NCBI GenBank assembly: GCA_017446055.1
Contig: JAFSRQ010000096.1
Coordinates: 1-64,000 of the forward strand
Source of the DNA: Synergistaceae bacterium
Lineage (GTDB): Bacteria; Synergistota; Synergistia; Synergistales; Aminobacteriaceae
Length of the DNA: 64,000 nt
Reading direction: 5' to 3'
Shown: positions 1 to 64,000 of the stretch, in pieces
Numbering within the stretch: the stretch's first letter is position 1
How the letters are laid out: every line of letters starts with the position of its first letter
Translations under genes and position numbers: made by a program
The notes under the pieces: model-generated
The model's input: only the letters and a program-made list of their open reading frames with translations
The model's database searches: none
What the model was told of the DNA's origin: nothing

Positions 1-520
1 GATAAGGGCGTGGACATAGGCAACCAGACTTCACAGAATATCGGCCTCATTTACCCCTACAGGTTCGACAATTACGCGAAGATTGTTGCGGGCATAAAGG
101 GCTACGGGAGATACACAGATGATTTCTACGCGATTTCTGAGGACAGAGGGGAGCTACTGAGTCTGCTTGACGGACTGAGAGTCATTGCGAGGGAGTTCGG
201 GATAATCCTAAACGAGCGCAAGACGCGAATTGTAAAGCTCTCATCATTCTATCGGCACTTGCAGAACGGCTACAGCCTCACGGCTACAGCCTCACGGAAA
301 CAGGGCGTGTAATCCGCAAGATAAACCCGAAGAGCATAACCCGCGAGCGCAGGAAGCTGAAGGCATACAGGCGGCTTCTTGACGCTGGGAAGATTACATA
401 CAGCGAGATAGAAAATATTTTCAAGGGCTGGCTGGGCGGCAACTACAAACGCATGTCGCACCGGCAAATCTACAACATGACACAGCTATTCATCACACTA
501 TTCAGGAGGAAACCCAAATG
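1..520 (+). pseudogene. Prophage reverse transcriptase, 5' end outside window, frameshifted
   Basis: The frame open at base 1 encodes the palm of a reverse transcriptase. It has an IGNQTSQ segment near residues 6-12 and the catalytic motif GRYTDDF (the Y-x-D-D box) around residues 37-43. This is followed by GIILNERKTRI, typical of the strand after the active site. The frame stops at 312 because a 14-bp tandem duplication (267-294) shifts it. Removing one copy restores reading into a frame encoding SLTETGRVIRKINPKSITR and a basic C-terminal thumb-like region to at least about 515. The gene lies just before the phage lysis genes, where diversity-generating retroelement RTs often sit, but no template or variable repeat is visible here. 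Its RT subclass cannot be decided from this fragment. Confidence 0.8.
267..294. repeat. 14-bp perfect tandem duplication breaking the RT
   Basis: The unit CGGCTACAGCCTCA occurs at 267-280 and again at 281-294, with three more matching bases after it. Fourteen is not a multiple of three, so the second copy shifts the reverse transcriptase frame and causes termination at 312. It looks like replication slippage; an assembly error is the alternative. Confidence 0.9.
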
Positions 521-885
521 GAAAAAGGGACATTCACGGTTACGCTGGCTGGTCGGTACGAAGCGCAAGCTATGGAACACAGCTCGGCAACTTGGAGCTG
601 AACGGCAACAACTTCATCAGCAAGAAGGAAGTAACAGAGGAGACGTTCAGGGGCAAGCTCGGCAAGGTAGTAATCGCCGGAGACGCGGATGCAGACGAGG
701 CAGGACTCATCGGCGAGCATCACAACATGGAGCTGGTGCAGGTCGCGCATTACACGGAGAAGACACACGGAATGCCGGACGGATGGTATTTCGCGCTGAG
801 GGAGATTCCCGCTGACGAGCTGGAAAGAATCCAGGATCGCGGGGACATTGATTACATCGCCATGATGACAGGCGTTACACTGTAA
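518..885 (+). pseudogene. Phage structural/accessory protein of unknown function, 1-nt frameshift
   Basis: An AGGAGG-type ribosome site at 503-508 precedes an ATG at 518 that begins MEKGTFTVTLAGRYEAQ and stops at about 600. A second frame, from about 571 to 885, continues naturally as YGTQLGNLELNGNNFISKKE and runs to a stop followed directly by the ribosome site of the next gene. One missing base near 570 joins them into a protein of about 122 residues. I do not recognise the family. Its place between the RT and the XkdX/lysis genes suggests a late phage gene. Whether the indel is biological or a sequencing error is open; reading only the 3' part from the TTG at 592 is also possible. Confidence 0.6.
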
Positions 886-897
886 GGAGGAGCTATC

Positions 898-1032
898 ATG
901 TTCGAGAAGATCAAGAAGTACTACGAGAAGGGCGTATGGAGTGAGCAGAGGGTGCGCGAGGCGGTCGCGAAGAACGTAATCACGCCGGAAGAGTTTAAGG
1001 CAATCACGGGCAAGGGACTGCTTGGAGAGTAG
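898..1032 (+). CDS. XkdX-like small phage protein
   Basis: A 44-residue protein starts at ATG 898 behind GGAGGAGC. It begins MFEKIKKYYEKGVWSEQ and ends KAITGKGLLGE. The pattern of an aromatic, lysine-rich helix, then W-x-x-x-x-V, then I-T-x-E-x-(F/Y) matches the XkdX family of short proteins found between tail-fibre and lysis genes in Firmicutes-type phages. Function is not established for the family. An intrinsic terminator follows directly. Confidence 0.75.
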   Translation: MFEKIKKYYEKGVWSEQRVREAVAKNVITPEEFKAITGKGLLGE

Positions 1033-1046
1033 CAAGGCAATCATTC

Positions 1047-1077
1047 GCGGGGGAGTCAGGACGGCTTCCCCGCTTTT
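1047..1077 (+). terminator. Intrinsic terminator after the XkdX-like gene
   Basis: GCGGGGGA (1047-1054) pairs with TTCCCCGC (1066-1073), followed by TTTT. It separates the late structural genes from the lysis genes, although partial read-through is likely. Confidence 0.7.
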
Positions 1078-1096
1078 CATTTATGGGGGTGCTGAT

Positions 1097-1672
1097 ATGG
1101 ATGAAGAGGAAAAATTTTCGCGCTCAATCGATTTCTCCCTGAAATGGGAGGGAGGGCGCAACTTCACTGTCATTAACGACAAGCCAGTTGTCAAGGGTGC
1201 GGCAAAGAATGACGCGGGCGGTGCTACAGCTTACGGCATAACATGGTCGACACTGAAGGCCGCTTATCGTCAGGGGATAACGAGTCATGATGACATATGC
1301 CGCCTAACGCTGGATGAGGCCAGAGCGATTTACCGGGCTAATTACTGGGACAAATACGGTTGGGGCGCGTTGGAATGGCCTGTGTGCTTGTGTTGTCTTG
1401 ACTGTTGCATCAATCACGGAGGGTTCGCGTCAATCTTACAGAGGGCAGTCATTGAGTGCGGGCAGTCGGTCGTTATTGACGGGAAATTCGGCCCGAAAAC
1501 TTTTGCGGCACTCAAGGCCTGTAATCCTCTCATGCTTGCGGGAGCTATTTACCGCCAGCGCGTAAGATACTATGACAGAATCATTGCGCGTAATCCCAAG
1601 CAGAGAGTCTTCTACAACGGCTGGATGAGGAGGGCTGACAGCATGGCCGAAGCGGCGGGGGTGAGGCTGTGA
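1097..1672 (+). CDS. Phage endolysin, glycoside hydrolase 108 family
   Basis: This 191-residue protein starts at ATG 1097 behind GGGGGTG. Residues about 12-100 form a GH108 lysozyme-like domain, with the catalytic-glutamate motif KWEGG near residues 15-19 and the family pattern G-G-A-T-A-Y-G-I-T about residues 43-51. The C-terminal half carries the peptidoglycan-binding type 3 signature (DGKFGPKT, then an arginine- and tyrosine-rich helix). It is predicted to cut peptidoglycan glycan strands at phage exit. No signal peptide is visible, so release should depend on the holin, whose start overlaps its stop (GTGA). It appears intact, unlike the genes upstream. Confidence 0.9.
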   Translation: MDEEEKFSRSIDFSLKWEGGRNFTVINDKPVVKGAAKNDAGGATAYGITWSTLKAAYRQGITSHDDICRLTLDEARAIYRANYWDKYGWGALEWPVCLCCLDCCINHGGFASILQRAVIECGQSVVIDGKFGPKTFAALKACNPLMLAGAIYRQRVRYYDRIIARNPKQRVFYNGWMRRADSMAEAAGVRL

Positions 1673-2100
1673 GCGTCGACAACTATATTTCGGGCGGCGC
1701 GGCTTTGTTCGGGGCGTTCCTCTCGTGGTACTTGGGCGATTTAGACGGCCTCATCAAAATCCTCTTTGCTTTTGCTGTCATTGACCAGATTACAGGGGTA
1801 ATGAAGGGCTTTGTCCTTAAGGTATGGAGCAGTGAGGTAGGGTTTCACGGAATAGCGAAGAAGGTCTACATGTTCATATTCGTTGGAATAGCAAATATCC
1901 TCGACAATGAAATGTTAGGACATTCAGAGCTACTAAAAGATATGGTATGTTTCTTCTATCTTGCGAATGAAGGGCTCAGCATTATTGAGAACGCTATTGA
2001 GCTTGGATTGCCCGTACCTGACGGCCTCAAGGAACGTTTCATGTCATGGCGCAACAAGCAGTTAGTGAGTAAGAACAAGCCAGAGCCAGACGACATTTGA
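1669..2100 (+). CDS. Phage holin, TcdE/phi-type holin 4 family
   Basis: A 143-residue protein starts at GTG 1669, overlapping the endolysin stop by 4 nt. It has about three hydrophobic stretches (roughly residues 5-22, 27-47, 60-77). The segment FAVIDQITGVMKGF, followed by S-S-x-x-G-x-x-G-I-x-K-K, is characteristic of the TcdE/UtxA/phage holin_4 family. It would form lesions in the inner membrane that let the GH108 endolysin reach the wall. The charged tail ends about residue 143. Confidence 0.9.
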   Translation: MSVDNYISGGAALFGAFLSWYLGDLDGLIKILFAFAVIDQITGVMKGFVLKVWSSEVGFHGIAKKVYMFIFVGIANILDNEMLGHSELLKDMVCFFYLANEGLSIIENAIELGLPVPDGLKERFMSWRNKQLVSKNKPEPDDI

Positions 2101-2101
2101 C

Positions 2102-2129
2102 TTGCATTAACTCCGTTTCAGAGTGAACA
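2102..2129 (+). promoter_or_regulatory. Degenerate copy of the element's repeated promoter/operator
   Basis: TTGCATTAAC followed by a GTTTCAGAGT half-site resembles the two stronger copies at 2843-2882 and 3183-3216, but the -10 is poor (GAACAT) and the spacing is 1 bp longer. It lies 38 bp before the gene at 2167. It is probably a weakened binding site or promoter. Confidence 0.4.
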
Positions 2130-2166
2130 TACACAGAGATTGAAGATTATGCAGGAGGTTTTACGC

Positions 2167-2421
2167 ATGAGGAATCCCGAAATTATGGACACTAACGGAG
2201 TTGCTGAAAGTCTGTCGATAATGTTCCACAAGGACAACTGCAGCGTGATAGCCATTCAGGACGCGACCGAAGACAGCTCAACGGGTACGGAGCTTGTTGC
2301 GAAACTGAACAATCTTAGGCTGTTCAGCAGATTCCAGCTAGACCGCGAGACACATGAATATGCCCGGCTTGTTACTACCGACAGTTGGGGCAAGACACAC
2401 TATTTCCGGGCATGGAAGTGA
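2167..2421 (+). CDS. Hypothetical prophage cargo protein (84 aa)
   Basis: Start ATG 2167 is chosen because AGGAGG (2151-2156) lies at good spacing before it. The product is soluble and acidic in the middle, with the C-terminal pattern REYTH-like ETHEYARLVTTDSWG. I see no recognisable domain. It is the first gene after the holin and has a copy of the shared operator motif upstream, so it belongs to the element's accessory block and not to the lysis operon. Confidence 0.55.
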   Translation: MRNPEIMDTNGVAESLSIMFHKDNCSVIAIQDATEDSSTGTELVAKLNNLRLFSRFQLDRETHEYARLVTTDSWGKTHYFRAWK

Positions 2422-2435
2422 GTTAGGTGCACAGG

Positions 2436-2798
2436 TTAAGCCCCGCCCTTTTCCTGTGCAAGCATTTTCTCAAGGCGGTGGAATTTCCGCGCAAGTATCT
2501 TCATATACTGCAAGATTTCTCGTTCAAGCCCTTCAACGCTCTCATCATCTTTCATTTCACCATCAAGCAGACTGTCTTCTTGTGCTTTTTCGGCCTCACG
2601 CCTGCGTTCCCAGACAGCCGCGAATCCCTGCGGAGCTTTTTCGTAATTCTCCACCGTTGCGCGTGGTATGAGCCATTGATGCCCAATCCTGAACGCCCCG
2701 TCTAATTTCCCCTTACGGCACAGCAACGTTACCGAGCTTTTCTCATACCCTAGAATCTTGGCGGCCTCTTCAACCGATACCACGTCTTTTATGTCCAT
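2436..2798 (-). CDS. HTH (excisionase/MerR-like) DNA-binding protein
   Basis: This 120-residue protein starts at ATG 2798 behind AAAGGGGGT. Residues about 5-55 are a helix-turn-helix of the excisionase/MerR-like HTH_17 type: V-S-V-E-E-A-A-K-I-L-G, then VTLLCRKGKL, then the wing GHQWLIPRATVENY. The rest is charged and probably coiled-coil (E-R-R-R-E-A-E-K, then E-G-L-E-R-E-I-L-Q). It is transcribed towards the preceding gene and divergently from the genes at 2917 onward, the usual place for a regulator. It is a candidate reader of the repeated operator at 2843-2882 and 3183-3216, or an excisionase. Confidence 0.75.
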   Translation of the reverse strand: MDIKDVVSVEEAAKILGYEKSSVTLLCRKGKLDGAFRIGHQWLIPRATVENYEKAPQGFAAVWERRREAEKAQEDSLLDGEMKDDESVEGLEREILQYMKILARKFHRLEKMLAQEKGGA

Positions 2799-2842
2799 AC
2801 TGTTACCCCCTTTGCGACTCACATTTTATCACAGCTTCAGAG

Positions 2843-2882
2843 TAAAATATACTTGCATTAACACTCTTTAGAGTTATACTAC
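2843..2882 (+). promoter_or_regulatory. Repeated promoter with embedded palindromic operator, copy A
   Basis: The -35 TTGCAT (2853-2858) and -10 TATACT (2875-2880) are 16 bp apart. Between them is the palindrome ACTCTTTAGAGT. The same block, including the flanking TAAAATAT and the bases ACTAC after the -10, recurs at 3183-3216. It lies between the divergent HTH gene and the gene at 2917. A repressor bound to the palindrome would block the polymerase directly. Confidence 0.7.
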
Positions 2883-2916
2883 CCCCCAAAAACGAAAGCA
2901 AAGGAGAAATTCAGCA

Positions 2917-3138
2917 ATGATAAGCACTGACTACACTTCAACCCTGAACGAATACCGTGATTTCCTCAGACTCCACAGCGCAATGATGCGGAACATCAGC
3001 AACACTCTGGAAGGTGTGAACAAGGAACTAGTATTCTCGGAGGAATTGACAGACAGCGAGCGCAAGGAACTGGAAGCCATGCAGGACAAACTCGAAGAAA
3101 TATACGATGGACTGGACGCGGTTGTCCGTGAGTATTAG
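2917..3138 (+). CDS. Hypothetical small helical protein (73 aa)
   Basis: The ATG at 2917 follows AAGGAG at 2900-2905. The product is strongly charged and predicted mostly helical, with a probable coiled coil (ELTDSERKELEAMQDKLEE). I see no membrane segment or known domain. It is driven by promoter copy A and forms its own short unit before promoter copy B. Confidence 0.6.
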   Translation: MISTDYTSTLNEYRDFLRLHSAMMRNISNTLEGVNKELVFSEELTDSERKELEAMQDKLEEIYDGLDAVVREY

Positions 3139-3182
3139 CAGGGGGGATTATCCCTTTATTTTTGCTCATTAAGATTAAAATA

Positions 3183-3216
3183 TTACTTGCAATTAACGCT
3201 TAAAGAGTTATACTAC
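3183..3216 (+). promoter_or_regulatory. Repeated promoter with embedded operator, copy B
   Basis: The -35 TTGCAA (3187-3192) and -10 TATACT (3209-3214) are 16 bp apart, with GCTTAAAGAGT between them, matching copy A at most positions. It drives the amidoligase operon at 3264. The close match suggests co-regulation of both units by one factor. Confidence 0.7.
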
Positions 3217-3263
3217 GTTCATCAACAGAAAACGCAGTAGACATCGAAAAGGAGCAAGGAATT

Positions 3264-4211
3264 ATGACAGAGAAGACAGCAAACCAGATAGCGAACATGA
3301 AGAAGCAGACGATCGGCGTGGAAGTCGAAATGAATGGCATCACCCGCGAGAAAGCCGCCAGCATTGCCGCAGGTTTCTTCAAGACAGGACGCTACGAGTT
3401 CACGGCAAGGCGCAACGACTACGTAACATGGTCAGCATGGGACGCACAGGGCAGGGAATGGAAGTTCCAGCGCGATTGCAGTATTCACGGCAACGATGAC
3501 GAGAAGTGCGAACTCGTTACCCCAATCCTCCGCTACGAGGACATCGAGACACTGCAGGGGTTGCTCAGGGCGTTACGCAAAGCAGGAGCGCAGAGCAGTG
3601 CATCAAGGGGTTGCGGAGTTCACATCCACGTAGGCATCAAGAGTGAGGCCGGAAACCACAACGCGCAGACGCTGACGAACCTAGCGAACATCATGGCCGC
3701 GCACGAGGAGCAGATAGGCCGGGCAATCAAGATTGACGAGGGCAGGACAGAGCGGTATTGCAGGACGGTCAACCCCGATTTCCTAAGCAGGCTCAACGCC
3801 CAGAAGCCCGCCACAATGGAACAGCTTGCGGAAATCTGGTACAAGGCTCATCACACGGAGTACTGCAGAAACCATCACTACAACGAAAGCCGCTACCACA
3901 TGCTGAACCTCCACGCCACGTTCACGAAGGGTACAATAGAGTTCCGGCTGTTCCAGTTCGATGAGCCTCATGACGGCAAAAAGGGCGGTATACATTGCGG
4001 ACAGCTCAAGGCGTACATTCAGTTATGCCTCGCAATGAGCCAGCTCGCGAAGACCCTCACACACGCCAGCAACAAGCCTCAGCAGAGGGAAAACGAGAAG
4101 TACGCGTTCAGGTGCTGGATGCTGAGACTGGGTTTCATCGGCACGGAGTTCAAGACCGCAAGAACGTTGCTTTTGCGGAATGTCAGCGGAAATTGCGCGT
4201 GGAGGCACTAA
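3264..4211 (+). CDS. Amidoligase_2 family enzyme (prophage cargo)
   Basis: This 315-residue protein has the layout of the COOH-NH2 ligase (amidoligase) family, which is related to glutamine synthetase/gamma-glutamylcysteine ligase folds. Visible motifs are GVEVEM with E20 and E22, CELVTP with C82-E83, and HIH at H120 and H122, followed by an arginine-rich region (RTERYCR) and E-F-R-L-F, all expected for metal/ATP binding. The family forms amide bonds between carboxylates and amines; the substrate is unknown here. The C-terminus is basic and less conserved. Promoter copy B lies upstream and the start has AAGGAGC before it. The gene is followed without a gap by DpnD/PcfM-like and GGCT-like genes, so the three are probably co-expressed. 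Confidence 0.85.
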   Translation: MTEKTANQIANMKKQTIGVEVEMNGITREKAASIAAGFFKTGRYEFTARRNDYVTWSAWDAQGREWKFQRDCSIHGNDDEKCELVTPILRYEDIETLQGLLRALRKAGAQSSASRGCGVHIHVGIKSEAGNHNAQTLTNLANIMAAHEEQIGRAIKIDEGRTERYCRTVNPDFLSRLNAQKPATMEQLAEIWYKAHHTEYCRNHHYNESRYHMLNLHATFTKGTIEFRLFQFDEPHDGKKGGIHCGQLKAYIQLCLAMSQLAKTLTHASNKPQQRENEKYAFRCWMLRLGFIGTEFKTARTLLLRNVSGNCAWRH

Positions 4212-4480
4212 TGAGGGTATACAGAGTAGCAGTGACGGAGATCTACCGCAAGGTGGTCTCCGTCGAGGCCAATAATGAGCGTGAAGCCCACCAGCGGGCA
4301 TGGGATGCGTGGAACAACACCGAGATTATTCTCGACATGGACGATTTCGAGGGCGCGGAGATGTCAGTCCTTGATGACGGGCAGGAGACCAGCGGGGAAA
4401 AGCTCCCGGAGGACTCATACGTTGAAGGTTTTGACTACGGCTTCGGGAAGGGAAAGGGTACGGCGAAAAATGGCAGGTAA
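4211..4480 (+). CDS. DpnD/PcfM-like small protein
   Basis: An 89-residue protein whose ATG shares a base with the amidoligase stop (TAATG). The N-terminal 55 residues follow the DpnD/PcfM pattern: a Y-R-V-x-V-T-E strand, V-V-S-V-E-A-N-N-E-R-E-A, then a helix and the strand IILDMDDFEGAEM. Members are found on plasmids, phages and next to restriction genes, with no firm biochemical role. The C-terminus is glycine/lysine-rich. Its position inside the amidoligase operon suggests a helper or substrate role, which is inference. Confidence 0.7.
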   Translation: MRVYRVAVTEIYRKVVSVEANNEREAHQRAWDAWNNTEIILDMDDFEGAEMSVLDDGQETSGEKLPEDSYVEGFDYGFGKGKGTAKNGR

Positions 4481-4946
4481 ATACTATATCGCGTACGGCA
4501 GTAACTTGTCGGTTGAGCAGATGAAAGTCCGAACGCCGGACGCTGTGATTGTCGGTACGGCTATGCTCAAGGACTGGCGGCTGTTGTTCAGGACGTTCGC
4601 GACCATCGAAAAATGCAAGGGCTATTCTGTGCCTGTGCTGGTCTGGAAGATTTCGGAGAAGGACGAAAAGAGTCTCGACAGGTACGAGGGCTACCCGAAA
4701 TTTTACGGCAAGCGGAATCTGAAGGTTGCGGTTACTTCACTTGACGGTCAAGACTTGGGGAAACTCACCGCTATGGTCTACATCATGACGAGGAAGGCGA
4801 CTGACACCCGGAGCATTAACCCCTTGCCCAGCAAGCATTATTACTCCGTGCTTCACGAGGGCTACAAGACTTTTGGCTTTGATGGTAGAATCCTCAACGA
4901 GGCTGTAATCGAAGCCATGAGCCAGATTGAGCCTTTTCCACGTTAG
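4470..4946 (+). CDS. Gamma-glutamylcyclotransferase-like (AIG2/GGCT) protein
   Basis: This 158-residue protein starts at ATG 4470 inside the end of the preceding gene. It has the GGCT-fold signature YGSNL at residues 9-13 and the later D-R-Y-E-G-Y-P-x-F-Y motif, whose glutamate is the usual general acid/base. Family members cleave gamma-glutamyl-amine or gamma-glutamyl-amino-acid bonds and release 5-oxoproline. Paired with an amidoligase that forms such bonds, this suggests a make-and-remove cycle of a gamma-glutamyl-type modification. No other gene lies between this and the integrase end. Confidence 0.85.
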   Translation: MAGKYYIAYGSNLSVEQMKVRTPDAVIVGTAMLKDWRLLFRTFATIEKCKGYSVPVLVWKISEKDEKSLDRYEGYPKFYGKRNLKVAVTSLDGQDLGKLTAMVYIMTRKATDTRSINPLPSKHYYSVLHEGYKTFGFDGRILNEAVIEAMSQIEPFPR

Positions 4947-4970
4947 TACACATACTCCTTTTTGTGTACT
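4945..4970. other. Short inverted repeat at end of GGCT gene
   Basis: AGTACACA (4945-4952) and TGTGTACT (4963-4970) form an 8-bp stem with a 10-base loop, overlapping the GGCT stop codon. The loop is CT-rich and there is no U-tract after the stem, so it may act with the terminator just downstream. Confidence 0.5.
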
Positions 4971-4986
4971 GCGTTTCGCTTGATAG

Positions 4987-5016
4987 CGGTCTCCTTCTCC
5001 GGGAGGCCGTTTTTAT
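4987..5016 (+). terminator. Intrinsic terminator of the cargo operon
   Basis: CGGTCTCC (4987-4994) pairs with GGAGGCCG (5002-5009) with one G-U, followed by TTTTTATT. It overlaps the stop of the convergent integrase gene and ends transcription from the amidoligase operon. Confidence 0.75.
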
Positions 5017-6152
5017 TCCGCGAGGCTGTCCAGATAATCCGCCCACCACTGCATCAGCTTTATCCTTTCCGGCATGTATTCGGCGTGATTGTATGCCCCG
5101 CGCACCGAGTTCCCCTCAACGTGTGCGAGCTGTCGTTCTATCACGTCGCGGTTGATGCCGTGTTCGTTGGCAATTGTCGAGAACATTGCCCGGAAGCCGT
5201 GAGGAGTGATTTGCTCCTTTGTGAAGCCTATAGCCCTCAATGCCGAACGTACTCCATTATCCGACATACAGCGACCATCATTGCGTGGCGAGGGAAATAG
5301 CCATTTTCCCGAACCTGTCAGCAGTCTCAGTTCATCAAGCACTGCTTTTACCTGCGAGGACAGCGGAACTATGTGTCTACGTTTCATTTTCATTTTCTCG
5401 GCAGGTATGTCCCATGTGTCATTGTGAATTTCTCCCCATTCAGCTGAACGGACTTCACCCGGACGCGCCGCAGTATACACAGAGAAGAGCATCGCGCACC
5501 GCATCACCGTGTATGGATAAGCCTTCATTGACCGCATCAGGATTGCCACATCTGAAGGATTCGTGAGTGTGGCAAAATGCCTGCAAGATTTCGGCTTCAA
5601 TGCTCCGAGTAGGGCTGATGTCGGATCACTGTCAGCATACCCGGCGGCTATCGCGAACCTATAGACTTGTCCGATGATGGTCTTTACACGCTTTGCTGTT
5701 TCGTCATGCCCGGCATCTTCTATAGCCCGGCAAATTCGCAGGATGTTTGCTGAAGTAATTTCTTTGAGCGACAATGTTCCAATTGCGGGCAGTATATATT
5801 TGTTCAGCCGTAAGTGAATTGTGCGCATATACATTTCGTCTTTGTCAGCCATGCGGATTTTGAGCCATTCGCTGGTTACCTGAGTGAAGTTTTGCGGGAT
5901 GCTTTTCTGCGAAGGGCTTTGACCTTTAGCACGGGCTGTGTGAATTTCGTCACGTTTCATACGGGCATCTTTGAGCGATAAATCAGGGTACGGGCTAAGA
6001 GATAATTTATGCTCTTTGCCATTTTCCCAATAACGCAGAATCCAATACTTACGCCCGGACGGGTCAACACGGAGATACAGCCCCTTGTCATCACGGAGCA
6101 TGTACGATTTCTCTTTGGGCTTGGCGGCCTTTACCTGTAATTCTGTCAGCAT
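5013..6152 (-). CDS. int: Tyrosine-type phage integrase with P4-like N-terminus
   Basis: This 379-residue recombinase starts at ATG 6152 behind AAAGGAG. Residues about 1-90 are the DUF4102-type arm-binding domain (LTELQVKAAKPKEKSYMLRD). Residues about 95-185 are the core-binding SAM-like domain. The rest is the catalytic domain, with arginine in TAARPGEVRSAEW, the H-x-x-R box TPHGFRAMFST, histidine in QLAHVEGN and the late tyrosine in GAYNHAEYMPER. It would insert and excise the element at the adjacent tRNA-Val 3' end. The frame is open for 56 more codons upstream, but that stretch consists of short repeats without a ribosome site, so the later start is preferred. Confidence 0.92.
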   Translation of the reverse strand: MLTELQVKAAKPKEKSYMLRDDKGLYLRVDPSGRKYWILRYWENGKEHKLSLSPYPDLSLKDARMKRDEIHTARAKGQSPSQKSIPQNFTQVTSEWLKIRMADKDEMYMRTIHLRLNKYILPAIGTLSLKEITSANILRICRAIEDAGHDETAKRVKTIIGQVYRFAIAAGYADSDPTSALLGALKPKSCRHFATLTNPSDVAILMRSMKAYPYTVMRCAMLFSVYTAARPGEVRSAEWGEIHNDTWDIPAEKMKMKRRHIVPLSSQVKAVLDELRLLTGSGKWLFPSPRNDGRCMSDNGVRSALRAIGFTKEQITPHGFRAMFSTIANEHGINRDVIERQLAHVEGNSVRGAYNHAEYMPERIKLMQWWADYLDSLAE

Positions 6153-6175
6153 ATTTACTCCTTTCTTCTTGATGA

Positions 6176-6224
6176 ACCGTACAAAATTTCGTGCTATATT
6201 TTCTTGTACGGTTTCTTGTACGGT
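6176..6224. repeat. Three TTGTACGGT boxes beside the integrase start
   Basis: TTCTTGTACGGT occurs as a perfect 12-bp tandem pair (6201-6212, 6213-6224). An inverted copy ACCGTACAA lies at 6176-6184. They sit between the integrase start and the tRNA attachment site. This placement fits arm-type integrase sites or an autoregulatory operator. Confidence 0.65.
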
Positions 6225-6334
6225 CAAATATAAGATTTGGGCAGTCTTGTTTTGTTTTCTCTGGAATAACGGCAACAAAAAAACCCGCTTGCAACGGGCT
6301 TTGTGTTTTTCTTTGGTCATGTCTTAGTGATTGC

Positions 6335-6410
6335 TGGTGGGCAATACTGGATTTGAACCAGTGACCTCTTCCGTGTGAAGGAAGCGCGCTAACCCCTGTG
6401 CCAATTGCCC
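6335..6410 (-). tRNA. tRNA-Val (CAC anticodon), integration site of the element
   Basis: The complement reads a complete cloverleaf from 6410: acceptor GGGCAAT pairing with ATTGCCC, D arm TTGGCACAGGGGTTAG, anticodon stem CTTCC/GGAAG around the loop TTCACAC (anticodon CAC), T arm CTGGTTCAAATCCAG, and an encoded CCA end. The integrase gene begins about 180 bp beyond the 3' end, so this 3' end is the probable attachment core. The second att site lies left of the window. Confidence 0.93.
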
Positions 6411-6506
6411 AAGTGATACGGAGATTTTACCGCATTAGCCCGCAAAGTCAAGAACCCCCGGTGTGCTATGCTTGTGTCTCACACAGAAAAGAAGGGAGAG
6501 CTGGCC

Positions 6507-7703
6507 ATGACAGACAGCGGATTAATCCAGCGCGGGGAGTCCAAGAAGTTCCTGCGGGACAAGCACGGGGGATTCTGGGAGGACAGGGGCGACATCGGCG
6601 GCACGAGAATCTACGCTCCTGCTCCAGAGTGGGCGGGCAACATCAACTTCTATCTCTTCGAGGGCCCGGACATTCTCATTGAGCCACAAGACAAACCGCT
6701 TTGTGATGTCCCGGAGTTGAAGCTAGGTTCGATTCCGCGTGATGACGGAAATTTTTTGCTGACTGACGATGAGAAGGACGAGCTTTTGAGGACTGACCCG
6801 GAAGCCGGGAAGTTCATACGCCCGTTTTTGGGAGGCCGTGAGTTCATCAACCGCACGAATCGCTGGTGCTTATGGCTGAAGGATGTTGAGCCTGCTGACG
6901 TGAGGAAATGCCCGCGGGTCTTGGAGAGGATAGAGAGGGTGCGCGAGTTCAGGAAGAAGAGTCCGAGAGCGGGAACGAAGAAACAGGCGGAGACCCCGAT
7001 GCTCTTCAGCGAGATACGAGACAGCAAGACGAATTACCTCGCAATCCCTCAGACTTCATAATCAACACGAAAATATATCCCCATGGCTTGGCTGACTCCT
7101 GACATCATAGCGGGCGATGCGTTGTTCGTTTGCGATGGTGTGAGCCTGTACCACTTCGGCGTAATGATGTCCTCTGTCCACATGGCGTGGGTACGGTGCA
7201 TAAGCGGCAGGCTTCGCATGGATTACAGCTACAGTAACACGCTGGACTACAACGCATTCCCCTGGCCCGTAATCATCCCGACCCCATGGATTCCCGGCGG
7301 CAACCCCTACCTCCGCAGGATTGAGGACACAGCGCAGGCAATCCTCGATGCACGGGCGAAATCCCCCCGCAGCACCCTCGCTGACCTCTACGATGAGCGC
7401 ACGATGCCCCCTGAGCTGAGGAAGGCTCACAACGAGAACGACGAGGCAGTCATGGCCGCATACGGATTTTCCCGGCACTACGAGGATGACAGGATGCACG
7501 ACGAGGACATAACGATTGCTCTCATGTACAGGTATCAGGAGCTGACCGGGTGCGATGAGCCGGGACGCAAGAACTACCCTAACCGGGCCTTGTGGGTGAG
7601 GTACTGCCCGGAGGACGCGGATGATGACGAGCTGGAGAATCTGGAGCTTTACCGGGAAATGTGGCCGGGGAATCCGGGGCTTGACGGCGTGGAGTGGGAG
7701 TGA
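6507..7703 (+). pseudogene. Remnant of a type IIL (MmeI-like) methyltransferase-restriction gene
   Basis: The frame carries only the target-recognition and C-terminal part of an MmeI-like type IIL enzyme. Visible family patterns are INFYLFEGPDI, KPLCDVPELKLGS, GGREFINRTNRWCLWLKD, TPMLFSEIRDSKTNYLAIP, then KYIPMAWLTPDIIAGD, YHFGVMMSSVHMAWVR and YSNTLDYNAFPWPV. No catalytic methylase motifs (F-x-G-x-G, NPPF/Y) or nuclease domain remain. An in-frame TAA at 7059-7061 splits it between QTS and STRKYIP, where homologues have a serine or similar. A fair ribosome site (GGGAGAG) precedes ATG 6507, so the upstream loss may be an old deletion. It lies directly behind the tRNA, probably a scar of earlier insertion. 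Confidence 0.8.
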
Positions 7704-7731
7704 GGATTGCGCTTTGGGCGTGGTGTCAGGG

Positions 7732-7760
7732 TTGGAAAAATTAGAATTTTCTGCTAACCT
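7732..7760 (+). promoter_or_regulatory. Probable promoter of gpmA
   Basis: TTGGAA (7732-7737) and TAACCT (7755-7760) are separated by 17 bp, with an extended -10 TG two positions upstream. It lies about 40 bp before the gpmA start. Confidence 0.45.
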
Positions 7761-7798
7761 TACGTGAAATTTCCGCACAATGAAAGGAGCTACTCATC

Positions 7799-8548
7799 AT
7801 GTATGAATTAGTGTTGATACGGCACGGCGAGTCGGCATGGAACAAGGAGAACAGGTTCACGGGCTGGACCGATGTTCCGCTGTCGGAGAAGGGAATCGAG
7901 GAGGCGCGCTCGGCAGGAAGGCTGCTGAAGGCTGAGGGGTTCGCGTTCGATTATGCGTTCACGTCAGTGCTGAAGAGGGCAATCAAGACTCTGTGGCTCG
8001 TCCTTGAGGAGATGGACAGGATGTGGATACCCGTCCAGCACTCATGGAAGCTCAACGAGAGGCACTACGGGGCTTTGCAGGGACTCAACAAGGCAGACAC
8101 CGCCGCGAAATACGGGGACGCTCAGGTGAAGATCTGGCGCAGGAGCTATGACATTCAGCCCCCGGTCCTCACGAAGGATGACGAGCGTTATCCCGGCCAT
8201 GACCCCAGGTATACCGGCCTCACTGAAGCAGAACTGCCGCTGACAGAGTGCCTTGCTGACACGGTGGCAAGGGTTGTGCCTTACTGGCAGGAGTCGATAG
8301 TCCCGGCGATAAAGTCAGGCAAAAAGATTATCATCGCCGCTCACGGAAACTCACTGCGCGCGCTGGTGAAGTACCTCGACAACATTTCGGAGAAGGACAT
8401 TCTGGAGCTGAACATCCCGACGGGTGTACCGCTGGTGTACGAGCTTGACGCTGACATGAAGCCGCTTTCTCACAGGTACTTGGGGGACGCTGAGGCTATC
8501 GCGAAGGCACAGGCGGCTGTTGCGTCCCAGGGTAGCGCGAAGAAGTAG
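7799..8548 (+). CDS. gpmA: 2,3-bisphosphoglycerate-dependent phosphoglycerate mutase
   Basis: This 249-residue enzyme interconverts 3- and 2-phosphoglycerate in glycolysis/gluconeogenesis. It has the phosphohistidine motif [10 protein letters not shown] at residues 5-14, the [11 protein letters not shown] substrate loop, [12 protein letters not shown] and the second catalytic histidine in [10 protein letters not shown]. The length is normal for the dPGM family. AAAGGAG precedes the ATG. The aminotransferase gene follows 12 bp later, so the two are co-transcribed. A lysine/alanine-rich tail of about 15 residues is extra. Confidence 0.95.
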
Positions 8549-8560
8549 GAGTGATTCATC

Positions 8561-9769
8561 ATGCATCTTTCTGACAGGATAAAGGCTCTCAAGATCTCAC
8601 CAATACGGCGGCTGATACCCTATGCTGACGCGGCCAAAGCCAAGGGCAAGAAGGTATACCATCTCAACATAGGCCAGCCCGACATAGTAACGCCCAATGA
8701 GTATTTCGAGGCCATCAGGAACTTCCACCCCAGCACGATAGCGTACCAGCCCTCACAGGGGATAAAGGAACTCCGGGAGGCGGTCTCAGGGTACTACAAG
8801 GCTATGGGAGTGCCGTATGAGCCGGATGAAATCTACATAACGTGCGGGGGAAGCGAGGCCTTGCAGTTCGCGGTGATGATACTGTGCGACCCGGGCGACG
8901 AGATTCTTGTGCCTCAGCCTTTCTACGCCAACTACAACACGTTCGCGAAACTTGCGCTTGCGAAGCTCACTCCGATTCCCACGACAGCGGAGACGGGATT
9001 CCACCTTCCGCCCGAAAACGTCATAGAGAGCCTCATCAACTCTAAGACGCGGGCATTCTGGATTTCCCACCCCTGCAACCCAACGGGAGTCAGCTACACG
9101 CCTGACGAGATTCACATGCTGTGCAGGCTGGCCAAGAAGCACGACATCTTCATCATCGCCGACGAGGTTTACCGCGAGTTCATCTACGAGGCCGGGGACT
9201 TCCTGAGCTTCGGTGCTGTTGAGGACGCGAGGGACAGGGTGATTATGGTTGACTCTGTGTCAAAGAGATTCAGCGCGTGCGGTATAAGAATCGGCTGCAT
9301 CGCCATCAAGAACAAGGAATTTCTCGCTGAGGTCATGAAGCTGTGTCAGGGCCGTCTGAGTGTGTCAGCAATCGAGCAGGTCGGGGCGGCGGCTCTGTAC
9401 AAGACTCCCAAGAGCTACTTGCAGGAGGTCAACGCTGAGTACAAGATGAGGCGGGATGTCCTGTATCACGGACTGAAGGAGATTGACGGCGTTGTGTGCC
9501 ATGAGCCCAAGGGAGCGTTCTACACGATGGTGAAGCTGCCTGTCGACGACTCCGAGAAGTTCATCATATGGATGCTGGAGAATTTCGACATCAATGGCGA
9601 GACAACGATGGCGGCTCCGGGCTCCGGGTTCTACGCTGATGCCGGCTTGGGAATGGACGAGGTGAGGATGGCGTATGTCCTCAAGAAGGAAGACCTCCAG
9701 AAGGCGTTGAACATCCTCAAGAACGCGCTGGCTGTTTATCCCGGAAGGGCAGAAGCTATAAAGGCGTAA
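8561..9769 (+). CDS. Class I/II PLP-dependent aminotransferase (aspartate-type)
   Basis: A 402-residue fold-type I aminotransferase. It shows the N-terminal LNIGQPDIVTP, the TCGGSEALQ cofactor loop, HPCNPTG and the ADEVYREF motif, the PLP-lysine region SVSKRFSACGIRIG and the C-terminal arginine in EVRMAYVL. Such enzymes use 2-oxoglutarate as acceptor and most often aspartate or an aromatic/branched amino acid as donor; the exact donor cannot be read from sequence. It is second in a two-gene unit with gpmA and is followed by an intrinsic terminator. Confidence 0.9.
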   Translation: MHLSDRIKALKISPIRRLIPYADAAKAKGKKVYHLNIGQPDIVTPNEYFEAIRNFHPSTIAYQPSQGIKELREAVSGYYKAMGVPYEPDEIYITCGGSEALQFAVMILCDPGDEILVPQPFYANYNTFAKLALAKLTPIPTTAETGFHLPPENVIESLINSKTRAFWISHPCNPTGVSYTPDEIHMLCRLAKKHDIFIIADEVYREFIYEAGDFLSFGAVEDARDRVIMVDSVSKRFSACGIRIGCIAIKNKEFLAEVMKLCQGRLSVSAIEQVGAAALYKTPKSYLQEVNAEYKMRRDVLYHGLKEIDGVVCHEPKGAFYTMVKLPVDDSEKFIIWMLENFDINGETTMAAPGSGFYADAGLGMDEVRMAYVLKKEDLQKALNILKNALAVYPGRAEAIKA

Positions 9770-9784
9770 CACGGAGAAGGTTTG

Positions 9785-9814
9785 TCCCCGTCTGGAATAT
9801 GGCGGGGATTTTTC
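9785..9814 (+). terminator. Terminator of the gpmA-aminotransferase unit
   Basis: TCCCCG (9785-9790) pairs with CGGGGA (9803-9808) around a 12-base loop, followed by TTTTTCTTG. Confidence 0.7.
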
Positions 9815-9824
9815 TTGTTTACCG

Positions 9825-12317
9825 TTACAGAAGTGATGATACTATCCTGACACCCTCCATAGCATCACGGGCGTAGTAATCCGCTCCCGCATAGCTCGCC
9901 AGCTCCGGCGTAAGTACAGCCCCTCCCGCAATGACCTTCACATCAGGGCAGGACTCCTTCAGCTTTGTGATAGTCTCCTTCATGCTTGCTACTGTTGTAG
10001 TCATTAACGCGCTCAGTCCCACAACGCTGACTCCTCTTGCTGTTACTGCCTCAACGATTTTCTCAGGGGGAACGTCTTTTCCCAAGTCGATAACGTCAAA
10101 GTTGTAGTTCTCGAAGATAGTCCGCACAATGTTCTTGCCTATGTCGTGAACATCCCCGTAAACAGTAGCGAGAATCACCGGGCCTTTTGCCTTGCCTGTG
10201 CCGCCGGACTTCTCCATGTTGAGCGACAAGACCTCGAACGCTGATTTTGCCGCTTCTGCTGACTTTATGAGCTGGGGAAGGAATGATTTTCCCGATTCGT
10301 AGCTTTTGCCGACAGTGTCAAGAGCCGGGACTATATTACGCTCGATAATCTCCAAGGGCTTGTGTGATTTCAGGAGTTCGCGCGTCATGCTGGCTGACTC
10401 ATCCTTGAGGCCGCGTATGATTGCCGACTCTAGTGCTGAGGAAAAGTTTATCCCTCCATCACAACCCCCCTTTTGTTCCCCACTTGCAGAAGAACACCCC
10501 CCTGTATCCCCACTTGGCAGGGGGGACGAGGAGTCCCTGGTGTCTTGCTTCTCCTGCGCAAGGGGAGGTGTCCGCAGAACGGTGGGGTCGACTTTGCCGG
10601 GATGTTCCTCGCAGTACGATATGTAGTCATTCATCTCCTGTTCTCCGCCTGAGAGGAGATTCCACGCCATGAGAGTCTCCTTCATGTCAGAGTCACCCGG
10701 ATTGATGATAGCTCCGTCGAGTCCGTTCATGATTGCCGCCATCATCATTGTGCGGTTCACCAGAGGCCGCCGCGGAAGACCGAATGATACGTTGCTCAGT
10801 CCCAAGACAGTCTTCACGCCTAACTCATCATGCACCAAACGCACAGCCCTCAAGGTTTCCGGGACTAGCTTCTGCTGTGCCGATGCCGTAAGTGTCAGGC
10901 AGTCAATGAGAATGTTGCGGCGCGGAATGCCAATCGATTCGGCCATGTCGACAATCCTGCGGGCGATTTCGAGTCTTTCTTCTGCTGACTCAGGTATGCC
11001 CCTGTCATCAAGCGTAAGACCTAACACACATGCTCCGTATTTCTTTGCGACCGGGAGGACGGATTCGAGGCTTGCTGATTTCCCGTTGACAGAATTTAGG
11101 ATGGGCTTGCCGTTGCAGATTCTTGCGGCTGACTCTAATGCTTGAGGGTTGGAGCTGTCTATCTGAATCGGCAGGTTCACGACTCCCTGAATTTCCCTCA
11201 ATGCGTTAGTCAGCACTTCAGGCTCGTCAATGTCAGGAAGCCCGGCGTTTATGTCGAGAATGTCAGCACCCTGCTCCTGCTGTTTGACGGCCTCCTTCAG
11301 AAGGTAATCCGTATCACCCTCGCGCAGTGCCTTCTGTAGCATCTTCTTGCCTGTGGGATTGAGCCTCTCACCGATTACGACAAACTTGCGCCCGAATGTT
11401 ACGACTCTTGATGACGAGCATACCGTTGTGCTGCCGGGAACGTTCCGGGTTACAGCATGGCCGAATCTAGCGGTAACAGCACGCTTCATCATGGCGATAT
11501 GCTCAGGGGTAGTTCCGCAGCAGCCTCCGAGAATGTTCACGCCCAAGTCAGCAAACTTGCACGAGATTTCAGCGAACTCTTCAGGCGTAACGTCATAGTG
11601 TGATACTCCGTCCCTCATGACCGGGAGTCCTGCGTTGGGCTGAACCATCACGGGAATGTGCGAGCATGAGCAGAACCGCTCTACTATGGGTAGCAATTGT
11701 GCCGGGCCTAACGAGCAGTTCACGCCGAGAGCGTCAAGTCCGAGTCCCTCAAGTGTGGCTGTCATGGCCTCAACCGAAGCCCCGAAGAATGTCCGCCCGG
11801 ACTCCTCGAAGCTCATTGTCGCGAAAACTGGAAGCTCTGAGTTTTCCCTCGCGGCCAAAACAGCGGCTTTAAGCTCGTGCAAGTCCGTGAAAGTCTCAAG
11901 CAATATAACGTCAGCAAGCTCCCTCCCTGCAATGACCATCTCGGCAATGGCATCATAGATTTCCGCGAACGAGGCATCACCGGAAGGGTACATTACGCGC
12001 CCCGTTGAGCCAATATCGAGGGCAACGTGTGAGTTTGTGCCTGCTGTAACTTCACGGGCTAATGTGAGTCCTGCCGTGATGATTTCGGTTACTGTATGGC
12101 CGGATTTCGCGAGCTTGAAGCGGTTTGCGCCGAAGGTGTTTGCGGTGATGAAGTCTGCTCCTGCGTTGAGATATTCGCGGTGAACTGAGCGTATCATTTC
12201 GGGCTGAGTCAGGTTGAGGATTTCGGGAATCTCACGGAGCTTGAGTCCCCGCGCCTGCAACATCGTACCCATTGCGCCGTCAAAGAAGTATATTCTGCTG
12301 GGGTTAAGTGTGAACAT
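9825..12317 (-). CDS. metH: Cobalamin-dependent methionine synthase, short form
   Basis: This 830-residue protein starts at ATG 12317 behind AGGAGGG. Residues 1-290 are the homocysteine S-methyltransferase barrel with zinc cysteines C201 and C266-C267 (GGCCGTTPEH). Residues about 305-570 are the pterin-binding barrel (GERLNPTGKK, DINAG). After a linker come the B12 cap (about 625-690) and the Rossmann cobalamin domain with the base-off motif GDVHDIGKN. The reactivation domain that binds S-adenosylmethionine is missing, as in short MetH proteins such as those of Thermotoga, so a separate reactivase would be needed. The linker (about 578-620) is unusual: it is encoded by a GC-rich repeat (10456-10582). 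Confidence 0.93.
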   Translation of the reverse strand: MFTLNPSRIYFFDGAMGTMLQARGLKLREIPEILNLTQPEMIRSVHREYLNAGADFITANTFGANRFKLAKSGHTVTEIITAGLTLAREVTAGTNSHVALDIGSTGRVMYPSGDASFAEIYDAIAEMVIAGRELADVILLETFTDLHELKAAVLAARENSELPVFATMSFEESGRTFFGASVEAMTATLEGLGLDALGVNCSLGPAQLLPIVERFCSCSHIPVMVQPNAGLPVMRDGVSHYDVTPEEFAEISCKFADLGVNILGGCCGTTPEHIAMMKRAVTARFGHAVTRNVPGSTTVCSSSRVVTFGRKFVVIGERLNPTGKKMLQKALREGDTDYLLKEAVKQQEQGADILDINAGLPDIDEPEVLTNALREIQGVVNLPIQIDSSNPQALESAARICNGKPILNSVNGKSASLESVLPVAKKYGACVLGLTLDDRGIPESAEERLEIARRIVDMAESIGIPRRNILIDCLTLTASAQQKLVPETLRAVRLVHDELGVKTVLGLSNVSFGLPRRPLVNRTMMMAAIMNGLDGAIINPGDSDMKETLMAWNLLSGGEQEMNDYISYCEEHPGKVDPTVLRTPPLAQEKQDTRDSSSPLPSGDTGGCSSASGEQKGGCDGGINFSSALESAIIRGLKDESASMTRELLKSHKPLEIIERNIVPALDTVGKSYESGKSFLPQLIKSAEAAKSAFEVLSLNMEKSGGTGKAKGPVILATVYGDVHDIGKNIVRTIFENYNFDVIDLGKDVPPEKIVEAVTARGVSVVGLSALMTTTVASMKETITKLKESCPDVKVIAGGAVLTPELASYAGADYYARDAMEGVRIVSSLL
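10456..10582. repeat. GC-rich palindromic repeat inserted in frame in metH
   Basis: On the plus strand there are two related units, CCCCCCTTTTGTTCCCCACTTG (read in pieces at 10465-10486) and CCCCCCTGTATCCCCACTTG at 10497-10516. The second forms a hairpin with GGGGGG at 10520-10525. A TGCGCA-centred imperfect palindrome (about 10551-10567) and an AGGGGAGG block follow. The composition is unlike the rest of metH. The encoded residues are low-complexity (S, G, P, C rich) and fall in an interdomain linker. It resembles mobile intergenic palindromes that can insert in coding sequence without breaking the frame. Confidence 0.65.
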
Positions 12318-12345
12318 GTTTTGCCCTCCTGTGAGTGTTAGGGGG

Positions 12346-12369
12346 ATTATAGCAGTTGCAGTGTACAAT
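12346..12369. promoter_or_regulatory. Back-to-back promoters for metH (minus) and the small peptide (plus)
   Basis: On the minus strand TGCTATAAT (extended -10; TATAAT at 12346-12351) lies about 30 bp before the metH start. On the plus strand TGTACAAT (-10 TACAAT at 12364-12369) precedes the small gene at 12441. The two -10 boxes are only 12 bp apart, so polymerases would compete. No strong -35 is seen for either. Confidence 0.5.
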
Positions 12370-12440
12370 ATTGCTTACGAGGATTCCGGGGTGCGGGCAG
12401 GGGTCGCTTCACAGGGTATTATGCCTTGGAGAATCAGGTG

Positions 12441-12587
12441 ATGAGTATGGGCAAGAGATCCAGAAAATCCCGGAGGAAGGCGGTGAAGAGGCTCGCTCGC
12501 AAGGTGGTACGCTTCTTCACTGCTTTCTACTGGCTGATGAGCTTCGTCCTGACTGCGTTACTTCTTTGGGATAGGCTGGCAGGTTAA
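12441..12587 (+). CDS. Small basic single-span membrane peptide, copy 1 (48 aa)
   Basis: The ATG at 12441 (or 12447) follows GGAG and AGGTG. The first 24 residues are rich in lysine and arginine (MSMGKRSRKSRRKAVKRL), then comes a hydrophobic helix FYWLMSFVLTALLLW and the end DRLAG. A related peptide is encoded at 61683-61814, ending LYWLIRLAFLLWDRFMG, which supports both as real genes. Promoter, untranslated leader and a 3' hairpin are similar in both loci. I do not recognise a known family; it is too short for normal gene callers. The layout resembles type I toxin or dual-function RNA loci, which is inference. Confidence 0.65.
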   Translation: MSMGKRSRKSRRKAVKRLARKVVRFFTAFYWLMSFVLTALLLWDRLAG

Positions 12588-12610
12588 GCCGGGAGCAACA
12601 ACTTCTTCAC

Positions 12611-12647
12611 GAATAGGGTTCAACTCCCCTCAACGTTGTCCCTATTC
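12611..12647 (+). ncRNA. 3' hairpin of small-peptide unit, copy 1, with C/U-rich loop
   Basis: GAATAGGG (12611-12618) pairs with CCCTATTC (12640-12647). An inner stem CAAC/GTTG (12621-12624, 12635-12638) closes a 10-base loop TCCCCTCAAC. No U-tract follows, so it is not a standard terminator. The homologous hairpin at 61845-61875 has different stem bases but the same two-stem shape. A conserved UUCUUCA precedes both. Confidence 0.55.
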
Positions 12648-12660
12648 TACCACACCAGAC

Positions 12661-13605
12661 CTAAATTACCATGCAGACCAGCGGTATCGTAACCATGCAC
12701 GCAAGATTCTGTATGAACATCGCCCGCGCGGCAAAATCAACATCAGCGTGGTACATCTCACTCAGCACCGCCGTAACACTCGCCCCCGGCATAGCGTTAA
12801 TCAGAATCAGCACAGCCGCAACAAGAGGATTCTCACTCAGCGGGAAGAATCTCAGTATAGCGCAGATTATCAGAGGGTAAACCACAAGCCTCATAGCTGA
12901 AGCCGTCCATGCGTGTACGTCCGTGAAGAGGTCTGACGCTTTCGAGTGCGCTAAAGCCATTCCGATTATCACCATTGAGATTGGAGTCGTTACGTCAGAG
13001 AGATACTTCACCGGGACTGCGGCGGCCTGCGGAAGAGGTATCCTCCCGAAATAGAATATCAGGCTCAACGCTGTAGCTATGTTGATGTTGCTGAAGATGA
13101 TAGATTTCATGTCAACGCCCTCCGAGCCGTGATTGGGATTGTCCCGGATTATCTCCAATGCTCCAAGCGTGTATATCGTTATGTTGAACGCGATGTTGAA
13201 CATCACCGACAATGCGAGTCCCTCAGTCCCAAGAAGAGCCAGCGCGATGGGAAAACCCATGAACCCCGAATTGCTGTAAGCGCAGATGAACGCCCAGACT
13301 CCCTTTCTGCCTTCAGGAACGTGAAATATATTCGCAAGCCCCCGCGAGATGTACAGCATCGAAACCAGCACGACAATCCCGGCAACGATTGTGATTATTC
13401 CGTCGCGAGCAAAAGCAGGGTCATATTCACGCTGGACGAGTGAGATGAATATTGTGCAGGGCAGCGTGATTTTCAGGAGGAGGGATGAGAAATGAGATGA
13501 GGCTTCCGGCTTGAGGACTCCAGTTTTGACGGCTATATATCCAGCGGCGATTAACACGAAGAGGCTGACGAGATTTGACGCGACTGCAAAAAAATCCAAG
13601 TTCAT
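12661..13605 (-). CDS. Auxin efflux carrier (AEC) family transporter
   Basis: A 314-residue membrane protein starting at ATG 13605 behind GGGGGAA. It has about ten hydrophobic segments in two inverted halves, with the conserved C-A-Y-S-N-S-G-F-M-G-F-P motif in the fourth/fifth segment and L-I-N-A-M-P in the second half. AEC members export or import organic acids or amino acids across the inner membrane; the substrate here is unknown. It is a single gene, convergent with the copy 1 small-peptide unit and divergent from the macrodomain gene. Confidence 0.9.
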   Translation of the reverse strand: MNLDFFAVASNLVSLFVLIAAGYIAVKTGVLKPEASSHFSSLLLKITLPCTIFISLVQREYDPAFARDGIITIVAGIVVLVSMLYISRGLANIFHVPEGRKGVWAFICAYSNSGFMGFPIALALLGTEGLALSVMFNIAFNITIYTLGALEIIRDNPNHGSEGVDMKSIIFSNINIATALSLIFYFGRIPLPQAAAVPVKYLSDVTTPISMVIIGMALAHSKASDLFTDVHAWTASAMRLVVYPLIICAILRFFPLSENPLVAAVLILINAMPGASVTAVLSEMYHADVDFAARAMFIQNLACMVTIPLVCMVI

Positions 13606-13666
13606 GTACAATTTCCCCCGTAACAAAAAATTCCCGGTAATCTTAGCACACAAAGGATGAATCATA

Positions 13667-14173
13667 ATGTCATTGCAGATAATCGAGGCAGATATTACGA
13701 CCCTCAATGTTGACGCAATAGTGAACGCGGCGAATCAGACTCTCTTGGGCGGCGGAGGTGTTGACGGGGCGATACACAGGGCAGCAGGACCGGAGCTTCT
13801 CGCTGAGTGCAGGACTCTCGGCGGCTGTCGTACAGGAGGCGCGAAAATCACAAAGGGCTACAATCTCCCGGCAAAGTTCGTGATTCACGCTGTCGGCCCA
13901 AGGTGGCAGGGAGGGACTCACGGCGAACCCGGACTACTGGCTTCGTGCTACGTGAACTCGATGAGGCTCGCGAAGGAGAACGGCTGCAAGTCTGTTGCGT
14001 TCCCGCTGATTTCCGCAGGCATATTCGGCTACCCCAAGGCTGACGCGATGAGGGTTGCGGTGAAGTCAATCCGCGAATTTCCCGGAAGCGGTGAGATGGA
14101 CGTAACGATTGCCCTTCTTGGGGACGAGATGATGACCCTTGCGCGTGAAATTTCCCCGGAGCTGGTGAAATGA
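13667..14173 (+). CDS. Macrodomain protein, probable O-acetyl-ADP-ribose deacetylase
   Basis: A 168-residue single macrodomain. It shows the ADP-ribose-binding motifs [22 protein letters not shown] near residues 16-37 (given in full positions; key residues N22, N25, G29-G32, D34), [14 protein letters not shown] and the late SAGIFGYPK loop. The group removes acetyl from O-acetyl-ADP-ribose or ADP-ribose from proteins. Start ATG 13667 follows AAAGGATG. Its stop overlaps the next start (ATGA), so it is translationally coupled to the PgeF-like gene. Confidence 0.92.
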
Positions 14174-14820
14174 GGATAGAGACTCCCGGCTTCATCACGG
14201 CAGATTTCTGCATGAAGGGCGAGACTCCCGGCAAGTCCGACATAATGCCCTCACAGGTTCACGGCAGGAATATTCTCGTTGCTACGGCTGAGACGCTCCC
14301 GGAAATTTCCCTGCCATCACGCCCGGAGGCTGACGGAATTTTGCTGACAGTCCCGGGTGTTACTGCCTCGCTGAGATTCGCCGACTGCGCTCCCGTCATG
14401 CTGTGGGGGGACTCATGGGTCATGATTCTTCACTCAGGCTACAAGGGTACAGTCCTCAACATTTCGCGTGAGGGTCTCAGGATTGCGGGCGAGATATACG
14501 GTGCTGAAACGGTGCGTGAGGCTCATGCGTGGATTGGGCCGTGCATAGGTCGTGAGTATTTCAGGAAGTCGGGCGATGAGTGGACGGTGAGAGGTCTTGA
14601 GGCGTTCCACAGGGAGAATTATACGGCTGACGGTGAGAATGTGTACTTTGACCTTGCGGGAGAAATATCGTGCCAGCTTCTTGACAGGGGATTGAGGCGG
14701 GAGAATATTTCGGTCTCAGGGATAAATACGCTGACTGATTCGCGTTGTTGCTCGTACAGGCGCGGAGATATTCACGAGAGAATGACATTGTCCGCAAAAA
14801 TCCAGGGGAGCAATCATTAG
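14170..14820 (+). CDS. pgeF: PgeF/YfiH-family protein (DUF152, purine nucleoside phosphorylase / peptidoglycan editing factor)
   Basis: A 216-residue YfiH (laccase-like, CNF1 fold) protein. It shows QVHG with the first metal-site histidine, [10 protein letters not shown] with the catalytic-site cysteine, [11 protein letters not shown] with the second histidine, and IGPCIG. Family members bind zinc and act on purine nucleosides; the E. coli protein also prevents misincorporation in peptidoglycan precursors. It is short by about 25 residues relative to E. coli. It is co-translated with the macrodomain gene, suggesting a nucleoside/NAD-metabolite salvage pair. Confidence 0.88.
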
Positions 14821-14846
14821 CACACTCCCCCGGAAGTTTCCTGCTG

Positions 14847-17780
14847 TTACTCTTGAGGTTCTGCGACTATGTACAGCTCGATGGTCTTCACACCGTCAGA
14901 GACCGCGTAAATCACGAACTCGTCATACACAAGCTCGCCCGGAAGAATGAATGTCCCGTCTTCATCAACATCAATCGCAATAGGCTCATCGGCAATGTAT
15001 ATCTCTGTCTCTTCTGCCTCATCACCAATCCTGAATGTTAGGGGCATTCCTTCAGGAGCGTAAATTTCCCCCCTGAGTTCCTCATCACCGCTGACAACGC
15101 ACAAGTCAAGCTCCTCTTCATGGCCGTAATTCACCGTCTGCGTATGCTCCTGTACAGTCTCAGGAATAGCTTCGGACGTTCCTTCACTGTTGCCTGAAAC
15201 GCTCGCGGGAGTCTGTGATGTGTCATCGATCCTGCCTGTGATGATGATGATGAATGTCTGAGTGTCAGCACCGTACTTGTTCCTTGCCGTAATCCTGAAG
15301 CTGTACGTTCCTTCCTGCTTTGGAGTGCCTGCGATTTTCCCGGTCTTTGTGCCTAATTTGAGTCCTGAAGGAAGCCGTCCTGATTTCTTCCACTTTATCG
15401 GGTCAGTGCCTTCTGCCGATAATTGTGCGGTGTACTCTGTCCTGCTTATGCCCGCGTGAAGCCCCTCGTTCAGGATTTTGGGTGCTACACCGTTCACCCT
15501 CAGCGAAAACGACCGTACTGTTGAGCCTGCGTTATTCTCTGCTTTCACTCTCAGGCGGAATTTCCCGGCCTCCTTCGGTATTCCAGAGATCAGCCCGTCC
15601 TCAGTGATATATATTCCCGCCGGGTAACTCTCTTCCGCGAATGACCATACCACATGTGTGTTCCCCCTACACCTGAGTTGAACGCTGTAAGGCTGGTTAT
15701 GTGTAGCTCTTGGGAGTCTGTTCGTCAGTATTCTCGGCTTCTTCAGAGTACCTCCTGTTATCTTGACCATATACCTTAGGCTTGAGCTGCCCCTGCTGTT
15801 AGCGGCTGTTACCATGAATGTGTATGTCCCGGTCTTTTCCGGGATTCCTGAGATTGTGCCGTGTTCATCGAGAGTGAGTCCTCTGGGGAATCTGCCTGAT
15901 TTCGTCCACGTTATAGCCCCTTCACCTGACGCTTCAAGCAATGCTGTGTACTGTTCGCCTGTTCTGCCGTCCGGGAGGTTCATCGTCATTATTTCCGGCC
16001 TGCCTGTATCACCTGCGGAATTTTCCCTGACCATGAACGTGAATGTTCTTGCCTCTGTTGACCCGGCAGCGTTCGAGGCTCTGATCGTGAAAATGGCCCT
16101 TCCTTTCTCGCGCGGTGTACCTGTGATTCTGCAAACACGCTGATTTTTCCCGGCTGAAAGAGTGAGTCCTTCAGGCAGGTATACGTCTGATGTCTCCCAC
16201 GTCATTCCCTGCTCCGTGCCTGATGCTGTGATTTCGGCGGAGTAGCTCGCGTTCATCATTGCGTCAGGAAGGCTTGCCCCTGTAACAATCTCAGGAGGGT
16301 ACACAACCTGAATGTACATGTCCGCGCTGTCAGTGCCTCCCGTACCAGACGCAGTAACCGTGAACTTGTAGGACATAGGCGAGTGAGAATATTTCCCTTC
16401 CTCAGTGATTCCGATTTCGCCCGACAATATTCCTGCTGACGTGTCGAAGGAGAGTCCCGGAGGAACATCGCCGGTTATCCCCCACGTTACCGACTGAGTC
16501 CCTGACGCTGAGAAATGCACGCTGAAGCTGTCCCCGGCTGTAACAGGGCTGTAAGTCTTGGGCATGGAGATTTTCGGCGACGGCAGCGGCTCCGGCATTC
16601 CGTCAACCGCAAGAATGAACGTCTTATCCTCACTGCCCCATTTATTGGTGAAACTTACTGTTATGCTGTACGTTCCTGATATTATCGGGGTGCCTGTGAG
16701 CGTGATTTTCCCGGGAGATGACGCGCTGTAGCTTATGCCTATCGGGAGATTTCCGGGTGTCAGCAAAGCCTGAGAGAATGAGTCGCGTGTCCCCTCTGCG
16801 ATGATGTCGGCGGAATACTCTGCGCCTTCTGTGGCATTGGGGAGAACCTGAGTGATTATCCTTATGGGCTGGTAGACGGTGATGCTGAAAGTTAGTGTGT
16901 CTGACTTGGTGTCATTCGAGGCTGTGATGTCGAACGAGTATATTTTTGCGGACGGTGAATCGCTGCTTATTGCGTCCGTGCTGACGATGCCTGATATTAC
17001 CCCGTCAGCAGAAGAAAGAGCCAGACCCGGCGGGAGGTCTCCGCTTGTTACTGCCCATGATGACGGCCTGCCTGAAGCGGTGAAAGTGTGAGTATACATT
17101 TCCCCTGACGGAACTATGTCGGGTGATTCGGGTGTGATTTCTACGGCTGGGTCTTCGGGAGCTACAACGATGGTGAAAGTTTTCTCATCCATGAAGTATT
17201 CATTAGCGCAGACGGCGTTGAACGTGTACTCTCCTTCTTTGTCCGGGACTCCGCTTAACCTGCATATGTTGAGATTGTCGGCGTTGGAATGTTTCAGCCA
17301 GCCCGGTACTCTGATGCCCGGCGAAAACTCCCAGATTGCCGCGTTAGTTCCCGAAGCAGAAATCACAGCGTCATACGAGACTCCCGCCTTTGCTTTAGGG
17401 AGGGACTCTGTGATTATTGTGATTGGCTCGTAAACGTCAACCGCAAGAATCTTGTCGCCTGAGTCGCCTGAAGTGTTGTAGGCCGCGACCGTGAACACGT
17501 AAACGTCCGGGCTTGGCGAATTGTGGCTGACGGCATCAAGTGAGACAGTCCCGGAAATCACGCCGGAGGAGTCGAGTGAGAGTCCTCCCGGAAGATCGCC
17601 GCTAATTATGCGCCACAATGACGGGTTGCCTTCCGCGCTCAACGCCTGCGAGTAGTGCTGACCTGTTCCGGCCGGGGGGAGTGAGCTTGTAGTTACTGTT
17701 ACTGTGTCAGAGAAAGCTGCTCCCGTCCACAGAAATATCAGGACAAAGCATAGAACTGCCGCTGAGAATTTGCCCCTCAT
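14847..17780 (-). CDS. Large secreted protein with nine He_PIG (putative Ig) repeats
   Basis: This 977-residue protein starts at ATG 17780 behind AAAGGATG and has a signal peptide (residues 1-24, core FSAAVLCFVLIFLWTGAAFS). Nine tandem repeats of about 80-95 residues follow, each with the putative-Ig consensus: S-L-P-x-A-x-x-G-x-x-Y near the start, then LPxGLxL, then G-x-I-S-G-x-P and a T-x-x-A-x-N strand. The last 130 residues are acidic and rich in serine/threonine/glutamate, with no transmembrane anchor or sorting tail. It is probably exported and attached or released; a passenger of the type II system at 30.8-42.1 kb is possible. The gene stands alone with its own promoter. Confidence 0.85.
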   Translation of the reverse strand: MRGKFSAAVLCFVLIFLWTGAAFSDTVTVTTSSLPPAGTGQHYSQALSAEGNPSLWRIISGDLPGGLSLDSSGVISGTVSLDAVSHNSPSPDVYVFTVAAYNTSGDSGDKILAVDVYEPITIITESLPKAKAGVSYDAVISASGTNAAIWEFSPGIRVPGWLKHSNADNLNICRLSGVPDKEGEYTFNAVCANEYFMDEKTFTIVVAPEDPAVEITPESPDIVPSGEMYTHTFTASGRPSSWAVTSGDLPPGLALSSADGVISGIVSTDAISSDSPSAKIYSFDITASNDTKSDTLTFSITVYQPIRIITQVLPNATEGAEYSADIIAEGTRDSFSQALLTPGNLPIGISYSASSPGKITLTGTPIISGTYSITVSFTNKWGSEDKTFILAVDGMPEPLPSPKISMPKTYSPVTAGDSFSVHFSASGTQSVTWGITGDVPPGLSFDTSAGILSGEIGITEEGKYSHSPMSYKFTVTASGTGGTDSADMYIQVVYPPEIVTGASLPDAMMNASYSAEITASGTEQGMTWETSDVYLPEGLTLSAGKNQRVCRITGTPREKGRAIFTIRASNAAGSTEARTFTFMVRENSAGDTGRPEIMTMNLPDGRTGEQYTALLEASGEGAITWTKSGRFPRGLTLDEHGTISGIPEKTGTYTFMVTAANSRGSSSLRYMVKITGGTLKKPRILTNRLPRATHNQPYSVQLRCRGNTHVVWSFAEESYPAGIYITEDGLISGIPKEAGKFRLRVKAENNAGSTVRSFSLRVNGVAPKILNEGLHAGISRTEYTAQLSAEGTDPIKWKKSGRLPSGLKLGTKTGKIAGTPKQEGTYSFRITARNKYGADTQTFIIIITGRIDDTSQTPASVSGNSEGTSEAIPETVQEHTQTVNYGHEEELDLCVVSGDEELRGEIYAPEGMPLTFRIGDEAEETEIYIADEPIAIDVDEDGTFILPGELVYDEFVIYAVSDGVKTIELYIVAEPQE

Positions 17781-17827
17781 GAATATACATCCTTTCGTGA
17801 AATTTGCTGTTGTGTGAGATTTTGAGG

Positions 17828-17836
17828 ATTATAGCA
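17828..17836 (-). promoter_or_regulatory. Extended -10 promoter of the He_PIG gene
   Basis: The minus strand reads TGCTATAAT (TATAAT at 17828-17833) about 50 bp before the start at 17780. No clear -35 is visible; it immediately follows the ftsH-tail terminator copy. Confidence 0.55.
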
Positions 17837-18090
17837 TAACAAAACGCCCCCTCCAGTTTTGCACGGAAGAGGCGCGTTGTTCCCTGTGTGATTACCCTGC
17901 TGTACTCTCACGGTCTACGATTGCTGTTATCTCGTCGCTGTTGATGACTTCTTTCTCCTGCAAGACTCCGGCCACCTCATGAAGTATCTTCTCGTGTTCA
18001 CGTAGGATAGCTTCAGCCTTTTCTTGTGCCTCAATGACGAGCCGCCGTATTTCCCCGTCAATAACATCCGCAGTGCCTTCACCGATTTTG
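17835..18090 (-). pseudogene. Tandem duplicate of the ftsH 3' end plus its terminator
   Basis: This block repeats the sequence about 255 bp upstream on the plus-strand map (18091-18345), with scattered substitutions. It encodes the last 65 or so FtsH residues, ending VINSDEITAIVDRESTAG and the same stop, then the same terminator hairpin (17841-17878 compared with 18099-18134). There is no start region, so it is a dead copy sitting between ftsH and the He_PIG promoter. Identity is high but not perfect, so the duplication is not brand new. Confidence 0.85.
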
Positions 18091-18098
18091 CCCCTAAG

Positions 18099-18134
18099 AA
18101 AAACGCCCCTCCAGATTGACCAGGAAGAGGCGTT
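18099..18134 (-). terminator. Terminator of the ftsH operon
   Basis: On the minus strand AACGCCTCTTCC pairs with GGAGGGGCGTT around a short loop and is followed by a U-run (plus A at 18098-18102). A second, slightly diverged copy lies at 17841-17878 in the duplicated block. Confidence 0.75.
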
Positions 18135-18146
18135 ATTTCTGTGTGA

Positions 18147-20018
18147 TTACCCTGCTGTACTCTCGCGGTCTACGATTGCTTTTATCTCATCGCTGTTGAT
18201 GACTTCTTTCTCCTGCAAGACTCCGGCCACCTCATGAAGTATCTTCTCGTGTTCACGGAGGATAGCTTCAGCCTTCTCTTGTGCCTCAATGACGAGCCGC
18301 TTTATTTCCCCGTCAATAACATCCGCAGTGCCTTCACCTATGTCGTTGCGAACCTCAGAATTTCCCGACAGGTACATCATTGACGGCGACGCATAACGCA
18401 CCGGGCCGAGCTTGCCGGACATGCCGAACTCGGTTACCATTCTTCTGGCAGTCTCAGTAGCCCGCTCAAGGTCATTTGACGCTCCTGTTGACGCTTCCCC
18501 GAAGATGAGAAGTTCCGCCGCCCTTCCGCCCAGCATCACAGCCATTCTCGTGCGCAATTCCGCCTCAGTAACAAGATACTTGTCCTCGCTGGGCATGTTG
18601 AGTGTGTAGCCTAACGCGCCCTTTGTCGTGGGAATAATGCTGACCTTGTGCACCGGATCAGAGCCGGGCAGGTAGCACGACACTAATGCATGGCCGGACT
18701 CATGGTAGGCTACCTTCTTGCGGACTTCGGGAGTGAGCGGTGTCTTGCGCTGGAGTCCCGCAACAACGCGCTCTATTGCGAGGTCAAAATCATTCATCGA
18801 TACCTTGTCGGCCTTGCGTCTTGCGGCGAGGAGTGATGCTTCGTTGGCGATGTTGGCAAGGTCAGCCCCGGAAAATCCCGGCGTAACCTTGGCGATTGAT
18901 TTCAGGTCTATTGCAGGGTCAAGAGGGAGCTTTTTCGTGTGAATCTTGAGTATCTCCTCACGCCCTTCCTCTGTCGGCAAAACAACCTGTATCTGCCTGT
19001 CGAAACGTCCCGGCCTCATCAATGCCTGGTCGAGTATCTCCGGCCTGTTTGTCGCGCCCATGATGACGACTCCGTTGTTCTGCTCGAAACCGTCCATCTC
19101 AGCAAGCAGCTGGTTGAGCGTGGCTTCCTGCTCTGAGTTGCTGTTGAAGTTGCGCATCCGGGACTGGCCGATTGCGTCTATTTCGTCGACAAAGATTATG
19201 CACGGAGCTTTCTTCTTGGCTTGGTCGAAGAGGTCTCTCACTCTTGCCGCGCCGACTCCAACAAACATTTCCACGAAACTTGAGCCTGTGATGAAGAAGA
19301 ACGGCACTCCGGCTTCCCCCGCGCATGCCTTTGCGAGAAGTGTCTTGCCTGTACCGGGAGGGCCTACGAGGAGGACTCCCCTAGGCAGTTTTGCGCCGAA
19401 CTTGTCGAAGCGTTTCGGGTCTTTCAGGAAGTCGATTATCTCACGCAGCTCTACTTCCGCCTCACCAGCACCGCCTATGTCGCTGAACTTAACGCCGCTC
19501 ATCTCACCCTGTAACTCTTTGGCCTTGCTCCTCCCGAATGAGAATATCCCCCCGCCTATACCGCCGCCGTGCATGTTCCTGAAGATGAAGTACCAGATTA
19601 TGATTAGCGGCAGCATCGGAAGAATTATCCCCATCAGCAGATCTATAATGCCGTCCCTGTGAGCTATTCCCCCGAACTTTATATCAGCACTGGCCAGCCT
19701 CTCAATCAGAAACGGATCGGTGAGCTTGACCGCGCTCTTTATGCTGTCCTGTGATTTAGCGCGCTTGCTGGTGAGAATTTTCCCGTCAACTACGGGGCGT
19801 TTGTCTGGGCTGATGTTCTCCTTGAGGGTGTATATTATGCGTGTGTCGGATATGTCTGCGTTCTCGATGTTCCCTGCGTTAAGGTCGGCAAGAAACTCGC
19901 TGTAAGGGACTTCTGTTTTCCCCTCCGTGTAAGGCTTGTAGATGTATTCCGAGAAAAGCCAAGCGACTATCAACGCAACGAGAAAATACCACGCTGAAAA
20001 TTTCTGTCCTTTGTTCAT
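18147..20018 (-). CDS. ftsH: ATP-dependent zinc metalloprotease FtsH
   Basis: A 623-residue AAA+ membrane protease. Transmembrane segments lie at about 10-26 and 126-146 with a small periplasmic domain between. It has Walker A GPPGTGKT (219-226), Walker B IIFVDEID, the second region of homology ATNRPEILDQALMRPGRFD, and the zinc site HESGH (439-443) with a later zinc-binding aspartate (GASNDLERAT). It degrades misfolded membrane proteins and regulators such as LpxC in other diderms. It is last in a minus-strand operon from dNK to ftsH. Its tail is duplicated downstream. Confidence 0.97.
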   Translation of the reverse strand: MNKGQKFSAWYFLVALIVAWLFSEYIYKPYTEGKTEVPYSEFLADLNAGNIENADISDTRIIYTLKENISPDKRPVVDGKILTSKRAKSQDSIKSAVKLTDPFLIERLASADIKFGGIAHRDGIIDLLMGIILPMLPLIIIWYFIFRNMHGGGIGGGIFSFGRSKAKELQGEMSGVKFSDIGGAGEAEVELREIIDFLKDPKRFDKFGAKLPRGVLLVGPPGTGKTLLAKACAGEAGVPFFFITGSSFVEMFVGVGAARVRDLFDQAKKKAPCIIFVDEIDAIGQSRMRNFNSNSEQEATLNQLLAEMDGFEQNNGVVIMGATNRPEILDQALMRPGRFDRQIQVVLPTEEGREEILKIHTKKLPLDPAIDLKSIAKVTPGFSGADLANIANEASLLAARRKADKVSMNDFDLAIERVVAGLQRKTPLTPEVRKKVAYHESGHALVSCYLPGSDPVHKVSIIPTTKGALGYTLNMPSEDKYLVTEAELRTRMAVMLGGRAAELLIFGEASTGASNDLERATETARRMVTEFGMSGKLGPVRYASPSMMYLSGNSEVRNDIGEGTADVIDGEIKRLVIEAQEKAEAILREHEKILHEVAGVLQEKEVINSDEIKAIVDRESTAG

Positions 20019-20044
20019 GTGAAAAAGTCTCCTGTGAAATGGGA

Positions 20045-20488
20045 TTAAAGCCTTGCGCTTCTCATTAATGCCCGGCCGCCCTCATTGCGTCTTGTCCTGT
20101 TTCTGAGGCGGTCAAATTCATCTGATATTTCATCCCTCTCTGACTGGTTCAGCGGCATAACGTCAAGAAAGCTGTTTACCTTCTCTTCCAGCTCGTCAAT
20201 CTCCTTTGTGCCGGGGGGAACTGTCCTTCCTATGTTCTTGAGGCTGGCTACTGCTGTGTGCGCAATCAATACGGCCATGTCGTGAAGCTCCTTGCTGCTG
20301 TCGTCTGATGATGAGGCTGACTGCTTTTCGGGCTTAATCCTTGTGGCGAAACACAGAAATCCCACAGTAACAGAAAGCCACGCCGCACCCCAGTCAATTT
20401 TTGCCTCGCTGAACATGTAGCCCGCGAATATCGCAGTGATTATCCCCGCGCAGAAGAGTACCCAGCGCAATAACCTGTCCATAGTCAT
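20045..20488 (-). CDS. Hypothetical inner-membrane protein (147 aa)
   Basis: Two transmembrane segments lie in the first 50 residues (LLRWVLFCAGIITAIFAGYM and AAWLSVTVGFLCFA), followed by a charged cytoplasmic region with a probable coiled coil (EIDELEEKVNSF) and an arginine-rich end. I do not recognise a family. The start overlaps the gmk stop by 4 nt, and ftsH follows 27 bp after, so it is co-transcribed with both. Confidence 0.7.
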   Translation of the reverse strand: MTMDRLLRWVLFCAGIITAIFAGYMFSEAKIDWGAAWLSVTVGFLCFATRIKPEKQSASSSDDSSKELHDMAVLIAHTAVASLKNIGRTVPPGTKEIDELEEKVNSFLDVMPLNQSERDEISDEFDRLRNRTRRNEGGRALMRSARL

Positions 20489-21033
20489 AGCACAATCTTC
20501 CTCAGCTCATCACATGCCGCGTCAAGATCATCATTCACGATGACGTAATCATACTCATCTTTGAGCGCAAGTTCCTTCATGGCGTTCGAGAGTCTGACAC
20601 TGAGACTCCCGGCGGCTTCCGTCCCTCGTCCCCTGAGCCTGTGTTCCAGAACGTCAATACTCGGCGGCGCAACGAATATCATCACAGCACCGGGCATCTT
20701 CTCCTTCACCTGCAACGCTCCCTGTACATCAATCTCCAGCAGCACATCATGGCCGGACTCAAGCTCATTCATGACATCAGCCTTCAGTGTGCCGTAATAA
20801 TCCTCGTGGACATGGGCATATTCCAGAAACAGACCCTGCGCTATGTCTTCCGTGAACTTTTCCCGCGATATGAACCTGTATTCGACTCCGTCAGTCTCAC
20901 CTTCACGGGGTTTTCTCGTTGTGCAGGAGATAGAGTACCTGAGATTCGGCGCATCCTTCAGCGCATGTTCCCTGAGAGTGCCTTTTCCGACTCCGCTCGG
21001 CCCGGAAAGCACGTATAGTTTTCCCGTCTTCAT
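20485..21033 (-). CDS. gmk: Guanylate kinase
   Basis: A 182-residue enzyme that converts GMP to GDP with ATP. It has the P-loop GPSGVGKGT (residues 9-17), the GMP-binding region SISCTTRKPREGE...Y-R-F-I-S, Y-G-T (tyrosine contacting the substrate) and LLEIDVQGA. The start at 21033 overlaps the yicC stop (ATGA); that coupling of yicC and gmk is common in bacteria and decides this start over an in-frame one 13 codons earlier. Confidence 0.96.
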   Translation of the reverse strand: MKTGKLYVLSGPSGVGKGTLREHALKDAPNLRYSISCTTRKPREGETDGVEYRFISREKFTEDIAQGLFLEYAHVHEDYYGTLKADVMNELESGHDVLLEIDVQGALQVKEKMPGAVMIFVAPPSIDVLEHRLRGRGTEAAGSLSVRLSNAMKELALKDEYDYVIVNDDLDAACDELRKIVL

Positions 21034-21914
21034 TCTATGTTCTGTATTTGCTCCCTCATACGCTCGATACATGCTTTTGCTTCGACTACAAGCCAGCGAA
21101 ATTCTGTGTCGTTGACCTTGCTGCCCATAGTGTTAATTTCCCGGTTCATCTCCTGAATGAGAAAATCCAGCTTCTTCCCGCATGAAGTCTCATCCATAAC
21201 CCTGCGGAATTTCCCCGTATGAGCCTCAAGCCGGGCTACTTCCTCTGACACGTCCCACTTGTCTGACAGAATAGCAATCTCCTGTGCGATTCTTGCCTCG
21301 TCAACATCAAGTCCGCACTTCTCCATGACATTCTGTATCTTCGTCCTTAGTTCCTCAAAGGCTTCCGCGCTCGCAACTGCCCAGCGTTCTTTGAGACTGT
21401 CAGCTATACCTTCGAGTTCCGCCAAGTCGGTACTGACTTTCTCCTGTAGCTTTTCGCCTTCTGCCCTCTTCATCTCGTTCATCGCGTCAATTGCGCCGAG
21501 AGTGAGCTTGTCCCATATCTCCGGGTTGTCGCGGGCTTCCTGTTCTGCTACGTTGGCTGTAACGTCAAGTACTCCCGGTATCATCAGGAAACTTGTGATG
21601 TCCTTTGCTGCTTCAAGGCTGTTGCGTTTGGCTATAGTCCGTAACTGGTTGATGAACACTCTCAGGCTGTCGTTGTCCAGTGTGGGAATTTTTGCGCCGG
21701 GATTGAATGTGATTTCTGCTGACAGCTTCACTTTCCCCCGGACTATATTCTCACGCAGTATAGACAGTATCCTGTTCTCAAGCGGGAGAATTTCGCGGGG
21801 AAGTTTCACGCTGAAATCCTGATACTTATGGTTGACCGAGCTGACCTCAAACTTCACGCTGCCCCAAGGGAACGAATGCGACACGCTCCCGAAGCCTGTC
21901 ATGCTGATAAACAT
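21030..21914 (-). CDS. yicC: YicC-family endoribonuclease
   Basis: A 294-residue protein with the N-terminal YicC pattern MTGFGSVSH (residues 5-13), S-V-N-H-K-Y-Q-D and the C-terminal DUF1732 block (RLEAHTGKFR, GKKLDFLIQEMNREINTMGSK). E. coli YicC is an endoribonuclease involved in small-RNA turnover. It is coupled to gmk downstream and 5 bp from plsC upstream. Confidence 0.93.
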   Translation of the reverse strand: MFISMTGFGSVSHSFPWGSVKFEVSSVNHKYQDFSVKLPREILPLENRILSILRENIVRGKVKLSAEITFNPGAKIPTLDNDSLRVFINQLRTIAKRNSLEAAKDITSFLMIPGVLDVTANVAEQEARDNPEIWDKLTLGAIDAMNEMKRAEGEKLQEKVSTDLAELEGIADSLKERWAVASAEAFEELRTKIQNVMEKCGLDVDEARIAQEIAILSDKWDVSEEVARLEAHTGKFRRVMDETSCGKKLDFLIQEMNREINTMGSKVNDTEFRWLVVEAKACIERMREQIQNIE

Positions 21915-21919
21915 TGCGG

Positions 21920-22546
21920 TTACTCTCCTGCTTCAAGCTCCCTGAATGATTCCGTGAGAGCGTCCATTATGATTTTGCGGCCCTGTTTGCTGTCGTACAC
22001 CTCATCACTGAAGCGCAGGGGCTTGCCGAATGTTACGCGGAGCTTTGTGGGCTTGACGAAAGCAGAACCGGGAGGCATTGCACGGAATGACCCGTGAATG
22101 AACACAGGCAGGATAGGGGCGTGTTCGTGTGCGGCAATGAGCGCGACTCCTGCTTCGAGCGGCTGTAATTTCCCGTCAAGAGTCCTTCCTCCTTCCGGGA
22201 ATATCAGCACATCGCTTCCTTCCTGGTAGAGCTTCATGAATCCCTTGAGAGCTCCGGCGGCTGACGCATTGCTTGAGCGTGATACCGGGACTGCTCCCAA
22301 TGCCTTTATGCACGTTCCGAGAAACCAGCCCGTGAAAAGTTCCTCTTTCGCCAGATAACGCAGCATACGAGGGAAAAAACAGCCTACTATGAGCGGGTCT
22401 AAGTTGCTGGCGTGGTTGCAGGCTACTATGAATTTCTCGCTGGGACTGAGCTTCTCAAGCCAGCGGGATGAACAGCGGTTGTATATCATCAGCAGAATCC
22501 TGAAGAAATTTTTGACGATAAAATAGAACACTTTACTTTGCTTCAT
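21920..22546 (-). CDS. plsC: 1-acyl-sn-glycerol-3-phosphate acyltransferase
   Basis: A 208-residue PlsC-type enzyme making phosphatidic acid from lysophosphatidic acid. It has the catalytic box NHASNLD (H-x4-D), the glycerophosphate-binding FPEGGRT and a hydrophobic N-terminal helix. It overlaps the cmk end by 14 bp; the cmk-plsC pair is frequent in many bacteria. It would supply inner-membrane phospholipid. Confidence 0.93.
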   Translation of the reverse strand: MKQSKVFYFIVKNFFRILLMIYNRCSSRWLEKLSPSEKFIVACNHASNLDPLIVGCFFPRMLRYLAKEELFTGWFLGTCIKALGAVPVSRSSNASAAGALKGFMKLYQEGSDVLIFPEGGRTLDGKLQPLEAGVALIAAHEHAPILPVFIHGSFRAMPPGSAFVKPTKLRVTFGKPLRFSDEVYDSKQGRKIIMDALTESFRELEAGE

Positions 22547-23201
22547 TGGGGATTACTTCTTTCACTTTGTCGAGTATGTAGTGTACTGCTTCCTGCTCTG
22601 TCATGTCTGACGTGTCTACGTATATTGCTCCGTCAGGCATTGTGAGGGGGGAAATTTCGCGGCTTGAGTCGTTCTTGTCGCGCTCTATGATTGACCGTAA
22701 TATCTCGTCATAATCGGCGGGCTTGCCGTTGCTGACACGTTCGGAGTAGCGGCGTTTTGCGCGGGCTTCAGGGGATGCTGTGAGGAAGAACTTTGCCTTT
22801 GCTCCGGGAAAAACCACGCTGCCGACATCGCGTCCTTCCGCCACTATTGAGCCGTGAAGCTCCTGCTCTTTCTGGAGGGACAGCAGAGCCTTCCTCACTG
22901 ACGGAACAGCGGAGTACATTGACGCTAATTCGTCCACCATAGGAGTCCTGATTTCACCCGTAACATCAAAGCCGTTGACCAATACAGATTTCCCGTTCAG
23001 CTCAATTCTCACCTTGCTTAGAGCCTCGCGCATTATGTAGTCATCATTCGGCCTGACTTCAGACTCGTACAGTATCAGCGCAATAGCCCGGTAAATCGCT
23101 CCCGTGTCAAGGTAATTTATCCCCAAGGCGCGCGCAACATCCTTCGCCACAGTGCTTTTTCCCGCACCCGCAGGACCGTCTATCGTGATTACGTATGACA
23201 T
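22533..23201 (-). CDS. cmk: Cytidylate kinase
   Basis: A 222-residue (d)CMP kinase. It has the P-loop DGPAGAGKST (residues 8-17), the YLDTGAIYRA motif, AEGRDVGSVVFPGA and the ASPEARAKRRY lid. Length is normal. It is 6 bp after the HDOD gene and overlaps plsC. Confidence 0.96.
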   Translation of the reverse strand: MSYVITIDGPAGAGKSTVAKDVARALGINYLDTGAIYRAIALILYESEVRPNDDYIMREALSKVRIELNGKSVLVNGFDVTGEIRTPMVDELASMYSAVPSVRKALLSLQKEQELHGSIVAEGRDVGSVVFPGAKAKFFLTASPEARAKRRYSERVSNGKPADYDEILRSIIERDKNDSSREISPLTMPDGAIYVDTSDMTEQEAVHYILDKVKEVIPNEAK

Positions 23202-23207
23202 TCTTCC

Positions 23208-24098
23208 TTACAGCCCGGCCATGTCGCCCATATCACCGGCAACACTCCCGGCAAAGTCGATCATCTCCGACAAAAGGCTGTCGAAGTTCGTTATTCCGAG
23301 TCTCTCTACAGGCTCAGGGAACATATACGCCTGCAATCCGTCAGCACCCAGTCCGATACCCAGCATAAGACATATCGAGTTGGCTGTTGTTACCACGTCA
23401 AGCAGGGGCTGGTACTGAATCTTGTCGGCGGGAAGCTCGTTAGGCTTGTGGTGGTAGGCAATCGGTATCTTGTAGGAGTCAGGCATAGCCCATTTCTCTA
23501 CAAGAAGCTCACCTATTGCGGCGTGGTCGAAGCCGAGAACCTGAGTCTCAGCGTCCGTGAAGGGTATGTGCTTCTCCTCGACCATCTTGACGATTATACC
23601 GTAGCCGAACCTCACGTAGTCATTCAGGATAACCTTCCCGATGTCGTGAAGCAGTCCTCCTACGTAAGCGTCCTCAGTGCTGACATTGCCTGTGATACCC
23701 GCAAGGTGCCGTGATGTGTACGCTACCATGAGGGAATGCCGCCACAATTCGCCGCGGTCAAGGGCATAACCCGTTAATCCCTTGTCCATCGCTGAATACA
23801 CCGTTGCGGCAAGTATGATGTTGCTGACTGACTTATAGCCCAGAAGCGCAATTGCCTCCGCTATGTTCGAGATGCTCCGGGTTGCACCGTATGCCGCTGA
23901 GTTTGCGAGCTTCAGTATACGCAGAACAAGACCTTCATCGCGTGAGAGACTCTGAGCAACGTCCGCTGCATTGCTTTCGGGGTCATTCAGTTTTCTCATC
24001 GTCTCAAGCACAAATTGGGGAAATGATTTTATGTTCTCCATATTGCTTAGTATTCGTGTCTTGATTAGTTCTCTGGATTTCTCATCAATTTCACTCAC
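23208..24098 (-). CDS. HDOD-domain protein
   Basis: A 296-residue protein whose central 200 residues are the HDOD module: FPQFVLETMRKLNDPESN, then LVLRILKLANSAAYG, then SISNIAEAIALLGYKSV. A partial HD signature is still present (GGLLHDIGKVIL and later FDHAAIGELLVEKW), a pattern kept in some signalling HDOD proteins. Members link to motility, stress and cyclic-nucleotide signalling; no partner domain is fused here. It lies in the nucleotide/translation operon, 27 bp after the pseudouridine synthase gene. Confidence 0.9.
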   Translation of the reverse strand: MSEIDEKSRELIKTRILSNMENIKSFPQFVLETMRKLNDPESNAADVAQSLSRDEGLVLRILKLANSAAYGATRSISNIAEAIALLGYKSVSNIILAATVYSAMDKGLTGYALDRGELWRHSLMVAYTSRHLAGITGNVSTEDAYVGGLLHDIGKVILNDYVRFGYGIIVKMVEEKHIPFTDAETQVLGFDHAAIGELLVEKWAMPDSYKIPIAYHHKPNELPADKIQYQPLLDVVTTANSICLMLGIGLGADGLQAYMFPEPVERLGITNFDSLLSEMIDFAGSVAGDMGDMAGL

Positions 24099-24125
24099 GG
24101 ACTTAACCCCCTTTTTCCGTAAAAA

Positions 24126-24842
24126 TCAAACTATGCCGCCTTCAAATATTCTAGTGTACAGTTCAGAAAATGACAAACTCACATATTCACCGCCCTTCAG
24201 CGTTTCAAGCCGCATTTTTCCGATGCTCCTCCGTATGAGCCTCTCTACCTTGAAGCCAGCTCTTTGTGCCATCAGCCTTATCTCCCGCTTCAGACCCTCG
24301 CCTATCACTATGCTTAACCACTGCCCCGCCGGACTCATGTCCATAACCCTAATGCTTATAGGCTTAACGTTACGTCCTTCTGCTATCTCGAATCCCTTTC
24401 TCCATCTGTCTATCTGCTTTGTGTTGATGGGGATGTTCAGCAGCACTTCGTATTCTTTGCGGACTTCTTTTGACGGGTGGAGTATGCTCTGCGTAAATTG
24501 TCCGTCATTCGTGAGTATGAGCAAGCCTTCCGACTCACGGTCAAGCCTTCCGACAGGGTAGAGCCTCCCTTCATGGCCGTGAATCAGGTCAACAACAACA
24601 GGGTCGTACTTGTCGCTTGCGGCGCAGACGTAACCGGCGGGCTTGTTGATGACGTAATAGACATGCGGCGAAAACTTGAGGGTCTTGCGGTCAAGGGTAA
24701 CGGTGTCATTCTCTGTGTCAACGTCATAGAAGGGAGCGAGGACTATCTTGCCGTTCACCTGGACACGTCCGCTCAGGATTATAGACTCAGATTTCCGCCT
24801 CGATGCCGCACCGCATGATGACAGGTAAGCGTTAAGCCTCAT
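24126..24842 (-). CDS. RsuA/RluB/RluE/RluF-family pseudouridine synthase
   Basis: A 238-residue rRNA modification enzyme. The N-terminal S4 domain (MRLNAYLSSCGAASRRKSE, residues 1-19) is followed by the catalytic GRLDRESEGLLILTNDG with the active aspartate, and the family end G-E-G-L-K-R-E-I-R-L-M. It isomerises a single uridine in rRNA; whether 16S or 23S is not decidable. It overlaps the nucleotidyltransferase gene by 11 bp. Confidence 0.92.
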   Translation of the reverse strand: MRLNAYLSSCGAASRRKSESIILSGRVQVNGKIVLAPFYDVDTENDTVTLDRKTLKFSPHVYYVINKPAGYVCAASDKYDPVVVDLIHGHEGRLYPVGRLDRESEGLLILTNDGQFTQSILHPSKEVRKEYEVLLNIPINTKQIDRWRKGFEIAEGRNVKPISIRVMDMSPAGQWLSIVIGEGLKREIRLMAQRAGFKVERLIRRSIGKMRLETLKGGEYVSLSFSELYTRIFEGGIV

Positions 24843-25479
24843 CGTGATTCCTCCTCAAAGTCTGTCCTGCCCAAGTGAACAATATCCGCGACAACTCATC
24901 AAATCCGGCAGCCTCCGGGGATAATATTCTCCTTTCCTCAGCTGAGACATGGCCGAAAAGCCCGGAATGACTCCTGATATATTGCCCGGTCATCAAGAAG
25001 TATTCCGTCTGAATCACGAACACCGCAGACTTGTACAAACCCGTGAGAATACCGCCGTCCCTCTCGTGAAGAAAGTTGTGGACGCAGGCATGATAGATGT
25101 TGCACGCTCCGATCTTCACGGCTCTCTTCACAGCAGCACGGTCAACAAGCGCGAGTATCTCATCGAGGCTTCCTGTTATGGGTACGGTGTCATAACAGAA
25201 CTGTAGAAGGTCAGATGTCTCCCAGTTCAGAAGCTCATCACGGCCTGAGACGAAACCGCAGACTTTCTCCCGTTCAGGAAGGCCGTCCAGCATCTCATGG
25301 TATGATTTCAGGTCGCCAAAGCTGAGAGTGTCGAGGATTACGACAACGTCAATATCGCTGGTCTCTTTCGCCTCGCCACGCGCGTAACTACCCTGAAGCC
25401 CCGAGAACCACACACGTCCGTGAAATCTCTCCTCAAGCCGCCCCGAAAATATCTCAAGCCACGAGTGAATATCAATCAT
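24832..25479 (-). CDS. Nucleotidyltransferase-domain protein
   Basis: A 215-residue protein with an N-terminal minimal nucleotidyltransferase domain. The G-S motif is GSYARGEAKETSDIDVVVIL (residues 29-48), with the D-x-D metal ligands, and a helical C-terminal half containing histidine- and tyrosine-rich segments reminiscent of HEPN/KNTase C-terminal domains. It could nucleotidylate a small molecule, RNA or a protein. Neighbouring trpS and rRNA modification genes suggest a translation-linked role, but that is weak inference. The start overlaps the trpS stop by 4 bp. Confidence 0.8.
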   Translation of the reverse strand: MIDIHSWLEIFSGRLEERFHGRVWFSGLQGSYARGEAKETSDIDVVVILDTLSFGDLKSYHEMLDGLPEREKVCGFVSGRDELLNWETSDLLQFCYDTVPITGSLDEILALVDRAAVKRAVKIGACNIYHACVHNFLHERDGGILTGLYKSAVFVIQTEYFLMTGQYIRSHSGLFGHVSAEERRILSPEAAGFDELSRILFTWAGQTLRRNHDEA

Positions 25480-26489
25480 GCTCTCTTGGGGTTGGGCAGG
25501 AGACCCATTGCCGGGTAAATCTGGCTCATAGTCTCACGCGCAACCTTCCCGGCTTTCTCTGCGCCGTCAGCAAGAATCTCATCCAGCAATGACTTCTTCC
25601 CCTCATATTTCGCACGGCGTTCACGTACTGGAGTCATCATCTCCTGAATGTGTGCGTTGAGCTTCTTCTTGCAGTCAATACAGCCAATTCCGGCAGACTT
25701 GCAGCCCGTGCAGATTTCGGCCTTCTCGCCTTCGTCAGGGTTGAAGACTTTGTGCAGATCCCAGACAGGGCACTTCTCCGGGTCGCCGGGATCAGTGCGT
25801 CTCATTCTTGCGGGGTCGGTCATCATGGTACGGAGCTTCTGCCACATTGAGTCTTCGCTCTCTGAGATTTCGAGGGCGTTACCGTAGGACTTGCTCATCT
25901 TGCGGCCGTCTGTGCCGGGTACTTTGGGAGTCGCCGTGAACAATGGCTGAGGCTCAACGAGTAATCCCTCACCGAAGAAATTGTTGAAGCGTCTCACTAA
26001 TTCGCGGGAAATCTCAAGGTGTGCGCTCTGGTCTTCACCAACCGGGACTAGCTCGGCCTTGTACAGCAATATATCCGCCGCCATCAATACAGGGTAGCCG
26101 AGGAAGCCGTATGTCCCCAAGTCCTTGTTCTGTATGTTCTGGAGCTGCTCCTTGTACGTGGGATTCCTGTACAGCCAGCCCAGCGGCGTAATCATACCGA
26201 GTGCGAGGGCTAGCTCGGCGTGCTGCGGTACGTGGGACTGTATGAACAGGGGAGACTTCTCCGGGTCAAGTCCGACAGATAGCCAGTCCAGCAGTGCCGT
26301 GTAGCAATACTCGCCTGTGTTGGCGGAGTCCTCGTAGTTTGACGTGAGCGCGTGCCAGTCGGCTATTGCGTAGAAGCACTCGTAGCTGTCATCGTTCTGT
26401 AGCTTCACGAAATTGCTCAAAGCTCCGGCCATGTGTCCGAGATGAAGAGGGCCGGTCGGTCTCATTGCGCTTAGTACACGTTTCTTCAT
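25476..26489 (-). CDS. trpS: Tryptophanyl-tRNA synthetase
   Basis: A 337-residue class Ic synthetase. ATG 26489 is preferred because CAGGAG lies before it and the family begins about 10 residues before RPTGPLHLGHMAGAL (HIGH-type motif). The KMSKSYGNAL motif (KMSKS) binds ATP. Four cysteines near residues 255-275 (CPVW, CTGC, CIDC) look like a zinc or iron-sulphur site, which occurs in some bacterial TrpRS such as Thermotoga. No T-box leader is seen; it is read from the operon promoter. Confidence 0.95.
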   Translation of the reverse strand: MKKRVLSAMRPTGPLHLGHMAGALSNFVKLQNDDSYECFYAIADWHALTSNYEDSANTGEYCYTALLDWLSVGLDPEKSPLFIQSHVPQHAELALALGMITPLGWLYRNPTYKEQLQNIQNKDLGTYGFLGYPVLMAADILLYKAELVPVGEDQSAHLEISRELVRRFNNFFGEGLLVEPQPLFTATPKVPGTDGRKMSKSYGNALEISESEDSMWQKLRTMMTDPARMRRTDPGDPEKCPVWDLHKVFNPDEGEKAEICTGCKSAGIGCIDCKKKLNAHIQEMMTPVRERRAKYEGKKSLLDEILADGAEKAGKVARETMSQIYPAMGLLPNPKRA

Positions 26490-26508
26490 GTGTGTGATAC
26501 TCCTGTGA

Positions 26509-27267
26509 TTATATTCTGATGAGCGGAGGAAGTGCTTTAACGTCAAGAATTACCGTCTCAATTCCGCACCCTTCAAGTTTATGCGCAAGCTGTGATATTG
26601 ATACCCGCTCCATTTCTCCGTGTTCGCACAAGGCTATTGACAGTCCTTCGTTCACAGCGTCAGAAATCTCGTGATACTTCATGTCCGCCGTAATGTAGAT
26701 ATCAGCTCCCGCCGCTTTTGCTGACCGCCAGAACTCCGCGCCAGAACCCCCGCAGAGTGCCGCGCGTGATACGGGCTTGCTGCTTTTCGTGTAGATGCCT
26801 ATGTGCGACAGTCCCCACGAGGATTTTACGTGTTCGGCAAAATTCTTCAGCTTCATACGCGGTGAGACCACCCCCCACACACCGAAAGTGCCGAGACTCT
26901 CAGGGTGCTTCAGTCCGATCAACGCCGCAAGAATGTCATTCACTCCTCCTGCTGCCTTGTCCCAGTTTGTGTGTGTAGCTATGATGTTGATGTTGCGCCT
27001 TACCGCCTCGAATATAGTCCTGCCCTGCTCGGTGTCTGCTGTGATGTTTCTGGCGGGACGAAATATCAGCGGGTGGTGGGCTACTATGACGTTGCAGCCT
27101 AACTCTTCAGCCTCTATCACTGCCTCGCTTACAGCGTCAAGACACACACCGATGCGCTTTATCTCGTCATCCTGATTGCCGACAAGAAGCCCGGAATTGT
27201 CCCACTCCTCAGCAAGCGAGAAAGGCGCGAACGTATCAATATGCCGCAAAAGTCCGCTAATCTTCAT
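26509..27267 (-). CDS. Nif3-like dinuclear metal center protein (GTP cyclohydrolase 1 type 2 family)
   Basis: A 252-residue NIF3 protein, without the inserted CutA-like domain of longer forms. Metal ligands are visible in VAHHPLIF, HTNWDKA and CEHGEMERV. The start MKISGLLRHIDTF lies inside the end of the upstream kinase gene, giving a 10-bp overlap. The family binds two metals; its physiological role is not settled and the name GTP cyclohydrolase 1 type 2 is only an annotation label. Confidence 0.9.
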   Translation of the reverse strand: MKISGLLRHIDTFAPFSLAEEWDNSGLLVGNQDDEIKRIGVCLDAVSEAVIEAEELGCNVIVAHHPLIFRPARNITADTEQGRTIFEAVRRNINIIATHTNWDKAAGGVNDILAALIGLKHPESLGTFGVWGVVSPRMKLKNFAEHVKSSWGLSHIGIYTKSSKPVSRAALCGGSGAEFWRSAKAAGADIYITADMKYHEISDAVNEGLSIALCEHGEMERVSISQLAHKLEGCGIETVILDVKALPPLIRI

Positions 27268-27913
27268 GGCCGTTTGCTGTCCTGCGTTCAGGGAAATATT
27301 CTGAGACCTGGCCGAGAAAGTCATCAACCATTGAAGGCGTGTGAATAAATGCCGGGTCAGAAAGCTCAAGCTCCAGGAAGTTAATATCACCCTTAAGCTC
27401 AGACTTCACGAAATCAAGGAACGGCATGTAAGCGTCATAAAGCCCCCGCCAGTATGACTCGCCCGCGTCAATTTCGTCCTGCCTTCCCCTGTCATGAATG
27501 CGCCTCATAATCTCGCCGAACTCACAGCGTACAATCACGAAGAGCCTCGGTGCCTTAACGTAGCGCAGGAGTGAGTCATAAAGCGTGAGGTAACAACCCA
27601 GCTGGCTGTCCCGGAAAAATCTGTCCTTGTAGTAGAGCATGGCATAAACTTTGTCGCCGAATATGCTCCTGTCGAGAATGTAATTGTCCCCCTCGCTGGC
27701 GCATAAGTACTGAGCGAAACGGGTAACAAGAAAATTCAGCTGCATGGGGAAAGCCCATTTCTGATGGTCATAGTGAAAGCGGCCGAGAAGGTCTAAGGGG
27801 TCGCGGAACTCTTCGGGCATTATGTCAAAGCCAAGACGCTCCGAAAGAAGGCTGACGATTGTGGATTTGCCGCTGGCGGTCATGCCTTCAACGATGATTT
27901 GTATTTGTCCCAA
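27257..27913 (-). CDS. Deoxynucleoside kinase family protein
   Basis: A 218-residue dNK/dGK-like kinase starting at TTG 27913 behind AAGGAG. It has the P-loop EGMTASGKST (residues 9-18), the E-E-F-R-D substrate-binding segment, D-R-S-I-F-G-D catalytic loop (DRS) and an arginine-rich lid (RRIHDRGRQDE). It would phosphorylate deoxynucleosides for salvage. It is the first gene of the operon that ends with ftsH. Confidence 0.88.
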   Translation of the reverse strand: MGQIQIIVEGMTASGKSTIVSLLSERLGFDIMPEEFRDPLDLLGRFHYDHQKWAFPMQLNFLVTRFAQYLCASEGDNYILDRSIFGDKVYAMLYYKDRFFRDSQLGCYLTLYDSLLRYVKAPRLFVIVRCEFGEIMRRIHDRGRQDEIDAGESYWRGLYDAYMPFLDFVKSELKGDINFLELELSDPAFIHTPSMVDDFLGQVSEYFPERRTANGHED

Positions 27914-27960
27914 GAAATTACAGCTCCTTGATGAAAATATAATGAGTGAGAATTACAGCG

Positions 27961-27969
27961 ATTATACCA
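27961..27969 (-). promoter_or_regulatory. Extended -10 promoter of the dNK-ftsH operon
   Basis: The minus strand reads TGGTATAAT (TATAAT at 27961-27966) about 48 bp before the kinase start. The -35 is weak. This is the only clear promoter-like box before this long operon. Confidence 0.5.
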
Positions 27970-28022
27970 GATTGGGCGGCGGCGTGTTAAAATTGGTGCG
28001 GGTACTTGTGCGTTAAAGCTGT

Positions 28023-28207
28023 GATATAATGCGTCAAATTCCAGCAATAATTCAGTAGAAAGGACGTAGACAAAGTGATTTTCGGCGGCTATAATCGAAC
28101 CACGAACCATGCCATTACTATGCCCTGATTGATACTGAAACACTGAATATTGAGACCAACGTCCTCATGCTTGGGAGAAATTCCGGGTATGAGGGCGATT
28201 TTTTGTG
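28023..28207 (+). promoter_or_regulatory. Promoter and attenuator-like leader of the Synergist-CTERM gene
   Basis: TGATATAAT gives an extended -10 (TATAAT 28025-28030). About 125 nt later CGTCCTCAT (28160-28168) pairs with ATGAGGGCG (28189-28197), followed by ATTTTTTG, an intrinsic terminator inside the 5' untranslated region. AGGACGT at 28061-28067 can instead pair with ACGTCCT at 28159-28165, which would destroy the terminator stem. The ribosome site GGAAGGAG lies just after at 28210-28217. This is the plan of a riboswitch or other attenuator; I do not recognise a known class. Confidence 0.6.
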
Positions 28208-28226
28208 TCGGAAGGAGACATGCAGA

Positions 28227-30755
28227 ATGGTCAAAAAGGTAATGGCAGTTGCGGTGATGCTGGTGATGGTGCTGGCATCTGGTGCGTGGGCGGATATGCA
28301 GCTTACTACTGTTCACCGCTCAATTGTTGATTGGGTTGACGGGAAGCCGGACTACTCGACTGCGAGGTTTCTGGGTTTCTGGCTCGGACTGGAGGACTAT
28401 TCGGTTCAGGCAACGCAGGAAGATGTGAATCTCACAGGAAGCATGATGTTCTCAGGCGGGGATTATTCCTTCTGGGACAGCAAGAACGGGATGCATCATA
28501 TTTCGGGAGCCTCGCATTCTTTCGGGCTGGCAAGCGCAATGAGCGTAGGAGATGGGCTTGTGTACATGCCTATGACAGCGAGCGGTGATTATGCTATTTT
28601 CTGCCTTGAGGCTGACGAGGGGATGAACGGTGTCAATGTAAGCTGGAACTTCCCGGACAAGCCGGAATACAGCGGGCAAAGTACAACTCCAGCCTACAGT
28701 ACGACTCAGGAGCAGTTAGCGGCTTATGTCCCTTACGTGGAGTATATCAGCTCAGGCTCGCAGGTAACGGGGCTTCGCTTGCGCATGGTCAGTCCCGACA
28801 GCACATCGGAGGCCGTAACTCTGGATTTCGAGTCGGGCTTCAGGGTATTTGATGTGTGGAATGGTAGCGGAGGTGTTCTGCACTCTAACTCGTGGACAAC
28901 TGTCGAGGCTGGTAATCCTGCTCAAACCGAAGTAACATTCGACAGCCCGATCAATGAGTCCGATATATCAGTGATGCGTATCGGCTTTAAGTACTGGGAA
29001 AACGGTTTGCAGCGCATATATCAGTGGTACTTCTGCAAGCCTTCAGAGCCGGAGCCGTGGCTGTTCGAGAATCACGGGTTTCATGCCTCGCTGGTGAACG
29101 GTAAATCTGATTACAGCGATGTGAAATTCAACTGTATATTTTTCGATGTCCAAGCCAACAGGGGCATAATAGCTGAGGCCAAGCATTTCACAGCAGACGC
29201 AAGCATGACAATACCGGGCGGAGGCTACAGTCTTGGCGATGACAACACAGATGAGGAACTCGGCGTAACGATCCCGGCCGGCACTGACAAGACATTCAAG
29301 CTGAGAATGGGCAGGAGTATGGCTCCCGGAGATTCATATGTGGAATATCAGCCCATTGACGACAACGGTGTAAATCTCCATTTCAGAGGAGGAGCGGAAA
29401 AACTTGTTGGCAGGACGCTGACATGGACATTCCCGGAGGAACTTGGCCTCAGCGGGAGCGCAAAAGTCAGCAGCTTCAAGTCTGTAGTACAGCAACTCGC
29501 CGGGGAAGTCCCATATGTCGAGCTTGTCAGTTCTGATGGGAAACTTACGGCTGTGAATTTCAGAATGGTTGCTTCGTCTGACACATCAACGGCTCTGAAT
29601 CTCCCATACAGGACAAACTTCCGGCTTCGCTTTGACCGCATCACATCTGATGAAGTTGAAGGCAAAAAATACTATTCAAACTGGATGTACAACACATCAT
29701 CGGGGACATGGACGCTGGACAAACCGCAGGACTTAAGCAATATGGAGAGCATTACGGTTCGCTTCTGGAGCTGGGAAGACCCGGGCAACCGCGTACTGTA
29801 CCAGTGGGAATTTTACCCTGCCGAAGCTCCCGCGCCCCTCACCATCACAACGGCGACTCTTCCCAACGGCACAGTGAACACGCCATACACCGCTACCCTC
29901 TCCGCAAATGTTTCTGGTGTAGAATGGCATGTATCATCAGGAACTCTCCCCGCAGGACTCACGCTCAACTCATCAACAGGGACAATCTCAGGCACTCCAA
30001 TAACCGCAGGCACATCAACATTCACGGTTACCGCCGAGATGCCCGGCTACACTGGCGCGGAAAAACAGTTCACCATAACCATAAGCGCGACTCCCCCGTC
30101 AACAATCGCAATAACGACAACGAGCCTGCCTTCAGGGACAGTGAACGAGCCGTACTCAGCCAGCCTTGAAGCCAGCGTTTCGGGCGCAACATGGTCGTTG
30201 GTTTCGGGGACACTTCCGGCAGGGCTGAACCTCAGCAGTTTGGGGACTATTTCGGGGACTCCGACAACAGCAGGGGAGTCGTCCTTCAAGGTCAGGGCAG
30301 CACTCGGTACAGCAACGGCAGAAAAAGACCTCACAATCACTGTCAATGAGCCTGAACCGACAACAACGCTAGCGATTACGACAACAAGCCTTCCCGAAGG
30401 CACGTATGGCCAGCAATACAGCGCAAAACTTGAGGCTAATATTTTGGGTGCGACATGGTCAATATCATCTGGCAGTCTTCCCGATGGCCTCACAATCGAT
30501 ACTTCAACGGGCGAAATTTCGGGCATTCCAATTAATCCAACGGGTGAAACTCAGATCGCACCGCGCGATATACTGGAGTCTGGAATTTCATCATTCACAG
30601 TGAGGGCGGTATATGCTTCACAGAGCGCAACAAAGGAACTCTCAATCGACATTAAAGATGCTGAGGGTGCAGGCGGACACAGCGGCGGAGGCTGTTCGTC
30701 ATTCCCGGCAATATTCGGTGCGGCACTTCTCGCATTAATCCTCAAGAGACGTTAG
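28227..30755 (+). CDS. Synergist-CTERM-type exported protein with duplicated novel domain and He_PIG repeats
   Basis: This 842-residue protein starts at ATG 28227 behind GGAAGGAG. It has a signal peptide (about residues 1-22, ending ASGAWA). Two related domains of about 260 residues follow; each contains VPYVE-(Y/L)-(I/V)-S-S and an R-M-V-(S/A)-x-D-(S/T)-S motif and closes with an R-x-x-Y-Q-W-x-F strand. Three He_PIG repeats come next (about residues 535-820). The C-terminus is GGHSGGGCSS, a hydrophobic helix and LKRR: glycine/serine, an invariant cysteine, a membrane span and basic end, the Synergist-CTERM sorting pattern. The protein should therefore be processed at the cell surface. The duplicated domain is unfamiliar to me. 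Confidence 0.85.
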   Translation: MVKKVMAVAVMLVMVLASGAWADMQLTTVHRSIVDWVDGKPDYSTARFLGFWLGLEDYSVQATQEDVNLTGSMMFSGGDYSFWDSKNGMHHISGASHSFGLASAMSVGDGLVYMPMTASGDYAIFCLEADEGMNGVNVSWNFPDKPEYSGQSTTPAYSTTQEQLAAYVPYVEYISSGSQVTGLRLRMVSPDSTSEAVTLDFESGFRVFDVWNGSGGVLHSNSWTTVEAGNPAQTEVTFDSPINESDISVMRIGFKYWENGLQRIYQWYFCKPSEPEPWLFENHGFHASLVNGKSDYSDVKFNCIFFDVQANRGIIAEAKHFTADASMTIPGGGYSLGDDNTDEELGVTIPAGTDKTFKLRMGRSMAPGDSYVEYQPIDDNGVNLHFRGGAEKLVGRTLTWTFPEELGLSGSAKVSSFKSVVQQLAGEVPYVELVSSDGKLTAVNFRMVASSDTSTALNLPYRTNFRLRFDRITSDEVEGKKYYSNWMYNTSSGTWTLDKPQDLSNMESITVRFWSWEDPGNRVLYQWEFYPAEAPAPLTITTATLPNGTVNTPYTATLSANVSGVEWHVSSGTLPAGLTLNSSTGTISGTPITAGTSTFTVTAEMPGYTGAEKQFTITISATPPSTIAITTTSLPSGTVNEPYSASLEASVSGATWSLVSGTLPAGLNLSSLGTISGTPTTAGESSFKVRAALGTATAEKDLTITVNEPEPTTTLAITTTSLPEGTYGQQYSAKLEANILGATWSISSGSLPDGLTIDTSTGEISGIPINPTGETQIAPRDILESGISSFTVRAVYASQSATKELSIDIKDAEGAGGHSGGGCSSFPAIFGAALLALILKRR

Positions 30756-30767
30756 CCACAAAAAAAA

Positions 30768-30793
30768 CCGGGACTCCCGCAAAGGAATCCCGG
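30768..30793 (-). terminator. Bidirectional terminator between Synergist-CTERM gene and gsp operon
   Basis: CCGGGACTCC (30768-30777) pairs with GGAATCCCGG (30784-30793), two wobble/mismatch positions. On the minus strand it is followed by eight U, a strong end for the gsp operon. On the plus strand the tail (CTATATTT) is weaker. Confidence 0.75.
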
Positions 30794-30810
30794 CTATATT
30801 TCTCCGCTGT

Positions 30811-31329
30811 CTATTTCTTGTCGAGCTTCATGCAGTACCCCGTAACCGTCAGCACATATTCATCCGCGTCCCTCTCGGAGATATTTTTCCCGGCCTGTGA
30901 GATTCTTGCGGGAGAACATGAGCCGTCTGCGTAGAAATATATTATCTCAGGCTCAAATCTCCATCCGTCATCGTCCGGGAGGTTATTCATCGTGATGTTC
31001 TGCCATTCGAGGATTACAGGCTTCATCTTGTTCGTGCCAAGAAAAACGCTGAGGCTGTCTTCTGGCTCTTCTTTGGGCTTGAGGGCTTCTGCTGTGATTA
31101 CTCCTCTTCTGGCCGCGAGGTTTTCCGGCTTCACCGACAATCTTACGGGCGTTCCTGAGAGCGCAAGGTCTGAGGCTTCCTCTATTGCCCGCTGTAATAT
31201 CGCTGATGACGGCTCAAAGTAGAAAGAAATTCGCGGGAGCATCACTGACGCTAATACCCCCACGATGGACAGCACTATTAGTATTTCTACGAGGGTGAAG
31301 CCTTTAGTCCTCGTTCGTGATGTCGGCAT
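30811..31329 (-). CDS. gspH: Type II secretion pseudopilin GspH-like
   Basis: A 172-residue prepilin. The type III leader cleavage site is KG/FTLVEIL with the +5 glutamate, followed by a hydrophobic helix (about residues 12-32). The globular domain is acidic and poorly conserved. ATG 31329 (26-bp overlap with gspG) is favoured over a GTG eight codons earlier because GGAG lies before it. It is last in the gsp operon. Confidence 0.8.
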   Translation of the reverse strand: MPTSRTRTKGFTLVEILIVLSIVGVLASVMLPRISFYFEPSSAILQRAIEEASDLALSGTPVRLSVKPENLAARRGVITAEALKPKEEPEDSLSVFLGTNKMKPVILEWQNITMNNLPDDDGWRFEPEIIYFYADGSCSPARISQAGKNISERDADEYVLTVTGYCMKLDKK

Positions 31330-31735
31330 TGACACCGTCTCCGCCCTCTTCACCGTCCGGGCCGTAGCTCATGATGGTGATGTGTCCGCCCTGATTCCTG
31401 TAGACGTAGGGATTTCCCCAAGGGTCATCGGGAAGTTTCTTGAGGTAGCCGCCTTCCGCGTAACGTTTCGGGACTGGGGTAGTTGTCGGAGCTGTTACGA
31501 GTGCTTCAAGCCCCTGCTGTGTTGACGGGTAGAAGCCGTTGTGCATCCTGTACATTTCGAGAGCGTCCTCAAGTGAGCGTATCTGTGTCGCGGCTGTAGT
31601 GCGCTGTGCTTCTGCTACCTGCGGGCCGATTCTGGGTACGACCAATGCCGCCAGCAGTCCCAGTATCACAACGACCACCATAATCTCAATCAGCGTGAAT
31701 CCTGAACGGCGCACTAACTTTGCTTTTCTCTTCAT
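31304..31735 (-). CDS. gspG: Type II secretion major pseudopilin GspG
   Basis: A 143-residue major pseudopilin starting at ATG 31735 behind AGGAGG. It has the leader end RRSG/FTLIEIMVVVVILG with the +5 glutamate, then the GspG patterns V-P-R-I, A-A-x-x-Q-I-x-x-L-E-D-A-L-x-x-Y-R, FYPSTQQGLEALV, DPWGNPYVYRN and S-x-G-x-D-G-x-x-G-G-x-G calcium-site loop. It forms the piston that pushes folded proteins through the secretin. Confidence 0.95.
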   Translation of the reverse strand: MKRKAKLVRRSGFTLIEIMVVVVILGLLAALVVPRIGPQVAEAQRTTAATQIRSLEDALEMYRMHNGFYPSTQQGLEALVTAPTTTPVPKRYAEGGYLKKLPDDPWGNPYVYRNQGGHITIMSYGPDGEEGGDGVNADITNED

Positions 31736-31759
31736 GAATATCATCCTCCTGCGATTAAT

Positions 31760-32917
31760 TTACTTCACTATTCCGGCAAGGTCAAATACTGGTGTCAATA
31801 TTGCCAGAACGATAAAGCCTACACTGAATCCCAATGACAGCACCATTATCGGTTCCATCAGCGTTGAGAGTCTCTCCATTCTGGTCTGTGCTATTTCGCG
31901 TGACTGGTCGGATACGTTCGTGAGTGCTTCGGCAAGCTCTCCGCCCATTTCACCGACTCTCACAACTGCTACAGTCTCTTCCGGCATACCGATACGTTCA
32001 AGAGCGCGGTCGAACCTGTGCCCGGCCTTCACCATTTCCGCCGCGTCAAGCCACCTCTGGCTCTTCACGTCCATCGATGAGGCCATCCTCAACGCCTGCA
32101 CTAACGGTATTCCTGACTTCAGGAGCGTGCTTATGTGGGACATCACGAGGGCTAGGTTGAGCTGGTCGGTTATCCCCCGCATGAAAGGCAGAGTGATTTT
32201 GCGCCCGGTTCGCTTCATCCACAGCCACACTAACAGCAGTCCCAGTAACAGCCACAATCCGTAATTGCTGAGGAAGTCCGACATTCCGATTAGTATTCTT
32301 GTGGGTAACGGTAACTGCTGGTGCATGTCCTCGAATAGCTCAGAGATTTTCGGCACAACGTAAGTCAGCATGAATGAGACTACACCGACTCCTACAACGG
32401 CCATCACGATTGGGTAGGTCATTGCGCCGCGGATTTTGCGCTTCAGGTCATCTTCGAGCTTGAACTCTTCAGCCGCCTCAAGCAGTACTGACACCAGAGT
32501 CCCAGACTGCTCGCCAGACTCGGCAACCCTCCAGAGGCTTTCACGGAACGCCCCCGATTCGGCCAATGCTGTGTGGAACTTGCGCCCTCCTTCAACCTCA
32601 GCTAGCAGCTTCTCCATGACGGGCTTCATGTTGCGGTCTCGTGCCTGTCTGGACATTATGCGGAGACAGTCAGCGAGGGGCAGTCCTGATTTCAGGTAGG
32701 AGGCTAGTGAACGGCAGAAGAATATGTGCTGGTCTAACGGTAAGAGCTTGATTTTCGCGGATTTGCCTGCTTTCTTGTCCTCGGCGATTTTCACGTCAAC
32801 AACTACAATTCCGCGCTCGGTCAGACGGTCAACGGCCTGCATTGATGACACGGCTTCGATTGTGCCTTTGGTGGACTTGCCTTTTGCATCATAGCCTGAG
32901 TAGCTGAAATACGGCAT
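31760..32917 (-). CDS. gspF: Type II secretion inner-membrane platform GspF
   Basis: A 385-residue platform protein with two GspF repeats. Cytoplasmic domains lie at about residues 65-170 (FCRSLASYLKSGLPLADCL) and 265-370 (SHISTLLKSGIPLVQAL). Transmembrane segments are near 170-190, 215-235 and 355-378. It couples the GspE ATPase to pseudopilin assembly. Its start overlaps the stop of the NTF2-like gene by one base. Confidence 0.95.
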   Translation of the reverse strand: MPYFSYSGYDAKGKSTKGTIEAVSSMQAVDRLTERGIVVVDVKIAEDKKAGKSAKIKLLPLDQHIFFCRSLASYLKSGLPLADCLRIMSRQARDRNMKPVMEKLLAEVEGGRKFHTALAESGAFRESLWRVAESGEQSGTLVSVLLEAAEEFKLEDDLKRKIRGAMTYPIVMAVVGVGVVSFMLTYVVPKISELFEDMHQQLPLPTRILIGMSDFLSNYGLWLLLGLLLVWLWMKRTGRKITLPFMRGITDQLNLALVMSHISTLLKSGIPLVQALRMASSMDVKSQRWLDAAEMVKAGHRFDRALERIGMPEETVAVVRVGEMGGELAEALTNVSDQSREIAQTRMERLSTLMEPIMVLSLGFSVGFIVLAILTPVFDLAGIVK

Positions 32918-33360
32918 TATTGGGTCTCCTGTGTGTATACAGTCTTTATCTCAAGCCCGGATATTCTCCAGTCGTTATTGCTGGTGTCATTTCTGCGGAC
33001 TGAACAGTGAAGCAGCTCTATTGACGTAAGAAGCTGGGGGCTGGCTTTCCTCTTGTACATCACATAAAGGTAGCACTGAATATCAGCCGCGCATGATGAG
33101 CTGAACCTGAAAATGTATCCGCCCGGTATATGGTGAACAAAGTCAAACTGCGTAAGATGAACCTGGTAGATTTCCGCGACATCCTTGACACTGCTGACGT
33201 GTTTCGAGAAGGGAAACTTCATGCTGACTTTCTCCGCGAAGAAACGCCCCAAGTCCCGGACGCTGAAATTCTTTTCCTCAATGCACATAAGGTAGCTGTT
33301 TATGAGTTCCGTTATGCTCTGTTTCGCTACAAATTCCTCAAGGGTTTTCTCATCAATCAT
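32917..33360 (-). CDS. NTF2/SnoaL-like protein inside the gsp operon
   Basis: A 147-residue soluble protein with a predicted SnoaL/NTF2-like cone fold: helices LEEFVAKQSITELINSYL and NFSVRDLGRFFAEKVSMKF, then the DVAEIYQVHLTQFDFVHHIPG segment and beta strands ending RISGLEIKTVY. I cannot assign catalysis. It is embedded between gspE (30 bp upstream) and gspF (1-bp overlap), which is not a usual type II secretion gene position, so it may be a lineage-specific assembly or regulatory factor. Confidence 0.7.
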   Translation of the reverse strand: MIDEKTLEEFVAKQSITELINSYLMCIEEKNFSVRDLGRFFAEKVSMKFPFSKHVSSVKDVAEIYQVHLTQFDFVHHIPGGYIFRFSSSCAADIQCYLYVMYKRKASPQLLTSIELLHCSVRRNDTSNNDWRISGLEIKTVYTQETQ

Positions 33361-33389
33361 CGTAATAATATCCCGCCTCCCTTTGTGGA

Positions 33390-34925
33390 TTAGTCCTCTC
33401 CTGCTACCCTCGTCAATTCATCCGGCGAAGTCAGCCCGGACTGCACCGCCGACATCCCTATTTCCCACAAGGTCTTGAAGCCCGACTCCCGCGCAATGTC
33501 CCTCAGCTTTGAGGCCGCCGCCCCTGACACAAAAGCCTCCTGTATTGCCTCGTTTATGACGAACTGCTCATAGAGTCCCACACGACCGCGATATCCTGTG
33601 TTGTGGCAATGTGTACAACCGACAGGCTCAAACGCCCGCGTCAATCCCTGCTTCGCCATCATGGCCGGGGGGGTAATCTCACGCCTGCAATGAGGGCATA
33701 ATCTCCGGGCGAGTCTCTGCGCTACAGTACCAATCATGCACGATGCGGCAAGGTACGGTTCAATCCCCATGTCAACAAGCCTGATTATCGCGCTGATACT
33801 GTCGTTAGTGTGAAGGGTAGACAGCACAAGATGCCCCGTCAATGATGCCTGCACTCCAATGTGGGCGGTCTCAAAGTCTCTCATCTCACCTATCATCACT
33901 ATATCGGGGTCCTGTCGCAGAATTGAACGCAGAGCTGAGGCAAAGGTTACTCCGGCTTTCTCGTTCACCTGTATCTGTGAGACACCGGGCAATGCGTATT
34001 CTACCGGGTCTTCTACCGTGATTATGTTCACTTGGGGGCTGGCCAGTGCCTGAAGGATTGCGTAGAGGCTCGTGGACTTCCCTGAACCTGTCGGCCCGGT
34101 GAAGAGTATCATTCCGTGAGGGTGGTGTATCAGCTCGTTCATGATACTGCGCTCGCGTTCCTCCATGCCCAAATCTGAGAGCGTCAGCAAGCCGTGTCCC
34201 TTGTCGAGAAGCCTCATCGCTATTCGTTCACCGTACTGTGTCGGCACTAGTCCCACGCGGACATCAACCGCCCTGTCGCCTACTGTGATACCTATTCTGC
34301 CGTCCTGGGGGGACATGTGTTCGGCTATGTCCATGCGGCTCATGACCTTTATTCGGCTGGTTAATGGGGCTTGGTTCGACCGGGGCAATCTCAGCCTGTC
34401 CTGCAATACTCCGTCTATCCTGAAGCGGATTAATACCTCGTCCTCGTATGGCTCTACGTGAATATCCGTCGCACGCTGTCTCAATGCGTCAACAAAAAGG
34501 CCGTTCACCAATCGTATAACAGGAACGTCAACAGAGTCGCTCAAGACATCCTCGCGTGTGAGGTCGTCAATGTCGTCAATGCCCTCGATATTCTTGGCGG
34601 CTTCGTCTGCGGCTACACTGCGTAGGTCATAGAGTGTCCGCAACAGCTCGCTGATTTCCTTTTCGTCCCTCATCTCAAGGTCTACAGGATAACCTAACGC
34701 TACCCCCAGCATCTGCGCTTTCGGCCATGCGTCAAAGTTCACCGCTCCGATAATCAGAACTCCGTCATCAACCCTGAGAGGGACTATCCTAGCCTGCCTC
34801 AGTACATCAAGACCCATGCCATCAGGAAGAAGCCCGGATACCTCTTTGGCTTCGGGCAACGGCGGGAGTGTTGGCGACTGTGGGAGTTCGGCCATGTCAG
34901 CGGGTTTCTCCAGAATTGCGGGCAT
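33390..34925 (-). CDS. gspE: Type II secretion ATPase GspE
   Basis: A 511-residue traffic ATPase. It has an N-terminal platform-binding domain to about residue 130, Walker A GPTGSGKST (near 280), Asp box EDPVEYALPGVSQIQVN, Walker B DPDIVMIGEMRD, His box GHLVLSTLHTND and the zinc tetracysteine CPHC...CTHC. It powers pseudopilus growth at the cytoplasmic face. It starts 3 bp after gspD stops. Confidence 0.96.
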   Translation of the reverse strand: MPAILEKPADMAELPQSPTLPPLPEAKEVSGLLPDGMGLDVLRQARIVPLRVDDGVLIIGAVNFDAWPKAQMLGVALGYPVDLEMRDEKEISELLRTLYDLRSVAADEAAKNIEGIDDIDDLTREDVLSDSVDVPVIRLVNGLFVDALRQRATDIHVEPYEDEVLIRFRIDGVLQDRLRLPRSNQAPLTSRIKVMSRMDIAEHMSPQDGRIGITVGDRAVDVRVGLVPTQYGERIAMRLLDKGHGLLTLSDLGMEERERSIMNELIHHPHGMILFTGPTGSGKSTSLYAILQALASPQVNIITVEDPVEYALPGVSQIQVNEKAGVTFASALRSILRQDPDIVMIGEMRDFETAHIGVQASLTGHLVLSTLHTNDSISAIIRLVDMGIEPYLAASCMIGTVAQRLARRLCPHCRREITPPAMMAKQGLTRAFEPVGCTHCHNTGYRGRVGLYEQFVINEAIQEAFVSGAAASKLRDIARESGFKTLWEIGMSAVQSGLTSPDELTRVAGED

Positions 34926-34928
34926 GTT

Positions 34929-36983
34929 CTACTTCCTCCGCAAACTCTTCTGGTAAAGCTCACGGAAGCGTATATCTATGTCGGCTTCTACCGGGCTTAC
35001 GTCAACACTCAGCAGCTCACGCCTCGCATTTTGCGGCATAAGTCCGGCAAAACCCATGTCCCCGGAGGCTATGTTTCTTGACGCAAATCCTGACGCTGAA
35101 ATCGTAGCACGCCTCATCTCGGTTGGGTCTTCGATTATCTGCGGAGTGAGGAATATCACAAAGTCTATCTTCTCTTTTTCCTTCGATATACTCTTGAACA
35201 GTCCCCCGATTAACGGTATATACGCTAGGCCGGGTACTTTCTTCGTCAGTGAACGCTCCGTTTCCTTTATCATTCCTCCGAGTATTATCGTCTCTCCGTC
35301 TCCTACTACTACCGACGTGTTCACTTCACGCTTCGATGTCCTAGGCGTTGGGTCTCCGGGTGCTGTCAACACGTCTTCTGTAGTCTGCTTGATGTCCATC
35401 GCTACGAGATTTCCGCTCCTGATGTGGGGGGTTACTGTTAGGGTTAATCCTGTGTCCTTGTAGTCAAAGTTGCTCTGTATTGCTGACGGGTTGCTTAGGT
35501 CGGAAGTTGCCCCCTTCATCACCGGGATTACCTGCCCTACCTGGAATGAACTCTCTTTGTTGTCCGTACACATTAGTCTTGGCACTGAGAGTACGTTCAC
35601 CGCGTTGTACTTCTTCAGCATGTTGATTGTAGCGTACATTAATGCCATAGGGTTATAGTTCGTTACGCTGTAGGTTGAACCGCCGCGTTCAAGGAGTTCC
35701 TCGCGCTTGGAGAGGTCGTTGAACCACTGCATGAATGTTGACGGCACAGAGCTTTCACCAAGAGACATGTTGCCGCCTATCAGCAGGTCATCAAACATCA
35801 TTCCTCCCACCATGTTCCAGTCTATTCCCTGATTTTCGAGGTTGGTTACGTTGATTTCTGCGATGAAGCCGCGTAACAATATCTGCTTGGGCTGTATGTC
35901 TATAGCGTCAAGGATGGGTACTAGGCTGTCGAACTGTCTTTGTGTGGCCGCGAATATCAGGCTGTTTGTCGCTACGTCCGGGACTACTGTCGCAGGGAAT
36001 TTCGCCGCGTCTGCTCCGAGCATTGTTGCTGTGGAGGCTAATACTTTGGCGACCTGCTCACTTGCTGCTGTAGCGTCAATGTTCCTCAGCCTGTAGATGT
36101 GGAAGTCGCCTATCTTGCTGTCCACGTCCAAATCACGCACTATCTTGGCTGCCCTGTCTACTGCCGCTGTAGAGCCTATAACGATAACCTTCTTGCTTGG
36201 GGCATCGGCTATTGCGCTCAATCCCTGAAGAGGCCCATTCGCCCCGGCTATGGCGTTGAGCTGTGCGGCTACTGTGGCTGGGTCTCCGTAACGAAGCTCA
36301 AACGTGCGGGTAATACGTGCGCTGTTGGGGGTGTCAAGCCGGCGGATTAACTCCATTCCTTTGCGGACATCGGTAGCCCGTCCTTGTAGCAATATATCAC
36401 GACCGTTGCCTACCGGGATTGCGATTAATGCCGGGCCGAACGTCTGCTGTAACGCCGGGACTACACTCTCAAGAGTAACATAATCTATCGGCACTATGTA
36501 GGTTACTGTCTCCTCGCCGAAATCAGGCCCGGAACGCCCCCGGTATACATTGGGAGATGGACTGTTTCCGCCCTGACGAACGATTGAGTAGCTTCCCATG
36601 TTCTGAAGCGAGAAGTTGTACATCTGGAGCGTTGACAGCATTATTTCACGGCTCTCACGCACTGTTACAGGATGAGGGGATATTATCGTTATCTTGCTCG
36701 ATATATTCGGCGGGACTATAAAGTTCTCCTGCAATACTTCTGACATGAAGCGCATAAATCTCACTAAGTCCATATCCTTGAAGTTGAACTGCACAAGTCC
36801 TGAACGCCTCATCTCTTTGGCCGCCTCAATCAGGTTCTGCTCCTCCTCGGCGCTCATGGCCGTACCTGCTCCTGTCTGTGCCTGCTGTGTGGACTGTGGC
36901 GGTGTTCGTCTCACTGCTCCATCAGAAGATGATGACAGTATCAGTATCAACACTAATATATATATAGTCTTCCTCAAGCTCAA
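34929..36983 (-). CDS. gspD: Type II secretion outer-membrane secretin GspD
   Basis: A 684-residue secretin with a signal peptide (residues 1-23, core IYILVLILILSSSSDGA). The N0-N3 domains lie at about 60-380. The secretin C-domain begins near 410 with QILLRGFIAEIN and includes VLSVPRLMCTDNKESSFQVG, the GLTLTVTPHI block, VVVGDGETIILGGMI and KVPGLAYIPLIGGLF. It forms the outer-membrane channel. A diderm envelope is therefore expected. Confidence 0.96.
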   Translation of the reverse strand: MSLRKTIYILVLILILSSSSDGAVRRTPPQSTQQAQTGAGTAMSAEEEQNLIEAAKEMRRSGLVQFNFKDMDLVRFMRFMSEVLQENFIVPPNISSKITIISPHPVTVRESREIMLSTLQMYNFSLQNMGSYSIVRQGGNSPSPNVYRGRSGPDFGEETVTYIVPIDYVTLESVVPALQQTFGPALIAIPVGNGRDILLQGRATDVRKGMELIRRLDTPNSARITRTFELRYGDPATVAAQLNAIAGANGPLQGLSAIADAPSKKVIVIGSTAAVDRAAKIVRDLDVDSKIGDFHIYRLRNIDATAASEQVAKVLASTATMLGADAAKFPATVVPDVATNSLIFAATQRQFDSLVPILDAIDIQPKQILLRGFIAEINVTNLENQGIDWNMVGGMMFDDLLIGGNMSLGESSVPSTFMQWFNDLSKREELLERGGSTYSVTNYNPMALMYATINMLKKYNAVNVLSVPRLMCTDNKESSFQVGQVIPVMKGATSDLSNPSAIQSNFDYKDTGLTLTVTPHIRSGNLVAMDIKQTTEDVLTAPGDPTPRTSKREVNTSVVVGDGETIILGGMIKETERSLTKKVPGLAYIPLIGGLFKSISKEKEKIDFVIFLTPQIIEDPTEMRRATISASGFASRNIASGDMGFAGLMPQNARRELLSVDVSPVEADIDIRFRELYQKSLRRK

Positions 36984-37029
36984 TATCTCTGCATCCCCTG
37001 TCGTATTATTGCGGTTATTGTAACATGTA

Positions 37030-37431
37030 TCACTCGGTTACGTAGATTACTGTTGAACGGCCTGAAGCTGTCGTTACTGTTACCTTCCTGTACTTAAGCT
37101 CGTATTCGTCTATAGGGATTGAGCCGTCCTCAGTGTGCCATGAATAGCCCTTGTCGTCATCAGTTCCGCTTGAAGCCATGTCCGCATCTATCCTGAAGCG
37201 CAGCCATACCTCTTGTGCCGCTGAAGCAAGCTCTCTCTCCCCCTGTATTTCTCCCAGAAGACGGTACGACATCGCTATTAGACGGAAGCCTGCCGTTATT
37301 ACCAGTCCGGCAACCGCTGTAGCAACAAGCACCTCCATCAGCGTGAAACCCTTGCGACCCCTCCGTCCCTTCGAGACACATCCCCTTGCGCAGAGGAGGC
37401 TAGTACGCAGAGAAGGCAAGTTCATCATCAT
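37030..37431 (-). CDS. gspI: Minor pseudopilin GspI-like
   Basis: A 133-residue prepilin with a long basic leader, then GRKG/FTLMEVLVATAVAGLVITAG (+5 glutamate) and a short globular domain ending in STVIYVTE. Three consecutive ATG codons follow a GTG that overlaps the gspC stop, so the exact start is uncertain by 1-3 codons. Order and length fit GspI, but another minor pseudopilin is possible. Confidence 0.75.
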   Translation of the reverse strand: MMMNLPSLRTSLLCARGCVSKGRRGRKGFTLMEVLVATAVAGLVITAGFRLIAMSYRLLGEIQGERELASAAQEVWLRFRIDADMASSGTDDDKGYSWHTEDGSIPIDEYELKYRKVTVTTASGRSTVIYVTE

Positions 37432-38336
37432 CACTTCACCACGTAGCGCAGGGCTGTGTTCTGTCCGCCCCTCGTTACCTCTACGTCAAACCTCTCACTC
37501 GTCATCAATGAGCTTATCGAGTTCGCTATGTCCCCCATGTTCGTAAACGGTATGCCATTCACTGAACGGATAATATCTCCCCGCTGTACTCCCAATCGCT
37601 TTAGGAGACTGTCATTCTGTATCCACTGCACTTCAAGTCCCCCGGCTTTCTCGTTCGGACGCATTCGTATCCGCTTCAGCTCGTCAAACGGATTTTGCAC
37701 GAGATTGCTCACCATCTCACTCGGCACTTGACCTTCCTGTTCGGGCCCGGCTGCTACTATGTTACCCGTCTGCTTGGGAGGCTCGGCGGGCTTTGAGGGA
37801 GCTGGACGAGCTTGTGTTTGCGCGGGGGGAGTGGGGGCTTTGGCTTCGGTCGTAGGGCCGTAGACTATGTACTTCTTCACGGGGGCTTCATTGCCGCGGC
37901 GGAAGTCAGCTTCTCCGTATGATACTGAGATCAGCTTGTAGCGGTCAAGTTCACGGCCTATAAGGACTAGCTTCATCTCGTTGTTCACGTCAAACCATGC
38001 GCCTATTCCGGGCAATGTCCCACGCAAGATTACTCCCGCAAGTTTCGTGTCCGGCTCTGGCGGAGGGGTCTCTACTTTGGGCTGCGGCGGCGGCGGAGGA
38101 GGGGTATCTGGCTTCTGGGGGGACACCTTGAACGGGTTGGACGACAGGAACGCGTCAAGGCTTCGGCGTTCACTTCCTGTATTCGTATCGTTGCGCGTGG
38201 CTGTTACCGCTGTGTTGCTCTGGCCGTCTGTACCAGCAAGAACACCAAGACCATATCCCAGCCCGGCATCCGTCAAAGTACCAAACGCAAACCCTAACAC
38301 TGCCGGCAGTATCATTCCCCATATCACATTAAGCAT
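37431..38336 (-). CDS. gspC: Type II secretion protein GspC
   Basis: A protein of about 301 residues. ATG 38336 is preferred over the ATG two codons earlier because AGGAGG lies at correct spacing. It has one N-terminal transmembrane segment, a proline-rich linker (PDTPPPPPPQP), the homology region (KLAGVILRGTLPGIGAWF) and a C-terminal PDZ domain (GLEVQWIQND, VQRGDIIRSVNGIPF). It links the inner-membrane platform to the secretin. It overlaps gspI. Confidence 0.9.
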   Translation of the reverse strand: MLNVIWGMILPAVLGFAFGTLTDAGLGYGLGVLAGTDGQSNTAVTATRNDTNTGSERRSLDAFLSSNPFKVSPQKPDTPPPPPPQPKVETPPPEPDTKLAGVILRGTLPGIGAWFDVNNEMKLVLIGRELDRYKLISVSYGEADFRRGNEAPVKKYIVYGPTTEAKAPTPPAQTQARPAPSKPAEPPKQTGNIVAAGPEQEGQVPSEMVSNLVQNPFDELKRIRMRPNEKAGGLEVQWIQNDSLLKRLGVQRGDIIRSVNGIPFTNMGDIANSISSLMTSERFDVEVTRGGQNTALRYVVK

Positions 38337-38338
38337 CG

Positions 38339-38914
38339 TCATTCCCTCCTCAAGTACCACGTATCACCCTCCTGCACTAATGGCAGAAAGTTACGCAGAA
38401 GTCCCATGTTCGCACTGAACTCTTCAGGCACATCAAGACGCGCATTCGCCCGGCCTATCCTCATGCTTGACGGGTTAATAGTCAGGTAGCCGGAAAGCGA
38501 AAACTCCCCGTTACTGCGCAAGTCCTCAAGCATAATCTCACGTCCTGCCGTCAGCAGAAATCCTCCGTCACCAAAATACATTACCTGCCCTAAACGCACA
38601 CTTGCACCCTTGAACGTTATATCACACACTGGGGCTATACTCAGCAGGCTTGACGCTATATCGGGCTTCACTGTTACCGAGCTTAACGAGATATTAGCCA
38701 TCCCTGAAAGCGTCAGGTTGTTCACCGTAAATCCTCCGTCAGCACCTACTACATCAGAGTAGGACAGCCTCATTCCCATTCTCTGAAGACGATTGTGCGC
38801 AATGGACACCGCAAATTTCCCGGCCTCGCGCCAAGGCATGAATATATACATGGCAACGATAAATCCGATGATGAATAATGTTATACTGATTGTGCGGGTG
38901 ATTATTCTCTTCAT
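38339..38914 (-). CDS. gspN: Type II secretion protein GspN-like
   Basis: A 191-residue single-span protein: transmembrane helix about residues 7-26 (ITLFIIGFIVAMYIFMPW), then a periplasmic beta domain with N-L-T-L-S-G, D-I-T-F-K-G and L-T-I-N patterns typical of GspN/AsmA-like segments. Position between gspM and gspC supports the name. The start overlaps gspM by 4 nt. Confidence 0.75.
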   Translation of the reverse strand: MKRIITRTISITLFIIGFIVAMYIFMPWREAGKFAVSIAHNRLQRMGMRLSYSDVVGADGGFTVNNLTLSGMANISLSSVTVKPDIASSLLSIAPVCDITFKGASVRLGQVMYFGDGGFLLTAGREIMLEDLRSNGEFSLSGYLTINPSSMRIGRANARLDVPEEFSANMGLLRNFLPLVQEGDTWYLRRE

Positions 38915-39387
38915 GATATTGGCCCTATTACTGCTGACACTGTAAGCAATCTCTCACGCCCGGATGGTAACGCTCTCAGTTCCGCCGCTATAAACTTTAC
39001 CCCCCGTGAGGCTAACTGTTTCTGCAACTCGGCTAATTCCTCCGCGTATAACCTGTTTATCTCCACTGACTGATTGCGGCCGTCCGGCGTTATTCGGTTC
39101 ACCCGGCTACCCAGCTGCATATTCTCCGAGACCTGCGCGAATACTGCTGCCACATCGACATTCTGAGGCTGACTGCTGGCTGATGGGGATAACGTCTTGT
39201 ACTCGTCAGCAAGAAGAAGCAATGTACCCAGCCTTCCCTGCTGTGATGTCAGGGCTGACCGGGCTTGCACGTTCCAGCCGTAAACAGTCCACACTAATAC
39301 CCACACTATGAGCATAGCCAGGAATGCCGCGACAAATCTCACGCTCCCGGCAGTCTCGCCGCGCAATATGCTACGTATACTGTCCAT
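38911..39387 (-). CDS. gspM: Type II secretion protein GspM-like
   Basis: A 158-residue bitopic protein: transmembrane helix near 17-37 (FVAAFLAMLIVWVLVWTVYG), a coiled-coil linker, then a ferredoxin-like periplasmic domain. It is identified mainly by its size, layout and place after gspL. Confidence 0.75.
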   Translation of the reverse strand: MDSIRSILRGETAGSVRFVAAFLAMLIVWVLVWTVYGWNVQARSALTSQQGRLGTLLLLADEYKTLSPSASSQPQNVDVAAVFAQVSENMQLGSRVNRITPDGRNQSVEINRLYAEELAELQKQLASRGVKFIAAELRALPSGRERLLTVSAVIGPIS

Positions 39388-39391
39388 ATAA

Positions 39392-40627
39392 TTACCACCT
39401 TACACGCAAATCAAACCTGTAGCCTATCCCGGAAACAAACTGCGTGTTGTCCACCTGCACTAGATTGGCCTTGTCCTCCCATGCCTTGCGGAAGTTCAAC
39501 GCTGTAGTCATGTCAGGTGCTACCCCGGTGCAGTCTATCCCGTCCGCATTGTATCTCACTATGTCTATCGTTATGCCTGATACCGCGCTGAATACCTCGC
39601 CCAAGTCAGCAAGAACTTCATCAAGAGGATGTGCTTCATCGTTGCCCCCTGAGAGAGACGCTATCTTGTCGCGGGCTAATGTTACAGGGTTGGAGATACG
39701 GCCTGTACGGGTGGGGTCAAATGTCTCACGGTAGAATGCCTCAGTCCTTGCACGAAGCTCTGATGTTTGCGTTTGCGTGCTGATGTAGCTGAGTGCCTGC
39801 GCCCCAAGAATGATTACACCCACAGCCAGAAGCCAGCATGATATACGGGTCAGCACTCTAACCGTACGCTCCAAATCCCGCGCTCCCTCAAGCACTGTAC
39901 GCGACAAGTTCACATCTGCAATCCACGGGCATATTCTCACGCTCTCACTGACTATCTGCCCTATGTCGCAGTCATCATCACAGATATTCAGGCTGAAATC
40001 ACCGCCACGTTCAAGGCCGCGGGACTGGCAATATGTATCGTACCATGACAGTTCACGGCTCTGTGGGTCATCACCGTGGCCGGGTAAATACTTCTTCCAG
40101 CGGTACAGCACCGGCCTGTTTGACTGCCACAGGATAGAGCATATATTCTCCTCGTCCGCCCACATAGTAACGCCATTACCGCCAAATTCCTCAAGCTGTG
40201 AGACCAATGGCAAAGGTGAAGGCCAGATTTTAGCGTTCCTGCCTGCTGACGGTATATTGAGTTCACCGGGTGAGACGTACCACACTATTCCGCGAGAATT
40301 TCTGCCTTCCTTCGAGACTGTTACAGGGAATATGTCCAGCTCACCCCCGGCGGTGTAGGGCATTGCTTGCAGCTTGAGAGCGTCCGCAATCTTGCCCGCG
40401 TTCTGAAAGGGGAACGTGTATTCCTCAAGTGATAATGACTTCATCGGGGCTAATGTTACTGTAGTCTTTCCGCTGCCCTGAGTGATTATTCTGACACTGG
40501 GACGCTTCACCGTCTCATCTTCACCCGTATCATCATTATGCACCGTCTGTATAGTCTCGATAATCCTGCGAAATTCCGCCGTGCTGTAATCCTTATTGCC
40601 TCCCGAAAATATGTCTGTAAGGCTCAT
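39392..40627 (-). CDS. gspL: Type II secretion protein GspL-like
   Basis: A protein of about 411 residues starting at ATG 40627 behind GGGAGG. It has a cytoplasmic actin-like/PilM-like domain (about 1-255), a transmembrane helix near 258-280 (ISCWLLAVGVIILGAQALSY) and a periplasmic ferredoxin-like domain. It anchors GspE to the membrane. Sequence conservation is low, so the name rests on domain plan and gene order. Confidence 0.8.
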   Translation of the reverse strand: MSLTDIFSGGNKDYSTAEFRRIIETIQTVHNDDTGEDETVKRPSVRIITQGSGKTTVTLAPMKSLSLEEYTFPFQNAGKIADALKLQAMPYTAGGELDIFPVTVSKEGRNSRGIVWYVSPGELNIPSAGRNAKIWPSPLPLVSQLEEFGGNGVTMWADEENICSILWQSNRPVLYRWKKYLPGHGDDPQSRELSWYDTYCQSRGLERGGDFSLNICDDDCDIGQIVSESVRICPWIADVNLSRTVLEGARDLERTVRVLTRISCWLLAVGVIILGAQALSYISTQTQTSELRARTEAFYRETFDPTRTGRISNPVTLARDKIASLSGGNDEAHPLDEVLADLGEVFSAVSGITIDIVRYNADGIDCTGVAPDMTTALNFRKAWEDKANLVQVDNTQFVSGIGYRFDLRVRW

Positions 40628-41547
40628 ATTTCCTCCCATTTCACTATCTGCTTTGTATTCCTGTCGTATATTACCCGGAATGACACCGTATTATCGTCCT
40701 CAATGCTCATACCCTCAAGGCGTATGCTGAAGTAACGGCTCTTGAAGCCCGCTATGTTCATCACCTGATTGGACGTTCTCGCGCTCGCTCCGGGTATCTT
40801 GCGGAGGTCTCCCAAGCTGGCTATTGCGTTCTCCGTTCGGTATTCCGCTATGCTGGCCGCTAATCCCCCGGTGTCAAGGCCCGGTATCAGCTCCATGACG
40901 TGAACGGGCGCAACATTCAGGTTAATCTTGCCGTCAGTGTAGACCGTGCAGTAGTCAGCAAGACCCATCTCACCATCTGACCCGTAAAGTATATCCGCGT
41001 TCATGTCGGGGCTTAACACTAACATCTCCGAGATGTCATAAGGCTCACGGTTGATGAAGTTGTCGCGCTCATTGCTGGCCACACGCGGACGGTTATTCTT
41101 GTCGAGAAAGTCTAACGTTATCATCTCAAGCTCACGGTGCTTCAGCCTCGTCCACATTTCCCGCCATACTTCGGTAAGCTCGCGCCTCATAGTGTTACCG
41201 TCAGGCAGGAACAAGTTGCGCAGGGGTATCTTGTCGTCAAGCGGAGTAACCTGTATCATCCATATTCCCACGTCCGGGACGCTGAACACAAAAGGCTGAT
41301 ACCATCTCTGCGTGGGACTGTCGCAGTTTGTGTGAGAGCTTAATTCACCCGTCAATGATATTACTGATGACACTATGACATGCGCCAAGCTCCGGGCCGA
41401 CAACCGACCGATTTCACCGCCGACCGTCCGCACCTGTCTCCGCACAAACCACGTGAAGGTTGTCGCGCAGGATATGAGCAGCACCCCCAGCATGAGGACG
41501 CTGACCAGAACGAAGCCCTTACGGTAATGTGATGACTGTCTGCGCAT
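40624..41547 (-). CDS. gspK: Minor pseudopilin GspK
   Basis: A 307-residue pseudopilin starting at ATG 41547, giving a 29-bp overlap with gspJ. The leader YRKG/FVLVSVLMLGVLL lacks the +5 glutamate, as GspK usually does because it caps the pseudopilus tip. A large soluble domain includes DKIPLRNLF and the helix-hairpin-helix INLNVAPVHVMELIPGL...DLRKIPG. Confidence 0.88.
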   Translation of the reverse strand: MRRQSSHYRKGFVLVSVLMLGVLLISCATTFTWFVRRQVRTVGGEIGRLSARSLAHVIVSSVISLTGELSSHTNCDSPTQRWYQPFVFSVPDVGIWMIQVTPLDDKIPLRNLFLPDGNTMRRELTEVWREMWTRLKHRELEMITLDFLDKNNRPRVASNERDNFINREPYDISEMLVLSPDMNADILYGSDGEMGLADYCTVYTDGKINLNVAPVHVMELIPGLDTGGLAASIAEYRTENAIASLGDLRKIPGASARTSNQVMNIAGFKSRYFSIRLEGMSIEDDNTVSFRVIYDRNTKQIVKWEEI

Positions 41548-42118
41548 GGTTGTCGCCCCGTCCCAATCGTATGAATATTCCCGCCGGCAATGACCCGATG
41601 TACTCCTTCCTGTTATCGTCCTCGCGCTCATTTGTCGGTATCTCTACCCTGAACTCATCAACTCCCGGCAACACTAACTGCGCGTCCTCCGGGGATAATT
41701 TCTCGTGGTCTACTGTTGACGGGTCAGCGTTGGGCATAATCCAGCGGTAGAGACCGGGTATCAGGTCAGAGTGCAGCATACCGCCTTCTGTTACCTTGTA
41801 GACAACAGTCCCGGCTGTAAGGTTCTGCATGGCCGGGGAACTGCTCATCACCATTAGGACATCCTCAGCGTTACCGCCTAATGCTTCATGGTCGGCAACC
41901 GTCAAGACATTTGGGGATAACCTCATGGCCTGCGATATATCACGCGCGATGAAGTCCAGCGTCATAGACAGCGCGGAGAAGTCAGCGTACTCCTCTTGAG
42001 TGTCAACCACACGCCTCACAGTAACCACAACAGGCGCAAGAGCCAGACCCGCAAGAAGTCCCGTCAGCATTACAGCAACGAGTATCTCTATGAGTGTGAA
42101 GCCGTGTCTACCTGTCAT
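41519..42118 (-). CDS. gspJ: Minor pseudopilin GspJ-like
   Basis: A 199-residue prepilin with the short leader MTGRHG/FTLIEILVAVMLTGLLAGLALAP (+5 glutamate) and a globular domain with D-F-I-A-R-D-I-S-Q-A-M-R, similar to GspJ. ATG 42118 is used; a GTG one codon earlier is possible. First pseudopilin gene of the cluster, overlapping the O-antigen-ligase-like gene. Confidence 0.82.
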   Translation of the reverse strand: MTGRHGFTLIEILVAVMLTGLLAGLALAPVVVTVRRVVDTQEEYADFSALSMTLDFIARDISQAMRLSPNVLTVADHEALGGNAEDVLMVMSSSPAMQNLTAGTVVYKVTEGGMLHSDLIPGLYRWIMPNADPSTVDHEKLSPEDAQLVLPGVDEFRVEIPTNEREDDNRKEYIGSLPAGIFIRLGRGDNHAQTVITLP

Positions 42119-44111
42119 CACTGCCCGGACCGTTCACCAGCAACAAGGCGTTAATCGTCCGCCCGGAACTGTCTTTTTGCGGCACTCGCTGAAGGTGATA
42201 ATCACCCGGACGGAAGTATGACGCTATCTCACGCAATGCCGGCTCCACCTGGTAACGCTGTGCAAAGTTCAGCAGCCGGGAGATGTCCTCCGAATGAGGC
42301 TCACGGTGAAACTGTTCCCACAGTATGTTGAAGCCCTGTATCAGCGTTCCGGGATTGTTCGTCTGCTCGCCTAACTGCATGTAGTGATAGCCCATGTTAC
42401 GCAATGCCTCCTCGCGGACTATAGGGTGCTTCTCGGCTTCGGTGAGGTAATACCGCTGTAACTGCTCGTTGTTGGTCGACAATGCCTGACGGAGTATGTA
42501 GTTGCCGTAGATCCCGCTGGATATGTAGACACATGCGGCGATTGATGAGACTATGCAGACTGCTCCGGCGAATTTCCGCCATGTTGCAGGCTTCAGCACG
42601 TCAAACGATAATCTTTCCGGGAAATATTCACGGTTGCTCAGAGCGAACGCCAGCGTTATCCACACCATATTCTCTATCCTGTGGAACGGCCTCGTGAATG
42701 CCGCGCAGAAAGTTATGAGTGTTACGAGGGATATTGCCCACACCGAATTTGTACCTACACTCTTGCGCCGGAACAGCCCCATCACCACCGGGACGAACCA
42801 AACGCCCCACATCAGCAGTAACAGAACACCTCCGATAATCCCACCCTCACAGAAGAATTGCAGGAACTCATTATGCGCCCAGTGTGTATATTGCCACCTG
42901 TACCAGTCAGCCGCCGGGTAAAACATCTTGAAGCCCTCACGCTGTGCCTCCATGTAGTGCCACTTGTATTGACCGATGCCCACGCCTTGAGGGTGTTCGA
43001 GGAACATTGCGTATGATGTCGTCCATATGCCCCTACGGTTGCCGATGTTCTCAGCGTTGCGGATGATGTCGGCGGTCTTGTCTACTATCTGCTCGGAGCG
43101 CGGTGAATACAGTGAAGCCCAGAACACGCACAATATCACCATCAATGCGGCGGTGAAGCGCAAGACATGATTGCGGTCAAACTTCCATGCAGTAACAGTA
43201 AGCATGACTGCCAGTCCTAATATCAGTGCTAAAGTTGCTGACCGGCTCGTTGAGTTCATCAGTCCCCAGAAATTTACGGCCATCAGCAGAAGGACGGTAA
43301 CCGAGAAGAAGCTGCGTCTGCCTATGACGAATGCGGCGATGATGAATGCGGCTGCGACAAGTGCGAGTATGACGGAAGACTGAGTTACGGCGTATTTCAG
43401 CACTATCACGGCAAGGGCTATACATGCGGGAGGGATGAAGGAGCGTTTGCTGACGGGGGACTTCAGCGCGTCATACACATACAGGTAGACAGCTCCCAGA
43501 GTAGCGACCGACACCCATAATCCGAACATGTTCTGCTGTGCGGTGTTGCCTATGTAGTTGCCCGGTGTAGGGAGTATCACGTTGCTGTAACGCATTAAGT
43601 CGGCGAATATCGTATCCTTAAGGAAGGCCAGGTTGTTCATGTTGCGGATTTGTAGCTCGGCGAAAAGTACGTTGACTGAGGCGTTGATGTTTCCCAGAAG
43701 AAGCACTGCACGAAGCCCCCAGTCCGGGAATGATGACACAGACAGGACGTAGAACACCCACATAGCCGCGAAGCATACCATCTCCAGACACCACGCCGTA
43801 GGGGACATAATATCAGTCCATAAGGGCATGAGGGAGCAATAAGCCAGTATCACGAGCCATATTGCCGCAAATGCATCGAGCTTCACACGCACTCTTTCCG
43901 GACCGTAACGCAACAGTCTCCACCCTGCGATGATTAGTGCGACTGCTACGGGTACTCCTGCCACAGCCCACTTTATGATGTGGAGGGTGTCAGCAAACAT
44001 CACGCCTGAATATATCAGGTTCGGCCATGTCAGCGAGATTAGCCACAGGGGCATTAATATACTTTCCGGGACTAGTGGCAGCTGTGTATATTTCTCCGGG
44101 ATTTTCTTCAT
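42108..44111 (-). CDS. O-antigen ligase/oligosaccharyltransferase-like membrane protein with C-terminal repeats
   Basis: A 667-residue integral membrane protein with about 12 transmembrane segments and the Wzy_C/O-antigen-ligase loop near residue 355-405 (GNRRGIWTTSYAMFLEHPQGVGIGQYKWHY in parts, with the W-x-x-A-x-N-E-F-L-Q motif after it). The C-terminal 130 residues have short helical repeats like TPR. It could be a lipid-linked glycan ligase for LPS or a PglL-like protein O-glycosyltransferase; the latter is suggested by its coupling to pseudopilin genes, but that is inference. Confidence 0.8.
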   Translation of the reverse strand: MKKIPEKYTQLPLVPESILMPLWLISLTWPNLIYSGVMFADTLHIIKWAVAGVPVAVALIIAGWRLLRYGPERVRVKLDAFAAIWLVILAYCSLMPLWTDIMSPTAWCLEMVCFAAMWVFYVLSVSSFPDWGLRAVLLLGNINASVNVLFAELQIRNMNNLAFLKDTIFADLMRYSNVILPTPGNYIGNTAQQNMFGLWVSVATLGAVYLYVYDALKSPVSKRSFIPPACIALAVIVLKYAVTQSSVILALVAAAFIIAAFVIGRRSFFSVTVLLLMAVNFWGLMNSTSRSATLALILGLAVMLTVTAWKFDRNHVLRFTAALMVILCVFWASLYSPRSEQIVDKTADIIRNAENIGNRRGIWTTSYAMFLEHPQGVGIGQYKWHYMEAQREGFKMFYPAADWYRWQYTHWAHNEFLQFFCEGGIIGGVLLLLMWGVWFVPVVMGLFRRKSVGTNSVWAISLVTLITFCAAFTRPFHRIENMVWITLAFALSNREYFPERLSFDVLKPATWRKFAGAVCIVSSIAACVYISSGIYGNYILRQALSTNNEQLQRYYLTEAEKHPIVREEALRNMGYHYMQLGEQTNNPGTLIQGFNILWEQFHREPHSEDISRLLNFAQRYQVEPALREIASYFRPGDYHLQRVPQKDSSGRTINALLLVNGPGSDDR

Positions 44112-44127
44112 GTGTTTGTTACTCCTT

Positions 44128-45642
44128 TCACTGCTGAATTAGCGCATATCTCTCAACGGGCGCAAAGGCATCCGAGAACGCCGGCACAACTGGGTCAGGG
44201 GTGAAGGGCTGTAACCATTGGTGAGAGAGAAGAGCCGAATACTTGTCATTGGACGCTGTAGCTTCCGGGACGAAATCGCCAGCCACGAGCATTATGTTCT
44301 GCAACGCCCCGGCATATTTCGGTTCGGGGGCATTAGCGGGGAATATCATCATTGTACCGAATGACTGAGAGAAGGCTTTATATATTCCGTGAAACACTCC
44401 CGACTTGGGGCCATACACTGACGATATTATGTTGACTACCAGAACCCCGCCCGGCTTCAGCAGTGAATGTAACTTTGCTCCGGCCTCAACGGTAGTCAGG
44501 TGGAACGGTATCACTATCGCAGAGTTGAACGTGTCCATGAATATAGCATCATAGGGTTCAAGTTTGTCTGAACGGTTGAGGAAAGTCCTTGCGTCCTCGT
44601 GGAATATTCTCATGTTGGGACTGTCCTCGAGGGCAAAATACTTCCGTGCTGTCTCAGTAACACCTTCATCAATCTCCACCACATCAATTGAAGCTCCCGG
44701 TCTCTCTGAGATTATGTGCTTGGGTACACAGTAACCTCCTCCACCGAGCATAAGAACACGTGTAGCATTGGGGTTATAGTGGAACGCCAAATCATAGAAC
44801 TTGGTGTAATCGCTGACCAGTTCGGACGGGTTGTCGAGGTACATCAATGACTGGGCAGCGTCAGGGTCAGTAATCATTATGCGTACTCTTCTGCCGTTCC
44901 TGCGGTCAATGCTTTCTGCGACTGAGATATGATTATAGGCGGTATCTATCTGTTCACCTACTGGCGAGAAGGGGAGGCCGTATTTCTCTGCCGCTAATAT
45001 TCCTCCTGTTACTGCGAGGAACACTATGCTGGCTATAATCTTGCGCCAAGCCCCCGTGTAGACCAGCACCGACAGCAGAGCAATCATGCTTGCCACCAGC
45101 ATTAATATCACGCCTGAAGGGAAAAGTGAAATCAGCACGAACCCTCCCAAGAATGTACCGAGTATGCTACCTGCGCTGTTTAACGCGGACAGTCTGCCTA
45201 CTACTGTACCTGACCCGCTCACGTTCTGGAGCGCAAGCCTGACGCAGAAGGGCTGTACCATTCCCAGTAACATGCTTGACGGGGCGAAAATGGCCGCGGC
45301 TGAGTATACGCTGGAGACGTAGAGGTTGAGGTTCAAGTCCTGAAGCCTAGTGAGTATCCAGTTGCTTGCGAAGGCTGTTACGGCGATGATGATTGCGGCG
45401 AACATTAATATTCTTCCGAGTACCCTTGCTTCCGGGCGTTTGTCAGCGGCTGACCCTCCCAGCCAGTTCCCCAGACATAAACTAGTCATGATGATACCGA
45501 TTAGGGCAGTCCACACGATAAGGGAAGTGCCGAAGTAGGGTGCTACAAGCCTTGACCCGGCAAGCTCAAGTATCATTGTGGCTGCACCGCTGAAGAACGA
45601 TACTAATTGCAGGCGGGTATGTATCTTAGTATTATGCGTCAA
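44128..45642 (-). CDS. Fused MFS-type membrane / spermidine synthase-like protein
   Basis: A 504-residue fusion. The N-terminal half has about seven transmembrane segments (FFSGAATMILELAGSRLVAPYFGTS in parts). Residues about 245-480 are a Rossmann methyltransferase-like aminopropyltransferase domain with VLMLGGGGYCVPKH, D-V-V-E-I-D and H-E-D-A-R-T-F-L. Such fusions are widespread; few are characterised and true spermidine synthesis is unproven. It sits 16 bp before the O-antigen-ligase-like gene. Confidence 0.85.
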   Translation of the reverse strand: MTHNTKIHTRLQLVSFFSGAATMILELAGSRLVAPYFGTSLIVWTALIGIIMTSLCLGNWLGGSAADKRPEARVLGRILMFAAIIIAVTAFASNWILTRLQDLNLNLYVSSVYSAAAIFAPSSMLLGMVQPFCVRLALQNVSGSGTVVGRLSALNSAGSILGTFLGGFVLISLFPSGVILMLVASMIALLSVLVYTGAWRKIIASIVFLAVTGGILAAEKYGLPFSPVGEQIDTAYNHISVAESIDRRNGRRVRIMITDPDAAQSLMYLDNPSELVSDYTKFYDLAFHYNPNATRVLMLGGGGYCVPKHIISERPGASIDVVEIDEGVTETARKYFALEDSPNMRIFHEDARTFLNRSDKLEPYDAIFMDTFNSAIVIPFHLTTVEAGAKLHSLLKPGGVLVVNIISSVYGPKSGVFHGIYKAFSQSFGTMMIFPANAPEPKYAGALQNIMLVAGDFVPEATASNDKYSALLSHQWLQPFTPDPVVPAFSDAFAPVERYALIQQ

Positions 45643-45717
45643 ATTGTAATCAGCTCCAAACGGGATAATTTATGCAACGTATTTTATCGATAAGTCTGTG
45701 AAAATTGTACGGTAAAA

Positions 45718-47172
45718 TTATTTCCTGTACGTACTTGGGATAATGAGCAGTACAGCCGCGAAGAGTTCAAGCCTTCCCGCCATCATGTCAATAATCATCA
45801 CCCACTTCACGCCGCCCGGCAGCCACGAGAAACTTTCCACCGCTCCCAGCCTGCCGACACCCGGTCCTACGTTGCTCAGACAGGTCAATATCCCGGTGAA
45901 AGCGGTCAACACATCGATACCGTAAGCAGTAGTTATGAGGGTGCTTGCTGACAGTATCACCATATACAGCACGAAGAACGCCGCGCATGAGGCCATTGTT
46001 GACGGCTGTATGGGCTTGCTGTTTATGCGGGGGGTAATCACTGAACGGGGGTGAAGCTGCCTGATGATTTCGGTTTTCACGTAACGCCAGATTATGATGA
46101 AGCGTGAGACTTTGCACCCTCCTCCTGTTGACCCGCCGGACGCGCCAATAAACATGAGAAGGATGATGATGAACTTGGTGAACTCCGGCCAGTAGTCATA
46201 ATCCTCAATGATGAAGCCGGTAGTAGTCATTACGCTTACGACATGGAAGAACGCCTGCCTCACGGTGTACTCTATGCTGTGGAACGTCCCGCGCAAATAC
46301 AGGCATACGGCTATAGCTGTTGCGGACAGCACGGTGATATAGAAGTAGCCGCGCAACTCTTCATCGGTGAATATGTCGTGAAACTTTCTCATAGGGATGA
46401 GGAAGTACAGCGAGAAGTTCACGCCGGACAGGAACATGAATATTATGATTACCCACTGGATATAGGGACTGGTGAAGTAGGCGACTGAGTTATTCTTTGT
46501 GGAGAAGCCCCCGGTAGCTATAGTACTGCAAGAGTGGCAGAAGGCATCGAACAATGACATTCCCCCGGCCATGAGCAATATAGTTTCTGTTACTGTGAGG
46601 AATATGTACGCTCCCCACAGGTATATAGCTGTCTGGTGCAACCTGGGAGTGAGCTTGCCCGCTGTAACACCCGGAACTTCAGCCTTGTACATCTCCATAC
46701 CATGAACGCCCAAGAACGGCAGTACGGCCAAACTCAGCACGATAATACCCATTCCGCCAATCCAGTGAGTGAGAGACCGCCACAATAATATTCCCCTCGG
46801 CAGGGCTTCAATCTCGTCAAAGATGGTAGCACCTGTAGTAGTGAAACCGCTCATAGTCTCGAAAAATGCGTCAGTGTAAGACGGTACACAGCCTGAGAGC
46901 CAGTAAGGCAGCGAGCCGATTATTGACGCGGCAATCCATGAGAACCCGGTAACACCCAAGCCTTCACGAATACCCATAGAGTTATCGACAGAGTTTTTCC
47001 CGGTGAGGAATATTACTGTGAGACTGAATGACAAGCCAGCCAGCAATGATAAGGTGAACGCACTGACATCATAAGTTCCGTCATACAGTGCCAGCAGCAG
47101 AGGCAGGAACATTACACAGGACACAGTGAGACACACAAACGCTAATACTCGCAGGACTATGTTAATCTTCAT
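45718..47172 (-). CDS. trkH: Potassium uptake channel subunit TrkH
   Basis: A 484-residue membrane protein of the TrkH/KtrB superfamily. Selectivity-loop motifs include M-S-G-F-T-T-T-G-A-T and a later STIATGGFST, MTTTGFI and SNVGPGVG, one per M1-P-M2 repeat. It is partnered with TrkA, whose gene overlaps its start. It carries K+ inward driven by membrane potential. Confidence 0.96.
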   Translation of the reverse strand: MKINIVLRVLAFVCLTVSCVMFLPLLLALYDGTYDVSAFTLSLLAGLSFSLTVIFLTGKNSVDNSMGIREGLGVTGFSWIAASIIGSLPYWLSGCVPSYTDAFFETMSGFTTTGATIFDEIEALPRGILLWRSLTHWIGGMGIIVLSLAVLPFLGVHGMEMYKAEVPGVTAGKLTPRLHQTAIYLWGAYIFLTVTETILLMAGGMSLFDAFCHSCSTIATGGFSTKNNSVAYFTSPYIQWVIIIFMFLSGVNFSLYFLIPMRKFHDIFTDEELRGYFYITVLSATAIAVCLYLRGTFHSIEYTVRQAFFHVVSVMTTTGFIIEDYDYWPEFTKFIIILLMFIGASGGSTGGGCKVSRFIIIWRYVKTEIIRQLHPRSVITPRINSKPIQPSTMASCAAFFVLYMVILSASTLITTAYGIDVLTAFTGILTCLSNVGPGVGRLGAVESFSWLPGGVKWVMIIDMMAGRLELFAAVLLIIPSTYRK

Positions 47173-48565
47173 GGCCGCTCACCAAGAAATCAGCTCCGAA
47201 TAGTTTGGCCGTGTCAGGCATCATGTCAGTCAGCGCGAATAATATAACGTGGTCATGTGGCAGCAGCTTTGTCGCTCCCGTAGGCAGCAGTACATCATCT
47301 CCCCGCCCTATCAGTGCAACAACCGCGCCCTTCTGCAACTTTATCTCCGCAAGAGTTTTACCGCACAAGGGTACTTCAGGAGGCAGCACTACTTCAAGCA
47401 TTTCCGCGCCAATCCTCTCTATCATGCTGTAGGCTAGGGCGTGGTCTTTGTAGCGTACATACTTCAGGATGACGTTAGCCAGTGAAGCGTTAGGGTCAAC
47501 TATAGCGTCAACAGGAAGAGTGTCCGAGAGAAGCTGATAGTCCTTGCGCTTTACGACGGCAATGGTCTTCTTCGCCCCCATAGTCTTGGCCATGACACAG
47601 TAAATGATGTTCAGCTCGTCATAATTCGTGGCGCAGATATAAGCGTCAGCACCGTCAATGCCTTCCTCGTAGAGTGTCCTCATGTCCGCTCCGTCTGTAT
47701 TCAGCACTAGGTCATCACCGAACTCTTCAGACAATCTCGCGCACCTCTCACTGTTACTGTCTATTATTCGCAGGCTGGTGTTACTGAAGTCGCGCTTAAT
47801 CATAAGGGCTATCTGAGAGCCTAGCTTGCCCCCGCCGACTATGAATATCTTTCTGTTGCGCCTGATGTTTACTGTGTTACCGGGCTGGAATAATTCCTGA
47901 ATGAGGGTGATACTCTTCTTGTAGGTTACCGCCCAGCAGGTATCGCCAGCCTTAAGCACCGTAAAGCCGTTGGGGACACCTGAAGTTCCGTCAGAATGCT
48001 CAACGTATACCAGTACGGCCACAAGTCCGGGAAACTTCGTGCGAATGTCCTTGAGCGCAACACCGTCAAGAGGGGAATTGTCCGCAATCTTCAGGGTATA
48101 CAGGGCTGCCCGGCGGTCTAAGAGTTCTGCTGCATGTGTCGCCCCGGTTACCTCAAGAAGTCCCATGATTTCACGGGCTATAGACCTCTCAGGTGAAATC
48201 ATTGTGTCAATGCCGAGCTTCCTCCCCCAGTCAGGGCTGTCCGTGAACTCTAGGGAACGCGTGCGGGAAATAACCTGCTTCACCCCTGCGCTGTGAGCAA
48301 TCCAGCACGACAGCATGTTGACTTCATCACGGTTGGTGCAGGCTATGAGCATGTCCACATCACCGCCCGGCACTACTCCCGCCTGAGCTAATACCTGTGG
48401 CCTTGCGCCGTTGCCCTTTATCACTTCTACGTCAAGGTCATCCTCAGCAGATTTAGCGTTAGTCTGGTTATTCTCGACCAAGTAGACGTTATGATTTTCC
48501 TCCGTCAGCCTCTTGGCTACACTCCTGCCGATTTCACCTGCTCCTACTATCACAATATTACTCAT
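47162..48565 (-). CDS. trkA: Trk potassium uptake regulator TrkA
   Basis: A 467-residue cytoplasmic gating subunit with two RCK_N Rossmann domains (IVIVGAGEIGRSVAKRL at residues 3-19 and IFIVGGGKLGSQIALMI near 240) and RCK_C domains. The start at ATG 48565 aligns with the first glycine-rich motif and overlaps the thioesterase stop by 8 bp; a 48-codon upstream extension reads through the thioesterase gene and is rejected. Confidence 0.95.
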   Translation of the reverse strand: MSNIVIVGAGEIGRSVAKRLTEENHNVYLVENNQTNAKSAEDDLDVEVIKGNGARPQVLAQAGVVPGGDVDMLIACTNRDEVNMLSCWIAHSAGVKQVISRTRSLEFTDSPDWGRKLGIDTMISPERSIAREIMGLLEVTGATHAAELLDRRAALYTLKIADNSPLDGVALKDIRTKFPGLVAVLVYVEHSDGTSGVPNGFTVLKAGDTCWAVTYKKSITLIQELFQPGNTVNIRRNRKIFIVGGGKLGSQIALMIKRDFSNTSLRIIDSNSERCARLSEEFGDDLVLNTDGADMRTLYEEGIDGADAYICATNYDELNIIYCVMAKTMGAKKTIAVVKRKDYQLLSDTLPVDAIVDPNASLANVILKYVRYKDHALAYSMIERIGAEMLEVVLPPEVPLCGKTLAEIKLQKGAVVALIGRGDDVLLPTGATKLLPHDHVILFALTDMMPDTAKLFGADFLVSGHED

Positions 48566-49289
48566 GGTTAACGCTCCATACACACAAGAAACTTGCGCAG
48601 GGTTTAGTCGAATTAGGACGGTATACACGCGATACACACATATTTTCCCTGACTGAGAAGTCAACAGTAACACACTCTCTCTGCCTTGCACCTGACCTGA
48701 ACAAGGCACATATCCTCCTCAGTGAATGCGTCATGATGTCGACAGGGGATAAATCATAGACCCACTCGAAATATACGGCGTTGTTGACGTGGCCGTTGTA
48801 GTCCAAATCGTGATACTTCACCGTTATGTTGGCTGACCGGGTTACTGTATCGATGTCAGGAATGTCCGTGAAGTCTGGTGATATGTCCTGATTGTCGCGT
48901 GAAGCTATGCCGGGTATATGGGCTGTAGGCTTGACTGGCCTCCCTGTGTGAACGTCAACTAGAAGCCATGAGGTTTTTGCTGACACTATATTTTCCTGCT
49001 GACCGTTATAGACCTGAAACATTCTGAGCGTGTTATAGCCGTGATTGGGGTCGTGGAAGGTGTGTATCGTGAACGTATCATCAAGCATGGGTAACTTGCC
49101 CGCAAAATCAATCTCGTACTTCATGAGTACCCACGCATAGCCGCGAGAGTATAATTCCGTCGAAGTGCCTTCAATGTCCTCAACAGCAAGCCCGGCGGTG
49201 TCCTGAAAGTAATTGAGAAGACTACGCAGCTTTATGCGTCCGTCACATGATACATCAGACGGCATTACCCTTACAGAGCGCGTGAACAT
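48558..49289 (-). CDS. Acyl-ACP thioesterase
   Basis: A 243-residue double hot-dog thioesterase of the FatA/plant-like bacterial family. The N-terminal hot-dog contains LLNYFQDTAGLAVEDI and GYAWVLMKYEI; the second carries the catalytic region KYHDLDYNGHVNNAVYFEW with N and H. It would release fatty acids from acyl carrier protein. It is between hisD and trkA with one-base or short overlaps, an unusual neighbour for both. Confidence 0.88.
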   Translation of the reverse strand: MFTRSVRVMPSDVSCDGRIKLRSLLNYFQDTAGLAVEDIEGTSTELYSRGYAWVLMKYEIDFAGKLPMLDDTFTIHTFHDPNHGYNTLRMFQVYNGQQENIVSAKTSWLLVDVHTGRPVKPTAHIPGIASRDNQDISPDFTDIPDIDTVTRSANITVKYHDLDYNGHVNNAVYFEWVYDLSPVDIMTHSLRRICALFRSGARQRECVTVDFSVRENMCVSRVYRPNSTKPCASFLCVWSVNHE

Positions 49290-50539
49290 CAGCCTTCCCT
49301 CCGTACAGATATACTCCTTGCGTGTCCCGTCAAACCTTCAGACATCGCAAACTTCTCTATGTCCCCGGAAGCCCTGTACAATTCAGCCTCAGAGTAATAT
49401 ATGTACTGGGTTCTCTTCACGAAGTCGTCAACTGACAAAGGGCTTGAGAAACGTGCTGTACCCATCGTAGGCAATGTGTGATTTGCACCCGCATAGTAAT
49501 CACCTAACGCTTCGGGGGAGTGCCTGCCGATGAATATACTTCCAGCGTTACGTATACCTGTCATCCACTTAAACGGGTCATCAAGGCATATTTCGAGGTG
49601 TTCAGGGGCTATGTCATTGGCTAGGTCTATCGCTTCATGAAGATTTCTGACTATGATTATCGCTCCGTTGTTGTCGATTGATGAACGGGCTATGTCTCTG
49701 CGCTCCAGTTTGGGCAACTGTACCTCTATCTCACTGTTTACACTCAGGGCAAGACGCTTCGAGTTCGTGATGAGTATTGCTGAGGCGTTGATGTCGTGTT
49801 CGGCCTGGGCTAACATGTCAGCGGCTAGGTGTGCGGGAAAATTATTCTTGTCGGCAATAATCAGTATCTCGCTCGGCCCGGCTATCATGTCTATTGCTAC
49901 ATGGCCGAATACCTGCCTCTTTGCCTCCGCCACGTAAGCATTGCCCGGACCCGTTATCTTGTCGACCCTCGGTATACTCTCCGTTCCGTATGCCATAGCC
50001 GCAACTGCCTGCGCCCCTCCTGTGCGGAATATTCTCGTTACTCCCGCTACTTTTGCCGCCGCTAGGATTTCTGCTGACGGTCTCGGCGTGGTAACAATAA
50101 TATCCTCACAGCCCGCTATTTTCGCCGGGATTGCGTTCATCAGCACACTTGAAGGATATGATGCTGTACCACCCGGAACATAAAGACCCACACGCTGAAG
50201 TGGTATAACCCTCTGGCCTAGTATCACTCCCTCACGCGGTGTGAACATGAAGCCCTCGTGAAGCTGCCTGCTGTGGAACTCCCTGATGTTTTTCGCAGAC
50301 CGCTTCAGCATGTCTATGTACTTGTCGCCTACTGTGCTTACTGCATGGGATATTTCCTCCGCCGTAACTTCAAGTGCACCAAGTTCTATGCCGTCAAACT
50401 TCAGCGCATAATCCCTCAGTGCACGGTCGCCACGCTCTTGTACGTCAGCAATTATCCTCCTCACTGTATCACTAACATCTGAGGCGGCCAGTTCCCTGCG
50501 CTTGCGTACATAGTGTGAAGCTGTTGTGATTTTTATCAC
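49289..50539 (-). CDS. hisD: Histidinol dehydrogenase
   Basis: A 416-residue zinc enzyme that oxidises L-histidinol to histidine in two steps with NAD. It shows GLYVPGGTASYPSSVLM, the GGAQAVAAMAYGT, GPGNAYV motif, AGPSEILI and the EHLEI and HTLPT blocks bearing metal and catalytic histidines. The start overlaps hisG by 4 nt. Confidence 0.96.
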   Translation of the reverse strand: MIKITTASHYVRKRRELAASDVSDTVRRIIADVQERGDRALRDYALKFDGIELGALEVTAEEISHAVSTVGDKYIDMLKRSAKNIREFHSRQLHEGFMFTPREGVILGQRVIPLQRVGLYVPGGTASYPSSVLMNAIPAKIAGCEDIIVTTPRPSAEILAAAKVAGVTRIFRTGGAQAVAAMAYGTESIPRVDKITGPGNAYVAEAKRQVFGHVAIDMIAGPSEILIIADKNNFPAHLAADMLAQAEHDINASAILITNSKRLALSVNSEIEVQLPKLERRDIARSSIDNNGAIIIVRNLHEAIDLANDIAPEHLEICLDDPFKWMTGIRNAGSIFIGRHSPEALGDYYAGANHTLPTMGTARFSSPLSVDDFVKRTQYIYYSEAELYRASGDIEKFAMSEGLTGHARSISVRREG

Positions 50540-51150
50540 TGTGGTAGCCTCCTTATCATTTCATCTATGACTTCTCCCTTGAACTTGTATGATGACTTGT
50601 TCGCTATAAGCCGTGCGCTTAAACGGGCGATTACTGATATTACACTCAGGTTGTTTTCGCGAAGTGTCGTACCTGTCTCTACTATATCTACTATAACGTC
50701 AGACAGTCCCAAGACAGGCGCAAGCTCTAGAGAACCCCTCAGCGGGATAATGTCAATATCACGTCCAAGACCAGCATAATATTCACGCGCTATGTTGGGG
50801 AACTCGGTAGCTACTCGCAGCGTCCTTGATGGGTCATCATGCCAGCCATTTACACCCGCTGCCGCCATTGAGCATATCCCGGTCTTCAGGTCAGCAAGCT
50901 CGTAGACATTAGGATTGCGTTCCATGAGTATATCCTTCCCTGCCGCACCTATGTCTGCTGTACCACGCTCAACGTAAACAGGAACATCAAACGGTTTCAC
51001 CCAGAAACAACGCATGTTCAGTGTCTCATTCACGAAGACTAGCCTCCTGCCGGGTTCAAGCATTCCGGGAAACTCATAGCCCGCTGAAGCAAATAGACCG
51101 TACACTTTCTCGCCAAGTCTGCCCTTGGGCAATGCTATATTTATCATCAC
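50536..51150 (-). CDS. hisG: ATP phosphoribosyltransferase, short form
   Basis: A 204-residue HisG_S lacking the C-terminal regulatory domain. It has LPKGRLGEKVYGLF, ERGTADIGAAGKDIL and the PRPP loop ISVIVDxVETGTTL-like VDIVETGTTLRENNL. It catalyses the first step of histidine synthesis. The short form needs HisZ, encoded directly upstream with a 4-nt overlap. Confidence 0.95.
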   Translation of the reverse strand: MMINIALPKGRLGEKVYGLFASAGYEFPGMLEPGRRLVFVNETLNMRCFWVKPFDVPVYVERGTADIGAAGKDILMERNPNVYELADLKTGICSMAAAGVNGWHDDPSRTLRVATEFPNIAREYYAGLGRDIDIIPLRGSLELAPVLGLSDVIVDIVETGTTLRENNLSVISVIARLSARLIANKSSYKFKGEVIDEMIRRLPQ

Positions 51151-51923
51151 TCACTCTTCCCTCCCGTTACTGCGTCAAGGTACACCGCAAATCCTACACC
51201 GCTCACCCCGTCTACTGAATACTGGCCGCCAGACAATACCGCTTCGGGGATGCCCTCAATATATCCCTTGAAGACTAGTCCGCTGTAGTAGCTCAGGGTC
51301 GTTACCGCTGAGTAGTCCGTACGTATCTCTTCACCGTATTCTTCTAGCCCGGTCAGACCGTCAAAACTCCCGGACAATTCCGCAAGGTGAATTATCTCGG
51401 CGGGCGCGTTTATGTCATGGAGACCGTGTATGTTCTTCGCAGATAGATATTGTAGGATTAGGGCTTTCCTGTCTTGAGGGATGTACTGTGCCACTAGCCC
51501 AGCGTCAGCAACATCAAGCACGCATTTCCTACCGTCAGCAACAGAATGAAGGCTCATCACTGCAAGACGCAAGACTTCCTCAAGGTCAGACGCTCCGGGG
51601 GCGGTGAACTCTATTCCGCACTGGGGTATCTCTCGGAATGAACCTGAGGCTTTCGGTCGGTATACCTTCTCGTAGTAGTAATACTTGCCCGGTGAGGCAT
51701 GCTTGATGATTGACAGCGTTACGTCAGGCCTTAACGCCATTAGTCGACCGTCAATATCCGTGAACGTCAGTATTGCCCCGGAGCTGAGAAAATCCTTCTT
51801 CCCCGCGTAAAAGTCGTACTCCTCGAAACGGCTCATTCGGTAAAACTTGCAGCCCTTTGACGCATAAAGCTCACGGAGGGTCAGCGCATAATTTTCTTCG
51901 TCTGTCAGTATTGGATTGAACAT
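51147..51923 (-). CDS. hisZ: ATP phosphoribosyltransferase regulatory subunit HisZ
   Basis: A 258-residue HisRS-like protein with class II synthetase motif 2 (KYYYYEKVYRPKASGSFREIPQCG in parts: YYEKVYR, REIPQCG) and motif-like GGQYSVDGVSGVGFA near the end. It is shorter than catalytic HisRS (no anticodon domain) and is adjacent to short HisG, so it is the allosteric partner, not a synthetase. It is the first gene of the 21-kb minus-strand array. Confidence 0.92.
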   Translation of the reverse strand: MFNPILTDEENYALTLRELYASKGCKFYRMSRFEEYDFYAGKKDFLSSGAILTFTDIDGRLMALRPDVTLSIIKHASPGKYYYYEKVYRPKASGSFREIPQCGIEFTAPGASDLEEVLRLAVMSLHSVADGRKCVLDVADAGLVAQYIPQDRKALILQYLSAKNIHGLHDINAPAEIIHLAELSGSFDGLTGLEEYGEEIRTDYSAVTTLSYYSGLVFKGYIEGIPEAVLSGGQYSVDGVSGVGFAVYLDAVTGGKSE

Positions 51924-51984
51924 GATGGTGTTTTTCTGCGTCTCCGTTTTTGCTGTAATGATAGCACACAGTAAAAATCATCAT

Positions 51985-51992
51985 GCTATAAT
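51985..51992 (+). promoter_or_regulatory. Extended -10 promoter of the envelope operon
   Basis: TGCTATAAT (TATAAT 51987-51992) lies about 45 bp before the histidine phosphatase start, with an AT-rich stretch and AAAGGTG ribosome site after it. No good -35. The divergent his operon starts on the other side of this 115-bp gap. Confidence 0.55.
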
Positions 51993-52038
51993 TGCGTAAC
52001 AATAAATCCATAAAATTAATCAGAAAGGTGAGCTACAT

Positions 52039-52698
52039 ATGAGCCTGACAGACCGCCGTATCATCTTGGCACGGCACGGACAAACCGAATGGAACTTGCA
52101 TTTTCGCTTCCAGGGTCGTACTAACATACAGCTTACGGATGAAGGTATGTCTCAGGCACATTCGCTCGCAGAACGCCTCAAGTCATGGCCGCCCGATGTC
52201 ATTTACTCCAGCCCCCTTGACCGCGCTATGTTCACCGCAAAAACTGCAGCAGACAAATTCGGACTAGTCCCGGTAATTATCCCTGAGCTTGAAGAAATCA
52301 ACTTTGGCTCGTGGGAAGGCTTGTCGCTTGTCTCACTTGAACAGGAACAGCCAGTAGCCTATAACCGCTGGAGGTCTGACCCGTTCTTCAACCCTCCTGA
52401 TGGCGCAGAGACTTGGCCGGAAATTGAGACCAGGCTTAACCGTGCCGTCAACATCATGCTTGGCAGTCCCCACAAACGTATCATCGCTGTAACTCACGGC
52501 GGCATTATACGCGCACTTTATGCCGTAATTCTGGGTCTCAATCCTCATAAGACTTGGTACATTGACGCGGCTAACTGCTCTATGTCGGGAATAGAAATCA
52601 TCGGTCAACGTCGTTACCTGTCCTTCACGAACGATAACCTTCACATCAAGGCAGGGAAGTATGGCGAGACACTGCCGGTATGGGGTGATGAGGCATGA
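52039..52698 (+). CDS. Histidine phosphatase family protein
   Basis: A 219-residue phosphoglycerate-mutase-like phosphatase. It has the phosphohistidine motif LARHGQTEWN (residues 10-19), Y-S-S-P-L-D-R-A, E-I-N-F-G-S-W-E-G and VTHGGIIRAL with the second histidine. It lacks the long insert of dPGM, so it is more like alpha-ribazole or general phosphatases; the substrate is unknown. It overlaps the sigma-factor gene by 4 nt (ATGA). Confidence 0.9.
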   Translation: MSLTDRRIILARHGQTEWNLHFRFQGRTNIQLTDEGMSQAHSLAERLKSWPPDVIYSSPLDRAMFTAKTAADKFGLVPVIIPELEEINFGSWEGLSLVSLEQEQPVAYNRWRSDPFFNPPDGAETWPEIETRLNRAVNIMLGSPHKRIIAVTHGGIIRALYAVILGLNPHKTWYIDAANCSMSGIEIIGQRRYLSFTNDNLHIKAGKYGETLPVWGDEA

Positions 52699-53240
52699 GC
52701 ATTGACGCTGAGCATGAACGCGATTTGTGGAGACGGCTCACTGAGGACGGCGATATTTCAGCACGCGAGGAACTCATTGTGTCATACCGTCCGCTAGTCT
52801 TCTGGATTGCAGGGAAAATTCATGTGGCTGACACCCAGCTTAAGCAGGACATCATTCAGGAAGGCATGTTAGCCTTAATCCGGGCTGTTGACAGGTTCGA
52901 GCCTCAGCAGGGCTACAAGTTCACCACTTATGCCTACCACAAGATACACGGTCAAATCATAAACATGCTGGAACGTTCAGAGAAACGCGCTCCCGTCCCT
53001 GTCCCAGACGAATACCTAGAGCATGAAGACGACTGTCCCGGCGATGAATGGATTGACGCTCAGGAAGCAGTATCACGCCTTGAAGGCAGAGAGGCTGAAG
53101 TCGTGTCAGCATTATTCTTCGAGGGCAAAAACCCTAAGGATATAGCGCAGGAGAAACGTCTTGATGTCAGCCATGTCTACAGGCTCAGAAGAAGCGCAAT
53201 CGCACGGATTAGGGGGTGGCTCGGCATTGAGGGAGCATAG
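52695..53240 (+). CDS. Small sigma-70 family factor (regions 2 and 4)
   Basis: A 181-residue sigma factor. Region 2 is clear: DIIQEGMLALIRAVDRFEPQ, then YKFTTYAYHKIHGQIINML. Region 4 helix-turn-helix is NPKDIAQEKRLDVSHVYRLR. Region 3 and region 1 are absent, so it resembles a compact alternative sigma of FliA/SigH-like descent more than a primary factor. No anti-sigma gene is recognised beside it, although the next gene encodes a single-span membrane protein. It is second in the bamA-lpx operon. Confidence 0.87.
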   Translation: MSIDAEHERDLWRRLTEDGDISAREELIVSYRPLVFWIAGKIHVADTQLKQDIIQEGMLALIRAVDRFEPQQGYKFTTYAYHKIHGQIINMLERSEKRAPVPVPDEYLEHEDDCPGDEWIDAQEAVSRLEGREAEVVSALFFEGKNPKDIAQEKRLDVSHVYRLRRSAIARIRGWLGIEGA

Positions 53241-53769
53241 GCTTGAGACTAGAATTGACGCTGTCATTCACTGGCTGGAACGCATGAAGTCTGCATACAC
53301 TTCCGGGGCAGTTGAGAGCGCGTATCTCGATGCTGAATGCGCAAGGGCTGACCTCGACGACATCAAAAGCGATGTGTTCGCACGCATTACACCCGTCAAG
53401 CACACCAACATCTTCACGACAATCATACGCCTCTCACAGGTGATTGTTCTGGCCGCGATTATCGTTATGTCTATGGTTATACCCTTGTCGCACGAGAATG
53501 TTACTGTAACACCTGCCGTACCCGCTGAGACAGTAGCAGAAATCCCCGCGCAAATCACACCACCGTCAACACAAGAAACAAAGCCACGTAAGCGCAGAGC
53601 CTCACCACCGAAGAAACCTGCACAGTCTCAGACAACCGCAAAGCAACCGCAAAAGTCCCAGCAACCACAGAAGCCCGCAAAGACTGTAGCGCATGACAAG
53701 ATATATTCCCTGATACAGACGGGGCAGAGAGCCTTGAAGAACGATAATTCCGTCATAAACGTAAAGTGA
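53227..53769 (+). CDS. Hypothetical single-span membrane protein after sigma factor
   Basis: A protein of about 180 residues with a helical N-terminal cytoplasmic part, a transmembrane helix (IIRLSQVIVLAAIIVMSMVI) and a proline/glutamine/lysine-rich outer region (SPPKKPAQSQTTAKQPQKSQ). The start is uncertain: TTG 53227 behind AGGGGGTGG is used, but ATG 53164 behind AGGAG would add 21 residues overlapping the sigma gene. The topology is like that of anti-sigma factors, but no ZAS or other known domain is seen. Confidence 0.65.
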   Translation: MREHRLETRIDAVIHWLERMKSAYTSGAVESAYLDAECARADLDDIKSDVFARITPVKHTNIFTTIIRLSQVIVLAAIIVMSMVIPLSHENVTVTPAVPAETVAEIPAQITPPSTQETKPRKRRASPPKKPAQSQTTAKQPQKSQQPQKPAKTVAHDKIYSLIQTGQRALKNDNSVINVK

Positions 53770-53789
53770 AAGGAGTTTTTACACATACC

Positions 53790-55520
53790 ATGAGGAATAG
53801 ATTTGCATTATTGATACTTATTATGACACTTGCCGCTCAATCTCACGCCGCAGAAACTATTGGCCGTCAGGTTACCTCCGTCAACGTCTCAGGAAACCCT
53901 AACATCGCCACTGAGTATATCCTCAATGTTGTTGACACTAAGCCCGGTACTTTCCTCAGCCGTGATGTCATTCTGTCTGACATTGAGGCCGTCTACAATC
54001 AGGGCTTCTTCTCGTTTGTTGACGCTGACTTCTCCGATGAGGGCGGCGGCGTATCCGTAACATTCACCGTCCAGGAGAACCCGGTCATCGACAGCATTAC
54101 CTTCAAGGGCAACACTCTTTACACCTCAGAACAGCTCATGAAGGAAGTGTTTTCGCAGGAGGGTACAGTGTTCAACAGACAGTTCTTCAGGAATGACCTT
54201 GACCGCATTCAAGAAAAGTACCACAAAGACGGCTATGTTATGGCTCGCGTGTCGGACGTTCAGATTCAGGGCGGCAACATCTACGTAACCATCCTTGAAC
54301 CTCGCGTGAACGATGTGCTGATACAGGGCAACACAAAGACAAAGACATACGTTATACGCCGCGAGCTCAAGCTCAAGCAGGGCGACATCTTCAACGTTAC
54401 GAAATTCCGTCATGAGCTGGGCAAACTTCAGGGATTGGGATACTTTGAGGATGTCAACGTGGCCTTCGATGTACCTGAAGATGACGACAGCACCGTTGAC
54501 CTCATACTCACCGTAAAGGAGAAGCGCACTGCCTCGGTCGGCTTGAACCTGGGCTACGGCACGGAGAGCGGCATTTCGGGCGGTCTGACTTACACCGACA
54601 CTAACCTGTGGGGGCGCGGAATGAACTTCGAGGTCGGCTTCAACGCGGGCAGTGAGGCTACATACTGGGCTACATTGTCCAGTCCCTATATGGACGCTGA
54701 CACTTACGCTTGGAGGGTGGGCGCAAGATACCGCACATACGATGAAAGGTATTACTATCGGCAGGGAAAGAGGCAGTTTGACTTTGACGAAAAGACACTG
54801 AGCCTGTTTGCGGGGGTGGGTAAGAAATTCAGCAATGAGGATTGGAGCTGGTTTCTCACACTCAGGCGCGAGGATGCAGAGTACAGTAACCTACAGCGGG
54901 CTATACCGGGCTATATCGATGACCTTACTCCATGGGACGGGGTCAATCAGACGGTGGAGCTACAATTAATGTGGGACAAGCGCGATGAATACTCACCATA
55001 TCCCAAGGGCTTTGTGTGGGACACTAACCTTGAGCAGGCGGTTAAAGTCTTAGGCGGAGAGTATGATTACCTCAAGTACTGGACACAGGCCCGGTTATAC
55101 CTGCCGTTGAACGGTGTGCTTGAGGGACTTGCTGATGTGGGCGGAATGTGGACGGCGGAGAACCCATTGCTCTTGGCGGCAAGGGTGCGTGTGGGGTCGT
55201 CAACTGCCGATGAGCTTCCTGCGTTTGCGCGTTACTCGTTGGGCGGCATGAACACTCTGCGGGGCTATAACTCGCGGTCATTCGAGGGCAGCAATTTCTA
55301 TATGGGCAACTTTGAGCTTAGAGTTCCTATCGCTTCATCGGTCTCATTAGTCGGCTTCTATGACATCGGCAACGCTGACGCAAAAATGGACTGGTCTAAC
55401 TCTCATGATGATTACGGCTTAGGTGTCAGGGTAAAAACTCCGTTCGGCAATCTGCGTGTTGACTATGCTAAAGGCGAGGACGAGAACAGGACATATTTCG
55501 GTTTCGGTGAAATGTTTTAG
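53790..55520 (+). CDS. bamA: Outer-membrane assembly protein BamA
   Basis: A protein of about 576 residues starting at ATG 53790 with a signal peptide (RFALLILIMTLAAQSHAA). Three POTRA domains (about 25-250) replace the five of E. coli: VTSVNVSGN, IDSITFKGN and VNDVLIQGN mark their starts. The 16-strand barrel includes the family lid motif region G-x-N-T-L-R-G-Y (GGMNTLRGYNSRSF) and ends with a C-terminal phenylalanine (YFGFGEMF). It inserts beta-barrels in the outer membrane. A GTG eight codons earlier is an alternative start. Confidence 0.93.
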   Translation: MRNRFALLILIMTLAAQSHAAETIGRQVTSVNVSGNPNIATEYILNVVDTKPGTFLSRDVILSDIEAVYNQGFFSFVDADFSDEGGGVSVTFTVQENPVIDSITFKGNTLYTSEQLMKEVFSQEGTVFNRQFFRNDLDRIQEKYHKDGYVMARVSDVQIQGGNIYVTILEPRVNDVLIQGNTKTKTYVIRRELKLKQGDIFNVTKFRHELGKLQGLGYFEDVNVAFDVPEDDDSTVDLILTVKEKRTASVGLNLGYGTESGISGGLTYTDTNLWGRGMNFEVGFNAGSEATYWATLSSPYMDADTYAWRVGARYRTYDERYYYRQGKRQFDFDEKTLSLFAGVGKKFSNEDWSWFLTLRREDAEYSNLQRAIPGYIDDLTPWDGVNQTVELQLMWDKRDEYSPYPKGFVWDTNLEQAVKVLGGEYDYLKYWTQARLYLPLNGVLEGLADVGGMWTAENPLLLAARVRVGSSTADELPAFARYSLGGMNTLRGYNSRSFEGSNFYMGNFELRVPIASSVSLVGFYDIGNADAKMDWSNSHDDYGLGVRVKTPFGNLRVDYAKGEDENRTYFGFGEMF

Positions 55521-56730
55521 CCTTTGTGCGCTGGCCGTATTGCTGTCGTCTGCAACCTGCCGGGCTATGACTGTTACGGGGCTTCCTGAATGGCTGTCTG
55601 GTGCGGCGGAACGTAGCCTCATAGCTGTATGGAGCGAGATACCTGATGACGGCATGACCGACCGCGAGGGTACTCTTGAGCTTGTAGCTACGAGACTATT
55701 TGCGGGCTACAGTGTCAGGGTTATACCGGGACATGATGAGCCTGCAATAACCTTCACGCCCTCACGCGATGAGGAGTCCACCCTGCCAGAAGTCCATATC
55801 ATTATGCCAGACCTGCGCGGAATTGCACTCTCATGGTTCAGCGATGATGTTACCGGGCTTGCTGATGAAGTGTCTGTTACGGCGGGTGAAGTTCCCCGGT
55901 CTGCGTTGACGTGGGCGGACGGCGCGTTAAGGGAGCGTGTAAGCACTATGATACGGTTACGCTTGCCGGGCTGGGAGTTCACACAGCAGATATACATATC
56001 CCCGTCAGCAGTGTCAATAAATCTCTCATTCCGTCCGTCATCACAGATGATACTTGCATTGAAGCCCGTGCTTACCTCCCGAACAATTCCTGTAATGTTC
56101 CGCACAGACCTTGAGGCAAAAATCCTCCCGGAGATGTCTCCTCTAATCGGACTGCCATTGAAGTGGGCGCAAAGGCATAAAGGCGACATCGAGAACTTAG
56201 CGCAGAAATATCTTGAGGACAGGAACACGGTCGGGAATATGCGTGCTGACGTGTCGGTGAAGTTCACTGCGGGCAAAGTTGCGGGCATTGACGCTAGGGT
56301 AGACAGCCGCAGCTTTATGTTCAGCATGTGGGCGGCGGTATACGCGGGTCTTGACGGCAGAAACCCGGAGGCGGGCGCATTCTTCGGTTTTCGTCCTGTG
56401 TGGAGAATAGGTGATGTGAACCTTGCGCCAGAAATTTACGGTGAGGTAATATTCTCGCTTGATGACTTTGGCGTAACCTACAGGGCGGGCGGACGTTTCG
56501 AGCTTCTGTCAGGTTTGTGGACGGGTCTTGAGTACGTTATGCCGGAGGGACATACATTCATGCGCATGGAGTATATCCCCCTGAAGGTCAGGAGGCCATA
56601 TGCATTGTGGCGGTGGAACATAGGCCGTTCGTATCATGAGCTGGGACTTGGCTACAGGTTTGACGAGCATGTTTCAGCAGAGATATATTACGATGGCAGT
56701 ATAGGTTTGCGCGGAATATGGAACTTATGA
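55507..56730 (+). CDS. Unknown exported protein, probable outer-membrane partner of BamA operon
   Basis: A 407-residue protein starting at GTG 55507 inside the end of bamA (14-bp overlap). It has a signal peptide (CFSLCALAVLLSSATCRA). The first 240 residues are alpha/beta and the last 170 show alternating hydrophobic strands (FMFSMWAAVYAGL, VNLAPEIYGEVIF, GVTYRAGGRFELL, GLEYVMPEG, SYHELGLGYRF, VSAEIYYDGSIG) like part of a beta barrel ending in RGIWNL. I do not recognise the family. Genetic coupling to bamA suggests a role in outer-membrane assembly or LPS handling. Confidence 0.72.
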   Translation: MKCFSLCALAVLLSSATCRAMTVTGLPEWLSGAAERSLIAVWSEIPDDGMTDREGTLELVATRLFAGYSVRVIPGHDEPAITFTPSRDEESTLPEVHIIMPDLRGIALSWFSDDVTGLADEVSVTAGEVPRSALTWADGALRERVSTMIRLRLPGWEFTQQIYISPSAVSINLSFRPSSQMILALKPVLTSRTIPVMFRTDLEAKILPEMSPLIGLPLKWAQRHKGDIENLAQKYLEDRNTVGNMRADVSVKFTAGKVAGIDARVDSRSFMFSMWAAVYAGLDGRNPEAGAFFGFRPVWRIGDVNLAPEIYGEVIFSLDDFGVTYRAGGRFELLSGLWTGLEYVMPEGHTFMRMEYIPLKVRRPYALWRWNIGRSYHELGLGYRFDEHVSAEIYYDGSIGLRGIWNL

Positions 56731-56746
56731 GGAGGTTAATTACAGA

Positions 56747-57688
56747 GTGAAATTATCAGACATGGCCGATAAACTCGGTCTAAAGCTGTGCGGAAACACG
56801 GAGCGGGAAATAATTGGTGTGGCAAGCCCAGAATACCCCAGTGCGGAGCGTATCTGTGTCGTGTGGGACAAGACAGCAATGCGCAAACTCCCTCCTACAG
56901 TCCCAATAATCGGCAAGGAGGAATATTTTGACGGCGGCAGGGACGGCCTCATCACCGATAATCCGCGGGCGGCATTGGCTGATGTACTCTCACTGTTTGA
57001 CGCGGGGCTGATGGTTACAGGCATTGACCCCAAAGCTGAAGTGTCATCCTCCGCAAAAGTCTCACCGGGGGCTAGGATATGTGCATTTGCTTACGTGGGC
57101 GGGGGCTGTACGGTCGGCGAGGGGACGGTGATTGAGCCTCATGCGGTGCTCGTGAGGAATGTTGCTGTGGGGCGCAGCTGCATGATACATTCGGGCGCGG
57201 TTATAGGGGCGGACGGCTTTGGGTTTGAGCGCACACCGTCAGGCTGGGTTAAGATACCGCAGGTAGGGGGAGTTAGGATTGGCGATGACGTAGAGATAGG
57301 AGCTTGCACTACTATAGACAGGGGGACTATTAGCGACACGGAGATAGGCTCGGGGACGAAAATAGACAATCAGGTGCAAATCGGCCACAACGTTAAAATC
57401 GGGCGAAACTGTATCATCTGCTCTATGTCGGGGATAGCGGGCAGCAGTATTCTTGAGGACAATGTTACGCTGGCGGTTCAGGCGGGGATAACAGACCATG
57501 TGAGGATAGGAGCAAACGCAGTGATAGCTGGCCGGTCTGGCGTAACTAATGATATTCCGGCGGACGCAATAGTCTCTGGCTTCCCTGCGAGAAATCACAA
57601 TGACGCAAAGAGGGCGTTAATGTTAGCGGCTGACCTTCCGTCTATCGTGAAGAGACTTCGCGCTGTCGAGAGAAAAAATGAGGCTTAA
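56747..57688 (+). CDS. lpxD: UDP-3-O-(3-hydroxyacyl)glucosamine N-acyltransferase
   Basis: A 313-residue lipid A enzyme starting at GTG 56747 behind GGAGG. It has an N-terminal uridine-binding domain (about 1-95), then a left-handed beta helix of hexapeptide repeats. The catalytic histidine lies in QVQIGHNVKIG, and GADGFGFE binds substrate. It adds the second acyl chain to the glucosamine precursor. It overlaps lpxC by 11 bp. Confidence 0.95.
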   Translation: MKLSDMADKLGLKLCGNTEREIIGVASPEYPSAERICVVWDKTAMRKLPPTVPIIGKEEYFDGGRDGLITDNPRAALADVLSLFDAGLMVTGIDPKAEVSSSAKVSPGARICAFAYVGGGCTVGEGTVIEPHAVLVRNVAVGRSCMIHSGAVIGADGFGFERTPSGWVKIPQVGGVRIGDDVEIGACTTIDRGTISDTEIGSGTKIDNQVQIGHNVKIGRNCIICSMSGIAGSSILEDNVTLAVQAGITDHVRIGANAVIAGRSGVTNDIPADAIVSGFPARNHNDAKRALMLAADLPSIVKRLRAVERKNEA

Positions 57689-58496
57689 CGGGAAAATATC
57701 ATTAGAGGGAGCTGGCCTTCATTCGGGGAAAATCTGCCGACTGACGATAGAGCCGTATAACTCTCCGTATGTCGTAATGCGTTCGGGCAATGAACAAGCT
57801 CCTCTGTACACCCTGAAATCCAGCGGGACAAATCGCGGTTCAGACTACACATTTCCCGGCGGGACAGTTATACGGACGTGCGAACATGTACTGTCATCAC
57901 TTGCTGGGATGGGTATATATTCGGGAGTTCTTGTTACTGTTGACGGAGGAGAGATGCCCGGACTTGACGGCTGTGCGATGGCCTTATGCTCTGAAATTAT
58001 GTCTCACGCTGTCGATGACGGATACACTATTCCCTGCAAGGACATTCTCCGCCCTGTAATAGTGTCGAGTGAAGACAGGACACGGTTTGTAGCGGCATTC
58101 CCTGCTGATGAATTTCACGTAACGTACACGGTTGAGTATGATACAGTCGGCACACAGATATACGATTACACGCAAACGCCCCGCAGATATATCACCGAGA
58201 TAGCCCCCGCGCGGACATTTGCCTACGAACGGGACATAGAATATCTGCGTTCACACGGAATGGCACTCGGCGGAAGTCTGGACAACGCAATATTGATAGG
58301 CGGCAGTATACAGGCGAAGGGCGGTCTCAGGTGGCCGGATGAATTTGTGCGGCACAAAGTCTTAGACCTAATCGGGGACTTGTCATCAGTCGGGCGGCCA
58401 CTGAACGCGCACATAATAGCTGTGAGAGCCGGCCATGAGTTACACCTGAGATTAGCGGACAAACTGAAGGAGGAAATGCAGAGTTGGCAGAGATAG
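57678..58496 (+). CDS. lpxC: UDP-3-O-acyl-N-acetylglucosamine deacetylase
   Basis: A 272-residue zinc deacetylase, the committed step of lipid A synthesis. It has GAGLHSGKICRLTI, the first zinc histidine in RTCEHVLSSL, the F-A-Y-E-R-D loop and HKVLDLIGDL with the second histidine and aspartate. It is about 30 residues shorter than E. coli LpxC, mainly at the C-terminal degradation tail recognised by FtsH, so regulation by FtsH may differ here. Confidence 0.95.
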   Translation: MRLNGKISLEGAGLHSGKICRLTIEPYNSPYVVMRSGNEQAPLYTLKSSGTNRGSDYTFPGGTVIRTCEHVLSSLAGMGIYSGVLVTVDGGEMPGLDGCAMALCSEIMSHAVDDGYTIPCKDILRPVIVSSEDRTRFVAAFPADEFHVTYTVEYDTVGTQIYDYTQTPRRYITEIAPARTFAYERDIEYLRSHGMALGGSLDNAILIGGSIQAKGGLRWPDEFVRHKVLDLIGDLSSVGRPLNAHIIAVRAGHELHLRLADKLKEEMQSWQR

Positions 58497-58948
58497 ACAT
58501 ATTCGGAATAATGAAGACGCTGAAGCACCGTTACCCATTTCTGATGGTGGACAGGATAACGGAATATGATGATATGCATGTAACCGGGTACAAGAACGTA
58601 ACGTACAACGAGCCGTTTTTTCAGGGACATTTTCCCGGCGACCCTACAATGCCCGGAGTGTTAATTGTTGAAAGCATGGGTCAGGTAGCGAGCGTACTTC
58701 TCGGTATAAAGCTGGGAATGGAGCAGGGCAACAAGATAGCCTTCCTCACGGGTATGGACAAGGTACGTTTCAGGAAACCTGTGCGACCCGGCGACAAGCT
58801 CGTAACAGTGGCAGAACTGACAAACGTGCGCAGTAATTCAGCGAAGGCGAAAGCGAAAGCCTATGTTGACGATGAGGTAGTAGCGGAAGCGGAGTTTCTG
58901 ACGATAATAGCCGACACTCTCGGACACAATTCGGAGGGCGACAAGTGA
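58484..58948 (+). CDS. fabZ: 3-hydroxyacyl-ACP dehydratase FabZ
   Basis: A 154-residue hot-dog enzyme starting at TTG 58484 behind GGAGGAA. It has HRYPFLMVDRI with the catalytic histidine, FFQGHFPGDPTMPGVLIVE with the catalytic glutamate, and LTGMDKVRFRKPVRPGD. It dehydrates 3-hydroxyacyl-ACP in fatty acid synthesis and competes with LpxA/LpxD for substrate. The lpxC-fabZ-lpxA order is conserved in diderms. Confidence 0.96.
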   Translation: MAEIDIFGIMKTLKHRYPFLMVDRITEYDDMHVTGYKNVTYNEPFFQGHFPGDPTMPGVLIVESMGQVASVLLGIKLGMEQGNKIAFLTGMDKVRFRKPVRPGDKLVTVAELTNVRSNSAKAKAKAYVDDEVVAEAEFLTIIADTLGHNSEGDK

Positions 58949-59733
58949 GCGCAAGTATTCATCCGTTAGCAGTAATATCCCCCCAAGCCGAAATATCAGA
59001 CGGAGTGAAGATAGGGCCATACTGTTTTGTTGACGGAGACGCAAAAATCGGAGAAGGCACAGAGCTAGTAGCATTCGTGAGCGTGCACGGCCATGTAACA
59101 GTGGGGAAGAACTGCAAGATATGTGAGCATACCGCCATCGGGGGCGACCCGCAAGACCACAGTTATCACGGTGAAGTCTCCTACGTCAGGATAGGCGATA
59201 ACACATTAATCCGTGAGAACGTAACGATAAACCGTGCGACAGGCGAGGGCAATACAACGGTAGTGGGCAATGACTGTTTCATCATGGAGGGCGTTCACTT
59301 TGCTCACAACGTGCAGGTTGGCGACTATGTTACGGTAGCAAACAAGGTAGGACTGTCAGGTTTTGTTGAAGTCGGAAGTCATACGGTATTCGGAGGTATG
59401 GCGGGAGTACACCAGTTTGTTCGTATAGGCGAGTACTGCATGATAGGGGGACTGTACCGTGTCTCGAAGGATATTCCGCACTACACGCTTGCTTCAGGAG
59501 AGCCGTTGAGGTTGACGGGGTTGAACAAGGTCGGGCTGCAGCGGGGAGGTTTCACGGCAGAGACGGTGAAGGAGGTCTACAGGTTCTACCGCTGGCTATA
59601 CAGGAAGGACGCTCGTTTTTCGGACAGCTTGAGCGAGGCAATAACGCGCAAGGATGAGTATATTCCTGAGATACGGAAGGTAATCGAGTTCTACGAGGGT
59701 ACGAAACGCGGCGTAACATTCTGGGGTAAATGA
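58945..59733 (+). CDS. lpxA: Acyl-[ACP]-UDP-N-acetylglucosamine O-acyltransferase
   Basis: A 262-residue hexapeptide-repeat acyltransferase starting the lipid A pathway. It has IHPLAVISPQAEI, the G-G-D-P-Q-D motif, HFAHNVQVGDYV with the catalytic histidine, HQFVRIGEYCMIGG and the C-terminal helical domain. The start overlaps fabZ (GTGA). It is the last gene of the operon; lpxB is not in the window. Confidence 0.96.
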   Translation: MSASIHPLAVISPQAEISDGVKIGPYCFVDGDAKIGEGTELVAFVSVHGHVTVGKNCKICEHTAIGGDPQDHSYHGEVSYVRIGDNTLIRENVTINRATGEGNTTVVGNDCFIMEGVHFAHNVQVGDYVTVANKVGLSGFVEVGSHTVFGGMAGVHQFVRIGEYCMIGGLYRVSKDIPHYTLASGEPLRLTGLNKVGLQRGGFTAETVKEVYRFYRWLYRKDARFSDSLSEAITRKDEYIPEIRKVIEFYEGTKRGVTFWGK

Positions 59734-59747
59734 CAGTTTCACGAAAG

Positions 59748-59779
59748 CAGCTTCTCAAAACGGGGAGCTGTTTTTTTTT
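59748..59779 (+). terminator. Terminator of the bamA-lpx operon
   Basis: CAGCTTCTC (59748-59756) pairs with GGGAGCTG (59763-59770) with one bulge, followed by nine T. Confidence 0.8.
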
Positions 59780-59862
59780 GCGCAAAGGCTGTATAAATTT
59801 CCGTGATTGAGCTAAACTATACACATCCCAAACATAATGACAAGAACGGAGGACTCTATCAC

Positions 59863-61461
59863 ATGCAGGAGAAGAAAATCGTGAACATACCTTCCCTCAT
59901 CAGCGACTATTACACCCTCGCCCCCAATCCTGACGACAAGACCCAGCAGGTAGCCTTCGGGACATCAGGACACCGCGGAAGTTCAGCCTTGCACAGCTTC
60001 AACGAGGCACACATTCTTGCGATAGCGCAGGCAGTCTACGAACACCGCACGGCAGAAGGCATACCCGGCCCGCTGTATCTTGGAGCGGACACACACGCCC
60101 TCTCTGAGCCATCAATGAGGACATGCGTTGAGGTTCTCGCGGCGAATGGAGTTGAGCTTATCCTCCAGAAGGATTTTGCGCCGACCCCAACGCCGGTAAT
60201 CTCCCGTGCAATTCTCGCGCACAACAGGACGCCCGGCAACAAGACGGCTGACGGAATGGTCATCACGCCGTCGCACAACCCCCCGACAGACGGAGGCATA
60301 AAGTACGACCCGCCATCGGGAGGTCCTGCAAGCCCGGAAATCACGAGCAAGATACAGAACCGTGCGAATGAGCTAATCCGTCAGGGAGTAGGTTCAATCA
60401 AGCGTGTACCGTTCGAGAAGGCCGTCAAGATGGACAATGTACACTTTGAGGATTTCGTGATACCCTACGTGAAGGCACTTGCTACAGTTGTTGACATGGA
60501 AGCAATCGCGAAGTCAGGACTGAAGATAGGTGCAGACCCTCTCGGCGGAAGCGGGATATATTACTGGAAGCCAATCGCGGAGATTTACGGCATCAAGAAT
60601 CTTGAAGTCGTCAACCCGAACCTTGACCCGACATTCTCATTCATGCCGCCCGACCATGACGGAAAAATCAGGATGGACTGTTCATCCCCTTGGGCAATGG
60701 CAAATCTCATCAGGCTTAAGGATGACTACGATATAGCGTTCGGGAACGACACGGATTATGACCGCCACGGCATAGTTACCCCGCAGGGTCTCATGAACCC
60801 CAACGCATATTTGTCCGTAGCAGTACAGCACCTCTTCACGTCCCGCAAGAACTGGAGGCCGGACGCGGCAGTCGGCAAAACAGTAGTCTCAAGCTCAATC
60901 ATCGACCGAGTAACAGAAGGCATAGGGCGCAAGCTGTGTGAGGTCCCGGTAGGCTTCAAGTGGTTTGTTGACGGTCTGCTTGACGGCTCAATGGGATTCG
61001 GCGGAGAAGAGAGCGCGGGTGCATCATTCCTTTGCAGGGACGGTTCTGTGTGGACGACCGACAAGGACGGAATCATCATGGACTTGCTTGCGTGTGAAAT
61101 CACAGCGGTAACAGGCAAGAACCCGGCCGAGCATTACGATGAAATCAAAGCGAAATACGGCACGAGCTACTACGCGAGGATAGACACGCCCGCCACGCCC
61201 GAACAGAAAGCGGCACTCGGCAAGCTATCACCTGACGACATCAAAGCGGACACCCTAGCAGGCGACAAGATAACCGGGAAATTCACGAAAGCTCCCGGCA
61301 ACAACGCTTCAATCGGCGGACTGAAGGTTACGACGGCTAACGGATGGTTTGCGGCGCGTCCTTCGGGAACGGAGAACATCTGCAAGCTCTACGCAGAAAG
61401 TTTCGTGAGTGAGGAACACCTCAAGACTATACAGAAAGAAGCTCAGGCAATAATAGCGTAA
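59863..61461 (+). CDS. pgm: Phosphoglucomutase, alpha-D-glucose type
   Basis: A 532-residue phosphohexomutase interconverting glucose 1- and 6-phosphate. ATG 59863 follows GGAGG. It has [10 protein letters not shown] near residues 32-41, the phosphoserine loop [13 protein letters not shown], the metal loop G-N-D-T-D-Y-D-R, the sugar-binding [10 protein letters not shown] and the phosphate-binding [12 protein letters not shown]. The length matches the E. coli Pgm type (546). It stands alone between two terminators. Confidence 0.95.
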
Positions 61462-61478
61462 GAGAACGTGAGATTAAA

Positions 61479-61508
61479 CCCTCTGGTTTTTGGCCGGAGG
61501 GTTTTTTT
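61479..61508 (+). terminator. Terminator of pgm
   Basis: CCCTC (61479-61483) pairs with GAGGG (61497-61501), extended by flanking AAA/TTT, followed by seven T. Confidence 0.75.
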
Positions 61509-61592
61509 GCGTACATGAGATTTATATTTTCGGTGAGGGCTACGTATCACATCAGGCAAGGAAGATACACATTATCCGCAAAATTCTCATCT

Positions 61593-61600
61593 GCTATAAT
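61593..61600 (+). promoter_or_regulatory. Extended -10 promoter of small-peptide unit, copy 2
   Basis: TGCTATAAT (TATAAT 61595-61600) with a weak -35 TTATCC 17 bp upstream (61572-61577). The sequence after it (ATTCTCACTGCGAAGAGG) aligns with that after the copy 1 promoter. Confidence 0.6.
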
Positions 61601-61682
61601 ATTCTCACTGCGAAGAGGCCTCGGGTGAGTCACACGCATCACCACTACGGGGAGCCTGCCGTGTAGTTAGGAAGTGAGCAAT

Positions 61683-61814
61683 ATGGCTTCTAAGACGAAA
61701 TCCCGTAAAAAGGAGAAAACGGCGAGATGGTTCTCCAGACCTGATATACTCGCCGCGACTCTTTACTGGTTGATCCGACTGGCCTTCCTGTTATGGGATA
61801 GGTTCATGGGTTGA
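61683..61814 (+). CDS. Small basic single-span membrane peptide, copy 2 (43 aa)
   Basis: ATG 61683 follows AGGAAGTGAG. The peptide begins MASKTKSRKKEKTARW, crosses the membrane with DILAATLYWLIRLAFLLW and ends DRFMG. It matches copy 1 (12441-12587) in charge pattern, Y-W-L and the L-L-W-D-R end although the DNA has diverged, which argues for selection on the peptide. The 80-nt leader contains GGTGA/TCACC and CTACGG/CCGTgTAG hairpins. It lies between pgm and a type ISP restriction gene. The family is unknown to me. Confidence 0.65.
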   Translation: MASKTKSRKKEKTARWFSRPDILAATLYWLIRLAFLLWDRFMG

Positions 61815-61844
61815 TCGGACCGGGAAATTAGTTCTTCATTCAAC

Positions 61845-61875
61845 GCGGGGCGGTTTACCTCTTCTCCGACCCCGC
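61845..61875 (+). ncRNA. 3' hairpin of small-peptide unit, copy 2, with C/U-rich loop
   Basis: GCGGGG (61845-61850) pairs with CCCCGC (61870-61875). CGG/CCG (61851-61853, 61866-61868) forms an inner stem with a one-base bulge, closing the loop TTTACCTCTTCT. The loop carries ACCTCTT, close to the anti-Shine-Dalgarno sequence. The bases after it are CAAAAATT, so it is not a clear terminator. Shape matches copy 1. Confidence 0.55.
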
Positions 61876-61886
61876 CAAAAATTATA

Positions 61887-64000
61887 TCACACCCCAAGCC
61901 CCGGCAATCCCCCCAAAATCTCAGCAGTCCTCACGCTCACAGTAACCACGCGCCTCAGCAAGTCCATCACATACCCTTCATTCCCGTGCTCGGCACCCCA
62001 GGCGTTGCAGTCATTCCTCAGACCCGAATCCTTGTCCGCGTCATCACGGTATCTCTCCACAACCCACGCAAGCGCGCTCCTCCCGTTCACCCGGTACTCC
62101 CACGCCGACTCAGGAATCCCAAGCACCGCAAGCCCCTCGCTGTACTGAATCCCAACAGGCCGCCCGCCCTTCTTGTCCGTCAGAATCTTCATCCTCTTCA
62201 CGCGCAGGTCAGACACATATCCCTCAAGCTCAACAGGCCACATCTCCGCAGTCTCATACCCCACGTGAAGATCCCCAAGCTCACGCCCGGCCTTCACGAA
62301 CTCCCGGAACGCCCCCGCATCCCTCACCATAGGGACACGCGCAAGAACCTTCTTTGTGTCGTTCCCGAAACGCAAAGCATACTCACGCGACGAAAGCACT
62401 CCGTAGACGTAGCAGAACACATCCTCCTTCGTTACACTGTCATCACTGAACTCACGCCGGAACGTCTCAAGGAAGCCGTCGCTTATTGCGTCCCTGCGCT
62501 GGCCGTCCTCATACCACCACAGCGGGAAGCATTGACATGTTTCTAGCAGATGCTGGTCTGGTAAGCAGTCAGTCATTAGCACAGAAAACTTCTTGATTGC
62601 TCCCAATCCCTGAACACATATCAGTCTGTTCTTGACACTAAGCGCAGGGAAAATGTGAGACATTTGGTGAACCCTCTGATTCGTCTCACGGCTGAAGTGC
62701 ATACACTCTTTCACATATGGACGGTAAAGCCCAACCCTCACGCTGTCTTCCGTCAAGGCTTCAGGCTTCAGTCTCGTGATGTTCCTGCAAAGCTCCTCAC
62801 GCGAAAAGTTGTAGCACCATGCATCCTGTCCTGTCTTCACTCCCATCGAATACCTGTCAGCAAACATCGCCAGCCTCTCATTCTTCTTGTCGCCCAGTGC
62901 CATGAACGTGTAGTAGTCATTGCTCCTCTGGTTCACCCAGTCCCCCCAAAGGTTGCAGGTGAAACACCTCATCTTCCCGGCCTCAAGCATCCTTCCGAAA
63001 TCCCCGCAGGCCTCAAGCTCCCTCAGCTTCTCCTCACGCGTCATCCCGTCAGCACTCTCATAGTAGTACCCGCAGAATGGCTGCCTGAACCTCCGCTCGT
63101 CCTTCACGAAGAGAGTTATCGCTATCGGACACTGGCTTCCCTCGCCGAAAACTTTTCCCCCTTCCTTGCGCCAGTTGCCGCCCCTCTGGTTGCCTCTCAG
63201 GTTGAAGATGTAGACGCACGAGAACTCCCCGGCTATGCATTTCCTCATTCCGTCCGCGCTGTTGCTGTCGATGAAGGAAGCGTTTGTTACGTAGCATATT
63301 ATGCCCTTGTCGCCCATCCTGTCAGATGCCCAGCGTATAGCCCGTATGTAGCTGTCATAGAGCGAGCCTTTGTGATTGGCCTTGCTATTCTTAACATATG
63401 TGTCCTTGATTTTGCCGTCAACAGCCTCGTAGTCCTTATTCTTTCCGCCGACGCTGTAGGGAGGGTTGCCGATTATCACGGTGATTTCTGTGGTCTCTTC
63501 CTCGTAGGCTCTCTTTCCGTTCTCGTAGAAGAGGGGCTTCTTGTCCTTGTCCGCGAGGGTGAATGTTGCCTCAGTGTTGAGCCTGAAAGTGTCGGCCATG
63601 ACCATGCCGGGGAAGGGGATGTAAGTTATTCCGCCGTTGACCTGGTTGAACGCGGCCTCGATGTTTACGGCTGAGATGTAGTACGCGAGGAGCAGCATTT
63701 CGTTGGCGTGTATCTCGCGCTGGTACTTTATGCCGAGCCTTGACGGTGGGATTATGCCGGAGTCTATGAGCCTTGCGGTGAATGTGCCTGTTCCGCTGAA
63801 GGGGTCGAGGATGTGAACGTTGTCCGCGCTGAGTCCTTCCGTGATTCCGAGATGATGACGGAGAGCCCAGTCCGCGCTGTTGATGATGAAGTCAACGATT
63901 TCTTCGGGAGTGTAGACGATGCCGAGGCTGTCTGCTGTTTCGGGGAAAGCCTGCCTGAAGAAGTTGTTGTAGATGTCGCGGAGGAGACGCTGTTTTTCCG
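61887..64000 (-). CDS. Type ISP restriction-modification enzyme, N-terminal part outside window
   Basis: The last 704 or so residues of a larger protein are present; the start lies beyond 64000. Gamma-class N6-adenine methyltransferase motifs are in order: DPFSGTGTFTARL (motif I), then IIGNPPYSVGGKN (motif IV, NPPY). A target-recognition region with many aromatic residues (CFTCNLWGDWV, Y-S-M-G-V-K-T-G-Q-D-A-W) follows, and a C-terminal Type_ISP coupler-like block (YVYGVLSSREYALRF, LARVPMV, GIQYSEGLAVLGIP). Type ISP enzymes carry nuclease, helicase-like, methylase and recognition domains in one chain; the nuclease and helicase parts would be upstream. The gene appears intact in this window. 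Confidence 0.88.
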   Translation of the reverse strand, partial: EKQRLLRDIYNNFFRQAFPETADSLGIVYTPEEIVDFIINSADWALRHHLGITEGLSADNVHILDPFSGTGTFTARLIDSGIIPPSRLGIKYQREIHANEMLLLAYYISAVNIEAAFNQVNGGITYIPFPGMVMADTFRLNTEATFTLADKDKKPLFYENGKRAYEEETTEITVIIGNPPYSVGGKNKDYEAVDGKIKDTYVKNSKANHKGSLYDSYIRAIRWASDRMGDKGIICYVTNASFIDSNSADGMRKCIAGEFSCVYIFNLRGNQRGGNWRKEGGKVFGEGSQCPIAITLFVKDERRFRQPFCGYYYESADGMTREEKLRELEACGDFGRMLEAGKMRCFTCNLWGDWVNQRSNDYYTFMALGDKKNERLAMFADRYSMGVKTGQDAWCYNFSREELCRNITRLKPEALTEDSVRVGLYRPYVKECMHFSRETNQRVHQMSHIFPALSVKNRLICVQGLGAIKKFSVLMTDCLPDQHLLETCQCFPLWWYEDGQRRDAISDGFLETFRREFSDDSVTKEDVFCYVYGVLSSREYALRFGNDTKKVLARVPMVRDAGAFREFVKAGRELGDLHVGYETAEMWPVELEGYVSDLRVKRMKILTDKKGGRPVGIQYSEGLAVLGIPESAWEYRVNGRSALAWVVERYRDDADKDSGLRNDCNAWGAEHGNEGYVMDLLRRVVTVSVRTAEILGGLPGLGV

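Follow-up and report, generated by a model that had tools for sequence, protein, structure and literature searches.

We report a multicopy family of small peptide units in Synergistota which, with a probability of roughly 0.7, we read as a new family of type I toxin-antitoxin-like units whose mRNA would fold back end to end in a manner analogous to hok. Comparative sequence analysis revealed the peptide family itself, a pseudoknot leader, the fold-back, an antisense promoter motif and a hairpin inside the ORF. The anatomy appears to be of type I because the units combine a short membrane peptide, an mRNA closed on itself, a convergent antisense promoter with its terminator and a multicopy tandem organization, have no constant partner gene and include some broken copies. 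Two members, hereafter copy 1 and copy 2, are carried by the window, that is, the whole stretch of 64,000 nucleotides analysed here (contig JAFSRQ010000096.1).

The family peptide is 43 to 50 aa long (median 46 aa) and is made of a basic N-terminus followed by one TM segment; the best 19-residue hydropathy is above 1.6 in 82% of the peptides and the first 20 residues have a net charge of +8. Both window peptides have a lysine/arginine-rich N-terminus, one hydrophobic stretch and an end of the type ..LLWDR..G. In copy 1, peptide and profile searches together with hydropathy identified MGKRSRKSRRKAVKRLARKVVRFFTAFYWLMSFVLTALLLWDRLAG (12447 to 12587, plus strand). An earlier note on this DNA had described a basic membrane peptide of 48 residues; the peptide is indeed present, but its length is 46 aa, starting from ATG 12447, because ATG 12441 lies within the Shine-Dalgarno (SD) sequence AGGUGA (12436 to 12441). 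Copy 2 encodes the 43-aa peptide MASKTKSRKKEKTARWFSRPDILAATLYWLIRLAFLLWDRFMG (61683 to 61814, plus strand), recovered by peptide and profile searches. Taken as a pair alone, the two are 28% identical, and their homology comes from the profile search. The peptide is under purifying selection, with a median dN/dS of 0.25 and no value above 1 in 361 closely related pairs, which were chosen by dN<0.35, a cut-off that biases the ratio low.

Further homologues turned out to be abundant. Peptide profile A2, searched against the phylum, matched 52 of 188 Synergistota genomes, including 40 of the 43 genomes of the window's genus and also several genera of the same family, while single-sequence searches with each window peptide gave matches in 33 and 32 of those 43 genomes. 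We retrieved 147 distinct matches to the profile, 144 of which reached E<0.05 or better according to the listing used, and unit-level tests ran on 124 units for antisense features and on 111 units for the 3' hairpin and the UUCUUCA sequence. What had been taken for an unlinked pair is therefore two of at least about 140 copies. The survey lay essentially within Synergistota, in genomes that are mostly fragmented metagenome assemblies. An exact-pattern scan of genome contigs returned four records, all from rumen Synergistota, and the named relatives are rumen Synergistaceae/Synergistales assemblies. The queries used gave no matches for carriage of the units by phages, plasmids or viruses. Searches of Rfam, Pfam, NCBIfam, PADLOC and PHROGs gave no convincing match to the window peptides or RNA elements; Rfam covariance models gave no gathering-score match over the elements of the unit, and relaxed thresholds only chance matches. 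In agreement with the earlier suggestion of an RNA/peptide unit of type I toxin-like make-up not described before, the peptide/antisense-RNA units would make up a large family of gut Synergistota that appears not to have been described.

Copies are commonly several per genome, highly diverged from one another and arranged in tandem arrays with a spacing of about 330 bp; one contig (G001:C147) holds an array of four or more units. Broken copies were observed at loci L182, L183, L192 and L193, where the leader is intact and the peptide is frameshifted, interrupted or truncated. Neighbouring genes are diverse: 197 neighbours fell into 109 clusters, 79 of them seen once, and no constant partner gene was found among them, which argues against a protein antitoxin. 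As candidates for a fixed partner, folK, the DNA methylase, metH and the permease were rejected, as they recur only at particular conserved sites and most neighbours are unique. Orthologous loci keep the unit, for example in the order metH, unit, permease of copy 1, which recurs in several species, the neighbours being 54-93% identical. Copy 2 is adjoined by a DNA methylase/restriction-like gene (61887 to 63998, minus strand), and related methylases adjoin units at about ten other loci, commonly with folK on the opposite side.

Nearly all units have a sense promoter with a TATAAT-type -10, usually TGnTATAAT without a -35, and the start codon lies mostly 77-85 nt downstream of TATAAT, leaving a leader of about 80 nt. 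The order of elements in this leader is tag, P1 5', P2 5', P3 5', P2 3', P1 3', P3 3' and SD; it is a pseudoknot, because the P2 loop is bridged through P3 to bases immediately before the SD. An alignment of 30 leaders has 95.9% of its cells paired under the pseudoknot model and two-sided change at 9 of 17 pairs, against 3.9 in shuffles (0 of 500); the leaders of a second subfamily are 95.7% paired, with two-sided change at 4 pairs. Comparison of own-unit with swapped-unit pairing gave z values of 4.6, 13.4 and 9.5 for P1, P2 and P3 and of 1.8 or below for control windows, the shuffles and swaps ignoring part of unit relatedness while the control windows were flat or negative. In copy 1, the -10 hexamer TACAAT (12364 to 12369, plus strand), placed by the fixed distance of the -10 before the start codon in the family, is followed by a leader (12370 to 12446, plus strand) with the end-pairing tag GAGG (12379 to 12382), in which P3 (CAGGG/CCUUG) of the expected pseudoknot P1/P2/P3 is present and P2 is weakened. 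In copy 2, the extended -10 TGCTATAAT (61592 to 61600, plus strand) precedes a leader (61601 to 61682, plus strand; leader model E 6e-5) with the tag GAAGAGG (61612 to 61618), P1 (61619-61623/61648-61652), P2 (61624-61628/61639-61643), P3 (61632-61636/61660-61664) and an SD at about 61669-61678. Compared by coordinate, matches of the leader model lie before small peptides or broken copies, save the weak matches G064, G065 and G187, which have no promoter, peptide or hairpin and are probably due to chance.

Downstream of the ORF, both window copies have a hairpin whose loop is rich in C and U. The one of copy 1 (12611 to 12647, plus strand; loop UCCCCUCAAC at 12625-12634) is better than chance, with a z of -2.9, and over 111 units the mean best-stem score was 17.3, against 12.4 in shuffles. 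The hairpin is thus present where the earlier note had placed it; the interval marked there, 12364-12647, runs from the -10 hexamer to the final base of this hairpin, and the compensatory change proposed between the stems was supported. On the contrary, UUCUUCA after the peptide, read as a motif, occurred in only 3 of 111 units and is not conserved.

The loops had been proposed to pair with ribosome binding sites. Results showed no such signal between the SD region and the 3' tail (5.13 in cognate units, 5.19 in swapped ones, z -0.4), the partner of the loop being instead the 5' end of its own leader, with a z of 10.8, or 8.1 when one unit per distinct tag was kept. The mean longest Watson-Crick run between tag and loop was 6.44 in own units and 5.33 with swapped tails (0 of 20,000 permutations). 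The two sides covary unit by unit, as in GAGGGAG/CUCCCUC, GAGGGG/CCCCUC, GAAGAGG/CCUCUUC, CGGUGGG/CCCACCG, GGAGAGG/CCUCUCC, AGAGGAAGC/GCUUCCUCU, AGAGGAAG/CUUCCUCU and others. Copy 2 keeps the full 7-bp complement, between its tag and the loop CCUCUUC (61858-61864) of its 3' hairpin (61845 to 61875, plus strand), while copy 1 keeps only 4 bp. Five tandem units were distinguished in G001:C147 (L029/L060, about 6.0-7.6 kb); their 5' tags differ (AGAGGAAG, CGAAGGGAG, CGAGGGAG, CGAGGGG and AAGAGGGAG) and are mostly matched by their own loops, a diversification that looks as though it served to prevent cross-pairing.

Just beyond the 3' hairpin and facing inward, the minus strand carries TGnTAnnAT in 117 of 124 units, compared with 5.9 in shuffles; the stricter TGTGnTAnAAT was found in 87 units, compared with 0.12, and never on the plus strand. 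Most units moreover have a hairpin inside the ORF after lysine codons, for example CAGCGGCGA...TCGCCGCTG, which scores 23.9 versus 16.9 when synonymous codons are permuted. In 70 of 124 units, against 10-22 in synonymous permutations, the lysine codons supply a U-rich stretch (at least 6 T in 9) after this hairpin on the minus strand; a minority of units are without a clear antisense terminator. These features predict an antisense RNA of about 160-164 nt, the transcript and both its start and its end being predictions. In copy 1, the inward extended -10 is TGGTAGAAT (12644 to 12652, minus strand) and the ORF hairpin (12475 to 12528; arms 12475-12492 and 12511-12528) is without a good U-tract, so that the predicted antisense RNA (12475 to 12637, minus strand) takes its start from the -10 and its end from the hairpin. 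In copy 2, the ORF hairpin CGGCGAG/CTCGCCG (61720 to 61755), followed on the minus strand by TTTTCTCCTTTTT, is a putative antisense terminator and, with the inward extended -10 TGATATAAT (61881 to 61889, minus strand), would delimit an antisense RNA from 61720 to 61874 (minus strand). Judged by these sequences, copy 2 is a canonical unit, and copy 1, whose ends pair over a short run and whose ORF hairpin is without the antisense U-tract, has partly decayed. The earlier note had covered about half of the unit, missing the leader with its pseudoknot as well as the promoter and the ORF-internal terminator of the predicted antisense RNA.

Translational riboswitches commonly have the geometry seen here, a compact and conserved pseudoknot placed immediately before the SD, and the leader could sense a metabolite or an ion and gate a beneficial small membrane protein, leaving the antisense RNA a secondary role. 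We consider this reading unlikely. A riboswitch is usually followed by a gene for metabolism or transport, but this leader was found only before small peptides, the other inspected strong matches being broken copies; moreover, tandem multicopy units with a fold-back and an antisense promoter would be atypical, and Rfam gave no match.

Leader model R1 also matches units in f8, another family of the order. The f8 pseudoknot is formed by CUCCG/CGGAG, GGCAA/UUGCC and GCCGGG/CCCGGC, and the leaders precede unrelated small TM peptides, such as MARKKSLQMALWIALLALLLGAATRFLEALVDLIRIVL. Tag and loop are GGAGAGG/CCUCUCC, or GAGCAGG/CCUGCUC in another species, and most f8 units then have the antisense -10. 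An f8 peptide profile matched 11 genomes, one of them from the window's own family, and in several of the matched genomes the leader is different and the tag/loop complement is kept. A third leader type (GGAGAGACGCGG...), again with the complement kept, was observed at L205, L206, L207, L208 and L215, in f8 and G104. We also noticed, in f8 units L175-L178, L202 and L212, an extra structured stretch between the stop codon and the 3' hairpin (GGCCUGUAAG...CAGGGCC), which is absent from the window's family. It is possible, although we propose it only tentatively, that the conserved unit is the RNA and not the peptide. The RNA would then be a modular chassis of type I-like design, made of the 5' tag, the pseudoknot, the fold-back loop and an antisense RNA terminated inside the ORF, and would have served at least two unrelated membrane peptides in two Synergistota families; the antisense terminator would dictate the basic codons of the N-terminus, and the pseudoknot would be an added sensor or translation switch.

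The peptide could also be a small, non-toxic membrane protein that serves in housekeeping or under stress and is made from a self-structured mRNA tuned by the antisense RNA. This would agree with the purifying selection and with the long retention at fixed loci such as that between metH and the permease. Nonetheless, toxin units would better explain why genomes carry many divergent copies, why units are duplicated in tandem, why some copies are broken and why an unrelated peptide is found under the same RNA plan, and we regard such a role as improbable. Finally, that the units are small mobile or repetitive elements (MITE-like), with complementary ends as terminal repeats and an incidental ORF, is very improbable: they are indeed multicopy, intergenic and about 330 bp long with similar inward-facing ends, but within a genome the copies have diverged strongly, different species keep units at the same sites, selection on the peptide is purifying, the end pairs covary per unit instead of forming one repeat sequence, and the queries used gave no phage, plasmid or viral matches.

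Among known type I systems, the Synergistota unit seems most like hok, for the end-to-end fold-back, combined with BsrG/SR4, for the 3'-overlapping antisense RNA, an analogy and not a homology of peptides. With hok/Sok it shares a small membrane peptide with a positive N-terminus, pairing of the mRNA 5' and 3' ends and an antisense RNA, predicted in our units. The positive N-terminus of HokB is cytoplasmic (PMC8309996), fold-back is known in hok and AapA (PMC6733600), and coupled covariation supports the 5'-3' end pairing in the hok family (Gultyaev 1997, as cited in PMC6733600). Pfam and NCBIfam gave no match that would indicate homology of our peptides to Hok. Unlike in hok/Sok, the first ~7 nt would have a hairpin loop as their 3' partner, the leader is a compact pseudoknot, and the predicted antisense RNA would cover the 3' half of the mRNA instead of the leader. 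The aapA/IsoA systems of Campylobacterota are likewise multicopy chromosomal units with a short membrane peptide and an mRNA closed by a 5'-3' long-distance interaction (PMC6733600); however, the AapA 3' end masks the SD, while in our units the loop covaries with the 5' end, the SD giving no signal, and the peptides show no similarity and come from a different phylum. A convergent antisense RNA over the 3' portion of the mRNA for a small toxin, the layout predicted here, is found in bsrG/SR4, txpA/RatA and yonT/SR6 of Bacillus (PMC8309996, PMC5848175), from which our units differ by the absence of peptide homology, an antisense terminator inside the ORF, a pseudoknot leader and a fold-back. 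Similarly, par/Fst and Fst/Ldr are compact convergent units that lie in about 300 bp of intergenic DNA (PMC3543317), but the PxxxGC motif of Fst/Ldr is absent from our peptides (alignment A2, by inspection), and the ends are inverted (self-complementary) and not, as in par/Fst, direct repeats shared by both RNAs.

Under the type I reading, the sense RNA would begin at the GAGGGAG-type sequence and carry the pseudoknot leader just before the SD and then the small membrane peptide with its basic N-terminus. In a complete unit, the 3' loop would pair with the RNA's own first ~7 nt, and this fold-back would hold the full-length mRNA compact and untranslated while also hiding the loop from the antisense RNA. 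The convergent promoter past the hairpin would produce the predicted ~160-nt antisense RNA, ending within the ORF at the terminator, which would take its U-tract from the complement of lysine codons. This RNA would be the antitoxin, acting by duplex decay and/or translation block. Once the mRNA is trimmed at its 3' end, or the antisense RNA is lost, the message would be freed and its peptide would reach the membrane. Transcription, repression and toxicity are what we infer from the architecture of the units.

Until 2025, type I toxin-antitoxin systems were reported in Proteobacteria, Firmicutes and Tenericutes only, the first cyanobacterial case being from 2025 (PMC12390103). If our reading is true, Synergistota would be added to these phyla, and with a multicopy family. 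The unit-specific end pairing, the pseudoknot leader and the antisense terminator written into the coding sequence provide concrete predictions, and RNA architecture could reveal such systems where the peptides have no recognisable homologues.

Follow-up and report, generated by a model that had tools for sequence, protein, structure and literature searches.

A multi-copy small-peptide unit of Synergistaceae with a folded-back mRNA and a predicted 3'-overlapping antisense RNA, probably a type I toxin–antitoxin-like module

Results

The unit between pgm and a type ISP gene

Positions 61592–61889 of the window (the whole 64,000-nt stretch of Synergistaceae DNA that was analysed) hold one copy of a multi-copy family, located between pgm and a type ISP restriction-modification gene with the Pfam domains Type_ISP_C, Mrr_cat_2, ISP_coupler and ResIII (Table 1). 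The original prediction of a repeated small-peptide/structured-RNA unit was right, and the promoter, leader, 43-residue peptide and 3' hairpin described there were all recovered from sequence and fold, far above chance. What it missed were an opposing promoter beyond the hairpin and an antisense terminator inside the ORF. The TGA stop of the ISP gene overlaps the antisense extended −10. In this copy, one position in P2 and one in PK are unpaired, and the antisense U-tract is short (TTTT, interrupted). A consensus scan found no −35 element.

A second unit, copy 1 upstream of metH, had been taken to follow the same plan. It was identified as a diverged relative of the family (profile E 1.4e-12) with a promoter-like sequence, an ORF and a hairpin, but its leader is weak against the covariance model (12.4 bits) and its 5'–3' pairing is short and poorly matched.

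Table 1 Features of the two units and of the adjoining gene in the window
Feature	Position	Strand	Basis
Extended −10 promoter of the peptide mRNA, TGCTATAAT	61592–61600	+	sequence
Peptide mRNA leader	starts ~61607	+	predicted
5' element GAAGAGG, partner of the 3' hairpin loop (long-distance 5'–3' lock)	61612–61618	+	cognate-versus-swapped test
Leader pseudoknot, whole	61619–61663	+	covariation
Pseudoknot P1	61619–61623/61648–61652	+	
Pseudoknot P2	61624–61629/61638–61643	+	
Pseudoknot PK	61633–61637/61659–61663	+	
Shine-Dalgarno AGGAAG, 8 nt before ATG	61669–61674	+	sequence; alignment-conserved position
43-residue ORF MASKTKSRKKEKTARWFSRPDILAATLYWLIRLAFLLWDRFMG, basic and hydrophobic, putative membrane toxin	61683–61814	+	
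Predicted antisense terminator within the ORF, CGGCGAG..CTCGCCG then TTTTCTCCTTTTT	61716–61755	−	hairpin statistics, compensatory pairs
3' hairpin, −17.0 kcal/mol, loop with CCTCTTC at 61858–61864	61845–61875	+	fold; conserved
Convergent extended −10 of the predicted antisense RNA, TGATATAAT	61881–61889	−	motif count
Predicted antisense RNA (putative antitoxin), ~160 nt	61715–61875	−	ends inferred from −10 and terminator
Type ISP restriction-modification gene, 3' part (1484 aa, extends beyond the window)	61887–64000	−	Pfam
Copy 1, upstream of metH	12364–12652	+	
Copy 1 −10-like TACAAT	12364–12369	+	
Copy 1 ORF	from 12441/12447 to 12587	+	
Copy 1 hairpin	12615–12643	+	
Copy 1 reverse −10, ATTCTACCA	12644–12652	−	

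Elsewhere in the window, a minus-strand ORF has a tandem direct repeat at its end (17884–18341), made of two 203-nt copies that are 96% identical and lie 255 nt apart.

Distribution of the family

A search with a 28-member alignment placed relatives in 39 of the 43 genomes of the genus, at about 155 places with 1–9 per genome, many of them in tandem arrays at a spacing of about 330–365 nt. Order-wide, the family was found in 49 of 180 genomes and 7 of 58 genera, and phylum-wide, using a second alignment, in 45 of 185 genomes; all matches listed in the order and phylum searches fell within one family. The named relatives are uncultured assemblies, Synergistaceae/Fretibacterium MAGs of which several come from ruminant guts. 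The window leader scored 47.6 bits (E 3.5e-9) against the leader covariance model; since the window copy was among the 42 training rows of that model, it is the matches in other genera that were counted as independent evidence.

Two IMG/VR viral contigs carry units, one between the genes for portal and minor head protein (L148/L250, 5001–5132), the other apparently in tandem near small type II toxin–antitoxin-like ORFs (L251, 1611–1733), and this placement suggests a possible route of transfer. In plasmids and GenBank phages the consensus peptide had no match.

The ORFs of L109 (~3994–4231, minus strand) and L124 run into what is apparently the same foreign sequence (TTGACATACTCCCCTCGCTTAAAAGCGGG in L109), which enters at the same point of the peptide and resembles an IS200/IS605-type end. 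A remnant unit was seen at 1975–2044 (minus strand, leader) of locus L270, with leader, 3' hairpin and reverse −10 kept and most of the ORF deleted. L080 (G006:C30) is apparently chimeric: its 5' element GAAGAGG faces the loop CTCCCTC, and only four bases pair.

The peptide

Over the last 20 codons (262 pairs), dN/dS was about 0.18 with differences mostly at third positions, compared with 1.2–2.0 in the shifted frames, from far fewer usable pairs than the coding frame. Judged by this comparison, the peptide is coding and under purifying selection. A Lys/Arg-rich N-terminus is followed by a hydrophobic stretch, whose last residues are LLWDRFxG in the class of the window copy and WVVKTILLLIDWFTR in another class. 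At 43 aa, with a basic N-terminus and a hydrophobic C-terminus, it shows the type I toxin trait of a small hydrophobic peptide of <60 aa. Matches were absent from Pfam, NCBIfam, PHROGs and PADLOC, and a known peptide family was rejected on these grounds.

Leader pseudoknot and fold-back of the mRNA

The forward promoter matches TGnTATAAT exactly in 81 of 102 units, and the hexamer is TATAAT in 89 of 93. For the leader pseudoknot, 86.9% of cells were paired across 42 sequences, and none of 500 shuffles was as good; the covariation was also seen on 85 sequences. None of the units matched Rfam 15, and a riboswitch or another known RNA family was rejected accordingly.

RNAalifold returned no structure for automatically aligned 3' regions because the 3' stems vary too much, and 5'–3' pairing was therefore tested by partner swapping. 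The loop sequence, previously quoted as ACCUCUU and matched to the anti-Shine-Dalgarno core, is present, but the partner supported by the comparison is another one: in the window copy the loop CCTCTTC complements the 5' element of the mRNA. Cognate partners exceeded swapped ones with z 9.4–9.6 (0 of 10,000), in a statistic that ignores relatedness between copies. The anti-Shine-Dalgarno role was rejected, as the loop covaries with the mRNA 5' end (z 9.6) whereas the Shine-Dalgarno window gave z −1.5; the other leader windows tried were about zero or below. About ten matched sequence classes of 5' element and loop were distinguished, among them GAGGGAG/CTCCCTC, GAGGAAG/CTTCCTC, GAAGAGG/CCTCTTC, GAGGGG/CCCCTC, GAGGAGG/CCTCCTC, GAGAGAG/CTCTCTC, GACGGAA/TTCCGTC, GAAGGGG/CCCCTTC and GGAGAGG/CCTCTCC. 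With so many distinct matched classes, pairing by inheritance alone appears unlikely from the sequences. A few units, such as copy 1 and L080, match poorly.

Predicted antisense RNA

Past the 3' hairpin, an extended −10 of the opposite strand, ATTnTAnCA, occurs in 97 of 102 units (1.6 expected). Inside the ORF, 88% of units contain a strong hairpin with compensatory changes in its arms; among shuffled sequences, a strong hairpin occurs in 6%. The sense-side 5' flank of this hairpin is A-rich (at least 5 A of 8) in 84% of units, and on the opposite strand the element reads as a hairpin followed by a U-tract. It is the Lys codons before the hairpin arm that supply the U-tract, so that one stretch encodes the basic tail and ends the predicted antisense RNA. 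For the window copy, we infer an antisense RNA of ~160 nt, running from ~61875 to 61715. The forward −10 is closer to consensus than the reverse −10, whereas type I antitoxins are generally produced in excess.

A second class with an unrelated peptide

The leader covariance model R1, built from own-genus units only, also matched genomes of another family of Synergistales (f4). A peptide encoded there, e.g. MARKKSLQMALWIALLALLLGAATRFLEALVDLIRIVL, is unrelated to that of the window family (profile comparison, probability 0.6%). Several f4 loci have matching 5' elements and loops (GGAGAGGC/GCCTCTCC, GAAGAGGC/GCCTCTTC, GAGCAGG/CCTGCTC), and the same loci carry an ORF-embedded hairpin with an A-run as well as a reverse −10. 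This second class was found in 11 genomes of 6 genera, one genus belonging to the window's family; not every locus has all elements, and some are without the reverse −10 pattern. At L266–L269 and L274–L287 (family f4 and genome G109) the unrelated hydrophobic peptide falls into at least two sub-classes, and the 3' regions hold an extra large hairpin (GGCTGAGTTAG..CTCAGTCGGGC). As far as sequence comparison can tell, a second Synergistales family has the same RNA layout around a peptide of unrelated sequence.

Discussion

A type I toxin–antitoxin-like module, its mRNA folded back and its predicted antisense RNA overlapping the 3' end, is the probable identity of the unit, and we hold this reading with good confidence. 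Known type I systems share multi-copy chromosomal loci, a small cationic and hydrophobic peptide and a long-distance 5'–3' lock (PMC6733600, PMC8309996). The comparison of copies shows the sequence elements themselves, the pairings through covariation and selection on the peptide. In favour of the type I reading are the number of places, the reverse −10, the terminator in the ORF, the 5'–3' pairing, the pseudoknot, the dN/dS, the layout shared with an unrelated peptide and the phage-contig unit; against it are the reverse −10, farther from consensus than the forward one, the lack of a −35 in the consensus scan, the short U-tract of the window copy and the poor 5'–3' match in a few units.

On this model, both promoters would fire. 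The toxin mRNA would start at ~61607 and extend through the 3' hairpin, and in the full-length transcript the 5' GAAGAGG would pair with the hairpin loop while the pseudoknot lies upstream of the ribosome site, so that the locked mRNA would be poorly translated or inert. From the convergent promoter beyond the hairpin, a cis-antisense RNA would be made that spans the 3' hairpin and the last part of the ORF and stops at the ORF-embedded terminator; its 5' hairpin loop may kiss the 3' loop of the mRNA, and the resulting duplex would lead to mRNA decay and silencing. A folded-back mRNA opposed by an antisense RNA is the common bacterial means of silencing a self-poisoning peptide. If the antisense supply drops or the mRNA is trimmed at its 3' end, the peptide would be made, and with its basic tail and one hydrophobic helix it may act on the membrane as a toxin.

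Alternatively, the product could be a non-toxic small membrane protein; the pseudoknot would then sense a ligand or regulate the ribosome, and the antisense RNA would fine-tune a regulatory or transport peptide. This would agree with the compact covarying pseudoknot right before the ribosome site, with the strong purifying selection that the peptide shows and with units kept at orthologous sites, but 1–9 divergent copies per genome in tandem arrays, an unrelated peptide in the same RNA layout, and disrupted copies and patchy sites suit an addictive module better, and we regard a non-toxic role as unlikely.

Another possibility, compatible with the type I module, is that the unit guards the gene converging on it. 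In the window, the stretch from the ISP stop to the predicted antitoxin showed no terminator, so read-through from the restriction gene could feed the antitoxin, and loss of the gene would free the toxin. Of 71 downstream genes, 49 are convergent with the unit, and 45 of these have their stop −37 to +22 nt from the antisense −10. Two different restriction families are involved: a unit abuts the 3' end at 12 of the 20 type ISP matches in the genus, and at MmeI-type genes in about 8 cases. The ISP gene and the unit also stay together, following pgm in the window and HPPK in most relatives. On the other hand, the downstream gene is co-directional in 22 of 71, the MmeI cases are only ~8 of ~80 C-termini, the loci are partly orthologous and so not independent, and the antitoxin would have its own promoter. 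The link to restriction that had been drawn from the position of the unit stands for some loci, whereas consistent linkage to a guarded restriction gene was not found; a restriction-guard role is not general, because most units adjoin metabolic genes. Guarding of the neighbour is accordingly rather improbable as an account of the unit.

A genomic-island border, also proposed for this site, is not needed. A look for spacers lacking the unit between the same flanking genes, proposed as the refuting condition, gave a mixed picture. At 29 other pgm loci, no unit was present within the flank examined (up to 1.5 kb), but pgm is followed by different genes at these loci and the pair of flanking genes is therefore not conserved; in relatives where the ISP gene follows HPPK, units are present. 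At 7017–7505 the window also holds part of an MmeI-type restriction gene that contains an in-frame TAA and is possibly decayed.

A MITE-like mobile repeat, in which TGnTATAAT and ATTnTAnCA would be terminal inverted repeats and promoters and antisense RNA incidental, would account for the multiple copies, the absence from the 29 other pgm spacers and the TG..CA ends resembling inverted repeats, but is very improbable: terminal inverted repeats were rejected as the end hexamers differ in 74 of 93 units and follow −10 rules, the peptide is under strong purifying selection, and strongly diverged units still keep the pairing.

A wider idea, to be taken as speculative, is that the RNA layout has been kept across Synergistales families while the peptide was swapped, and that placement at the 3' ends of convergent genes, restriction genes included, lets read-through supply the antitoxin and guard these neighbours.

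Relation to known systems

The type I-like unit resembles aapA/IsoA of Helicobacter (Epsilonproteobacteria) in having several chromosomal copies, a small cationic one-helix membrane peptide, a cis-antisense RNA (predicted here) and long-distance pairing of the mRNA ends (PMC6733600, PMC8309996). In contrast to aapA/IsoA, the partner of the Synergistaceae 3' loop is the extreme 5' end, with no detectable pairing to the Shine-Dalgarno sequence, the leader contains a pseudoknot, and the predicted antisense RNA runs from the 3' hairpin into the ORF, where it ends. The phylum is another one, and the peptide is unrelated as judged by the family libraries, as is the RNA as judged by Rfam 15.

In hok/sok, Sok pairs near the 5' leader, whereas the antisense RNA predicted here covers the 3' end, and the Hok peptide is unrelated. 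Common to both are a folded-back mRNA whose 3' end holds the 5' region, metastable 5' structures and an antisense RNA, predicted here (PMC6733600). The Synergistaceae unit would follow an aapA/IsoA- or hok/sok-like logic but is not a member of either family.

The antisense RNAs of BsrG/SR4 and TxpA/RatA from Bacillus overlap an mRNA for a small hydrophobic toxin at its 3' end. With these and with YonT/SR6, the unit shares the (here predicted) 3' overlap, but the peptides are unrelated; to our knowledge, a 5'–3' lock with a pseudoknot leader is not known from the three systems. For YonT/SR6 of Bacillus, the 3' overlap with a small hydrophobic toxin mRNA is described in PMC5848175.

Type I systems have been reported only from Proteobacteria, Firmicutes, Tenericutes and, in 2025, Cyanobacteria (PMC12390103). 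The cyanobacterial example, msoT1/msoA1 of Microcystis, is a predicted module in a phylum thought to be without them, from a single species and partly tested in E. coli (PMC12390103); the likeness to the present unit lies in the prediction for an unexpected phylum, and no kinship is claimed. For Synergistetes/Synergistaceae, no type I system was found described in the literature searched. Tiny toxins make such systems hard to detect. If a Synergistota family can be recognised by its RNA architecture, the known range of type I systems would widen, and searches could target the layout of the RNA rather than the peptide; the two unrelated peptides sharing one layout would also let one ask whether type I control RNAs and toxins evolve separably.
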